From contig JAGWTI010000026.1 of assembly GCA_028876065.1 (NCBI GenBank), positions 1 through 39,183 on the forward strand: a stretch of DNA of 39,183 bases, given 5' to 3'. This document shows, piece by piece, positions 1-39,183 of this stretch. Position 1 is the stretch's first letter. Every line of letters begins with the position of its first letter. This DNA comes from Nitrospirota bacterium. Its GTDB lineage: Bacteria > Nitrospirota > Nitrospiria > Nitrospirales > Nitrospiraceae. Both the position numbers and the translations under genes were made by a program. The notes below the pieces were generated by a model. That model did not search any database, was not told where the DNA came from, and saw nothing but the letters and a program-made list of their open reading frames with translations.

Positions 1-1071
1 ACGGTAGGCCTCCAGCGCAGCCATCGCGTCGGCGCTCAACCCACGGATCGATTTCTGATAAGCCCGGTTAGCTTTCATCAGGATGTAGTGGGCCAGGAGC
101 GGAATGTCCTCTTTTCGTTCACGCAACGGGGGGACCGTCAGCATGACCGTGTTCAGGCGGTGATAGAGGTCCAGGCGAAAGCTGCCGTCGTCCACACGCT
201 GCTGGAGACAGGAGTTGGTTGCCGACAGCACCCGGACGTTCACGGACACCTGCTGATTGCTGCCCAACCGCTCCACCGTGCTGGTTTGCAACACACGCAG
301 CAGCTTGGGCTGGCTGTGGAGAGGTATGTTGCCGATTTCGTCCAGCAGCAGGGTGCCTCCTTCCGCCAGTTCCAACTTGCCCGGTTTAGGCTGGATGGCG
401 CCGGAGAAGGCCCCTCGCGCATAGCCGAAGACCTCCGCTTCCACCAACGTGTCGGGAAGCGCGCCGCAGTCCAGCGGCACGAACGGCCCCTTGCGCCTGG
501 GGCTGAGCGCATGGATCGCCCGCGCCACCAACTCCTTGCCCGTTCCGCTCTCGCCCAGGATCAACACCGGCACGTCGAAGGGCGCCACCCGTTTGATCTG
601 GTCGCGCAAGGCCTGCATCGGAGCGCTGGCGCCGACCAAGTCCCGCAGGGATACGGGCAGGGACACCGCGCCGGACAATTCCTCCATTTCCGCGCTCAGA
701 TGCTGCAAGCGCAGACAATTGCGGACCGCGATCGCCAGGCGCGACAAGACCACCGGCTTGGTCAGGTAATCGAACGCGCCGGCCAGAACCGCGGCTTCGG
801 CATCCTGCCGCGTTCCGTAGCCGGACAACACGATGACGCGGTAGTCGCCCACTTCCGGCAAAAGTTGCTCTTTCAATAAGTCGAGGCCGTTGGCGTCGGG
901 CAGGCGAATGTCGAGTAACAAGAGGTCGGGGGGCTGCCGGCGGATCGCCGCGAGCGCCTCGGCGGCGCTGCCGACGGCGAGCGGGGCATAGCCCTCTCCC
1001 CGGAAGAACTGCGCCAAGAGGTGCTGGACGTCCGGATCGTCGTCGACAATGAGGATACGTTCGTCGGCCAT
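1..1071 (-). CDS. Sigma-54-dependent NtrC-type response regulator (C-terminus beyond window edge)
   Basis: This is a two-component response regulator that would activate sigma-54 promoters after phosphorylation. The frame opens at ATG 1071 and runs off the left edge without a stop, so 357 residues are visible. Residues 1-115 form a receiver domain with the acidic pocket D10-D11-D12, phospho-acceptor D54 and conserved K105 (TKP). From about residue 145 an AAA+ domain follows, with Walker A GESGTGKE (173-180), the sigma-54 contact loop written GAFSGA rather than GAFTGA, and a Walker B GGTLLLDEIG. The Fis-type DNA-binding helix-turn-helix expected at the C-terminus lies outside the window. No cognate kinase is visible here, so its target is unknown. 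The domain assignment is firm; the physiological role is not. Confidence 0.93.
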   Translation of the reverse strand, partial: MADERILIVDDDPDVQHLLAQFFRGEGYAPLAVGSAAEALAAIRRQPPDLLLLDIRLPDANGLDLLKEQLLPEVGDYRVIVLSGYGTRQDAEAAVLAGAFDYLTKPVVLSRLAIAVRNCLRLQHLSAEMEELSGAVSLPVSLRDLVGASAPMQALRDQIKRVAPFDVPVLILGESGTGKELVARAIHALSPRRKGPFVPLDCGALPDTLVEAEVFGYARGAFSGAIQPKPGKLELAEGGTLLLDEIGNIPLHSQPKLLRVLQTSTVERLGSNQQVSVNVRVLSATNSCLQQRVDDGSFRLDLYHRLNTVMLTVPPLRERKEDIPLLAHYILMKANRAYQKSIRGLSADAMAALEAYR

Positions 1072-1192
1072 CGGACCTACATCGCGCGGCAAGGCTCCAG
1101 GGGCCGGCCCCCGCGCACCTGCATGCGCCTGATCTTTACCAGAACCTCGCCGAAATTGCGAGGCACGACGGCCCGCGCATGGCCCTGATCGC

Positions 1193-1513
1193 TTACCGGT
1201 CCTTCTGGCGGTCGTGCTTCTCCTTCGCGATGTGCCGACTGGACCGGTTGAGGTCTCGCTGCAGCTTCTTCCGCTCGGCCGCATCCAGCTTCCCATCGGC
1301 TTTCATCGCGGCCTCTTCGTCACGGATGCGCGCCTGTTCCTGTTCCAGCCGTGCCGCCTCTTTCGGCGTCAACTGACCGCTCTGAATGCCCTGCTGAATC
1401 CTCTGTTGTTGCCGCTGTTCCCGCCGGTCGACGCCGGGCGACTGCGTCTGCGCAAATGCCGGGAGGGCGATGGCAACCATCAACAGACTCACGAGGCATG
1501 GACGAATGTTCAT
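1193..1513 (-). CDS. Small secreted helical protein, unknown function
   Basis: The 106-residue product starts with a clear signal peptide (MNIRPCLVSLLMVAIALPAFA, cleavage expected after AFA). The mature part is highly charged and predicted helical, with the pattern GIQSGQLTPKEAARLEQEQ followed by DGKLDAAERKKLQRDLN. This resembles a widespread family of small periplasmic proteins in which two helical repeats of the type 'SGQLT..E...LE' and 'DG.L...E...L' follow each other. A good Shine-Dalgarno (AAAGGAG, complement of 1519-1525) precedes ATG 1513. It is transcribed divergently from pyrE. I cannot assign a function; a periplasmic stress or metal-related helical protein is one possibility, and no catalytic residues are evident. 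Confidence 0.8.
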   Translation of the reverse strand: MNIRPCLVSLLMVAIALPAFAQTQSPGVDRREQRQQQRIQQGIQSGQLTPKEAARLEQEQARIRDEEAAMKADGKLDAAERKKLQRDLNRSSRHIAKEKHDRQKDR

Positions 1514-1627
1514 CGCGGGCTCCTTTCATGAATCGATGGTTGGGAACCGTTGCTCATAGGGCTACGCTACCGCCCCGGCTTGCCATGATCAAGCAACCGC
1601 GCGATTTTGCGCCGTGGCACATGACTG

Positions 1628-1657
1628 GTGACACCCGTCCCTGCTTCCCGCTATACT
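1628..1657 (+). promoter_or_regulatory. Candidate sigma-70 promoter of pyrE
   Basis: A -35 GTGACA (1628-1633) and a -10 TATACT (1652-1657) are separated by 18 nt. Transcription would start near 1664, giving a leader of about 25 nt before the pyrE ATG at 1689, which supports that ATG over the upstream in-frame TTG at 1671. Confidence 0.5.
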
Positions 1658-1688
1658 GCCTCTCCAGCCCTTGAGGATTTGCCCGTAT

Positions 1689-2252
1689 ATGCACAACCTA
1701 GCCGACGCCTTTATCGCAACGCACGCCTTTAAATGGGACCCGGCCGGGGGATTCAAACTGGCCTCCGGCGCCACCAGCCCCTTCTACGTGGATTGTCGCG
1801 TGGTGATGGCCCATCCCGGCCCGCGCCACTTGGTCGCGCAAGCGGCGTACGAGGCGCTCCGCGGCGTGGACTGCGACTGCATCGGCGGGCTGGAGATCGG
1901 AGCGATCGCCATTGCCACGGCGATTTCCGCCTATGCGTATACGGCCCAGCCGCGCCGGGACTGGCGCACGTTTGTCGTCCGCAAGCAGCCCAAAGACCAC
2001 GGGCTCGGCAAGTTGATCGAAGGCGCCATGCAACCCGGCGACCGCGCGCTGATCGTGGACGATGTGTTGACCAGCGGAGGCTCGCTGCTCAAAGCGATGA
2101 CGGCCGCGCGCGATGCCGGGCTCACCGTCGACCATGCCCTGGTGATCGTGGATCGGAATGAGCAGGAGGGACGGGCGAAGGTCGAAGCCCAAGGCATCAC
2201 GCTCCTGAGCCTCCTGACGATTGACGATCTGCGCGCAGCCTGGAACCGATAA
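1689..2252 (+). CDS. pyrE: Orotate phosphoribosyltransferase
   Basis: PyrE converts orotate and PRPP to orotidine 5'-monophosphate in de novo pyrimidine synthesis in the cytoplasm. The 187-residue product begins MHNLADAFIATHAFKW and has the substrate-binding segment LASGATSPFYVDCR (24-37), the mobile catalytic loop RKQPKDHGLGK (98-108) and the PRPP-binding signature VDDVLTSGGS (123-132). The reading frame is open back to a TTG at 1671, but ATG 1689 gives the usual N-terminus, has a GAGGA about 11 nt upstream, and lies just downstream of a candidate promoter. No other pyr gene is adjacent, so it appears monocistronic. Length and motifs match the family well. Confidence 0.95.
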   Translation: MHNLADAFIATHAFKWDPAGGFKLASGATSPFYVDCRVVMAHPGPRHLVAQAAYEALRGVDCDCIGGLEIGAIAIATAISAYAYTAQPRRDWRTFVVRKQPKDHGLGKLIEGAMQPGDRALIVDDVLTSGGSLLKAMTAARDAGLTVDHALVIVDRNEQEGRAKVEAQGITLLSLLTIDDLRAAWNR

Positions 2253-2275
2253 GCCCTTGGCCGTCGTCCATTCGC

Positions 2276-2596
2276 TCATTTGCATCGGAACTGCACGCCC
2301 CACCGTCGCTCGGCGATCGCTTCCTGAGTCCCGGCCATTTCCTGGATCCGGACACGCCCCTTCGCCTCCGCTTCTTTGACGACCGTATAGCCGGCCGGGC
2401 ACCGCTGCTCGATGATCTCGAACGCGTCTTTCCGGAAATGCGAATAGAGGTAGCCGTTCTCCCCTTTGAACGGATACACCACGATCCCGCCTCCGTCCGT
2501 CTCTTGCATCAGCTTGACCCCTTCCGAACAACCCGTGGCCCAACCCGCGCAAGCCAGCAGGACCACCCCCTGCAAGGTCCTTGACCATCGTTTCAT
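2276..2596 (-). CDS. Putative lipoprotein, unknown function
   Basis: From ATG 2596 the product (106 residues) has a 22-residue lipoprotein-type signal, MKRWSRTLQGVVLLACAGWATG, followed by the lipid-acceptor Cys23. The frame stays open upstream, and starts at 2617 or 2620 are possible because a purine-rich AAAGGA (complement of 2621-2626) sits there, although too close for ideal spacing. The mature part has no motif I recognise. It contains a glycine-rich GVKLMQETDGGGIVVYPFKG segment and two Cys (EQRCPAGY and a terminal FRCK) that could form a disulphide. It is divergent from the rhodanese gene, with about 80 nt between them that must carry both promoters. It is probably an outer-membrane or periplasm-facing small lipoprotein. 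Confidence 0.7.
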   Translation of the reverse strand: MKRWSRTLQGVVLLACAGWATGCSEGVKLMQETDGGGIVVYPFKGENGYLYSHFRKDAFEIIEQRCPAGYTVVKEAEAKGRVRIQEMAGTQEAIAERRWGVQFRCK

Positions 2597-2677
2597 CGGG
2601 ACTTTATGATGTCTCATCATTCCTTTCCCGGAGAGCCCAAACCCGTCGGGCCGGGCATCAGCACAAGGAGGCACTCC

Positions 2678-3115
2678 ATGACGCACCACCGACTGGCACT
2701 CCGAATCGGAGCCCTGCTTGGGATGACCTTACTGTGCCTGGTCGTCAACAAACCCGTTGGCGCGCACCATTCCTATCTGCTCACGGTTCAGCAACTCAAA
2801 GACGGCTTGGCCAAAGCCGCAACCCCCTCGTCCAAGGGATTCTTCCTGATCGACGTCCGCTCCCCGGAGGAGCATGTCAGCGGGGTCATTCCCGGCACGG
2901 ACGTGAACATTGAATACACCGAGATCAAGGCCCGCCATCGGGAGATCGGCGCGAAGCCTGACGATCATATCGTCGTCTACTGTCAGAGCGGCCATCGCAG
3001 CAACATTGCGGCCGAGACATTGGCCGATCTCGGCTATCGCCATGTCTACAACGTGGCCGGGAGCATGAACGCCTGGGTGGACGCCGGCTTTCCGGTTACC
3101 GCTCCTCGTCGCTGA
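2678..3115 (+). CDS. Secreted rhodanese-domain sulfurtransferase
   Basis: The 145-residue product has an N-terminal signal peptide (about residues 1-29, ending near PVGA-HH) and a single rhodanese domain. The landmark FFLIDVRSPEEHVSGVIPG (55-73) and the active-site loop CQSGHRS with catalytic Cys102 and Arg107 are present, so it should accept and transfer a persulfide sulfur. Start ATG 2678 is preceded by a strong AAGGAGG; the frame continues upstream to 2606, but that part has no coding character. Export makes a periplasmic role in sulfur handling or oxidative protection more likely than cytoplasmic tRNA or cofactor thiolation. The physiological substrate is unknown. Confidence 0.88.
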   Translation: MTHHRLALRIGALLGMTLLCLVVNKPVGAHHSYLLTVQQLKDGLAKAATPSSKGFFLIDVRSPEEHVSGVIPGTDVNIEYTEIKARHREIGAKPDDHIVVYCQSGHRSNIAAETLADLGYRHVYNVAGSMNAWVDAGFPVTAPRR

Positions 3116-3186
3116 CAGAACAGGCCTCCTGGGTCTTCGGTCGCCCGTGCTCCGTGTTTCACCGAAGACTGCTTGCGGTGTTCCGA

Positions 3187-4068
3187 TCACTTCCGCGGAA
3201 ACATCGCGATGACGGCCGGCAACGAAATGTGCGCCCCCTTGCCGCCCTCGACCAACGGCTCCCAGGGCCGTGGCTTCCCGCGATGGACGGTTCCGGCCAG
3301 CAGTTCTTCTCCGATCAACAGGTCCGACGACGAGCCCCCATCCATCGCCATCGCCAACCGAACGGCGGGATAGTCCGCCCGCAGACAATCGGCCAAGGCC
3401 CACAGTTCGACCGGGTCGGCTGATTTCATCACCAGGATGCGGCCGGCGTCGTCCTCCGCGACCACCGTCTGATAGGCGCGTTTGCCGCTGCGGCGAACGC
3501 GGGGCTGGCCCATTCTGTCCAGCAACATCAGGGCTTGGGCTGCCTCCCGATAGGCTGGCGCCGTCTCGGTAAAGAGGTCGGACGCCAAATCGAGCACTCG
3601 TGCGTTTCTCAGCCCAGGGTCGTTCGGTTCCGCCACAAACAACCCGAGCCATTGCGGATGCCGTTTGCTTCCCAAGGACCGCCCGTCTTTCAACAACAGG
3701 CCCAGGTACGAATAGTTTTCGCGGAAGAGCCCGGCATTGAACAACACCGCTGCCTTGGTGCGACGATGCCATTCCTGGATGGTCAGGGGCTTGTCCAGCT
3801 GCTCATCGTGAAACTGATACGTCGAGAACCGGACTTTGGCCGGGTCCGCTCGAATCACATAGAGGGGAGGCACATCATCCTGGCACCGGAGCCCGGGCGT
3901 CCAGACCGTCGCCTCGACGCCGTCGAACAGCTGATCCCAGACGAGATCCTCCGCGGCGGATGGGTCCGCGAGCGCCCACGAGACGCTCACCAGCAGGAAT
4001 GCGGAAACCATCCCGAAGAAGGCCGGCCGGCGCTCGTCGGTCGAACTGTTGTTCAACGGCCATGGCAT
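3187..4068 (-). CDS. Phosphodiester glycosidase (NAGPA-like) family exported protein
   Basis: The 293-residue product has an N-terminal hydrophobic export signal (around residues 17-35, ending SWALA). It carries the fold of the family that includes the uncovering enzyme N-acetylglucosamine-1-phosphodiester alpha-N-acetylglucosaminidase. The family signature is AMAMDGGSSSDLLIG, with the conserved DGG(S)S; upstream markers are AVLFNAGLF (start of the domain) and YLGLLLKDG. Bacterial members are thought to cleave phosphodiester-linked sugars in envelope polymers, but substrates are mostly unknown. ATG 4068 has a purine-rich GAAGAGAG upstream; another ATG lies 5 nt inside but out of frame. It is a lone gene, tail to tail with the rhodanese gene. 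Confidence 0.8.
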   Translation of the reverse strand: MPWPLNNSSTDERRPAFFGMVSAFLLVSVSWALADPSAAEDLVWDQLFDGVEATVWTPGLRCQDDVPPLYVIRADPAKVRFSTYQFHDEQLDKPLTIQEWHRRTKAAVLFNAGLFRENYSYLGLLLKDGRSLGSKRHPQWLGLFVAEPNDPGLRNARVLDLASDLFTETAPAYREAAQALMLLDRMGQPRVRRSGKRAYQTVVAEDDAGRILVMKSADPVELWALADCLRADYPAVRLAMAMDGGSSSDLLIGEELLAGTVHRGKPRPWEPLVEGGKGAHISLPAVIAMFPRK

Positions 4069-4231
4069 AGCACGCTCTCTTCGTCAACCGGGATCGAGTA
4101 TAGAGAGCCCCGTCAAAGGCGTCAACGAGGCGGACATGCTTCCGTCGCGCACGCGCCCGTACGCGTGGGCAAGTTGACAGACCTTCGCAGCAGAGCCAGA
4201 ATATGGCCCATCCGAAGCACGGGCCATCAGG

Positions 4232-4669
4232 ATGGAAGGACGCGTGACCACCACCGGCGACTCACAACCGAACGTCCGCGCGGCGGTGGCCGACTATGCC
4301 CATCGTGAGGTCAAGACGATCGAGGAGGATGCGACGATTCAGGAAGCGGGAAAGCGCATGGCCCGATTCAACATCGGCTCTCTGTTGGTGACAAACAACG
4401 GAGCCTACGTAGGCATTCTCACCGATACCGACCTGGCCCGCGTCGCCGCGGCCCGAGGGCTGAACCCGATCACCGAGCCGGTGCGGTCAATCATGAGCCG
4501 CGAGATCGCCTCCATCGAAGGGCACCGATCCATGGAAGAAGCCCAGACCTTCATGAAGTCCAGGGGCATCCGGCATCTGGCTGTCCTTGCGCAAGGCACG
4601 ATCGTGGGCATCGTGACGCTCAGCGACCTGCTCCGTTACTATCAAACCCGTCCGACCACCCCCGCGTAA
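4232..4669 (+). CDS. CBS-domain-pair protein
   Basis: The product is about 145 residues and consists almost entirely of two CBS repeats (a Bateman module), the first around residues 24-80 (VKTIEEDATIQEAGKRMA... GILTDTDLARVA) and the second around 85-140 (SIEGHRSMEEAQTFMKSRGIRHLAV... GIVTLSDLLRYY). Such modules bind adenosyl ligands and act as energy or redox sensors, or regulate a partner. No effector domain is attached. The start is uncertain: ATG 4232 is the longest, while GTG 4244 has GGAAGGA in front of it but with only 3 nt spacing. It is convergent with the caspase-like gene. Its partner is not evident from the neighbours. Confidence 0.87.
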   Translation: MEGRVTTTGDSQPNVRAAVADYAHREVKTIEEDATIQEAGKRMARFNIGSLLVTNNGAYVGILTDTDLARVAAARGLNPITEPVRSIMSREIASIEGHRSMEEAQTFMKSRGIRHLAVLAQGTIVGIVTLSDLLRYYQTRPTTPA

Positions 4670-4692
4670 TTGGCTGCGCCCCTCCCGCCTGA

Positions 4693-6306
4693 CTACTTGC
4701 GCTGGATCAGTGTGACCGGGGGTTGGGCGGAGAGCGCCGGCGGGATAATGAGCTGTGGAACCTGCTCCGTATTGTAGGTGCGACGCGCGACCCGCTGCAC
4801 CTGCGGTTTGAGGTACTCGAACAGCTCCTGCACATCGATCGTCCCGTCGCCGTTGGCATCGGCCTCCCCGCCCATCCCTTGCAGCGCATAATAGGTGAAG
4901 AGCCCGTGGCCCGTCTCCTGATCGGCCAGGCTGAGATTGCTGCCGGACGTGGCGGCCAGGACCACCGCCTTGGAACTGCCGGCCATGCCTTCGACCGTCA
5001 AGACCATCGGTTTGGCCCCCTTGGCCAGCACGGACCGGCCTCCGGCCCCGGAGAAACAGGAATCGAGCATCACGACAATGTGTTTGGTCGGAAGTTTTTC
5101 CAACGTCTGATAGAGCCGCTTGAGCGGATAACCGGTCTGTTCGATAAAGGCCGGGTCCCCGTCATAGGGCACAATGTAGGCCTCTCCCGTGTCGGCCTTC
5201 GGAGCGCCGTGCCCTGAGAAATAGATGAACAGGCTGGAATTCGCGTCCACGTTGTTCTTGAGCCAGGCTTCAAAGTACTTCTCCATATCCGACTTGGTCG
5301 CCTGCTCGTTCAGCCGCACGATGATATTCTCTTCCCGATAGCCCCCCTGCCTGGTCAAGAACTGCGCCATGTCCTTGGCGTCCTGGACGGCGAATTCGGC
5401 TTTGGGAATGCGCTCCCGATACTGTTCGATGCCGACCACGATCGCGTACCGGTTGGCCTGCGGCGCAATCGGTTGGGCGGCCTTCTCCAGCTTCTGTTTC
5501 TCCTCCGCAATCCGCTTCTTCTTCTCTTCGATCTGCTGTTGAACCGCTGCCAGCTTCCGCTGTTCCTTCTTCTGCTCCTCAACCTGTCGCTCCTGCTCTT
5601 CGAGCGCCTTCAGCTCCTTCTCCACCTGAGTGAGCGCGGCGCCGCCCCCCGCCTTGGCCGCCAGCTTGGGGATGGCGCCTGGCTGGTAGGCCGCCAATTC
5701 CTGTTTGACGGTCTCGAAGACCTTGACCACGGCATTGTACAAGCCCCGCTGGGCAAGCTCGGCCATCTTCTCCTCCGGCCCGATCGGGCTGAAGTGGTCG
5801 GTGGCCTTGGTCGGTTCGGTCTTGGCCCACAAGAGGCGGCCGGTCCGCGCATCCCGCAGGTTGGCCTCCACCGTCACGGTAATTTCATAGCTCATAATCG
5901 GGGCCAACGGCTCGCCGAACGTCAGCGGAATGGCCGCGATAAAAATCGCGTTCATGTCGCCGCTGCTCTTCGTATCGATCAACTGGAGTTGGAGGATCAA
6001 ATCCACGCCGAACTGGTCGAGGATGTCCTGGGGCGCAACGTAGCGGGTTTCGGGAGGCAGCAGAATCACATCGGTGAAGTATTGGCCGGGCGCCAAGCCC
6101 AACTTGCGCCGGTCCGGATCGGCGAAGGCCTTTTTGAGCGCCTCCCCCGTCACGTGAACGCCCAACCGGGCCGGAATCGGTTTCGACGGAAACGCCGGTT
6201 TCGCCACTTCGGTGACGGCGAGCGTCCCGCAGGCGATCAGCAACAGCAACGGAGCCGCGAGCAGTCCCCGCCACCGTCCGATTCGCGTCCGTTCGCGATG
6301 GCGCAT
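4693..6306 (-). CDS. Lipoprotein caspase-like (C14 family) protease with coiled coil and EF-hand loop
   Basis: From ATG 6306 (Shine-Dalgarno CAGGAGGGA) the 537-residue product has a lipoprotein signal with lipobox L23-I-A-C26. Residues 30-210 form an exported domain of unknown fold. Residues 225-277 are a charged coiled coil rich in E, K and Q. Residues 285-525 form a caspase-type peptidase domain (YAIVVGIEQY) with catalytic H366 in YFSGHG and C417 in LDSCFSG. A canonical 12-residue EF-hand calcium loop, D483 to E494 (DANGDGTIDVQE), lies within this domain after the Cys. The enzyme should be a calcium-responsive, Arg/Lys-type cysteine protease anchored to the membrane. The frame is open 22 codons further upstream without signal character. 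It follows the nuo operon on the same strand after an 85-nt gap; a functional link is not evident. Confidence 0.88.
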   Translation of the reverse strand: MRHRERTRIGRWRGLLAAPLLLLIACGTLAVTEVAKPAFPSKPIPARLGVHVTGEALKKAFADPDRRKLGLAPGQYFTDVILLPPETRYVAPQDILDQFGVDLILQLQLIDTKSSGDMNAIFIAAIPLTFGEPLAPIMSYEITVTVEANLRDARTGRLLWAKTEPTKATDHFSPIGPEEKMAELAQRGLYNAVVKVFETVKQELAAYQPGAIPKLAAKAGGGAALTQVEKELKALEEQERQVEEQKKEQRKLAAVQQQIEEKKKRIAEEKQKLEKAAQPIAPQANRYAIVVGIEQYRERIPKAEFAVQDAKDMAQFLTRQGGYREENIIVRLNEQATKSDMEKYFEAWLKNNVDANSSLFIYFSGHGAPKADTGEAYIVPYDGDPAFIEQTGYPLKRLYQTLEKLPTKHIVVMLDSCFSGAGGRSVLAKGAKPMVLTVEGMAGSSKAVVLAATSGSNLSLADQETGHGLFTYYALQGMGGEADANGDGTIDVQELFEYLKPQVQRVARRTYNTEQVPQLIIPPALSAQPPVTLIQRK

Positions 6307-6391
6307 GATTCCCTCCTGACTTGGCCTGCCAATGCAGGGACAGATGTATCCCAATTCACAAAAGGATTGCAAGAAATCGGGTCGCGGGAGG

Positions 6392-7903
6392 TTATCCGCC
6401 GAACGGAAGGGCGGAGGGAGGCACGGAAGGCATGACGGCGGCCGCCGCGGGAGCGGCGAAATGCGAGAACATCATGCCGGCGGCAACCACCCAGTCGATG
6501 AAGGGCTGGGGATAGACGCCCAGGATCACGGTGCCGGCCAGGCTCACGTAAATCACCGCTTGCATGGGCGCGGACACGGTCAGCGGCGAGGGATCGGTCG
6601 GCTCGTTGATGTACATTTTCTTGACCACGATCAAATAGTAGTACATCGAGATCACGATGTTGACGAGCCCGACGAGGATCAGGGTGTAGAGCCCTTCGTT
6701 CATCGCCGCCACGAAAATGTACAGCTTGCCCAAAAATCCGGCGAGTGGAGGCACGCCGGCCAGCGAAAGGAGGAACATGATCATGGCAAACGCCAAAAAA
6801 GGCGACCGCCGATTCAAGCCGCTATAATCCTCGATTTCGTCGCTCTGGATCTGGTTGCTGACCGTAATCACCACGGCAAAGGCGCCGAGGTTCGCGAACA
6901 GGTACGTCAGCAGATAGTAGAGGATCGCGTCGCTGCCCATCTTGGTGCCGGCCGCCAGCCCGATCAGCAGATTGCCGATCTGCGCGATGCCCGAATAGGC
7001 GAGCAGCCGCTTGATGTTCTTCTGCGCGATGGCCACGATGTTCCCGTAGGTCATCGAAAGGATCGAGGCCCCGACCAGCAGCAGGACCCAGGCCGGCTTG
7101 AACGTCGCCAGCGAGACGAAAAACATCCGCAACAGGATCGCAAAGGCGGCGCCCTTGGGTGCGATCGAGAGAAACGCCGTCACCGGAGTGGGCGCGCCGT
7201 GGTAGGTGTCCGGAATCCAGGAGTGGAACGGCACCGCGCCGATCTTGAACCCCAACGCGGCGAAGATCAGCAGAAAGCCGATGATCAGGCCCGGCGTGGC
7301 CTTGGCCGACGCGATGTCCGAGAAGACCAGTTTGCCGGTCTCCCCGAAGACCAGGCTGATGCCGTAGGCCAGCAGACCCGCGACGAAGACGCCCAAAATG
7401 AAGAATTTGAGTCCGGCTTCGTTGGACGACACCTCGTCCCGCAGGTAGGCCACCAAAACATAGAAACCGAACGTCGAGAACTCCAGCGTGATGAACATGG
7501 ACAGGAGATCGTTGGCCGAGGCCATGAACATCATGCCGAGGGCGGACATCAGGACCAGGAAATAATATTCGCCCTTGAAGAACCGGAATCGTCGGACATA
7601 GTCGATCGAGATGAGCACGACCAGCGCGGTGGCGCCCACGATGAAGATCTTGAAAAAGATCGCCAGCCGGTCCACCACGAACATGTTGTTGAAGAGGGTG
7701 CCGGTGACCCCGGCCCGGTCGAACCAGGCCAGGTTCAGCAGCACGGCCACCAGCCCGCCCACGCTCAGGTAGGCCAGCTGTTCCTTGGGCAGCCTCGGCA
7801 TGGCAAAGTCCACGATCAGGACCACGCAGAGCCAGATCGTGAGCAGGATCTCCGGCAACATGAGCAGGAGATCGGACCCGGACATGGAGAAGTTGAAAAT
7901 CAT
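6392..7903 (-). CDS. nuoN: NADH-quinone oxidoreductase subunit N (antiporter-like)
   Basis: NuoN is the antiporter-like membrane subunit closest to the quinone side of complex I and translocates protons. The 503-residue product is almost entirely transmembrane helices. Key charged residues are conserved: E141 in TLEFSTFGFYVLV, K220 in GFKIGAVPFHSWIPD, and the TM8 lysine in SIAPKGAAFA. A proline/alanine-rich tail (AAPAAAAVMPSVPP) closes the protein. ATG 7903 has GAAGG 5-7 nt upstream. It is the last gene of the nuo operon; the gap to nuoM2 contains a heptad-repeat element. All features indicate a functional subunit. Confidence 0.96.
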   Translation of the reverse strand: MIFNFSMSGSDLLLMLPEILLTIWLCVVLIVDFAMPRLPKEQLAYLSVGGLVAVLLNLAWFDRAGVTGTLFNNMFVVDRLAIFFKIFIVGATALVVLISIDYVRRFRFFKGEYYFLVLMSALGMMFMASANDLLSMFITLEFSTFGFYVLVAYLRDEVSSNEAGLKFFILGVFVAGLLAYGISLVFGETGKLVFSDIASAKATPGLIIGFLLIFAALGFKIGAVPFHSWIPDTYHGAPTPVTAFLSIAPKGAAFAILLRMFFVSLATFKPAWVLLLVGASILSMTYGNIVAIAQKNIKRLLAYSGIAQIGNLLIGLAAGTKMGSDAILYYLLTYLFANLGAFAVVITVSNQIQSDEIEDYSGLNRRSPFLAFAMIMFLLSLAGVPPLAGFLGKLYIFVAAMNEGLYTLILVGLVNIVISMYYYLIVVKKMYINEPTDPSPLTVSAPMQAVIYVSLAGTVILGVYPQPFIDWVVAAGMMFSHFAAPAAAAVMPSVPPSALPFGG

Positions 7904-7920
7904 CGTGCCTTCGCTCTCAA

Positions 7921-8013
7921 TCAGCGTTCAGCCGTCAGCGCCCAGCCTTCAGTTCGGAAACTTGGATCGTTTCATCGACTCCACCGCCGACAGCCGATGG
8001 CTGAGGGCTCGGC
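7921..8013. repeat. Heptad-repeat inverted element in the nuoM2-nuoN junction
   Basis: Left arm 7921-7952 reads as 7-nt units TCAGCGT, TCAGCCG, TCAGCGC, CCAGCCT and TCAG. Right arm 7986-8013 reads as GCCGACA, GCCGATG, GCTGAGG and GCTCGGC, broadly complementary to the left. The element covers the nuoM2 stop codon (7935-7937), and both arms contribute to its last residues. Confidence 0.7.
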
Positions 8014-9593
8014 ACGCCCTGCCCCGCATGCAACGGCGTCACCTGGGTGATGCGCGAGACCAGCGGGTCCGTGCCGGCCCGAATGACTTTGTAAAAGTGG
8101 CCCGGAAAGAGGCCGAACGTGATGCTGCAGGTGATCAGCAGCACCAGCGGCACCCGATCCACCATCGCCACCGCATCGTGCGCATGGCTGTAATGCCCGT
8201 CCATCGGGCCATAAAAAACGCCCCGCATCATACGGAACAAGTACGCCATGGTCAGGACAATGCCCACGACCGCGACGAACACCTGGAAGGGATACTTGTT
8301 CCAACTCCCCACGAGGATCATCACTTCGGCGATGAAGTTGACGGTTCCCGGCATGCCGACCGACGCCATGCAGGCGATCAGGAAACAGCCGGCCACGAAA
8401 GGCATGCGGTTGACCAGCCCCCCGAGCGAGGGGATGTCCCGCGTATGGGTCTGGTCGTAGACCCAGCCGGCGATGGCGAAGAGCATGCTGGTGGCCAGCG
8501 CATGCGCGAACATGTACAGGACCGCTCCGCTCATGCTGATATAGTCCAGCGCGGCCATCCCCAGGAACACATAGCCCATGTGGCTGGAACTGGAGTAGCC
8601 GATCACGTATTTCGTGTCCTTGGCATAGAAGGCCACGAACCCGCCGTACAACATGCTGAAGATGCAGAGCACCGCCGCGATCGGCATCAGCTCCCGGGTG
8701 GTGTCCGGCAGGATTTCAAAGGCGACCCGAATGATCGAGAAATGCCCGAGCTTCATCAACACGCCGGCGTGGAGCATGCTGGTGGCGGCCGGGGCGGCCG
8801 CGTGCCCGACCGGGGACCAGGAGTGCAGCGGCCAAATCGGGGCGATCGACGCGAACCCGAAAAAGATCAGCAGCCAGATGAGATCGGCCAGCGGCCCGGA
8901 GAAATGCGCCTTCTCGCGCAGCACCAGAATGTCGAACGTGTGCAAGCCGGAGAACTTGTAGATCAACAGGATGCCCAGGAGCGCGAGGATGGCACCGGCC
9001 GACAGGAACAGGGTCAGCTTCATCGCCGCGTATTCCTTGCTGTTCGAGCCGAAGTTGAACAGGAACGCCACCGAGTCCCGCTTCTTCAACCCCTCGGGAT
9101 CGGTCATCGAAAGGTAGCCCTTGGTGTGGCTGCCCCAGAGGCCCAGCAGCAGGTACATGGGCAGCACGGACATCTCGTAGAAGAAGTACAGGAAGAACAG
9201 GTCCAGCGACATGAAGACGCCGATGGTCGCGGCGGCGAGGACCAGGAGGACAATGTAAAATTCCTTGGTCCGGTCCTTGATGTGCCAGGAGACGAAGATG
9301 CCCGCGAACAGCAGGATCGAGGAGGCCAGGACCAGCGGCGCCCCGATCCCATCCACGCCGAGATGGAAGGCGATGCCCAGTTCCTTCGACCACTCGAACC
9401 GCTGGATAAACTGGTACCCGCCCTTGTCCGTATCGAAGGCGAAGAACAGGTAGAAGGACGCCAGCAGCGAGACGGCGGCGGCGGCGGCGGCGATGAGGCG
9501 GACCGCCAGCGCCTTGCGGTTCGAGACGAACAGCAGCGTGATCGCCCCGATGAAGGGCGCGAACAGAATATACAAGAGCGCGTATTGGCCCAT
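7935..9593 (-). CDS. nuoM: NADH-quinone oxidoreductase subunit M, second copy (variant)
   Basis: This 552-residue antiporter-like subunit is the second of two tandem NuoM proteins. E140 in YFFYEMSVLPMYLL and the TM8 lysine K281 (GVLMKLG) are present. The central TM7 lysine, which in NuoM lies in the motif K-x-P-x-x-P-x-H, is replaced by Ile250: the sequence reads FASIAPIWPLHSW. The segment after it, PVGHAAAPAATSMLHAG, is also unusual. The C-terminal ~25 residues (from VPSPQPSAVGG to the stop) are encoded inside a repeat element, so they are likely an accretion. ATG 9593 follows nuoM1 after 16 nt. It could still form a channel with altered protonation chemistry, or act as a structural spacer. 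The assignment to the NuoM family is firm. Confidence 0.93.
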   Translation of the reverse strand: MGQYALLYILFAPFIGAITLLFVSNRKALAVRLIAAAAAAVSLLASFYLFFAFDTDKGGYQFIQRFEWSKELGIAFHLGVDGIGAPLVLASSILLFAGIFVSWHIKDRTKEFYIVLLVLAAATIGVFMSLDLFFLYFFYEMSVLPMYLLLGLWGSHTKGYLSMTDPEGLKKRDSVAFLFNFGSNSKEYAAMKLTLFLSAGAILALLGILLIYKFSGLHTFDILVLREKAHFSGPLADLIWLLIFFGFASIAPIWPLHSWSPVGHAAAPAATSMLHAGVLMKLGHFSIIRVAFEILPDTTRELMPIAAVLCIFSMLYGGFVAFYAKDTKYVIGYSSSSHMGYVFLGMAALDYISMSGAVLYMFAHALATSMLFAIAGWVYDQTHTRDIPSLGGLVNRMPFVAGCFLIACMASVGMPGTVNFIAEVMILVGSWNKYPFQVFVAVVGIVLTMAYLFRMMRGVFYGPMDGHYSHAHDAVAMVDRVPLVLLITCSITFGLFPGHFYKVIRAGTDPLVSRITQVTPLHAGQGVPSPQPSAVGGGVDETIQVSELKAGR

Positions 9594-9609
9594 GAGGTTC
9601 TCTTAGATC

Positions 9610-11238
9610 CTATTCCGTCCCGACCGGATGGGGAAACGAGCCCCGCTCACGCGCGTCCGCCGAGCCGATCCGACCTGCGCGGTGCGCGAGCACGGGGGTC
9701 GGCACAGCCATCCCCGCCACCGCCCCCTTATCCAACCGCTCGACCAGCGCCTGCACCGACCCATTCATCATCCGCAGGAAGGGCGAGGGATAGAGTCCGA
9801 TCCAGAAAATCATCACCGACAGCGACAAGGCGATGACCAGCTCGCGGGCATTGAGATCCGCGATGGCCTGGCCGACGGCCTGCGTCAACGGCCCCAACAT
9901 CGCCCGTTCGTAGTACCAGAGAAAATAGGCCGCCCCGAAGACGACGCCGGTCACCGCGACGACCCCGTACAGCCAGTGGGCCTGGAAGGCGCCCAGTAGG
10001 ATCAGGAACTCGCCGACGAACCCGTTCGTGCCGGGCAGGCCGATCGAGGCCAACCCGACGATCAGCAAATAGGTCGCCAACAGCGGCACCTTCTTGGCCA
10101 ATCCGCCGAATGCCGCCAACTGGGTGCTATGCCTCCGCTGGTAGAGAAAGCCGGCCAGAAAGAACAAGCCGGCCGTGCTGAAACCGAGATTGATCATCGT
10201 CAGCAAGCTGCCTTGCAGCCCTTGGTAGTTCAACGCGAACAAGCCGGCCACCACGAACCCCAGGTGGCTGATGCTGCTGAAGGCCAACAGCCGGCGGAAG
10301 TCCGGCTGGATCAACGCGACGATCGCCCCGTAGATGATCGCCAGCAGCGCCAGCGTCATCATGGTGCTGGCGACGCCTTGGTTCTTCGACGCATCCGGCA
10401 GGAGCGGGAGGCTGAACCGGATGAACCCGTAGGTGCCCAGTTTGATCCCGGCCAAAAACACGGCCATCCCGATCGGCCCCTCCAGCAGCGCATCGGGCAG
10501 CCAGGTATGGAACGGGAACATCGGCGCCTTGAAGGCCAGGCCCATGAAGATCAGCCAGAAGATCAGCACTTGCTTGTCGGCCGGGATGGGAATCGTCAGC
10601 AGTTGCAGGAAATCGAAGGAATAGGCCGGCTCGATATGATGGACCACGGCCCAGTCGTGATAGTTGAGATCCAGCAGCACGATGCCGACCAGCATGAAGA
10701 CGCTGCCCAACAGCGTATACAGCACATACTTGAGCGCCGCATATTGCCGCTCCGCGCCGCCGCCCCAGAGCTTGATCAGGAAATAGCTCGGGATCAGCAT
10801 CAACTCCCAGAAGACAAAGAACAGGATCAGGTCCAGCGCGACGAAGATGCCCATCATCGTCGTTTCGAGCGCCAGCAGGGTGACGAAATAGAGCTTGATC
10901 TGATGCCGGACCGTGTCCCAGGAATAGAGCACGACCAACACGGTCAGGAAGGCCGTGAGCCCGACGAACAGCACGCTGATCCCGTCCAGCCCCAAGTGGT
11001 AACTGATCCCGAGCGGTGGAATCCAGGCCACCCGCTCGGAAAACTGCATCGCCGCCGATTCGGGCACGAAGCGCAGCAGCACGATCACGGCGAGCACCAG
11101 TTCCAGGAGCGAGACCCCCATCGCCGCATTCTTGATCAGGTCCTCTTCCTTGAGCAGCGCGATCAGGATCGCGCCCAGCAGGGGCAAGAACAGAATGAGC
11201 GAGAGGATGGGAAATCCGAATGTCAGTTCTTGAAGCAT
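9610..11238 (-). CDS. nuoM: NADH-quinone oxidoreductase subunit M, first copy
   Basis: The 542-residue product is the more canonical of the two NuoM copies. It has E145 in VFWELMLIPSYFLIKLWGG, central K237 in LAFKAPMFPFHTWLPDA, and K266 in LAGIKLGTYGFIRF. The segment before K266 (EGPIGMAVFLAGIK) differs from the common EAPTAGSVILAGVLLK form and seems two residues shorter when aligned from memory. It should pump protons as part of the membrane arm. It lies downstream of nuoL, separated by 45 nt with a short heptad repeat, and upstream of nuoM2 with a 16-nt gap. The order L-M-M-N means that the arm has one extra antiporter module. Confidence 0.95.
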   Translation of the reverse strand: MLQELTFGFPILSLILFLPLLGAILIALLKEEDLIKNAAMGVSLLELVLAVIVLLRFVPESAAMQFSERVAWIPPLGISYHLGLDGISVLFVGLTAFLTVLVVLYSWDTVRHQIKLYFVTLLALETTMMGIFVALDLILFFVFWELMLIPSYFLIKLWGGGAERQYAALKYVLYTLLGSVFMLVGIVLLDLNYHDWAVVHHIEPAYSFDFLQLLTIPIPADKQVLIFWLIFMGLAFKAPMFPFHTWLPDALLEGPIGMAVFLAGIKLGTYGFIRFSLPLLPDASKNQGVASTMMTLALLAIIYGAIVALIQPDFRRLLAFSSISHLGFVVAGLFALNYQGLQGSLLTMINLGFSTAGLFFLAGFLYQRRHSTQLAAFGGLAKKVPLLATYLLIVGLASIGLPGTNGFVGEFLILLGAFQAHWLYGVVAVTGVVFGAAYFLWYYERAMLGPLTQAVGQAIADLNARELVIALSLSVMIFWIGLYPSPFLRMMNGSVQALVERLDKGAVAGMAVPTPVLAHRAGRIGSADARERGSFPHPVGTE

Positions 11239-11250
11239 CGTCGTTCGTGC

Positions 11251-11278
11251 TATCCGCGATCAGCCATTAGCGATCGGC
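11251..11278. repeat. Short heptad repeat between nuoL and nuoM1
   Basis: Four 7-nt units TATCCGC, GATCAGC, CATTAGC and GATCGGC follow each other without interruption in the 45-nt gap. No complementary second arm is visible, so this looks like a half-element or remnant of the class found elsewhere in this operon. Confidence 0.45.
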
Positions 11279-11283
11279 CCGTC

Positions 11284-13278
11284 TCACCGCAGCACTCCGC
11301 CGGACCCGGTCCACCAGGCCAACACGAGATGGACCAGGATGAACAGGCCGGCCACGATAATCGCGGCATAGTGATGCACCTGTCCGCTTTGCATCTGCCG
11401 CCAGGAACGCGCCAGGAGGTGGTTGGCGTAGCCGATCGCGTTGAGCCCCCCATAGATCACGTACTTCTCCAACCAGGTGCTGGCCGCCGAACTCGACTGG
11501 GTCAGCTCGCCCACCCCGACGACGAGCCGGTCGATGACACGGCGATCGAACCAATCCCAGACCAGTCCCAGTTTTTTGGTCGGCTCCACGAACAGGGCGT
11601 CGTAGAGTTCGTCCACGTAATACTTGTTCAACAGGGTCCGATAGGCCCCCGGAGACCGTTCGGCCCAAGCCGCCGCCGTCTCGGTGCGCATGCTGTAGAG
11701 ATAATGGGCCAGACCCCAGCCGGCGAGGGCAATGCCCGTGGCCGCCAACATCAGCATCACGACCAACCCGGATCCCGCTTCATGCCCCGCCGACTCCCCC
11801 CCGACTTGCGCCGTCACCTTGTGCAGAAAGTGATGGAACCACCCGTCTTCCGGCGGCACGCCGGGGAATCCGCCGATCACCGAGAGGGTCGCCAGGACCA
11901 CCAACGGCCCGAGCATGATCGGGGGCGATTCATGGATATGGGCCGCCGTATGGTGATCCACCCGGGATTGTCCATAGAACGTCAGATAGGTGAGCCGGAA
12001 CATGTAGAAGGCGGTCAGAAACGCCCCGACCGCCGCCATCCCGTACAGGACATAGTGGCCGTGCACGAACGCATGGGCCATGATCTCGTCCTTGCTCCAG
12101 AAGCCGGCCAGCGGGAAAATGCCGGCGATGGCCAAGGTCCCGACCAGGAACAGACCGTGGGTCCAGGGAATCTTCGACTTCAGCCCGCCCATTTTCATAA
12201 TGTCCTGCTCGCCGTGCAGGGCATGGATCACCGAACCGGCCGAGAGGAAGAGCAGCGCTTTAAAGAAGGCGTGGGTCATCAGGTGGAAGACCGCCGCCGT
12301 ATAGGCGCCGATCCCGCACGCCAGGAACATGTACCCCAACTGGCTGACCGTGGAATAGGCCAGCACGCGCTTGATGTCCGTCTGTACGAGACCGATCGTG
12401 GCCGCGAAGAGCGCCGTCGCGCCGCCCACACAGGCCACCGTCGTCATGGCCGCGGGCGCCATGTCGTAAATGACATGGTTCCGCACGATCATGTAGACGC
12501 CGGCCGTCACCATCGTGGCGGCATGGATCAGCGCGCTGACCGGCGTGGGTCCCTCCATCGCATCCGGCAGCCAGGTGTAGAGGGGAATCTGGGCCGATTT
12601 GCCCACGGCCCCGACCAGAAGACAGAGAGCGATCGCGGTGGCCATTTCCGTGGAGAGCTGGCCGGCCTGGGCGAACACCTGCGTGTAGTCCAACGTCTTG
12701 AAATTCTGGAAGACCAAGAAGATGGCGAGCAGAAATCCGGCGTCGCCGATCCGATTGACCACGAAAGCCTTGGAGGCCGCTTTGGCCGCGGAGACCTTGT
12801 CGTAGTAGTAGCCGATGAGCAGATAGGAGCAGAGCCCCACGCCTTCCCAGCCGATGAAGAGGACCAGGTAGTTGTTCCCCATCACCAGCAGGAGCATCGA
12901 AACCATGAAAAGGTTCATGTAGGTGAAGAAGCGGGTGAAGCCTTCCTCGCCGTGCATGTAGCCGACCGAGTAGAGGTGGATGAGGAACCCGACGCCGGTG
13001 ACCACCAGCAGCATGATGCAGGTCAGGGGGTCGATCAGGAAGGCCAGGTTGACCGTGAGGTCCCCGCCGAAGATCCATTTGTAGGCGACGACTTCCCTGG
13101 CGGCGCCGGCCCCCAACGTCTCCGCAAACACCCCGATGGCGCAAAGGAACGAGAGGCCCACGGAGCCCCAGGCCAGCCGGTGCGCCACCTCGTGGGAATA
13201 GCGGCTGCCCAGCAGACCGTTCAGCAACACGGCCAGCAGCGGGAAGACGGGAATGAGGATGACGATCAGATCGGACAC
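11284..13278 (-). CDS. nuoL: NADH-quinone oxidoreductase subunit L
   Basis: NuoL is the distal antiporter-like subunit of complex I. The 664-residue product has E145 in LFIGWEGVGLCSYLLIGYY, K227 in GKSAQIPLYTWLPDAMEGPTP, and the conserved HAATMVTAGVYM helix. The C-terminal part contains the lateral helix that runs along the other antiporters (from about residue 563, FVEPTKKLG, to QSGQVHHYA). This region appears about 25 residues longer than usual, with the extra stretch near 593-618 (TQSSSAASTWLEKYV...). The E. coli protein is 613 residues. A longer lateral helix fits an arm that must span an additional NuoM. It starts one nucleotide after the nuoK stop, so the two are probably translationally coupled. 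Confidence 0.96.
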   Translation of the reverse strand: MSDLIVILIPVFPLLAVLLNGLLGSRYSHEVAHRLAWGSVGLSFLCAIGVFAETLGAGAAREVVAYKWIFGGDLTVNLAFLIDPLTCIMLLVVTGVGFLIHLYSVGYMHGEEGFTRFFTYMNLFMVSMLLLVMGNNYLVLFIGWEGVGLCSYLLIGYYYDKVSAAKAASKAFVVNRIGDAGFLLAIFLVFQNFKTLDYTQVFAQAGQLSTEMATAIALCLLVGAVGKSAQIPLYTWLPDAMEGPTPVSALIHAATMVTAGVYMIVRNHVIYDMAPAAMTTVACVGGATALFAATIGLVQTDIKRVLAYSTVSQLGYMFLACGIGAYTAAVFHLMTHAFFKALLFLSAGSVIHALHGEQDIMKMGGLKSKIPWTHGLFLVGTLAIAGIFPLAGFWSKDEIMAHAFVHGHYVLYGMAAVGAFLTAFYMFRLTYLTFYGQSRVDHHTAAHIHESPPIMLGPLVVLATLSVIGGFPGVPPEDGWFHHFLHKVTAQVGGESAGHEAGSGLVVMLMLAATGIALAGWGLAHYLYSMRTETAAAWAERSPGAYRTLLNKYYVDELYDALFVEPTKKLGLVWDWFDRRVIDRLVVGVGELTQSSSAASTWLEKYVIYGGLNAIGYANHLLARSWRQMQSGQVHHYAAIIVAGLFILVHLVLAWWTGSGGVLR

Positions 13279-13279
13279 G

Positions 13280-13582
13280 TTACCACTTTAAGAGATTCAT
13301 TTCGTCCACATTCGTGGAGAGTTTTCCGCGGAACACGACGATGATGATCGCCAGCCCCACGGCCGCCTCCCCGGCGGCGATCGCGATCACGAACAGGGCC
13401 ACGATCTGTCCGGCCATGGACTCCAGATAATGGGAAAAGGCGACCAGATTGATGTTCGCCGCGTTGAGCATGATCTCCACGGACATCAACACGATGATGA
13501 AGTTGCGGCGGACCAGCACCCCGATCAGGCCGGTGGCGAACAGGATCGCGCTGACGGCCACGTACGCGCTCAACGGAATCAT
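13280..13582 (-). CDS. nuoK: NADH-quinone oxidoreductase subunit K
   Basis: NuoK is a three-helix membrane subunit related to MrpC that forms part of the fourth proton path. The 100-residue length is typical. The conserved stretch FIIVLMSVEIMLNAANINLVAF contains the two buried glutamate-region features (VEIM and downstream MAGQIVALFVIAIAAGEAAVG, with E in AGEAAVGLAI). ATG 13582 overlaps the nuoJ stop by 4 nt (ATGA), indicating coupling. A strictly canonical subunit. Confidence 0.96.
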   Translation of the reverse strand: MIPLSAYVAVSAILFATGLIGVLVRRNFIIVLMSVEIMLNAANINLVAFSHYLESMAGQIVALFVIAIAAGEAAVGLAIIIVVFRGKLSTNVDEMNLLKW

Positions 13583-14103
13583 GGTTCATGCTCCACATCG
13601 GCGGCGGTCGGCGTTTTCGCCAGCACGATGGCGCCGATGATGGCTCCCAGCAAAAACACCCCGACGATTTCGAACGGGAGCAGATAGTCGCTGAACATCT
13701 TGATGCCGACCGCGTAACTGTCTCCGTCTTGCAAGATCGCCTCGGCCGGCGCGTCGCCCTTCATTCCCGCATAGGGGGATCGGAGCACCAGAATCAGCAT
13801 CTCCCCGCAGATGGCCGCCGCCGCGAACAGAATCACCGCATAGCGTGCATGCAGGTAGCGCTCGTCGGTTTTGAGGTTCAGCAGCATCAGCACGAACAGA
13901 TAGAGCACCAGGATGGCGCCGGCATAGACGATGACCTGCACGGCGAAGAGAAACTCGGCGTTCAACAGGACGAACAGACCCGCCACGTGCAGCAGCATGG
14001 TCAGCAGCGCCAATCCGCAATGGACCGGATTGCGCAGCGCCACGGTGAGCACGCCGGCGGCAATGCTCACCAGCGAAAAGTACACGAAAAAGAGCAGCGT
14101 CAT
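13579..14103 (-). CDS. nuoJ: NADH-quinone oxidoreductase subunit J
   Basis: NuoJ is a five-helix membrane subunit with the pi-bulge helix that helps couple quinone chemistry to proton translocation. The 174-residue product has the conserved segments NPVHCGLALLTMLLHVAGLFVLLNAEFL and VQVIVYAGAILVLYLFVLMLLN, the latter being the family signature (YAGAI.VLFLFVIMLLN). A C-terminal extension ends in TAADVEHEP. It overlaps nuoK by 4 nt and starts 12 nt after the nuoI stop. Confidence 0.96.
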   Translation of the reverse strand: MTLLFFVYFSLVSIAAGVLTVALRNPVHCGLALLTMLLHVAGLFVLLNAEFLFAVQVIVYAGAILVLYLFVLMLLNLKTDERYLHARYAVILFAAAAICGEMLILVLRSPYAGMKGDAPAEAILQDGDSYAVGIKMFSDYLLPFEIVGVFLLGAIIGAIVLAKTPTAADVEHEP

Positions 14104-14115
14104 GGGCCTATGGGT

Positions 14116-14703
14116 TTAGGTCAAATGCTTCGGCGGCGGCTGCGTCGCCTTCAGCACCGACTGGGGGAAAAAGTACCGGTATTCCCGGCTCGATTGGTCG
14201 TCCTTCTCCTGATGGTGGGCGACCAAATATTTTTTCGCATCACTGATATATCGTTCGCCGATCTGATACAGCCGCTGCTTGTCGAACAGGAGGGTCCGCT
14301 TGTCGTGGGTGGAATATTCGTACATCTTGGTCATGGCCAACGCGTTGACCGGGCAGGCCTCCACGCAATAGCCGCAAAACACGCATTTGGTAATGTCGAT
14401 GTAGAATTCGCTCGCATACCGTTGGAGCGGCCGGTCCTGGTCCTCGGTGCTGATCACTTTGATGCAGTGCGAGGGGCAGGCGGCTTCGCACAGGTCGCAG
14501 CCCACGCACCGTTCGCGTCCGTCGTCGTATCGCAGGAGGCCCAGCGCGCCCCGATGGGTATCGGGGATCGTCCGTTGCTCCCGCGGGTATTGGAAGGTGA
14601 TCGGCTTGTAGAACATGTGCTTGAACGTGACTTTCATCGCGTCCCAGATCTCGTAGAACAGGGCCGCTTGAAGGACTTTTTTGGTCAATGCGCCGACGCT
14701 CAT
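14116..14703 (-). CDS. nuoI: NADH-quinone oxidoreductase subunit I (2[4Fe-4S])
   Basis: NuoI carries clusters N6a and N6b and passes electrons towards NuoB. The 195-residue product has two complete cluster motifs: C66-x2-C69-x2-C72-x3-C76 (CVGCDLCEAAC) and C107-x2-C110-x2-C113-x3-C117 (CVFCGYCVEAC). The N-terminus (SVGALTKKVLQAALFYEIWDAMKVTFKHMF) supplies the membrane-facing amphipathic helices. It directly follows nuoG (21 nt between), where most bacteria have nuoH inserted; there is no room for nuoH here. The C-terminus (QPPPKHLT) is short. Function is secure. Confidence 0.96.
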   Translation of the reverse strand: MSVGALTKKVLQAALFYEIWDAMKVTFKHMFYKPITFQYPREQRTIPDTHRGALGLLRYDDGRERCVGCDLCEAACPSHCIKVISTEDQDRPLQRYASEFYIDITKCVFCGYCVEACPVNALAMTKMYEYSTHDKRTLLFDKQRLYQIGERYISDAKKYLVAHHQEKDDQSSREYRYFFPQSVLKATQPPPKHLT

Positions 14704-14724
14704 CTCACCCTCCGCCTTCCGGAG

Positions 14725-17436
14725 CTAGATCTTTTCGATCGAGACTGCGGTCATTTTGAACGAGGGCACACCCGTCACCTGACCCACCTCGACGGCCATC
14801 AGGTCCTTGACCGGAGGCTCGTTGAAATGTTCGGGGAAGAAACAGGCTCCCGGCAGCAAGGCCTGGTCGACCTGCACGCCCATTTCGAGCGAGCCGCGCT
14901 CCGAACTCACACGCACCCGCGCCCCGTCGCCCACACCGAGACGCTCCATGTCCTGGGCATTCATGCGAAGCTTGCCGGTGTTCGGCGCAATCTTGATCAG
15001 GCCCGAGGCCTGGGTCGAGAGTTTGCCCGAGTGGTAGAGGAGCTGGCCCATCGTGAGCCTGAAGGGACGTCCGGCCTCCCTCCCGGTCGCCGCCGCGGCG
15101 CGGCCATACCGGCCCGCCAGCAAGGCCGTGTAGCCGTGGGACAAATAGGCGTCCGGGTTCGGCACGATCTTCTTCGGTTGCCCGAGGTTATAATAGCCGG
15201 GCAGCAGCTTCATGATCTCGTTCTGAATATCCTGCGGGGACTCGTAGCTCAATTCATAGCCCAAGCCGCTGGCGAGCGCCGTCATGATATGCCAGTCCGG
15301 CAGGCTTTCGCCGATCGGATCCATGGTCTGCCGGACACGCTGGACCTGGCCCTCCTGGTTCGTCACGGTCCCGTCCTTTTCGGCAAAGGTGCACGCCGGC
15401 AGGACGACATGGGCCAGTTGCGCGGTTTCGGTGAGGAACGGGTCCTGAACCAGCAGCAGCTCCAGCTTCGCCAGGGCGTCCTTGACGCCGAACGACGCCG
15501 GGAGCGTCGCCAGCGGGTTCTCCCCGATGACGTACAACGCCTTGATCTGGCCGTTGCGGCAGCGATTGAGGATCTCCGCCAGATGCGCGCCATTGCCGAT
15601 CGACGGGAGCGAAACCGGCTTGTCCTTGCCCCAGGCCTTGGCAAACTTGGCGCGGGCCGCCTCGTCGTCGAACCGAGCCTGGCCCGGCAGGAACTCCGGC
15701 ACGGCGCCCAGATCCATGGCCCCCTGTTCGTTGGCTTCTTCGACCACCGTGTTGATGCCGCAACCGGGGCGGCCAAGTTTCCCGGTGATCCAGGCCAAGT
15801 CGATCAACGTCAGCACATCCTGATACCCGCCTGAGCGGCGGACGATCCCCTCGCCGCAGATGATCACCGCCCGAGGCGCTTCGGCGAAGATCGCCGCCGC
15901 CTCGTGAATCTGCTCGACCGGCACGCCGGTCTGCGCAGCCACGGCGTCCAACGACAGGCCCGCAGCCGCCTGCTTGAGCGAAGCAAAGGCGTCCGGCTGC
16001 CTGCCGACCGCCTCTTCGTCGACCAGGTCCTGCTCGAGCACGGACTTGACCAGCCCTTGTACGAACAGGCCTTCGGTGCCCGGCTTGACCAGCGTCGGAT
16101 GGGACGCCAGCTTGGCCAGGTTCGTATTGGATGAATCCACCACGATCACCTGGGCGCTATAGACGCGGATCGCCTGCTTCACCCTGACGCTCGCCACCGG
16201 ATTGGTCTCGGTGATGTTCGACCCGACCACGAGGATGGCTTTGGCCTTGCTGACATCCTCCGATCCGCTGGTCATGCGCCCGACGCCCAGAGCCTGCCGG
16301 ACCGCGTGGACGAAGTTGGCATGGCCGTAGCGGGCGCTGCTGTCCAACTGATTGGTCCCGATCGCCACCCGCATGACTTTCTGGAACAGATAGAGTTCCT
16401 CGTTGGTGCAGCGCGCCGTGATGAGCCCGGCGATGGCGTTCGGCCCATGCTGGGCCTTGATCGCCGCCAGCCGGTCCACGACCTGGTGCATCGTCTCCAG
16501 CCAGGGCGCTTCGACCAACCGGCCGTCCCGCCGCACCAACGGCTGGCGCAGCCGGGCCTGACTGTCGATGAACTGGAAGCCGAACCGTCCGCGCACGCAG
16601 AGTCCGCCGTGCCCCTTGGCCGTCTCGGCCCGGTCGCCCCACTTGTTCTTCCAGGAAAGCGGCGAGGTCACCCGGACCACTTCCGTGTCCTTCGTCTCGA
16701 CGTACATCTGGCAGCCGTCGCCGCAATAGTTGCAGGTGGTCGTGGTCTTCTTGAGCTGCCAGGGCTTGTAGAGGTACTTGGAGTACTTGTTGGTGATCGC
16801 GCCCACCGGGCAGACCGCCAGGCAGTCGCCGCAGAATTCGCAGGAGAGGGCCACGTCGCCCTTCGCCACCACCTGGGTGAAGCCGCCCTTCTTGGCGAAC
16901 TGCAGGGCGTCGATCATCTGCACGTCCTTGCAGATGTTGATGCACTCGCCGCAGGCGATGCAGCGGTTCATGTTGAAGTCCAGCACGAGGCTGCGGGTGT
17001 CTTCCGGGATCAGTTTCTGCTTGGCATTGGCCAGGTTGGTCACCTGGTGCTGGAAGGCCATGTCCTGCAGCTCGCAATGCCCGTCCGCGTCGCAGACCGG
17101 GCAGTCCAGCGGGTGCACGGACAGGTGTTTCTCCACCGCCTTCTTGCGGGCCTGGAAAAGGTCGTCCCCTTCCGTGCGGATGATCATGCCGGCGGTCGCC
17201 TTGGCCGTGCAGGAACGGACCGGCGCCTTCTTGCCTTCCTGCATCACCAAGCACATGCCGCAAGAGCCGAACGGGTCGAACGTATAGTGGTAGCACATGG
17301 CCGGGATGATCTTGCCCGTGCTGGAAATGACGTCGTACAACGACACCCCGTCCTTGGCCGTCACCGTGCGTCCGTCGATGGTCAGTTCGATCGTCGCCGC
17401 TTCGACTTCCGGATTGGTGGCTGGTTTCAAACCCAT
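14725..17436 (-). CDS. nuoG: NADH-quinone oxidoreductase subunit G, formate-dehydrogenase-like
   Basis: NuoG is the large Fe-S subunit of the peripheral arm. The 903-residue product has a [2Fe-2S] domain (C48, C59, C62, C76), an HxCxxCxxxxxC site (H108, C112, C115, C121), then a two-cluster ferredoxin-type pair C159/C162/C165/C169 and C199/C202/C205/C209 (CIACGECINIC, CEFCGDCLAVC). A fourth motif, C235-x2-C238-x3-C242 with C280, opens a molybdopterin-oxidoreductase-like domain that ends with a molybdopterin-dinucleotide-binding fold. The segment ARCTNEELYLFQK...SARYGHA parallels formate dehydrogenase, but Gly371 stands at the Mo-ligating Cys/Sec position, so catalysis of its own is unlikely. 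ATG 17436 has GGAGATAAAG upstream. No nuoE or nuoF flanks it. Confidence 0.95.
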   Translation of the reverse strand: MGLKPATNPEVEAATIELTIDGRTVTAKDGVSLYDVISSTGKIIPAMCYHYTFDPFGSCGMCLVMQEGKKAPVRSCTAKATAGMIIRTEGDDLFQARKKAVEKHLSVHPLDCPVCDADGHCELQDMAFQHQVTNLANAKQKLIPEDTRSLVLDFNMNRCIACGECINICKDVQMIDALQFAKKGGFTQVVAKGDVALSCEFCGDCLAVCPVGAITNKYSKYLYKPWQLKKTTTTCNYCGDGCQMYVETKDTEVVRVTSPLSWKNKWGDRAETAKGHGGLCVRGRFGFQFIDSQARLRQPLVRRDGRLVEAPWLETMHQVVDRLAAIKAQHGPNAIAGLITARCTNEELYLFQKVMRVAIGTNQLDSSARYGHANFVHAVRQALGVGRMTSGSEDVSKAKAILVVGSNITETNPVASVRVKQAIRVYSAQVIVVDSSNTNLAKLASHPTLVKPGTEGLFVQGLVKSVLEQDLVDEEAVGRQPDAFASLKQAAAGLSLDAVAAQTGVPVEQIHEAAAIFAEAPRAVIICGEGIVRRSGGYQDVLTLIDLAWITGKLGRPGCGINTVVEEANEQGAMDLGAVPEFLPGQARFDDEAARAKFAKAWGKDKPVSLPSIGNGAHLAEILNRCRNGQIKALYVIGENPLATLPASFGVKDALAKLELLLVQDPFLTETAQLAHVVLPACTFAEKDGTVTNQEGQVQRVRQTMDPIGESLPDWHIMTALASGLGYELSYESPQDIQNEIMKLLPGYYNLGQPKKIVPNPDAYLSHGYTALLAGRYGRAAAATGREAGRPFRLTMGQLLYHSGKLSTQASGLIKIAPNTGKLRMNAQDMERLGVGDGARVRVSSERGSLEMGVQVDQALLPGACFFPEHFNEPPVKDLMAVEVGQVTGVPSFKMTAVSIEKI

Positions 17437-17447
17437 GCTTTATCTCC

Positions 17448-17535
17448 AACGCTGAACGATGAACGCAAAAGGATGAAGTGAAGACCCCGCCCGAACCTCT
17501 TCACTTCATCGTTCATCATTCACGCTTCATCGTTT
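17448..17535. repeat. Heptad-repeat inverted element between nuoD and nuoG
   Basis: Left arm 17448-17484 contains units AACGCTG, AACGATG, AACGCAA, AAGGATG and AAGTGAA. Right arm 17498-17535 contains TCTTCACTTCATC followed by GTTCATC, ATTCACG, CTTCATC and GTTTCTA. A perfect 13-bp stem pairs 17472-17484 with 17498-17510. The right arm abuts the nuoD stop codon and the left arm lies next to the nuoG Shine-Dalgarno. Confidence 0.8.
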
Positions 17536-18792
17536 CTAACGGTCGCACTCCCCCATCACGATGTCGTACGTGCCGAAAATCGTGACCGCATCCGCAATCA
17601 TGTAGCCGCGCGACATGTAGTCGAACGCGCCCATGTGAATGAACGACGGAGCGCGGATCTTCAACCGATAGGGTTTCCCGCCCCCCTGGCTGACGATGTA
17701 GAAGCCCAGTTCGCCTTTGTGCGCCTCGGTCCCGCAATAGATCTCGCCTTTGGGCGCGTCGAACCCCTGCGAGAAGAGCTTGAACTGCTGGATCATAGAT
17801 TCCAGGTTCGTGAACACCCGCTCCTTGGGCGGGAGCGTCACGCTGGGCACCTCGGCCATGACCGGCCCCTCCGCCGGCATCTGGTCGAGGCATTGCCTGA
17901 TGATCTTCGCGCTCTCGCGCATCTCCTCGACCCTGATCCAGTACCGGTCGTAGGTGTCGCCGTTCTTGCCCACCGGCACGCTGAACTCACAGCGGGGATA
18001 GGCCGAATAGGGTTCGTACTTGCGGAGGTCGTAATCCACGCCCGACCCGCGCAGCGTCGGTCCGCTGAGGCCGAAGTTGACCGCATCCTCCGCCGAGATC
18101 ACCGCCACACCCTTGGTACGGGCCACCCAGATCCGGTTCTTCTCCAGGAACACTACATACTCGTCGATTTTGGGCAAAAAGTAGTCCAGGAAGGCTCGAA
18201 GCTTGCTCAGCAACGCCGGCGTGAAGTCCCGCTCCACCCCCCCGATCCGATACCAGCTCGTCGTGAGCCGGGCGCCGCAGAGTTCGTCGAACCAATCCAG
18301 CAAAATTTCCCGGTCGCGGAACGTATAGAAGAAGACCGTCATGGCGCCGATGTCCAACGCCTGGGTTCCCAACCAGAACTGGTGTCCGATGATCCGCTGC
18401 ACTTCCGCCACGATCGTGCGCAGGTATTCGGCCCGCTCGGGCACCGTGATGTTCATCAACTTCTCGACCGCGCGGCAGTAGGCGAAGTTGTTGTACATCG
18501 CGCAGACGTAGTCCAGACGGTCCGTGTGCGGGATGAACTGATGGTACGTGCCCTCCTCGGCCAGTTTTTCCACCCCCCGGTGCAGAAAGCCCATGACCGG
18601 CGTGGACTTGGTGATCCGCTCGCCTTCCAGCTCCAGGATCACCTTCAAGACTCCATGGGTGCTCGGATGCTGCGGCCCCATGTTCAGGAGCAGCTCTTCG
18701 GTCCGCACCAGCGGCAGCGACTCGGTCTCCGGTCGGCCCGGATCGACTTTATAGACGGTGGTGCGTTGATCGTCGAGTTGCATAATTTTCAA
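17536..18792 (-). CDS. nuoD: NADH-quinone oxidoreductase subunit D
   Basis: NuoD (49-kDa type) forms much of the quinone-binding site together with NuoB. The 418-residue product has the conserved N-terminal NMGPQHPSTHGVLKVILELEG (residues 32-52), containing the quinone-contacting His of HPSTHG, and a quinone-site Tyr region near FIPHTDRLDYVCAMYNN. The C-terminus FGTYDIVMGECDR matches the family ending (usual DVVFGEVDR). It is separate from nuoC, not fused. ATG 18792 is preceded by the heptad element in the gap to nuoC. A functional core subunit is expected. Confidence 0.97.
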   Translation of the reverse strand: MKIMQLDDQRTTVYKVDPGRPETESLPLVRTEELLLNMGPQHPSTHGVLKVILELEGERITKSTPVMGFLHRGVEKLAEEGTYHQFIPHTDRLDYVCAMYNNFAYCRAVEKLMNITVPERAEYLRTIVAEVQRIIGHQFWLGTQALDIGAMTVFFYTFRDREILLDWFDELCGARLTTSWYRIGGVERDFTPALLSKLRAFLDYFLPKIDEYVVFLEKNRIWVARTKGVAVISAEDAVNFGLSGPTLRGSGVDYDLRKYEPYSAYPRCEFSVPVGKNGDTYDRYWIRVEEMRESAKIIRQCLDQMPAEGPVMAEVPSVTLPPKERVFTNLESMIQQFKLFSQGFDAPKGEIYCGTEAHKGELGFYIVSQGGGKPYRLKIRAPSFIHMGAFDYMSRGYMIADAVTIFGTYDIVMGECDR

Positions 18793-18871
18793 GAAGCTTT
18801 CAGCTCTCGGCTTTCAGCTTTCAGCAGAAACTCCCGAATCTCATTTTCAGAAGCTGACGGCTGAGAGCTTC
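18793..18871. repeat. Heptad-repeat inverted element between nuoC and nuoD
   Basis: Left arm 18793-18829 reads AGCTTTC, AGCTCTC, GGCTTTC, AGCTTTC, AGCAGAA from 18795. Right arm 18848-18871 reads GAAGCTG, ACGGCTG, AGAGCTT from 18850. The arms are complementary around AGCTTTCAGC/GCTGA..GCTT. The right arm ends next to the nuoC stop (18872-18874). Confidence 0.75.
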
Positions 18872-19369
18872 CTAGCCCTGTGCCTCGTTCAAAAACTCGA
18901 ACGTGTCCCGCCACCCTTTCCCCTGCAGCGGGAAATCTTTGCGCAACGGATAGCCTTCCGTATATTCATCCGGCATCAGAATGCGGCGCAAGTCCGGGTG
19001 GTTGCGGAAGCGGATGCCCATCATGTCGTAGACCTCCCGCTCCATGAAGTCCGCGCCCTTCCAGATATCGGTCAGGGAATCCACGATGCACTCCGCCTCG
19101 GGCACGCGCGTCTTGAGCCGGATCCGGTGCCGCTTGCGAATCGAATAGAACTCCCAGACCACCTCGAACCGTTCCTCGTCGTCCGGCCAGTCGACCGAAC
19201 TGACGTGCACGATATAATCGAAGTCCATGCTTGGGTCATCGTGCAGAAACCGCGCGATGTCGTGCAGCGCCTTGCGCGTCACCGTGACGGCCAAGTCGCC
19301 GCGCCACTCCACGGCCTGCACCAAGCCTTCGGGAAACTCCCGTTGTATGCGTTCGGCGATGGGGTGCAT
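18872..19369 (-). CDS. nuoC: NADH-quinone oxidoreductase subunit C
   Basis: NuoC (30-kDa type) is a structural subunit of the peripheral arm. The 165-residue product carries the signature of the family in the second half: RVPEAECIVDSLTDIWKGADFMEREVYDMMGIRF and the ending HPDLRRILMPDEYTEGYPLRKDFPLQG. The N-terminal ferredoxin-like fold covers about residues 10-90 (DFDYIVHVSSVDWPDDEERFEVVWEFYS). Length is typical for an unfused bacterial NuoC. It lies between two different repeat elements. Confidence 0.96.
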   Translation of the reverse strand: MHPIAERIQREFPEGLVQAVEWRGDLAVTVTRKALHDIARFLHDDPSMDFDYIVHVSSVDWPDDEERFEVVWEFYSIRKRHRIRLKTRVPEAECIVDSLTDIWKGADFMEREVYDMMGIRFRNHPDLRRILMPDEYTEGYPLRKDFPLQGKGWRDTFEFLNEAQG

Positions 19370-19373
19370 TTAG

Positions 19374-19459
19374 AAAATTTTCAATTCTTAATTTTCAATT
19401 TTGAATTATCGGAATCGGGCTGCTCGGCAATTCAAAATTCAACATTCAAAATTAAACAT
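19374..19459. repeat. Heptad-repeat inverted element between nuoB and nuoC (AT-rich version)
   Basis: Left arm 19374-19407 has units AATTTTC, AATTCTT, AATTTTC, AATTTTG. Right arm 19429-19459 has AATTCAA, AATTCAA, CATTCAA, AATTAAA. A perfect 11-bp stem joins 19397-19407 (AATTTTGAATT) and 19429-19439. The stretch is strikingly AT-rich against the GC-rich genes. The right arm overlaps the nuoB stop codon at 19452-19454. Confidence 0.8.
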
Positions 19460-19973
19460 TGGCCTTCACGGCGTCCGGCTGCTTGGTGAACACCCGCTTT
19501 TGCATGATCCGTTCTTGCAGTTTCAGGATGCCGTCGAAGAGCGCCTCGGGCGTCGGGGGACAACCCGGCACGTAGATGTCCACCGGCACGAACCGATCCA
19601 CTCCCTGCACCACGCTGTAGCTGTCGTAGATATTCCCCGACGTGGCGCAGGAGCCCATGGCGATCACGTATTTGGGCTCGGGCATCTGGTCGTAGATTTT
19701 CCGGATCACGGGCGCCATCCGCCGACAGACGGTTCCGGCCACGATCATCAGGTCGGACTGGCGGGGAGAAGCCCGGAATACGCCGGCCCCGTAGCGATCC
19801 ATGTCGTACCGTGCGGAGACGGCCGCGATCATTTCAATGGCGCAGCAGGCCAATCCGAAGGTCATCGGCCAGAGCGAGCCCTTGCGCGCCCAGTTGACGG
19901 CCTTCTCGACCGTCGTCGTGATGACGTCCAGGTCTCCGTCCTTCTCATGCCGCCCCAGCTGTATCAGTCCCAT
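19452..19973 (-). CDS. nuoB: NADH-quinone oxidoreductase subunit B
   Basis: NuoB binds cluster N2, the last Fe-S centre before quinone. The 173-residue product shows all four ligands: tandem C43-C44 (GLACCAIEM), C109 (MGSCATSG) and C138 ([11 protein letters not shown]). The segment [23 protein letters not shown] is nearly canonical. Its stop codon and last residues (AVKANV) fall within the AT-rich repeat element downstream. The start ATG 19973 is preceded by another repeat element that fills the gap to nuoA. Confidence 0.97.
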
Positions 19974-19982
19974 GTCACACCC

Positions 19983-20066
19983 AACGATGAATGATAAACG
20001 CTGAACGATGAATGGGGAACGCGCCGCTCCCTTCGTTCATCACTCATCATTCTGCGTTCATCGTTG
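19983..20066. repeat. Heptad-repeat inverted element between nuoA and nuoB
   Basis: Left arm from 19983: AACGATG, AATGATA, AACGCTG, AACGATG, AATGGGG, AACG. Right arm from 20034: CGTTCAT, CACTCAT, CATTCTG, CGTTCAT, CGTTG. The 7-nt period is exact in both arms. A perfect 10-bp stem joins 19982-19991 and 20057-20066. It lies directly before the nuoA stop (20071-20073). Confidence 0.8.
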
Positions 20067-20070
20067 CTGC

Positions 20071-20454
20071 TCAGTCCCATTCCAGCGCCCCCTTCTTCCA
20101 GGCGTAGACGTAGGCCACCAGAAACAACGCGATAAAGATCAGCATCTCGACCAATCCGACGAACCCGATCTTGTAAAACGTCACGGCCCAGGGATAGAGG
20201 AAGATCACCTCGATGTCGAAGATCACGAACAGCATGGCAAAGATGTAGTAGCGGACGGGAAAGGGCATCCGGGCGTCGGAAAACGGCTCGCTCCCGCACT
20301 CATAGGCGCTGAGCTTCTCCGCCTCCGGATACTTGGGCTGGACCAGATAGCTGATCACCAACGTCACCACGCCGAATGCCAGGGCGATGACGATGAAGAG
20401 CAGGATCGGGAAATAACGAGTTAAATACTCGATGAGCAACTCAGTGCCGCTCAC
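20071..20454 (-). CDS. nuoA: NADH-quinone oxidoreductase subunit A
   Basis: NuoA is a three-helix membrane subunit next to the quinone cavity. The 127-residue product has the expected segments YECGSEPFSDARMPFPVRYYIFAMLFVIFDIEVIFLYPWAV, where the loop Cys (YECG) and the acidic helix (FDIEVIFLYPW) are the family signature. The start is GTG 20454, with a GGGAGCGGGGG purine stretch about 5-15 nt upstream. It is the first gene of the operon; a candidate promoter lies at 20499-20528. Confidence 0.95.
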   Translation of the reverse strand: MSGTELLIEYLTRYFPILLFIVIALAFGVVTLVISYLVQPKYPEAEKLSAYECGSEPFSDARMPFPVRYYIFAMLFVIFDIEVIFLYPWAVTFYKIGFVGLVEMLIFIALFLVAYVYAWKKGALEWD

Positions 20455-20478
20455 AAAACCCCCGCTCCCAACACCTTG

Positions 20479-20493
20479 ACTTCCAATGGAAGT
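20479..20493. promoter_or_regulatory. Palindrome in the nuo leader, possible operator
   Basis: ACTTCCAATGGAAGT is a 7-bp perfect inverted repeat around one central base. It lies just after the predicted -10 box of the nuo promoter, near the transcription start, where a repressor would block initiation or early elongation. No regulator has been identified. Confidence 0.35.
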
Positions 20494-20498
20494 TTGGC

Positions 20499-20528
20499 AT
20501 TTTAGTCGTGCCTGATTGCCAATAGCAA
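20499..20528 (-). promoter_or_regulatory. Candidate promoter of the nuo operon
   Basis: On the minus strand, a -35 TTGCTA (20523-20528) and a -10 TAAAAT (20499-20504) are separated by 18 nt, with the start expected near 20492, giving a leader of about 38 nt before nuoA GTG 20454. Matches are moderate. Confidence 0.4.
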
Positions 20529-20682
20529 GCGCACAAAGGACCTACGGGCCCAGGAACCGAAAGCCCTAGGTCCCGCGCGAGAACATTCCAATTGTTTGTT
20601 TTTTCAGTGATCCTTGGACTGGAGCCAACAGAAAACTCACCGCGACGAACGAGCCGGATGAGGAGGCTAGCGGGAAGGCCGA

Positions 20683-20901
20683 TTAGGTGTGTGGCGTCTG
20701 CTTGCGCATCCGGTCCTGGGGCGTCCGCAGCCCCTGCGGCGCCTCGCCCGATGCCGCATCCCACTCGGCCTGAAGCGGAAACTGCTTTTTCGCTTTGTTC
20801 CTTCTATGGATCTGGGTTTCAATACGGCGGGGCGGCGACTTGGGAAGGCTGGCCGGCTTCGGGCGGTTTGGCTCGGAGTCATGAACCCTGGCATCGCTCA
20901 C
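20683..20901 (-). CDS. Small basic hypothetical protein
   Basis: From GTG 20901 a 72-residue frame encodes a proline- and arginine-rich, hydrophilic protein (PNRPKPASLPKSPPRRIETQ ... KKQFPLQAEWDAASGEAPQG) with no signal peptide, membrane segment or cysteine. The start is supported by a very strong AGGAGGTG on the minus strand (complement around 20905-20912) at proper spacing; an in-frame extension to 20928 lacks such a site. It lies between the nuo operon and the divergent OmpA-family gene. I recognise no family. The composition is unlike an antisense shadow, because there is nothing coding on the opposite strand here. Confidence 0.5.
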   Translation of the reverse strand: MSDARVHDSEPNRPKPASLPKSPPRRIETQIHRRNKAKKQFPLQAEWDAASGEAPQGLRTPQDRMRKQTPHT

Positions 20902-20998
20902 GGAGCACCTCCTGTCCTGCACCAGCACGTGTCGTACGCTAACACCCGCAGAAACCGCCTGTCAAACCGCCAGCGCGCAGATGCTTTGCCGTCTTCGC

Positions 20999-21026
20999 TT
21001 GACAATGGTCTTCGTTTTGCTATGGT
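20999..21026 (+). promoter_or_regulatory. Strong extended -10 promoter of the OmpA-family gene
   Basis: A perfect -35 TTGACA (20999-21004) is followed after 16 nt by TATGGT (21021-21026), preceded by the extended -10 TG at 21018-21019. Transcription would begin about 21033, at or just before ATG 21034. The ATG at 21022 lies inside the -10 box and cannot be on this transcript. Confidence 0.55.
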
Positions 21027-21033
21027 TACCGAC

Positions 21034-22557
21034 ATGTTCTGGCTTTGGCATCAGCACCCGATCGAGCGCCACTCGCTTCTGATTTTGTGCGCCACCCTGA
21101 CGGCGATCCTGTGCTCGATGTGGTCTCCCGTTTTAGCCGACTCCCCGGACGTTCAGAGCGTACGAAAAGGAGAGGCGTCCCTGATTTTCTCCTCCGGGTT
21201 TGTCCGCCCCTCAATGCCCATCGAAGGCGTCGTTACCCCCTTGAACGGCGACGCTCAAACGACCAGCAACAGAATGATCCTGGGCACCGGCGATCTGTGT
21301 TACCTGCAATTGACCAAGACCAGCAAAATCGAGGTCGGCGGGCATGTCACGATCTACCGCCGCATCAACGAGATCTTCCATCCGGCCAAAGGCAAGTACC
21401 TGGGGGATCTGTTCATGAATGTCGGCGTCGGGCTGGTCACGGAAGTGACGCAGGGCCTTGCGACCGTCCGCCTCGTCCGGTCGTGGAGCCCGATCATCGC
21501 GGGGGACCGAGCGGTCCGCTTCGTCCCCCCGCCCCCGGAGGAGCCACCGGTGCCGGGTCGGAGTCTGCCGAACGTGCCCGGGTACATCATTGCCTTTCCG
21601 CCGTCGCTCTCCCTGATCGCCCAGTCCCATATCGTGTACATCGACTGGGGGCGCAACGACGGGCTCCGCACGGGAGACCGGCTCGACGTGCTGCGCACCT
21701 CGACAGGCATTCCCGTCCAGAAGATCGGGGAGTTAAAGGTGCTGGCCGTGGAAGACACGGCGGCCACCGCCCTTGTCATCCGCTCCACCGTCCCCTTTCT
21801 CCGAGCCGACCGCATTGTGTTCCAAGAACCGCCGAGTTCACCGGTGGTACGACGCTCCTCCGCTGAGTCCATTGTGGAGGAAATGGAGCGGCTGGCCAAA
21901 GCCGGCCAGCCGGAGCAAGAAGCCACGCAGCAGGCGGCCGGCGCGGTCGGCGCGTCGGAGATCGACCTCTCCCGCCTCGCCGCCTTGTCCAAGCAACTGG
22001 AGTTCGAGCCGGGAGCCTCACCGATCAACCCCACCGGACAAGCCGCGCTGAAAGAAATCGGCGAGATCCTGAAGACCGTTTCGGGCCAACAGATCCTCGT
22101 CGAAGGCCACACGGACCGGATACCGATCGGCCCTTCGCTCAAAAGGCAATACCCCAACAACGTGGAGCTGTCTCGAGCCAGGGCCACCGGGGTGGTCCGT
22201 TACCTCGTGGAAGAAGGTGGAGTGGATCCGGCGAACCTCAAGGTGGTCGGGCACGGCGATTCGAAGCCGATCGCCAGCAACAGTACCGAGGAAGGCCGCA
22301 AGCAGAATCGCCGGATTGAAATCGTGCTGGTGCCCAAAAAAGTGCCGCCCATTTTTACCAACCAGCCGGTGATCAGGCCGGACGCCGACAGCCCGGTCGC
22401 TGCCTCGCCCGAGCCAACTCCTCCGGCCGCCGCCGAACCGCCCAGGCCCGAGGAGGCCGTCCCGCAATCGCCTCCGGTCGGCGAGCCTCCACCGCCGACT
22501 CAACAACCACCGGCGGAACCGGCCCCTCCGCCCAGCCCCGCGCTCCAGACTCCCTAG
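21034..22557 (+). CDS. OmpA-family peptidoglycan-binding outer-membrane-associated protein
   Basis: From ATG 21034 the 507-residue product has a signal peptide (hydrophobic LLILCATLTAILC, cleavage near VLA-DSP). The middle part contains repeated beta-strand segments of SH3-like type (ILGTGDLCYLQL, GHVTIYRRINEIF, VGLVTEVTQGLATVRLV, GRNDGLRTGDRLDVLR). A canonical OmpA/MotB domain follows, with VEGHTDRIPIGP, the helix NNVELSRARATGVVRYL and the ending RKQNRRIEIVL, which anchors proteins to peptidoglycan. A long proline/alanine/glutamate tail (~55 residues, rich in PP) closes it. The frame is open upstream to 20689, but those residues are not signal-like. The start may be leaderless (see the promoter). 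Function is probably cell-wall anchoring. Confidence 0.87.
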   Translation: MFWLWHQHPIERHSLLILCATLTAILCSMWSPVLADSPDVQSVRKGEASLIFSSGFVRPSMPIEGVVTPLNGDAQTTSNRMILGTGDLCYLQLTKTSKIEVGGHVTIYRRINEIFHPAKGKYLGDLFMNVGVGLVTEVTQGLATVRLVRSWSPIIAGDRAVRFVPPPPEEPPVPGRSLPNVPGYIIAFPPSLSLIAQSHIVYIDWGRNDGLRTGDRLDVLRTSTGIPVQKIGELKVLAVEDTAATALVIRSTVPFLRADRIVFQEPPSSPVVRRSSAESIVEEMERLAKAGQPEQEATQQAAGAVGASEIDLSRLAALSKQLEFEPGASPINPTGQAALKEIGEILKTVSGQQILVEGHTDRIPIGPSLKRQYPNNVELSRARATGVVRYLVEEGGVDPANLKVVGHGDSKPIASNSTEEGRKQNRRIEIVLVPKKVPPIFTNQPVIRPDADSPVAASPEPTPPAAAEPPRPEEAVPQSPPVGEPPPPTQQPPAEPAPPPSPALQTP

Positions 22558-22591
22558 CCGGCGCGACCGCCGCCTCAGCCCCGATGCCCGA

Positions 22592-22620
22592 TTGTTCCCC
22601 TCGGGCCCGGCTGCTAGAAT
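22592..22620 (+). promoter_or_regulatory. Candidate promoter of priA
   Basis: A -35 TTGTTC (22592-22597) and a -10 TAGAAT (22615-22620) have the ideal 17-nt spacer. The expected start near 22627 excludes the TTG 22592 and ATG 22619 start codons and favours GTG 22682. Confidence 0.5.
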
Positions 22621-22681
22621 GGGCGGGCCCCCGCTTGCTGCGCAGACTGCACATGACATTCCACACCACACAGACGAACCA

Positions 22682-25030
22682 GTGAGACAGCCCTCCGAAA
22701 CAGCAAACCCAGATCCCGCATTCGCGGAGGTGCTGGTCCCCCGGCACTTGCGGCAAACTTTCACCTATCGCATCCCGGCCCCGCTCCGACAACACGTGAC
22801 GGTCGGCAGCGGAGTCCTGGTGCCCTTCGGCGCCAGCACCATCCGGGGCGTGGTGATCGACCTGACGCCGACGCCGCCTCCGGCGTTCTCCAAGCCGGTC
22901 GCCATGGCGCGACTGAAGGACATCTTGTCATTGGCGGCAGGACAAGATGGAGGCATCGCCTCCCCGGATCTCCTGGACCTGACCCGCCTCGTATCCGAAC
23001 GGTACCTCGCGCCGTGGGGCCAATGCCTCCGGTTGGCCCTGCCGCCTCCCGTACCCGTCATCAAGCCTTCACAGTACTACCGCATCACCGAGGAGGGGCG
23101 GACGGCCGTTCAGCAAGCGGAGGGGGCCACATCCACGAAACTCTCCGCTCAAGCGCACGAACTGCTCGCAAGACTGGCGGCGACATCCAGACGCAAGGGC
23201 TTGACGCTGGCCACCCTCCGCCGAGGACTCGACGGGCCGGTGGCCAGGACGCTCGCCGACCTGAAGCGCCGCAGCCTGTTGCAGGAAGGCCCTGCCGAGG
23301 GCGCCGCTCCCAGTCAGCCGCGAACCGGCGCGCGGCGAGGCGGCCCGAGCCAGGTTCCCATGCAGGCGGAGCCGGACCAGTCCTTCCGCCCCCTCGCCCT
23401 TCCTGTGGTTCCACCGCTCTGGCAAGAGCGGCTCCAGGCCGATCTGCGAAGCGGAGACAGCAAGACTTTGCTGCTACAAGCCCCCTTCCTCGACCGCCTC
23501 GCCGGCTATCTCTGCGCAGCCCAGGAGGTCCTCGCCCGGCACCGCACCGCCCTCATCATCTCTCCCGACATGACACGCGCCTCGGTCATCGCCAAGACCG
23601 CGCAAGCCCGGTGGGGGCGACACGTAGAACTGCTGCACAGCGCCTTGGCTCCGAGCGCCCGCGAGGCGGCGTGGCGCAGAATCCAGGCCCGAGAGGTGTC
23701 GCTGGTGGTGGGGACAAGATCCGCCAGCTTCGCCCCCCTGGCCGCTCTCGGCCTCATCTGCATGGATCAGGAAGACGATCCATCGCTGAAGGAAGAACAA
23801 GAACCCCGCTACCACGCGCGCGACGTCGCCAAGCTCCGCGCAGCCCAGCATGGGGCCCTGCTGCTGCTCGGCTCGGCCCATCCGTCGCTCGAAACCTGGC
23901 AGGCAATGGCGGACGGCGAAAAGACCGGGCGGGTTTTATCGGTGGCCATCGCGCCACAGACGCCGGCCATCCACGTCATCGATTTGCGCCGGACTCCCTA
24001 CGGCACCGTCCTCTCGCAATCCATGCTGGACGGTATCAAGGCAGCCGTGGCGGCCAAAACCGGCGTGGCTCTTTTTTTGAACCGCAAAGGGTTTGCCTCC
24101 GCGCTGCTGTGTCGAGACTGCGGCAACGCGCTGCAGTGTCCGCAGTGCTCCGTCTCGTTGACCTACTACCGCCAGTCCGCCGCGTTAGCCTGTCGCTACT
24201 GCGGCACCTCGGCGCCGCCGCCCGACACCTGCCCCACCTGCCAGGGCGCCAGGCTGGAACCGGTCGGGTCCGGAACCGAACGGCTGGAGGAGATGCTGCG
24301 GCGCCTCGTTCCCCAGGCCAGCATCGCCAGGCTCGACCGCGACCAAGCCAAAACGCAGAGCCAGGCCGACCGGGTCCGGGCGGAAGCCGTGGCAGGCAAA
24401 TGGGACATCCTCATCGGCACGCAGATGCTGCTGCAAAGCTTTCCGCTGCCACGCGTGGGCTTCGTCGGCATCGCCAACGCCGATGCAGGACTGCATGCCG
24501 CAGATTTCCGCGCCGCCGAACGGACCTACCACGCCCTGCTGGACGCAGCCTCTCTGGCCAAGCCGGCGGACGAAGAAGGGACGGTCCTGATCCAAACGTC
24601 CCTGCCGAGTCACCATGCGATCGCGGCCGTGGCGCAGCAGAATCCCTCGCTCTTCTATGAGCAAGAGCTGCTCTCTCGGCAAGCCCTCGGTTATCCACCG
24701 TTCACGCACCTGATCAGCTTGCAGGTGTCGGGCACGCAGGCCGGAGCGGTCAAACAGGCAGCGATGCGCTGGGGCAAGCTGCTCAACCAGGCGATGCAGA
24801 CCGCCCCCAAGCCGGCGCCGGGCGCGACAGAGCCGGTGACGATACTCGGCCCGGTCCCGGCCCAGCACGCACAGCTCCGCGGGCGGCACCGGTATCAGCT
24901 TCTGGTCAAGGCGGTCAACGCGGAGCAAGCCCGCCACACGGTCAAGGCCACGCTGGACGAAATGGAGCGCACGAGGGGAAAGAGCGGGCTGCGGTTCGAT
25001 GTGGACGTGGACCCGCTGGAGATGCTGTAA
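22682..25030 (+). CDS. priA: PriA homologue with degenerate helicase motifs (replication restart primosome)
   Basis: PriA recognises stalled forks and loads the replicative helicase. From GTG 22682 the product is 782 residues. The N-terminal DNA-binding domain (AEVLVPRHLRQTFTYRIP, residues 15-32) and eight zinc-site cysteines (CRDCGNALQCPQC ... CRYCG ... CPTCQG) are intact, as is the FRAAERTYH segment. The ATPase motifs are not: Walker A is A267PFLDRLA instead of GxTGSGKT, Walker B is DQED (362-365) instead of DEEH, motif III is GSAHPS, and the AGRAGR arginine motif reads DAASLAKPA. The protein should bind DNA but not hydrolyse ATP, like the helicase-deficient PriA of some actinobacteria and Deinococcus. 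The frame is open to 22592; a promoter and the family N-terminus favour GTG 22682, although its Shine-Dalgarno is weak. Confidence 0.88.
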   Translation: MRQPSETANPDPAFAEVLVPRHLRQTFTYRIPAPLRQHVTVGSGVLVPFGASTIRGVVIDLTPTPPPAFSKPVAMARLKDILSLAAGQDGGIASPDLLDLTRLVSERYLAPWGQCLRLALPPPVPVIKPSQYYRITEEGRTAVQQAEGATSTKLSAQAHELLARLAATSRRKGLTLATLRRGLDGPVARTLADLKRRSLLQEGPAEGAAPSQPRTGARRGGPSQVPMQAEPDQSFRPLALPVVPPLWQERLQADLRSGDSKTLLLQAPFLDRLAGYLCAAQEVLARHRTALIISPDMTRASVIAKTAQARWGRHVELLHSALAPSAREAAWRRIQAREVSLVVGTRSASFAPLAALGLICMDQEDDPSLKEEQEPRYHARDVAKLRAAQHGALLLLGSAHPSLETWQAMADGEKTGRVLSVAIAPQTPAIHVIDLRRTPYGTVLSQSMLDGIKAAVAAKTGVALFLNRKGFASALLCRDCGNALQCPQCSVSLTYYRQSAALACRYCGTSAPPPDTCPTCQGARLEPVGSGTERLEEMLRRLVPQASIARLDRDQAKTQSQADRVRAEAVAGKWDILIGTQMLLQSFPLPRVGFVGIANADAGLHAADFRAAERTYHALLDAASLAKPADEEGTVLIQTSLPSHHAIAAVAQQNPSLFYEQELLSRQALGYPPFTHLISLQVSGTQAGAVKQAAMRWGKLLNQAMQTAPKPAPGATEPVTILGPVPAQHAQLRGRHRYQLLVKAVNAEQARHTVKATLDEMERTRGKSGLRFDVDVDPLEML

Positions 25031-25041
25031 GGAAGTGGGCC

Positions 25042-25069
25042 AAGGGAGGCCGCCTGGTTAATCCCTTTT
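25042..25069 (+). terminator. Possible terminator after priA
   Basis: AAGGGA (25042-25047) can pair with TCCCTT (25062-25067), followed by two more T. The stem is only six base pairs and the loop is 14 nt, so this is a weak candidate placed 11 nt after the priA stop. Confidence 0.3.
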
Positions 25070-25242
25070 GCTCGCAGAATTTAAGGATACCGCGGCTGAC
25101 GAAGACATGTCGCTCGCAAACATGTCCTCGTTCGGATAAGGATCAGGCTAGTTGCCTGGAGAGTGTGCGGTGAGCGGCCTTGCCGGAGCCCTTTTTGAAC
25201 ACCCTGCGGAAAATGGCGAACGATGAGCGATGCCCGTAGAGG

Positions 25243-25767
25243 CTAGCTTTTCAGCCCCGCCAGGAATTCCCGGTACTTGGGGTTTTGATTGATCCCGCCG
25301 CCGCGGTGGACCACCTGAATATTCCCCTGCGAGTCCAGCAGGACGAAGGTCGGCGTGGCCGTCACCTTGAACGCCTGGGATATCCAATTGTCCTCATCAA
25401 AGGCAGTTGGAAACACAAACGTCTCAGGGTGAGCCTTCACATAGGCTTCTACGCTCCCCCGCTTATCCGCAAATCCGATGGCGATCACCCGAAGTTGCGC
25501 CGGCTTCTCCTGTTCGTAGAACCGGCCCAGGATCGGCAGTTCCTTCCGACAGACCGGACACCAGGGCGCCCAGAACACCAGCAGCGCCGGACGCCCCTTG
25601 AGCGACTCCTTGCTGTAGGCTTCACCGGCCAACGTGACGAGATCGAACGGGGGCGCCGCAGAGGCTGCGGCTGAACCAGCAGCCCCTGCGGCCCGCCCAG
25701 CCCAGAGCATAACGCTCAGGCCGGCCACGACAAGCACCGACACGATCAACGGTGCCCTGCGTCGCAT
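25243..25767 (-). CDS. TlpA/ResA-type membrane-anchored thioredoxin-like protein
   Basis: From ATG 25767 the 174-residue product has an N-terminal signal anchor (APLIVSVLVVAGLSVMLWAG), then an alanine-rich linker and a thioredoxin-fold domain in the periplasm. The active site is W-C70-P-V-C73 in LLVFWAPWCPVCRKELPILG, with the cis-Pro segment KVTATPTFVLLD and the AhpC/TSA-like insertion typical of TlpA. It would reduce disulphides in periplasmic or cytochrome-maturation substrates. The frame is open to 25917, but the upstream part is not protein-like. It lies 14 nt behind the DsrE-like gene, so the two are almost surely one operon. The substrate is unknown. Confidence 0.87.
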   Translation of the reverse strand: MRRRAPLIVSVLVVAGLSVMLWAGRAAGAAGSAAASAAPPFDLVTLAGEAYSKESLKGRPALLVFWAPWCPVCRKELPILGRFYEQEKPAQLRVIAIGFADKRGSVEAYVKAHPETFVFPTAFDEDNWISQAFKVTATPTFVLLDSQGNIQVVHRGGGINQNPKYREFLAGLKS

Positions 25768-25781
25768 GCCCCGATCCCCCG

Positions 25782-26246
25782 TCACGGCTTGATATAGATA
25801 TAGCCCTGCCGCTGAAGGTCGGCAATCCGCTTGACCGCGACCGGATGCAAGGTGGCGACAAAGCCTTTGGCGATCTTCTCCAGCGGCGTGCCGTACAGCT
25901 TCATCGAGATTTGGCACATTTCCGCATGGAGCCCTTTGTCGATCGCCTGGTCGAACCTAGTCTTGAGCTCCGGGTCCATCTTGTCCTGTTCAAACAGGAC
26001 GAGCGCCGGGCCATGGACCACCAGTTCCACGTCGATCTTGTCCGGTCCACCCTCGGCATCAATGTGCTTGTTGATGAGCGCGAGGGCATACTTGGCGACC
26101 TCCGGGTCCTTGCCGTCCACGTGATACAGCACCTTCACCTTGCCCGCAGCATGCGGCTCTTCGGCCTGCAGCCAGGCAGGGCCGGCCAACAGTGACGCAA
26201 TCACGGCACAGACGAACAACCCCCTGCGTATATAGCTTGTGGACAT
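25782..26246 (-). CDS. Periplasmic DsrE-family protein
   Basis: From ATG 26246 (strong AAGGAGG upstream) the 154-residue product has a signal peptide ending near WLQA-EEP. The mature protein has the DsrE/DsrF fold: VKVLYHVDGKDPEVAKYALALINKHID at the start, the strand KIDVELVVHGPALVLF, and the ending AVKRIADLQRQGYIYIKP, typical of this family. One Cys (GLHAEMC) sits where the sulfur-carrying Cys is expected. Members bind or transfer sulfane sulfur, but secreted members are little studied. Cotranscription with a TlpA-like thioredoxin suggests a shared periplasmic thiol or sulfur role. An in-frame extension to 26351 has no coding character. Confidence 0.85.
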   Translation of the reverse strand: MSTSYIRRGLFVCAVIASLLAGPAWLQAEEPHAAGKVKVLYHVDGKDPEVAKYALALINKHIDAEGGPDKIDVELVVHGPALVLFEQDKMDPELKTRFDQAIDKGLHAEMCQISMKLYGTPLEKIAKGFVATLHPVAVKRIADLQRQGYIYIKP

Positions 26247-26401
26247 TGCGCCCTCCTTGGATTGAGGCTTGGAAATGAAAACCCTGTTGTTCATCGTACA
26301 CCCTGAACCAGAGGAATAACAGGGAGGGGGAATACACCCGCGAGCAAGCATGAGCTGAGAGTTAACGTGGATGCGGACTCAATCGAGATGTCGTAGATAT
26401 A

Positions 26402-26623
26402 TCAGGAACCGGTCTGATAAATCGCAGGGCGATAGCGTGGTTTGGGCACTGGTTTGCCTTCAGCACGTGCTGCTTCCAGCCAGACCTTTTTGGCAAGTTG
26501 CGCCTGTCGGAGAGCTTCCGCCGGGGTTTTCCCAAACGCCGAGCAGGCATCAAGATCCGGAATATCGGCGATATAACCGCCGTCCCGGTCGCTATAGAAA
26601 ATGTTAATATGATAATCCTTCAT
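26402..26623 (-). CDS. hicB: HicB-like antitoxin
   Basis: The 73-residue product is a short HicB-type protein with the partially degraded RNase-H-like fold: MKDYHINIFYSDRDGGYIADIPDLDACSAFGKTPAEALRQA, matching the family pattern of a strand pair followed by the ALxxA helix. The C-terminus (KPVPKPRYRPAIYQTGS) lacks an obvious helix-turn-helix or ribbon-helix-helix DNA-binding part, which shorter HicB proteins also lack. It neutralises the HicA mRNase. It overlaps the hicA stop by 4 nt (ATGA, 26620-26623) and so is translationally coupled to it. Downstream there is no further gene before the DsrE-like operon. Confidence 0.85.
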   Translation of the reverse strand: MKDYHINIFYSDRDGGYIADIPDLDACSAFGKTPAEALRQAQLAKKVWLEAARAEGKPVPKPRYRPAIYQTGS

Positions 26624-26880
26624 CGTGCTTCGTCCGCATCAAGTTGTAGGTTATATCGTTCCACAAGATCAAGCAACTGGCGGACTTGGTAGGGCTTGGC
26701 CTTCCCGCCCACGTTCTGAAGATTGACCAACTCCCGCACTCCCGGATGCACAAAAATATGGTGGCTTCCCTTCACCCGCGAGAGCTGAAACCCAAACGCC
26801 TCAGCCAATGCAACGGCCTCGCCAAACCGAAGATTCTTCGACCCGCCTAGAGCCTTAGCAAGAAGCTTGCGCTCGTTCAT
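26620..26880 (-). CDS. hicA: HicA-like mRNA interferase toxin
   Basis: The 86-residue product has the double-stranded-RNA-binding-like fold of HicA. The catalytic motif G38-S-H40-H41-IFVHPG and the ending VGGKAKPYQVRQLLDLVERYNL are conserved. The first 15 residues (MNERKLLAKALGGSK) extend the usual N-terminus. HicA cleaves mRNA and slows translation until bound by HicB. The order is toxin first, antitoxin second, as usual. Its ATG follows directly after the stop codon of the small gene upstream (TGA-ATG, no gap), so it is coupled to a third component. Confidence 0.88.
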   Translation of the reverse strand: MNERKLLAKALGGSKNLRFGEAVALAEAFGFQLSRVKGSHHIFVHPGVRELVNLQNVGGKAKPYQVRQLLDLVERYNLQLDADEAR

Positions 26881-27057
26881 TCACTTTGAAGTGTCCTGCG
26901 CCCGCCGCTTCAGTTCGGCCAGCCATTCTTGCTCACTTCGACGCTGGCTTGAGCCGGCCGGCTCCAGACTGTCAAGCAGTTCGCTGGCAAAAGCGGCACG
27001 CTCCTCTTGGGGGAGTTGGAGCGCGTCCTTCAGGAGTTGTTTTCCGCTCGGAGACAT
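26881..27057 (-). CDS. Addiction-module-component family small antitoxin-like protein upstream of hicA
   Basis: This 58-residue frame from ATG 27057 (stop 26881-26883) reads MSPSGKQLLKDALQLPQEER, then AAFASELLDSLE, and ends with EWLAELKRRAQDTSK. The pattern L-x-L-P-x-x-x-R-x-x-x-A-x-x-L-L-x-S-L followed by E-W-x-x-E-x-x-x-R-x-x is that of the putative addiction module component family, which normally pairs with RelE/ParE toxins. No RelE/ParE gene is adjacent; instead hicA starts at the next base. A possible promoter has a -35 TTCACT (27087-27092) and a -10 TACACT (27064-27069) with a 17-nt spacer, which would put the start near the ATG. Confidence 0.8.
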   Translation of the reverse strand: MSPSGKQLLKDALQLPQEERAAFASELLDSLEPAGSSQRRSEQEWLAELKRRAQDTSK

Positions 27058-27244
27058 GGATTTAGTGTATGCCTTTCCTGGGAAAAAGTGAAGCGGCGGG
27101 TCTAAGGCTAGCTCAGGGGACTGGCTACCGGCAACCTCGCCGACACATTGAAGCGAGCCCGTTCATGCCCGACTCAGATTCGTCAGTCCTGGCTACTGCC
27201 GCCTTCGCCATATTTGGATTTGTGCAGTCTACCAACGGATCGAG

Positions 27245-27901
27245 CTACAGAAGCTGCGCGTAGGAGAGTGGGCCGCCGAGTTCTACAACGACATACTTTG
27301 GTGCGTCGGATCGATAGGGTGCGATTCCGACAAGCCGGTACTCATGTTCTTCGGCAAAGCCCTGGGGCTTCTGCGCATACATGAGGCGATGCCGCTCCTC
27401 AGACGTAGGCTCAGTGTGGGCGCGTGCGCCCTTGTTCTACCGTACGGCCACGCATTCGATAACCATGCGGGGCCAATCGAGGTGATGGAGGGCATTGGTG
27501 ATCTGCTGAGCAAAGCGGCGCGGGTCGCGGATGAGCACCACGTGTGCGCCAAACTGCCGCGGGCAATCGTCCATCTGCCCAGAAGGCGGATATGAGCAAC
27601 AGTAGATATAGATTGGATTTACGTGCTCACCGGAAAAGTGAAGGTAGCCGGGTTTCGTATATTCCCGCTTCGTCTGCAACGTGTCACGGTCCAGTTCTAT
27701 AGTGATGACATCGCCGGGAATCTGTAGGAATGCATCTCCCTCGGACGAATCTTGCCGCGCCGCGTTCTCGATCTTGCGATAGGAGCGCAACAGACCGAAT
27801 CGGACCACTCCCTTTTCGACAAGTGCTCGTGCATAGTCCTCACGATCGAAGACGCGGAACAGATGCGGCGGGAACTCGCCGAACGCTTCCGGCGCTTCCA
27901 T
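27245..27901 (-). pseudogene. Hypothetical protein gene interrupted by an in-frame TAG
   Basis: From ATG 27901 the frame reads MEAPEAFGEFPPHLFRVFDR and continues through GVVRFGLLRSYRKIENAARQ, YTKPGYLHFSGEHVNPIYIY and HHLDWPRMVIECVAVR to TAG at 27437-27439. In the same frame it then continues convincingly for 63 codons with no further stop (NKGARAHTEPTSEERHRLMY, QKPQGFAEEHEYRLVGIAPY, VVVELGGPLSYAQLL) to TAG 27245-27247. The continued coding character shows that the first TAG is a recent nonsense mutation or a base-call error (TAC to TAG is one change). I do not know the family. The frame is open to 28021 upstream, but that part looks non-coding. Confidence 0.65.
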
Positions 27902-28030
27902 TTCTGCGCTGCTCAACTGTGAATTATCCCTTCCCGCATAGTGCACCAAGTTCGGTGCCCCCGCAGTATAAGACTCCCTAACTCCTCCGGCAAACAAGCG
28001 AGGCAAGGGGTGGCGTAGCAAGATTCAGGC

Positions 28031-28459
28031 TCAGCGCTTACCTTTATCCTGCCTGCCCCATCCCGTTTCACCAGCCGGCACGTCCGCATCCGGCCGCTTC
28101 CAGACCATCCGTTTGAAGAGGCCGTAGGAAAACGTGAGCCAGAAGATGGAGGAGAAGAGGCCGAAGAGGACCGCGGTGAGGATGAGACCCATCTGCTCGT
28201 CGGTCGGCTGCGCTCCCTGATCGGCGGTCAGTTTGACTTGCACCATCGTGGCGATCGGCCAGGCGAAGCTTTCCACCCCCAGCAAGAGCGTGGCCCAGGC
28301 CCAGACGGCGCCGATGGTCTCGGCCCGCCAGAGCAGCAAGGCCGCGACGCCTACGCCCACCAAAGCAAAGAGCATGGCCGGCAACTGTCCCCAGACGAGC
28401 CAGAACCCCAGCGTCACCACCAGACTGCCGAGGACCGCATTGAGCTGGAGCATGCCCAT
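28031..28459 (-). CDS. Four-helix membrane protein, unknown function
   Basis: From ATG 28459 the product has 142 residues; GGAG (complement of 28466-28469) is placed 6 nt ahead of it, so it is preferred to the GTG at 28471. Four hydrophobic segments are visible: LNAVLGSLVVTLGFWLVWG, LPAMLFALVGVGVAALLLW, TIGAVWAWATLLLGVESFAW and QMGLILTAVLFGLFSSIFWL. The last one is followed by a basic tail (KRMVWKRPDADVPAGE). A short periplasmic-type loop (KLTADQGAQPTDEQ) separates helices three and four. No motif is recognisable. It is encoded near the MPGP-like gene but divergent from it. Confidence 0.75.
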   Translation of the reverse strand: MGMLQLNAVLGSLVVTLGFWLVWGQLPAMLFALVGVGVAALLLWRAETIGAVWAWATLLLGVESFAWPIATMVQVKLTADQGAQPTDEQMGLILTAVLFGLFSSIFWLTFSYGLFKRMVWKRPDADVPAGETGWGRQDKGKR

Positions 28460-28630
28460 CTTATTCTCCACGCCTGTTTTTCACGAGAAGGCAGCGGCGG
28501 GAAGTGTGCAGGCTTTCGGCGGTGAAGTCAACGCGCTCCCGACGCCTGTCGTCCCGGTGCAATTGCGCCGCCCGCGGGCATCCGGTATCGTAACGGTCTT
28601 TGGTCTCTTCAACCGGGAGCGATCGCCCGC

Positions 28631-29461
28631 ATGACGCGCATGGTGGTGTTCACCGACATGGATGGGAGCCTGCTGGATGCGGCCACCTATTCCTTCGAGC
28701 CGGCCCGTGAGGCGCTGGCCGCCCTGCGTGACCGGCACATTCCGCTGGTCCTGGTATCCAGCAAGACGAAAGCCGAGATAGAAGCGATCCGGCTTCGCCT
28801 GAACAATGCCCATCCGTTCGTCGTCGAAAACGGCGGCGGAGTCTTCATCCCCGCCGGCCTCTTCCATGTCCGGATCCCCGATGCCACGCCCCGCAGGGGG
28901 TACCAGGTCGTCGAGTTGGGAACGGCCTACGCAGGGTTGCGCCGCGCATTGAAGGAGATTGCACAGGTGGCGGGGCTCGGAGCTCGTGGTTTCGGGGACA
29001 TGTCGGTGGAAGAGGTCGCGGAGCGGACTGGCCTCACCCTGTTAGAGGCGGCCGCCGCAAAGCAGCGCGAATTTGACGAGCCCTTCGTGCTCGACGGTCC
29101 GTCCGACCGTACCGAGGAATTCCGCCGCCAGGCCGAAATGCGGGGGCTGCAATGTACCACAGGAGGGCGATTCCATCACCTGTTGGGGCGGAACGACAAG
29201 GGATCGGCCTGCCGGCTGCTCATAGACTGCTACCGCCGCCAGTTCAAGGACGATCAGGGGAACCTCATAACCGTCGCCGTCGGCGACAGCCTCAACGACG
29301 TGCCCATGCTGGCCCTGGTGGACCGGCCCGTGCTCGTGCAGAAGCCCGACGGCTCCTATGAGCCGGGGATCCGGCTCCCCAACCTGATCCTTGCGCCGGG
29401 CATCGGCCCGGTCGGCTGGAACCATGCCCTGCTGGCCCTGCTGGAACGCGTCGGGTCGTAG
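28631..29461 (+). CDS. Mannosyl-3-phosphoglycerate phosphatase-like HAD enzyme
   Basis: The 276-residue product is a HAD-superfamily phosphatase with a C2 cap. Motif I is D9-M-D11-G in VVFTDMDGSLLD, motif II is in LVLVSSKTKAEI, and the acidic motif is in VAVGDSLNDVPML. The family-specific stretches PFVVENGGGVFIP, FDEPFVLDG and GGRFHHLLG...KGSA match mannosyl-3-phosphoglycerate phosphatase (the YedP type), which produces mannosylglycerate; glucosyl-3-phosphoglycerate is an alternative substrate. The synthase gene is not in the window. The protein is cytoplasmic. ATG 28631 has GGGAG 11 nt upstream, a weak arrangement. A compatible-solute role is inferred. Confidence 0.88.
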   Translation: MTRMVVFTDMDGSLLDAATYSFEPAREALAALRDRHIPLVLVSSKTKAEIEAIRLRLNNAHPFVVENGGGVFIPAGLFHVRIPDATPRRGYQVVELGTAYAGLRRALKEIAQVAGLGARGFGDMSVEEVAERTGLTLLEAAAAKQREFDEPFVLDGPSDRTEEFRRQAEMRGLQCTTGGRFHHLLGRNDKGSACRLLIDCYRRQFKDDQGNLITVAVGDSLNDVPMLALVDRPVLVQKPDGSYEPGIRLPNLILAPGIGPVGWNHALLALLERVGS

Positions 29462-29519
29462 GGGTTCCGTGCGGGTCGGGGATCTACGGCCGCCGATGCG
29501 GCCGAGCGTCAGTCGGATG

Positions 29520-29569
29520 AAGCCAGGCGCCGCAACCCAGGCAGAGCGACGATCAGAGGCGCCTGGCTT
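29520..29569. terminator. Bidirectional terminator-type hairpin between convergent genes
   Basis: A perfect 12-bp inverted repeat, AAGCCAGGCGCC (29520-29531) with GGCGCCTGGCTT (29558-29569), encloses a 26-nt loop. It lies between the ends of two convergent genes (29461 and 29670). There is no long T-tract on either side, so the mechanism is not clear. Confidence 0.5.
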
Positions 29570-29669
29570 GACCCGACACCGGCTGAGCCCGCCATATCCG
29601 CGATGTCCTGACGCGTCAACGAGCGTCCCGGACCCCGCGACGAGCGAGCGGCCTCCCCTGCGCGCCCGC

Positions 29670-30113
29670 TTAAAACGAATGCGACGAGATGTACCGCTCC
29701 CGCTCTTCTTGCTCCTTCATCCGGTCGTACTCTTTCCTGCCCATGGCCTTGATGTGGACTTCGTCGCTATGCAGATCCTGGGGAACCACCTCGTAACAGT
29801 AGGCCCAGATTTTCTCGGCCGTCCGCTTGGGAATGCCGCCGGCGCCCGTTTCGAGCAGCACCATCAGGCGGTTCATGCTGCGGTACGTGCCGACCGCATC
29901 CCCTTTATCGACGGCGTCCTGGACGAGCCGGATTTGCTCCAGGTACGGGGCGAAGGACCCTTCTTTGGCCAGGCTCTGTTCCATCAACACCTGTTGCGTC
30001 ACCTTGTCCAGCCAGCCGGAATCATAGGCCATGGCGGAAGTCGCCTCGACGCAGAATCCCGCGAGGCTCAGCAGCCCTGCCAGCGCGACGGAACGGAACG
30101 GTAGGAATGTCAT
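29670..30113 (-). CDS. Small secreted protein, tandem paralogue A
   Basis: From ATG 30113 (AAAGGAG upstream) the 147-residue product has a signal peptide (LPFRSVALAGLLSLAGFC..., cleavage near AMA-YDS). The mature part is helical: WLDKVTQQVLMEQSLAKEG, then FAPYLEQIRLVQDAVDKGDAVGTYRSMNRL, a loop with GGIPKRTAEKIWAYCYEVVP and HSDEVHIKAM, then a charged tail. No known family, metal motif or enzyme motif is recognised; one Cys is conserved with its neighbour (AYCYEVVP). It is a close paralogue of the gene starting at 30589 and likely arose by tandem duplication. It is the last gene in the minus-strand run. Confidence 0.8.
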   Translation of the reverse strand: MTFLPFRSVALAGLLSLAGFCVEATSAMAYDSGWLDKVTQQVLMEQSLAKEGSFAPYLEQIRLVQDAVDKGDAVGTYRSMNRLMVLLETGAGGIPKRTAEKIWAYCYEVVPQDLHSDEVHIKAMGRKEYDRMKEQEERERYISSHSF

Positions 30114-30499
30114 GGGTGTCTCTCCTTTATCGATGGTTGTCAAACCGGTTAATCCAACTGTTCTCTGGACGATTGCCACCGCTCGTTGATCTCATGGGCC
30201 TTCATCTTTTGGTAGTTGTCCTTGCCGATGGCCCTGATATGGACCTCCTCGCTGTGCAGGTCGTGGGGGACCACGTCATAGCAATAGGCCCAGAGCTTCT
30301 CGGCCGTCCGCCTGGGAATGCCGCCGGCGTCCGTTTCGAGCAGCGCCATCAGGCGGTTCATGCTGCGGTACGTGCCGACCGCGTCCCCTTTATCGACGGC
30401 GTCCCGGACGAGCCGGATTTGCTCCAGGTACGGGGCGAAGGACCCTTCTTTGGCCAGACTCTGTTCCATCAGCATCCGCTGCGTCACCTTGTCCAGCCA
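29830..30499. repeat. Near-identical 185-nt direct repeat in two paralogous genes
   Basis: The blocks 29830-30014 and 30315-30499 differ at about nine positions by hand count, roughly 95 % identity. The signal-peptide parts and C-terminal ends of the two genes are far more different. The pattern is typical for gene conversion within a tandem duplicate. Confidence 0.75.
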
Positions 30500-30589
30500 G
30501 TCGGAATCGGCGGCGGCCGCCGCCCCTCCCTGGAACATCCAGAGCCCGTTCAGGACCCCGACCAATAGGACGAATGGGAACCATTTCAC
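30149..30589 (-). CDS. Small secreted protein, tandem paralogue B
   Basis: From GTG 30589, preceded by a strong GGAGGTG (complement of 30595-30601), the 146-residue product has a signal peptide (KWFPFVLLVGVLNGLWMFQG, ending near AAAA-DSD). The mature part matches its neighbour: WLDKVTQRMLMEQSLAKEG, FAPYLEQIRLVRDAVDKGD, GGIPRRTAEKLWAYCYDVVP. It then diverges to a different tail (DNYQKMKAHEINERWQSSRE). The gap to paralogue A is 35 nt, so they are likely cotranscribed. No family is recognised. The conserved Cys and the E/K-rich helices suggest a structural or binding role in the periplasm rather than an enzyme, but this is speculation. Confidence 0.8.
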   Translation of the reverse strand: MKWFPFVLLVGVLNGLWMFQGGAAAAADSDWLDKVTQRMLMEQSLAKEGSFAPYLEQIRLVRDAVDKGDAVGTYRSMNRLMALLETDAGGIPRRTAEKLWAYCYDVVPHDLHSEEVHIRAIGKDNYQKMKAHEINERWQSSREQLD

Positions 30590-30904
30590 CGTCACACCTC
30601 CTTTCCTGTTACGCCCGGTTGTCCGCCCATGTGAGCGCGATTCCATTCCGTCCCTAAGCAGGAGCCATGCCGAACAGCAAGCCCGGCGGCGCACGTTCTA
30701 TCTCGTTGAAAATCCGGAGATGCGCGTGTGGCTTGTCGGCGGGACGAAGGATGGCCGCCGCAGGCCGCGATTAGTCGCGGCCCGCGGAAGGCCTAGCGCC
30801 ACGATATGTCGCGGCCACGGCCGGGAGCCGGTGGAGACAAGGTCGCTCTATCGGGGTTCGTGATGGTTGGGAACGATGCGAGGCGGCGCGTGGCGAGCCG
30901 TTCG
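30590..30904. other. Gene-free stretch
   Basis: I see no gene in these 315 bases on either strand; open frames here have no start signal or coding character. The first 15 bases hold the Shine-Dalgarno of paralogue B (complement of 30595-30601). A promoter for the paralogue pair may lie here, but I found no convincing boxes. Confidence 0.5.
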
Positions 30905-30948
30905 GCGGGATCGCGCATGGAACCGTCCGATGGACGGCGCGATCCCGC
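30905..30948 (-). terminator. Hairpin directly after the GAF sigma-54 activator
   Basis: A perfect 12-bp inverted repeat GCGGGATCGCGC (30905-30916) and GCGCGATCCCGC (30937-30948) encloses a second small inverted repeat CCGTCC/GGACGG (30923-30937). It starts 5 nt after the stop of the upstream gene. There is no T-tract, so it may be a Rho-dependent end or an mRNA-stabilising structure. Confidence 0.55.
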
Positions 30949-30952
30949 GCGA

Positions 30953-32572
30953 TCAGAGCTGTGCAGGCCGTTGAATGCGATGTTTCTTGAGGCGGCTGCG
31001 CAGCGTGCTGGGCAGGAGCCCCAGACGGGCCGCGGCTCCGTCCCGGCCTTCGATCTTCCACTGGCATTCCGCGAGGACCCGGCACAGGTGAGCCCGCTCC
31101 ACGCTGTCCAGTCTAGTGGCCGTGTCGGGACGGTCGGGGGAGGAAGCGGGGCCAAAGACGCCCTCCTCGATCGTGACCGGCGAGGTCCGCGTCAGGATGC
31201 AGGCCCGCTCGATCACGTTCTGGAGTTCACGCACGTTTCCCGGCCAGTCGTACCGGATCAGCCGCTGCAAGGAGGTCGGCTCCATCTCCAGCGGGGGCCG
31301 CTTGAGCTTGTCCCCGAACAATCGCAAAAAATGCCCGACCAGCACGGGGATGTCCTCCGGCCGTTGACGGAGCGGAGGGATCGTGATCGGAAACACGTTC
31401 AACCGGTAGAAGAGGTCCGAGCGGAACTGGCGCTGCGCGATCAAGGCCGGCAGGTTCGCATTGGTCGCGGCGACGATGCGGACGTCGACCTTCAGGGGTT
31501 TGGTGCCGCCGACTCGATCCACCACACCGTCCTGCAGCACCCGCAGGAGCTTGGCCTGCGCGTCCAGCGGCAACTCTCCCACCTCGTCGAGAAAGAGCGT
31601 GCCCCCGTCGGCCAGTTCGAACCGCCCCGCCTTCCGCTGGTCCGCGCCGCTGAAGGCGCCGCGCTCGTGGCCGAACAATTCGCTCTCCACCAATCCGGCG
31701 GGCATCGCCGCGCAATTGATGCGCACGAAGGGTTTGGCGCGCCGCGGGCTGGCGTCGTGAATGGCCTGGGCCAGCAATTCCTTCCCGGTCCCTGTTTCAC
31801 CGGTGACCAACACCGCCGCGGTCGTCGGCGCCACTTCCTGGGCCAGCGCGAGGACATTCTGGATCGCCCGGCTCGCGCCCAGGATGACGCCGAAGTGCAA
31901 CGTCTGTTTCAGCTGCTCCGCGAGGTACAGATTCTCCCGGGTCAGCTGTTCCCGCAAGCGATTGATCTGATCGTAGGCCCGGACGTGGTCGATGGCGAAG
32001 GCGATTTGCGAGGCGACTTGCAGGAGAAAGTCGAGATCGCCCGGACTGGGATCGCCGGCCTCGACGCTTCCGATGTTCAACGTCCCGATGCAGCAGTCGT
32101 GGATCAGCAGGGGTAGATTGATCATGCGCCCCAACCCCTCTTGCGCGTACCACTCGTCTTCGAGAAAGACCTGCGCGCGCTGCAAGTCCGGCCGAACATG
32201 CGGACGCCGATGCTCATACACCCACCCCACGGCACTGCCCTGTTTGGGAATGCTCGCATCGGGATGCAGCACGACTTTCGCCAATTGCGTTTCGACCTGG
32301 TAAAAGTGAAACGCTTGGGCCTCGGGATCGAATAGGGTGATGCCGGCTCGCGCCCAGGGGATCACGGCCTTTACCTGTTCCGTGATGGCTTGATAGAGGC
32401 TCGGCGTCGAGCGCTGGGAGTTGAGCACATTGGTCACGGCCAGCAAGGCCCGATACTGGAGCGCCATGCGATCCACGTCAGCGATCACCGATTCACCTCC
32501 CGTTGCCATCATCGTCATATCGTCGCCGCTGTCGGCGTTCCTGCCCTCCGCCGGAGCCGCCCTTCGCGCCAT
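30953..32572 (-). CDS. GAF-domain sigma-54-dependent activator
   Basis: From ATG 32572 (GGAAGG 6 nt upstream) the 539-residue product has a GAF domain (about residues 30-195, with CCIGTLNIGS) instead of a receiver, so it senses a small ligand or redox/metal signal rather than phosphorylation. A linker leads to the AAA+ domain (225-460), with Walker A GETGTGKE, the sigma-54 loop GAFSGA, Walker B GGTLFLDEVGE and the arginine region DLFYRLNVFPI. A Fis-type helix-turn-helix ends the protein (DGAAARLGLLPSTLRSRLKK). The architecture is that of FhlA-like proteins. It follows the metal pump gene by 135 nt on the same strand and may regulate it. The frame is open to 32599. Confidence 0.92.
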   Translation of the reverse strand: MARRAAPAEGRNADSGDDMTMMATGGESVIADVDRMALQYRALLAVTNVLNSQRSTPSLYQAITEQVKAVIPWARAGITLFDPEAQAFHFYQVETQLAKVVLHPDASIPKQGSAVGWVYEHRRPHVRPDLQRAQVFLEDEWYAQEGLGRMINLPLLIHDCCIGTLNIGSVEAGDPSPGDLDFLLQVASQIAFAIDHVRAYDQINRLREQLTRENLYLAEQLKQTLHFGVILGASRAIQNVLALAQEVAPTTAAVLVTGETGTGKELLAQAIHDASPRRAKPFVRINCAAMPAGLVESELFGHERGAFSGADQRKAGRFELADGGTLFLDEVGELPLDAQAKLLRVLQDGVVDRVGGTKPLKVDVRIVAATNANLPALIAQRQFRSDLFYRLNVFPITIPPLRQRPEDIPVLVGHFLRLFGDKLKRPPLEMEPTSLQRLIRYDWPGNVRELQNVIERACILTRTSPVTIEEGVFGPASSPDRPDTATRLDSVERAHLCRVLAECQWKIEGRDGAAARLGLLPSTLRSRLKKHRIQRPAQL

Positions 32573-32707
32573 ATCGTGCCTTCCAGGAGAGCCCACCATA
32601 CGACGGAGGGTTTCCGGGCACTATGACGCAGATCATATCTGCGCCTACCGCCACGCCGGTGAAAGAGACGGGCCGCCGGTAAGGGCTCGGCCACGAGCCG
32701 CGGCCGA

Positions 32708-35700
32708 TCATCGCGCTGCGGCGTCCTTCGGCTCCTCGAACCAGCGGTACAACGCCGGAAGGACGATCAAGGTCAGCAGCGTCGAGCTGACCAACCCGCC
32801 GATCACCACGAGGGCCAGCGGCCGCTGCACTTCGGCTCCGATCCCCTGGGCAAAGGCCATCGGCAGGAGCCCCAGCAGCGTGACCAGGGCGGTCATCAGC
32901 ACCGGTCGAAGCCGCAGGACGCACCCGGTCACGATCGCGTCGTCGCCTTCCAAACCGTCCTGGCGCAGCGTGTTGATGCAGGACACCAGCACGATCCCGT
33001 TCAACACCGCCACCCCGAACAGAGCAATGAAGCCGACGGACGCCGGCACGCTGAGATATTCCCCGGTCAGCCACAGGGCGACGATGCCGCCGATCAGCGA
33101 AAACGGCAGGTTCAAAATGATCAGCCCGGCATAGCGGACCGAGTTGAACGCGGAGAACAGCAGCAGGAAGATCAGGCCGATGGTGGCGGGCACGATGATC
33201 CGCAGGCGGGCCATGGCGCGCTGCATGTTTTCAAACGCCCCGCCCCAGGTGACCGTGTAGCCGGGCGGCAACGCCAGGTTGGCCTCCAGCTTCCGCTGCC
33301 CCTCCTCCACCACGCTGCCGATGTCCCGTCCCACCACGTTGAGTCCGATCACGATCCGCCGGCGCACCTGCTCCCGGCCGATCCGCACCGGCCCCTCCTG
33401 CACTTCGATGGTCGCCAGATCGCTCAGGGGAATGAGCGCGCCCGACGGGTCCTTGATGAGGATGTTTCCGATGGCCTCCACGCTGTTGCGTTGCGGCTCC
33501 GGGAACCGGACGACCAAGGCGAACCGGCGCTCCCCCTCCAGCACCTTCGTCGCCGGCTTGCCGGCGACGGCGGTTTCGATGATTTCCTGAATGTCCGCGA
33601 CGTTGATCCCGTGGCGGGCGATCCGATGGCGGTCGATCTCGACCGTCAAATAGGATTGCCCGGTCACCTGTTCCACCTTGACGTCCTTGACCCCCTTGAC
33701 CGTCTTCATGATCGCTTCGATCTGCTCGGCCTTCGTTTTGAGCAGGCCCAGGTCGTCGCCGAACAGCTTGATCGCGATTTCCGATTTGACCCCGGAAATC
33801 AACTCGTCCACCCGCTGCTGAATCGGCTGGCTCATCAGGACCGAGATGCCCAGCACCTCGGCCAGCCGTTGACGCATGGCATCCACCAACTCGGCCTTGG
33901 TCCCGGCGGTCGTCCAGGTCTCGCGCGGATGCAGGGTGACCACCGGGTCGCTTTCATTCGGATCCATCGGGTCGTTGGCGATTTCCGGCCGGCCGATCTT
34001 GCCGACGACCATCCGGACCTCGGGAAATGCCAGGATGGCCTGATGCGCCCGCTTTTCCAGCTCGATGGACTCGTCCAGCGACACGCTCGGCAGCCGGACG
34101 ATCTGGGGGGTCAGCGCGCCTTCGTCCAGAATCGGGATAAATTCCGTTCCGAGACTCGGCACCAGCAACAGACTGGCGGTCAACAACGCGACGGCGCCGC
34201 CCAGCACCTGCGCACGATGCCGCAACGCCCACCGCAGCGCCGGCACGTAGACCCGCTTGGCCCACCGGACCGGCAGGGTGTCGTCCTCGCGCCCCGGCTT
34301 CATCGCCAGGGCGCAGAGCACGGGGGAGAGCGTCAAGGACAGGCCCAGCGAGACCAGCAGGGCGATCATGATGGTATGCGCCATCGGCGCGAACAGCTTG
34401 CCCTCCATGCCCTGCAGGGAGAACAGCGGCAGAAACACGATGATGATGATCACGACGCCGAAGACCACCGGCTGGCCGACTTCCCTGGAGGCGCGCAGCA
34501 CGATCTCCCACCGGCCGGCGGCCTCGCCGCGATGCGCGGACAGCTGGCGATAGACGTTTTCCACCAGCACCACCGATCCGTCCACCATCATGCCGATCGC
34601 GATGGCCAGGCCGCCCAGCGACATGAGGTTGGCCGACAGGCCGACCTGCCCCATGACGATGAAGGTGGCCAGCGGCGCGATCAACAGGGTCGCCGACACG
34701 ATCAACGCGCTCCGCACATTGCCCAAGAACGCGAACAGGACCAGCACCACGAAGACGATCCCTTCGAGCAGCGCCTTGCGCACCGTGTGGAGCGCGGCGG
34801 TCACCAACTCGCTGCGATCGTAATACGGCACGATCCGGAGTCCTCCGGGCAGCGCGCGGCTGAGGTGCAGCTCGTCCACCTTCCGTTTGACCGCGTCCAC
34901 CACCTCGCGGGCATTGGCCCCGCGCAGCATCAGCACGATGCCGGACACCGCCTCCTGCTTGCCGTTCAGCACCGCGGCGCCGTAGCGCACGGCATGGCCG
35001 ATCCGGACCTCCGCCACGTCCCGCACGAACACCGGCGTGCCGCGCGCTTCCTTGACCACGATGTTCTCGATGTCCTCGACCGTCCTGATCAGGCCGACGC
35101 CGCGGACGATGTACTGTTCGGCCTGCTGCTTCAGGATGTTGCCGCCCGCGTTGGCGTTGTTCTTCGCCACCGCGTCGAAGACGTCGTGCAGCGCCAGGTC
35201 GTACTTGCGCAGCGCCGCGGGATTCACCAGCACCTGGTACTGCTTCACGAACCCGCCGATCGAGTTCACGTCGATGACGCCCGGCACGCTCTTGAGGAGC
35301 GGGCGGATCGTCCAATCCTGCACGGTCCGCTGCTCCATGAGCCGTCGCTCGTGCCCCGCCGCATCCCCCGCGTCGTCCGGTCCGGCCAGGACGTACTGAT
35401 ACACTTCGCCGAGCCCCGTCGTGACGGGCGCCAGCAGCGGGACGACTCCGTCCGGCAAGCGATCCCCGGCCTCGATCAGCCGCTCGAGCACCAGTTGCCG
35501 GGCGAAATACACGTCCATGTCGTCCCGAAAAACCGCGGTGACCTGGGCGAGGCCGAATTTGGACAGCGAGCGGATCTCGGTCAGACCCGGCAACCCGGTC
35601 ATCTGCAGCTCGATGGGAAAAGTGATGAGCCGCTCCACTTCGACCGGCGACAGTCCGTGCGCTTCGGCCAGGACCTGCACCTGGACGTTCGTCACGTCCG

Positions 35701-35818
35701 GAAAGGCGTCGATCGCGAGGAACTGAAAGGCGTAGAGCCCGCCGCCCGCGAGGACGCAGGCCAGGACCACCACCAACACCCGTTGACGAAGCGAGAAGGC
35801 CAGCAGCGCGTCGATCAT
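32708..35818 (-). CDS. Heavy-metal efflux RND pump (CzcA/CusA family)
   Basis: This inner-membrane proton-driven pump exports metal ions through a tripartite channel. The 1036-residue length is typical. Conserved family stretches are AIDAFPDVTNVQVQV, PVEVERLITFPIELQMTGLP, the TM4 proton-relay GGLAIAIGMMVDGSVVLVEN, with the Asp and Glu kept, and DELISGVKSEIAIKLFGDDL. By eye, the methionine triad of CusA-type copper/silver pumps is absent (E in VDELISG where CusA has Met), so a divalent substrate is more likely; the first Asp of the CzcA relay (DFG) is also missing. It overlaps the adaptor gene by 4 nt (ATGA). Substrate is not settled. Confidence 0.93.
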   Translation of the reverse strand: MIDALLAFSLRQRVLVVVLACVLAGGGLYAFQFLAIDAFPDVTNVQVQVLAEAHGLSPVEVERLITFPIELQMTGLPGLTEIRSLSKFGLAQVTAVFRDDMDVYFARQLVLERLIEAGDRLPDGVVPLLAPVTTGLGEVYQYVLAGPDDAGDAAGHERRLMEQRTVQDWTIRPLLKSVPGVIDVNSIGGFVKQYQVLVNPAALRKYDLALHDVFDAVAKNNANAGGNILKQQAEQYIVRGVGLIRTVEDIENIVVKEARGTPVFVRDVAEVRIGHAVRYGAAVLNGKQEAVSGIVLMLRGANAREVVDAVKRKVDELHLSRALPGGLRIVPYYDRSELVTAALHTVRKALLEGIVFVVLVLFAFLGNVRSALIVSATLLIAPLATFIVMGQVGLSANLMSLGGLAIAIGMMVDGSVVLVENVYRQLSAHRGEAAGRWEIVLRASREVGQPVVFGVVIIIIVFLPLFSLQGMEGKLFAPMAHTIMIALLVSLGLSLTLSPVLCALAMKPGREDDTLPVRWAKRVYVPALRWALRHRAQVLGGAVALLTASLLLVPSLGTEFIPILDEGALTPQIVRLPSVSLDESIELEKRAHQAILAFPEVRMVVGKIGRPEIANDPMDPNESDPVVTLHPRETWTTAGTKAELVDAMRQRLAEVLGISVLMSQPIQQRVDELISGVKSEIAIKLFGDDLGLLKTKAEQIEAIMKTVKGVKDVKVEQVTGQSYLTVEIDRHRIARHGINVADIQEIIETAVAGKPATKVLEGERRFALVVRFPEPQRNSVEAIGNILIKDPSGALIPLSDLATIEVQEGPVRIGREQVRRRIVIGLNVVGRDIGSVVEEGQRKLEANLALPPGYTVTWGGAFENMQRAMARLRIIVPATIGLIFLLLFSAFNSVRYAGLIILNLPFSLIGGIVALWLTGEYLSVPASVGFIALFGVAVLNGIVLVSCINTLRQDGLEGDDAIVTGCVLRLRPVLMTALVTLLGLLPMAFAQGIGAEVQRPLALVVIGGLVSSTLLTLIVLPALYRWFEEPKDAAAR

Positions 35819-37050
35819 TCGGCACGCTCACCCTGTTGCTGCTTGACCAGTTCGGACTTGAGCAGGAACGCGCCGCGGACGACGACCGCTTCTCCTTCCC
35901 GGAGCCCGTCCAACACCTTGACCTGCTCGCCGCTCCCGGCATCGAGCGTGACGACCCGCCGGACGAACTGCTGCGGGTCGAGCTGTACGAAGACGACCGG
36001 ATGGCCCTCGTCCCGCAGAACGGCCGAGGAGGGGAGCGCGAGCACGCCCGCCTCCGGGTCGGCATAGATCCGGACGGAGGCGAACATCTCGGGCTTCAGC
36101 CGCCCCTGCGGATTCGGCACCTCGACCCGGACCTGCATGGTGCGCGTGGCCGGGTCCAGGACATCGCCCACGTAGGTCATCGTGCCCTGGAGGACCTCGT
36201 TCGGGTACGCCGCGACGAGCACGTCCACGCGGCGATCCAGGTCCGCGGAGCGGAGAATGTACGGAATATCCTTCTCCGGGACGTTGGCCAGCACCCAGAC
36301 GTTCGAGAGATCCGCCACCACGAACAACTTGTCGCTCGTATCGACGACCTCGCCCCTGGTCAGGCTCCGGGCGATGATACGGCCCGCGAACGGCGCATGG
36401 ATGGGCACGTAGGAGCGGATGGCGTCCTCTCGCTCGATGCGCTCGACTTCCTTCCCATCCATCCCCAACAGGTGGAGACGATCGCGCGCCTCGCGGGCTT
36501 CCGCGCGGGCGCTGATCAGCTCGCCCTGCCGGCGCTGGAACTCGCTGCGCCCGATCACCTTCTCTTTCAGGAGAAGCTCGGCCCGCTCGAAGGCCTGCTC
36601 GGCCAGATGCAGCTTGGCGGCGGCCTTGAGATGCGACGATTGGGCCATGCCCAGTTCGCTGCTGTCCAAAATCGCCAGCAGCTGGCCCGCCGTCACCTCC
36701 TGCCCTCGATCCGCATAGACGTCGATGGCCCGGCCTCGCACCAGGGCCGTGATCTCCGCCACGTTGTTTTCGTTCGGCTGCACGGTGCCGGGAAAGTCCC
36801 GATGGTGCCGGAATTCGCCTCTGGCGACCGGCCTGACTTCGATCCCGGCCTGCGCCGCCACCTCCGGCTTGAGCCGGACGATCCCGGCCGCCGGCGTCTC
36901 CACCGGCTTGGCGCCGGTCGCATCGTCGGGGGCCGTGTCACAGCCCGCACTCCATCCCATAAGAACCGCGACGGCGCACCATCGCACCAGCCGCGCCGGC
37001 GTCATCCCGCAACGACGACCGGGCCGTCCGCCCGGTTGCTCACCACCCAC
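35815..37050 (-). CDS. RND efflux periplasmic adaptor (CzcB/CusB type), lipoprotein
   Basis: From GTG 37050 the product has 411 residues; GGAGGT (complement of 37057-37062) is 6 nt upstream, better than the internal ATG 37005. A lipoprotein signal follows (VRWCAVAVLMGWSAGC, lipid Cys in SAGC), so the adaptor is membrane-anchored. The barrel-sandwich hybrid halves are VRGRAIDVYADRGQEVTAGQ and SYVPIHAPFAGRIIARSLTRGEVVD, enclosing a long hairpin helix (SHLKAAAKLHLAEQAFERAE). The membrane-proximal domain ends with LLKSELVKQQQGERAE. No His- or Met-rich metal motif is seen at the N-terminus. Its stop overlaps the pump start, showing tight coupling. Confidence 0.92.
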   Translation of the reverse strand: MGGEQPGGRPGRRCGMTPARLVRWCAVAVLMGWSAGCDTAPDDATGAKPVETPAAGIVRLKPEVAAQAGIEVRPVARGEFRHHRDFPGTVQPNENNVAEITALVRGRAIDVYADRGQEVTAGQLLAILDSSELGMAQSSHLKAAAKLHLAEQAFERAELLLKEKVIGRSEFQRRQGELISARAEAREARDRLHLLGMDGKEVERIEREDAIRSYVPIHAPFAGRIIARSLTRGEVVDTSDKLFVVADLSNVWVLANVPEKDIPYILRSADLDRRVDVLVAAYPNEVLQGTMTYVGDVLDPATRTMQVRVEVPNPQGRLKPEMFASVRIYADPEAGVLALPSSAVLRDEGHPVVFVQLDPQQFVRRVVTLDAGSGEQVKVLDGLREGEAVVVRGAFLLKSELVKQQQGERAE

Positions 37051-37091
37051 GTTCAGACCTCCTTTTTCCGATCCACCGTCGGTCGCCGGCG

Positions 37092-38378
37092 TTAGAGCGC
37101 GCCGCCGACCGATCGCTCCAACTTGGTGCGCGCGGCGGACAGCTCGTACCGAGCCTGCGTGTACTCCAATTGCGTCTGGCGGTAGACCCGCTGCGCATCC
37201 AACACCTCCAACAAACTGGCGGCGCCCTGCTGGAAGCTGAACTGCGCGATCCGCAACGCCTCTTGCGCCTGCTTCAACAAGCCCCGTTCGAACACCTCGA
37301 TCTGCTCCGCCGCCGTCCTGGCGTTCTGAAAGTGCTGATTGACGGCCCAGGCCAGTTCGTTGCGCGTGCGCAGCAACTCGGCTTCCTGCTGGCGCATCGT
37401 TCCGAACGCCTCCGTAATCTCGCCCTGACGCTGGTACCACAAGGGCGTCGGGACGCTCAGTCCGGCGCTGAACGCTTCGCGGCCGATTTCCCGCCAGTAA
37501 CTCCCGTTCATGGTGACCGTGGGCACGCGCGCCTCCCGTTCGAACGTCAGCGCGAAATTCGCCCGCTCCACCAGCTTCGCGAGCCGCCGGATCGTCGGAT
37601 GCCGGTCCAGAGCTTGCGTCGTCAACTGATCGAGCCGCAGGTCGTGCCGGAACGACTCGAACTCGCCGCGGAGGGCGAACCCCTCGCCGAGCGCCCCGGC
37701 CGTCAACGTATCGAGGGTCACCCGCGAGACCCGCACCGCGTTCTGCGACCGGGTCACCGCCTGCCTCGCCTTGAGCGCTTCCACGTCCGCCTTCACCGCT
37801 TCAAACTGCGGCGCCTCTCCCGACGTCACCCGCACCGCGACCGCCTTGGCGACTTTTTCAACCGTGGCCAGATTTTGCGCGGCCAGCTCGGCTTCCCGCT
37901 GCGCCAGGAGCATCTGAAAAAAGGCGAGTTTGACGTCGGCGACGAGGTGTAGCCGCGTTTCGTCCAATCCGGCTCCGGCGCCGGCCACCCCCGCCTCGGC
38001 GGCACGCCGGCGGGCGGCGCGCATCGCCGGCCACTCCAGCGGTTGCCCCACCGTGACGTTGTATTCCGTAATCGAGCGGATCGTATTGGGATCCTCGCCG
38101 ATGTTCGCCCGTCCGGTGTCTCTGAGGAACCCTTGCCCGCTGTTTCCGGTGATGTTGGGGTTCGGATAGGCGCCGGCCGCAACCTGACGCCCACGATGCT
38201 GCTCGACGAAGCCCTCGGCCCCGACGACGGCCGGATTGCGTTCCAGGGCCAGGACGATGATGTCGCCGAGTTCATAGACTTTCGGAGACGGCTCCGTCGT
38301 CGGCCTGTCGACCGTGGCACGAGCCAGGTCGACGACACAGACCGCCGAGACAACCGCGAGGAGTAACTTCGGGATCAT
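37092..38378 (-). CDS. Outer-membrane efflux factor (TolC/CzcC family)
   Basis: The 428-residue product has a signal peptide (IPKLLLAVVSAVCVVDLARA) and two TolC-type helical repeats. Landmarks are DIIVLALERNPAVVGAEGFV, the strand-helix parts AGAYPNPNITGNSGQGF and TEYNVTVGQPLEWP, and in the second repeat GSYWREIGREAFSAGLSVP and the ending FQQGAASLLEVLDAQRVYRQ. It forms the outer-membrane tunnel for the efflux pump. ATG 38378 has a GGAGGAAT upstream. The order outer-membrane factor, adaptor, pump is typical for czcCBA/cusCBA operons. A 41-nt gap separates it from the adaptor start. Confidence 0.92.
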   Translation of the reverse strand: MIPKLLLAVVSAVCVVDLARATVDRPTTEPSPKVYELGDIIVLALERNPAVVGAEGFVEQHRGRQVAAGAYPNPNITGNSGQGFLRDTGRANIGEDPNTIRSITEYNVTVGQPLEWPAMRAARRRAAEAGVAGAGAGLDETRLHLVADVKLAFFQMLLAQREAELAAQNLATVEKVAKAVAVRVTSGEAPQFEAVKADVEALKARQAVTRSQNAVRVSRVTLDTLTAGALGEGFALRGEFESFRHDLRLDQLTTQALDRHPTIRRLAKLVERANFALTFEREARVPTVTMNGSYWREIGREAFSAGLSVPTPLWYQRQGEITEAFGTMRQQEAELLRTRNELAWAVNQHFQNARTAAEQIEVFERGLLKQAQEALRIAQFSFQQGAASLLEVLDAQRVYRQTQLEYTQARYELSAARTKLERSVGGAL

Positions 38379-38406
38379 GACATTCCTCCTGAATCAGTAC
38401 AGGTTC

Positions 38407-38443
38407 GGCATGCAGGAAACACGCATGCCCGGCCGCCGCGGCC
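38407..38443. repeat. Inverted repeats between the CzcI-like gene and the outer-membrane factor gene
   Basis: GGCATGC (38407-38413) and GCATGCC (38423-38429) form a 7-bp stem, followed by the GC-rich palindrome GGCCGCCGCGGCC (38431-38443). They could lower expression of the downstream efflux genes or protect the upstream transcript, but no T-tract follows. Confidence 0.35.
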
Positions 38444-38469
38444 AGCCACGGCGCAAAACCGTTACAGGA

Positions 38470-38802
38470 TTACAGGAGGATGGGGGGACGGAAGAACACG
38501 TGAGCGAGCGTCGCCATGCGGGCTATCGCCGTGGCGGCACACAGAGAGGAGAGGGGACCGTCGATCAGCGCACGATCGTTTTCCGCAACAATGGCCTCGA
38601 CCGGCCACGTCAATCGGTCATCGCCGTCTTCGGCCACTTCCTCCGTCTCAACCGGCGCTTTCGCGAACGGGTCTTGGACAGGGAGGGATTCCCCGTCCAG
38701 AGGGTGCTCGACAGGGCCGGCCCAGCCCAACGCGATGAATTGGGGGGCGAGGACGAGCAGTAAACCGATCAACAGCAGCCGTCTGACGTGCGACATGGTC
38801 AC
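38470..38802 (-). CDS. Small secreted CzcI-like protein at the head of the efflux operon
   Basis: From GTG 38802 (GGAG 6 nt upstream) the 110-residue product has a signal peptide (RRLLLIGLLLVLAPQFIALG, cleavage near GWA-GPV). The mature part is acidic (VETEEVAEDGDDRLTWPVE) and ends with AHVFFRPPILL. Small secreted proteins with such HVFxPP-type ends often precede czc/cus-type efflux genes (the CzcI or DUF2946-like class), where they are thought to tune metal efflux. An ATG at 38796 is also possible. It lies 91 nt upstream of the outer-membrane factor on the same strand. Confidence 0.65.
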   Translation of the reverse strand: MTMSHVRRLLLIGLLLVLAPQFIALGWAGPVEHPLDGESLPVQDPFAKAPVETEEVAEDGDDRLTWPVEAIVAENDRALIDGPLSSLCAATAIARMATLAHVFFRPPILL

Positions 38803-38832
38803 AAAGTACTCCGTTCACGCAATCACGCCGGG

Positions 38833-38861
38833 ACCTTACCACAGGGTCGGCGCCCGCGCAA
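38833..38861 (-). promoter_or_regulatory. Candidate promoter of the heavy-metal efflux operon
   Basis: On the minus strand, a -35 TTGCGC (38856-38861) and a -10 TAAGGT (38833-38838) have a 17-nt spacer, and the -10 is preceded by an extended TG. The match is modest. Transcription would start about 25 nt before the CzcI-like GTG. Confidence 0.3.
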
Positions 38862-39112
38862 CCGAGGTCAGCGCCGGCTCTCAACCGGACAATCGGTTCT
38901 CAGCCCGCGCCCTGCGACGAACTGGGCAAGGCTGTCATGCAACACGCTATATCGAACGGCGCCTCGGCATCGTCCGGTTCAAACCAAAGTTCCCGTTCCT
39001 TGTCGATTTGACGGAGAGCGGCCGCGCTTCCGTCTGCCGCGCTCCGGGCATGTCCCGCGATCAGCAGACGCGTCCCGATGTTGAGCGACCGTCTCGTTCC
39101 CGGCCGCGACCG

Positions 39113-39183
39113 TCACGCATGCGGCTTTCCAGCCTCAGCCCTTTGCTGCAGCCAACGGAGCAAGGACGACACCGCTTCCGGGC
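39113..39183 (-). CDS. Possible C-terminal fragment of an unknown protein at the window edge
   Basis: The frame entering from the right edge reads PEAVSSLLRWLQQRAEAGKP and ends HA with a TGA at 39113-39115. The composition is typical of a real helical C-terminus, but 22 residues are too few to identify it. The same frame continues after the stop with protein-like residues (LLIAGHARSA, ELWFEPDDAEAPF) to 38908, without a good start codon; it may be chance or a broken gene. Confidence 0.3.
   Translation of the reverse strand, partial: PEAVSSLLRWLQQRAEAGKPHA

Follow-up and report, generated by a model that had tools for sequence, protein, structure and literature searches.

What does a PriA do once its motor is gone, and which of its parts are then maintained? 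The question is raised by a gene in the window (the entire stretch of DNA that was analyzed, 39,183 nucleotides), which a preliminary description, made from the sequence alone, had identified as a priA that has lost every helicase motif and kept its zinc and DNA-binding parts.

Identity of the gene and state of its motifs

The gene encodes PriA (primosomal protein N′). Its product scores 448-450 bits with TIGR00595, against a cut-off of 230, the 3′-DNA-binding domain (3′BD; PF17764, 70 bits) and the PriA_C domain (PF18074, 71 bits) both score above cut-off, and the closest solved relatives in a phmmer search are the PriA proteins of Klebsiella and Escherichia coli. An AlphaFold model (pLDDT of 75, from a 14-sequence alignment) retrieves only PriA structures as top matches in Foldseek, including 8fak, 6dgd, and 4nl8, and the helicase core, the cysteine-rich region (CRR), and the C-terminal domain (CTD) are all homologous to those of PriA, in the domain order known from the canonical E. 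coli and Klebsiella proteins (PDB 8fak, 6dgd, 4nl4, 4nl8), 3′BD, winged helix, HD1, HD2 with the eight-cysteine CRR inserted, and CTD. That the eight zinc cysteines and the N-terminal DNA-binding domain are intact, as originally noticed, is borne out by PF18319, PF17764, and the alignment. The frame is indeed full length and free of stops, giving 782 residues from GTG at 22682, and its longest reading, from an in-frame TTG upstream, at 22592, is also open. A frameshift or an assembly error as the cause of the motif losses is ruled out, as relatives at 75-78% identity have these losses too. Genes for NADH dehydrogenase subunits (nuoG-like and nuoD-like; 14725-18792, minus strand) are found upstream of an OmpA-family gene and priA.

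When the protein is aligned residue by residue with Klebsiella PriA and 43 intact relatives, the original claim that every helicase motif is lost turns out to be too broad. Motifs I, II, and VI are destroyed: GVTGSGKTEVY of Walker A is replaced by QAPFLDRLAGY, DEEH of motif II by DQED, and QVAGRAGR of motif VI by LDAASLAK. Motif III, however, is altered at one residue only (GSATPS to GSAHPS), and the first half of motif V (ILIGTQMxAKGHxFP, here ILIGTQMLLQSFPLP) is kept, along with FLNRKGF. A scan of the whole protein for the P-loop pattern GxxxxGK[S/T] gave zero occurrences, so Walker A has not merely moved elsewhere in the protein. The sequences typical of an active PriA helicase (SF2, 3′-5′), Walker A GxxxxGKT, DEEH, and QxxGRxGR, are therefore all missing. 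The positions of the lost and kept elements are collected in Table 1.

Table 1. The priA gene and its elements, in coordinates of the window.
Feature	Coordinates	Strand	Basis
priA gene	22682..25030	+	Start point roughly matches that of homologues
3′BD, residues 1-125, kept	22682..23056	+	PF17764, 70 bits; conservation equals that in intact PriAs
SSB-tail pocket, W82 and Y86 positions, here L103 and R107, lost	22988..23002	+	Alignment to Klebsiella PriA
Winged-helix/linker region, residues 126-259, weakest constraint	23057..23458	+	dN/dS 0.38-0.46; domain assigned by position (putative)
Motif I (Walker A) site, residues 263-277, LLLQAPFLDRLAGYL, P-loop gone	23468..23512	+	Alignment
Motif II (Walker B) site, residues 358-366, LICMDQEDD versus xxxVDEEHD	23753..23779	+	Alignment
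Motif III, residues 394-405, LLLGSAHPSLET (T to H)	23861..23896	+	Alignment
SSB-tail pocket, K370 position, here E413, charge reversed	23918..23920	+	Alignment to Klebsiella PriA
CRR, residues 477-522, all eight zinc cysteines	24110..24247	+	PF18319; dN/dS mostly 0.08-0.09
Motif V, residues 576-586, ILIGTQMLLQS, first half kept, KGH gone	24407..24439	+	Alignment
Motif VI (arginine finger) site, residues 619-629, LLDAASLAKPA, QxxGRxGR gone	24536..24568	+	Alignment
CTD (PriA_C), residues 630-782, kept	24569..25027	+	PF18074, 71 bits; dN/dS 0.12-0.16

Age of the motor loss and selection on what remains

An alignment of PriA across the phylum, which had been suggested as a check, reveals an ancient, order-wide loss, and a second, independent one in the same phylum. 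It comprises 52 sequences from the order Nitrospirales (four families), 40 from a second motor-less clade, and 43 from other relatives. Neither GxxxxGKT nor the motif VI arginines are found in any of the 52 sequences of the order, and DEEH is maintained in four of them, all from the deepest family, f4 (as DEEHD). All ATPase motifs, GxxxxGKT and motif VI included, are missing from the second clade (0/40; ten families: f11, f17, f19, f21-f27), and all motifs are present in the 43 intact relatives, which come from the three remaining families of the class and from eleven additional ones elsewhere in the phylum. Across 236 genomes of the order no intact-like PriA was found, the best match scoring 453 bits versus 593-667 bits for intact PriAs across most of the phylum, a contrast that does not extend to family f16, whose PriAs are intact and score about 440-470 bits. 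The rpoB tree keeps the two motor-less sets apart, with intact families between them and two changes required, and their union is rejected (AU test, p-AU 7e-61, on a quick tree of one marker), which rules out a single motor loss common to both clades; a PriA tree built with the motif columns removed also requires two changes. These trees are products of quick searches, with rpoB as the one species marker. The motor of PriA was thus lost twice, separately, within the phylum, and in the order the loss would have been one event, preceding the radiation of the order. The second motor-less clade (L122-L158, L164-L166) retains the zinc cysteines and the tip of the SSB tail, mostly DLEPF. Several genomes from the order (G155, which is 99% complete, G217, G248, G246, G276) show no PriA above background, through true loss or an assembly gap, and in one relative, G047, priA (L056) is broken by an in-frame TGA, as read by the search.

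The preliminary description deduced selection from the lack of stops; the rates of substitution now provide direct support. Among four genomes of the genus, with synonymous sites unsaturated, the overall dN/dS of priA is 0.22-0.26, and the gene is under purifying selection that is strongest in HD2, CRR, and CTD: values are 0.06-0.08 in HD2 after the CRR and similarly low in the CRR itself, where one pair, with few synonymous changes, gives 0.33, followed by the CTD, then HD1 (0.25-0.32), and then the linker (Table 1). Compared between genera, the residues at the P-loop site are close to random, with a mean identity of 0.24 versus 0.64 in intact PriAs, and conservation of the PDFRSAER segment, the CRR, and the CTD equals or exceeds that in intact PriAs, the eight zinc cysteines being invariant in all three PriA groups. 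As the motif losses are found in 52 homologues of the order and dN/dS is far below 1, they are beyond chance. Loss of the ATPase motifs with the remainder under purifying selection is the pattern of a pseudohelicase of the Deinococcus type.

Probable function of PriA without the motor

We consider it very probable that this PriA is a pseudohelicase, a restart initiator devoid of PriA-type ATP binding and hydrolysis that selection has retained to clamp forked DNA independently of ATP. The 3′BD would recognize an abandoned fork, and HD2, CRR, and CTD would close around the single-stranded lagging strand. This role is preferred mainly because the domains that are conserved match those framing the pore for lagging-strand single-stranded DNA in the structure of E. 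coli PriA with PriB and a fork, namely CRR, HD2, and CTD (PMC10175261), with the caveat that CRR and HD2 also act in unwinding by the E. coli protein, so a clamp role is not the only one that would conserve them. In E. coli, ATPase activity is dispensable for restart, and the ATPase-dead K230A PriA supports DnaB loading in vitro (PMC10175261). The PriA of Deinococcus radiodurans has neither ATPase nor unwinding activity and binds both forks and DnaB (PMC4504706), and by this analogy the original proposal of a fork-binding scaffold rather than a motor is upheld as the best reading of the gene. The clamp would then recruit the replicative helicase, either directly, in the way reported for DnaB and the Deinococcus protein, or together with DciA, and a double-stranded lagging arm would be cleared by other enzymes, such as RecG or a UvrD-type helicase.

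The gene content of the source genome (3.41 Mb in 158 contigs, 100% complete) was searched for such partners and for a second PriA. A profile search found no second, canonical PriA in this complete genome, and the other matches to the PriA family are, judged by their sequences, Mfd, RecG, UvrB, and a DEAD-type helicase. Of the alternative loaders that had been suggested, PriC has no match in the genome; the helicase loader DciA is encoded (84 bits). For DnaC/DnaI the genome holds no convincing candidate: matches to PF01695 are weak and partial, the best one sits in a 464-residue frame that we take to be DnaA, and a DnaC-like loader was therefore rejected. RecG and a UvrD-type helicase are both encoded, with intact P-loops.

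Two other readings of the gene deserve to be weighed against these data. Were it a decaying pseudogene, whose motor was lost as PriA became unneeded and whose remainder survives by inertia, then the handful of nearly complete genomes in the order without PriA above the family cut-off (G155, for example) and the in-frame TGA in G047 would find a ready explanation; frames that are open in nearly all relatives, in four families, the low dN/dS, and the invariance of the zinc cysteines make this extremely improbable. A divergent but active ATPase, in which ATP would be bound by non-canonical residues, or in which ATP binding would act as a switch without a P-loop, could account for the predicted PriA-like fold of both HD1 and HD2, for the constraint that HD1 still experiences outside motif I, and for the DEEHD of the deepest family, f4. 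However, the P-loop site differs freely from genus to genus, neither the lysine of Walker A nor any motif VI arginine is left, and the K230R substitution alone abolishes both ATPase and unwinding in E. coli PriA, according to work cited in a study of the Deinococcus protein (PMC4504706), so we judge such an enzyme to be very unlikely. Under the clamp reading, we infer that the protein has no ATPase activity and that binding of forks and recruitment of the helicase are what selection maintains.

Loss of the PriA motor is a further, doubly replicated instance of a known phenomenon. Actinobacterial PriA is not known to have helicase motifs either. NCBIfam model PRK14873, which we take to represent the actinobacterial type and through which alone the comparison was made, gives at most 181 bits, far below the best general PriA models. 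The similar losses that had been pointed out elsewhere can be traced in Deinococcus (PMC4504706); for Actinobacteria the open paper describes the putative orthologue only as smaller and very divergent (PMC1193525). The case presented here resembles that of D. radiodurans in the loss of the Walker motifs and the retention of the DNA-binding parts, and it differs in extent, as the Deinococcus-Thermus proteins carry arginine in place of the Walker A lysine, whereas here the P-loop, DEEH, and the arginine motif are wholly replaced. It also differs in concerning another phylum, two separate losses, and, in Nitrospirales, the loss of the SSB tip as well. In a comparison of 100 PriA sequences over 18 phyla, Deinococcus-Thermus was the only named exception (PMC4504706). 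Two clade-wide motor losses, accompanied by strong selection on HD2, CRR, and CTD, amount to natural experiments on the essential function of PriA, and they point to fork clamping and reloading, not unwinding, as that function.

The SSB tail and its pocket on PriA

The acidic-Ile-Pro-Phe tip of SSB is near-universal, and in E. coli the C-terminal Pro-Phe is the docking point for PriA and about 20 further proteins. Removal of the terminal Phe is lethal in E. coli, abolishing partner binding (PMC10164576). The only SSB recognized in the source genome (L174:1426-1806, minus strand, contig C23), by a search that could miss a highly divergent second one, ends in EEPGYEEDIPQ-stop, without a terminal Phe. 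Among 55 main SSBs from the order, in a sample of 27 genera, not one ends in Pro-Phe, two ending in EQF; their tails are still acidic, and a [YF][ED] dipeptide is present within the last 12 residues in 49 of them. Outside the order, 20 genomes were sampled and 19 were readable, and all 19 SSBs end in PF, those of the second motor-less clade included, so the motor and the SSB tip are not necessarily lost together. The SSB gene of one genome with an intact PriA (G081, L223, family f18) carries, as deposited, an in-frame TAA inside the OB fold.

In Klebsiella PriA the SSB tail is contacted by W82, Y86, K370, R697, and Q701 (PMC5531588), for which the window PriA has L, R, E, A, and R, the last two being A747 and R751. 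R697 and Q701 are variable everywhere, intact relatives included, and carry no weight; the invariant R666, considered as an equivalent of R697, was ruled out, as the Klebsiella alignment places R697 at A747. The other three positions are informative: residues of the W82/Y86/K370 type (aromatic, aromatic, basic) are kept in 27/30 intact genera and in 24/26 genera of the second motor-less clade, versus 1/29 genera of the order, and this one belongs to the deep family f4. Neither the five pocket residues nor an SSB ending in (D/E)xPF, as would be typical of a PriA dependent on the SSB C-terminus (SSB-Ct), are thus found, and loss of the SSB tip coincides with erosion of the PriA pocket in the order alone, PriA being the one SSB client considered. 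As family f4 is without the tail tip and still has the pocket and DEEH, this suggests that the tail and the P-loop were lost first and that the remainder decayed later in the order.

These observations lead us to favor, with some reserve, the view that the SSB C-terminal hub has been dismantled throughout the order, with an acidic tail in place of the tip and with PriA, one of the main clients, left without pocket and motor, so that restart and repair operate on a rewired SSB-tail code or in its absence. The pocket could instead be naturally variable and SSB could dock its partners by another mode, the loss of the tip being unrelated to PriA. R697 and Q701 do vary even among intact relatives, and the PriA of Staphylococcus aureus, which resembles the present one in lacking the pocket residues, still binds SsbA, whose end is LPF; it differs in that SsbA has a DDDLPF tip and PriA has ATPase (PMC5531588). 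We hold such an unrelated loss to be the less likely course, as the three informative residues are kept nearly throughout elsewhere and are lost from almost all of the sole tip-less group. PriA of the order probably no longer docks to the SSB tail, and, because the tip is lost and the pocket decayed, it would have to find forks by DNA structure or through another contact with SSB.

A full-text search of the open-licence literature found no paper dealing with PriA or with the tail of SSB in Nitrospira, which is weak evidence of absence, and the order-wide loss of the SSB tip appears to be unreported. Loss of both tip and pocket challenges the notion of the SSB-Ct hub as indispensable in bacteria, and does so in a large order to which the nitrite oxidizer Nitrospira apparently belongs; recruitment of SSB partners without this hub becomes directly testable there. 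The SSB-Ct has been proposed as an antibiotic target, and a lineage living without it is informative for this idea. Several genomes of the order encode extra SSB-like genes (L281-L296, L300), about 27-86% identical to the main SSB and without a PF tail, and the extra SSBs of a genome from a sister family (G169) end in IPF or VPF.
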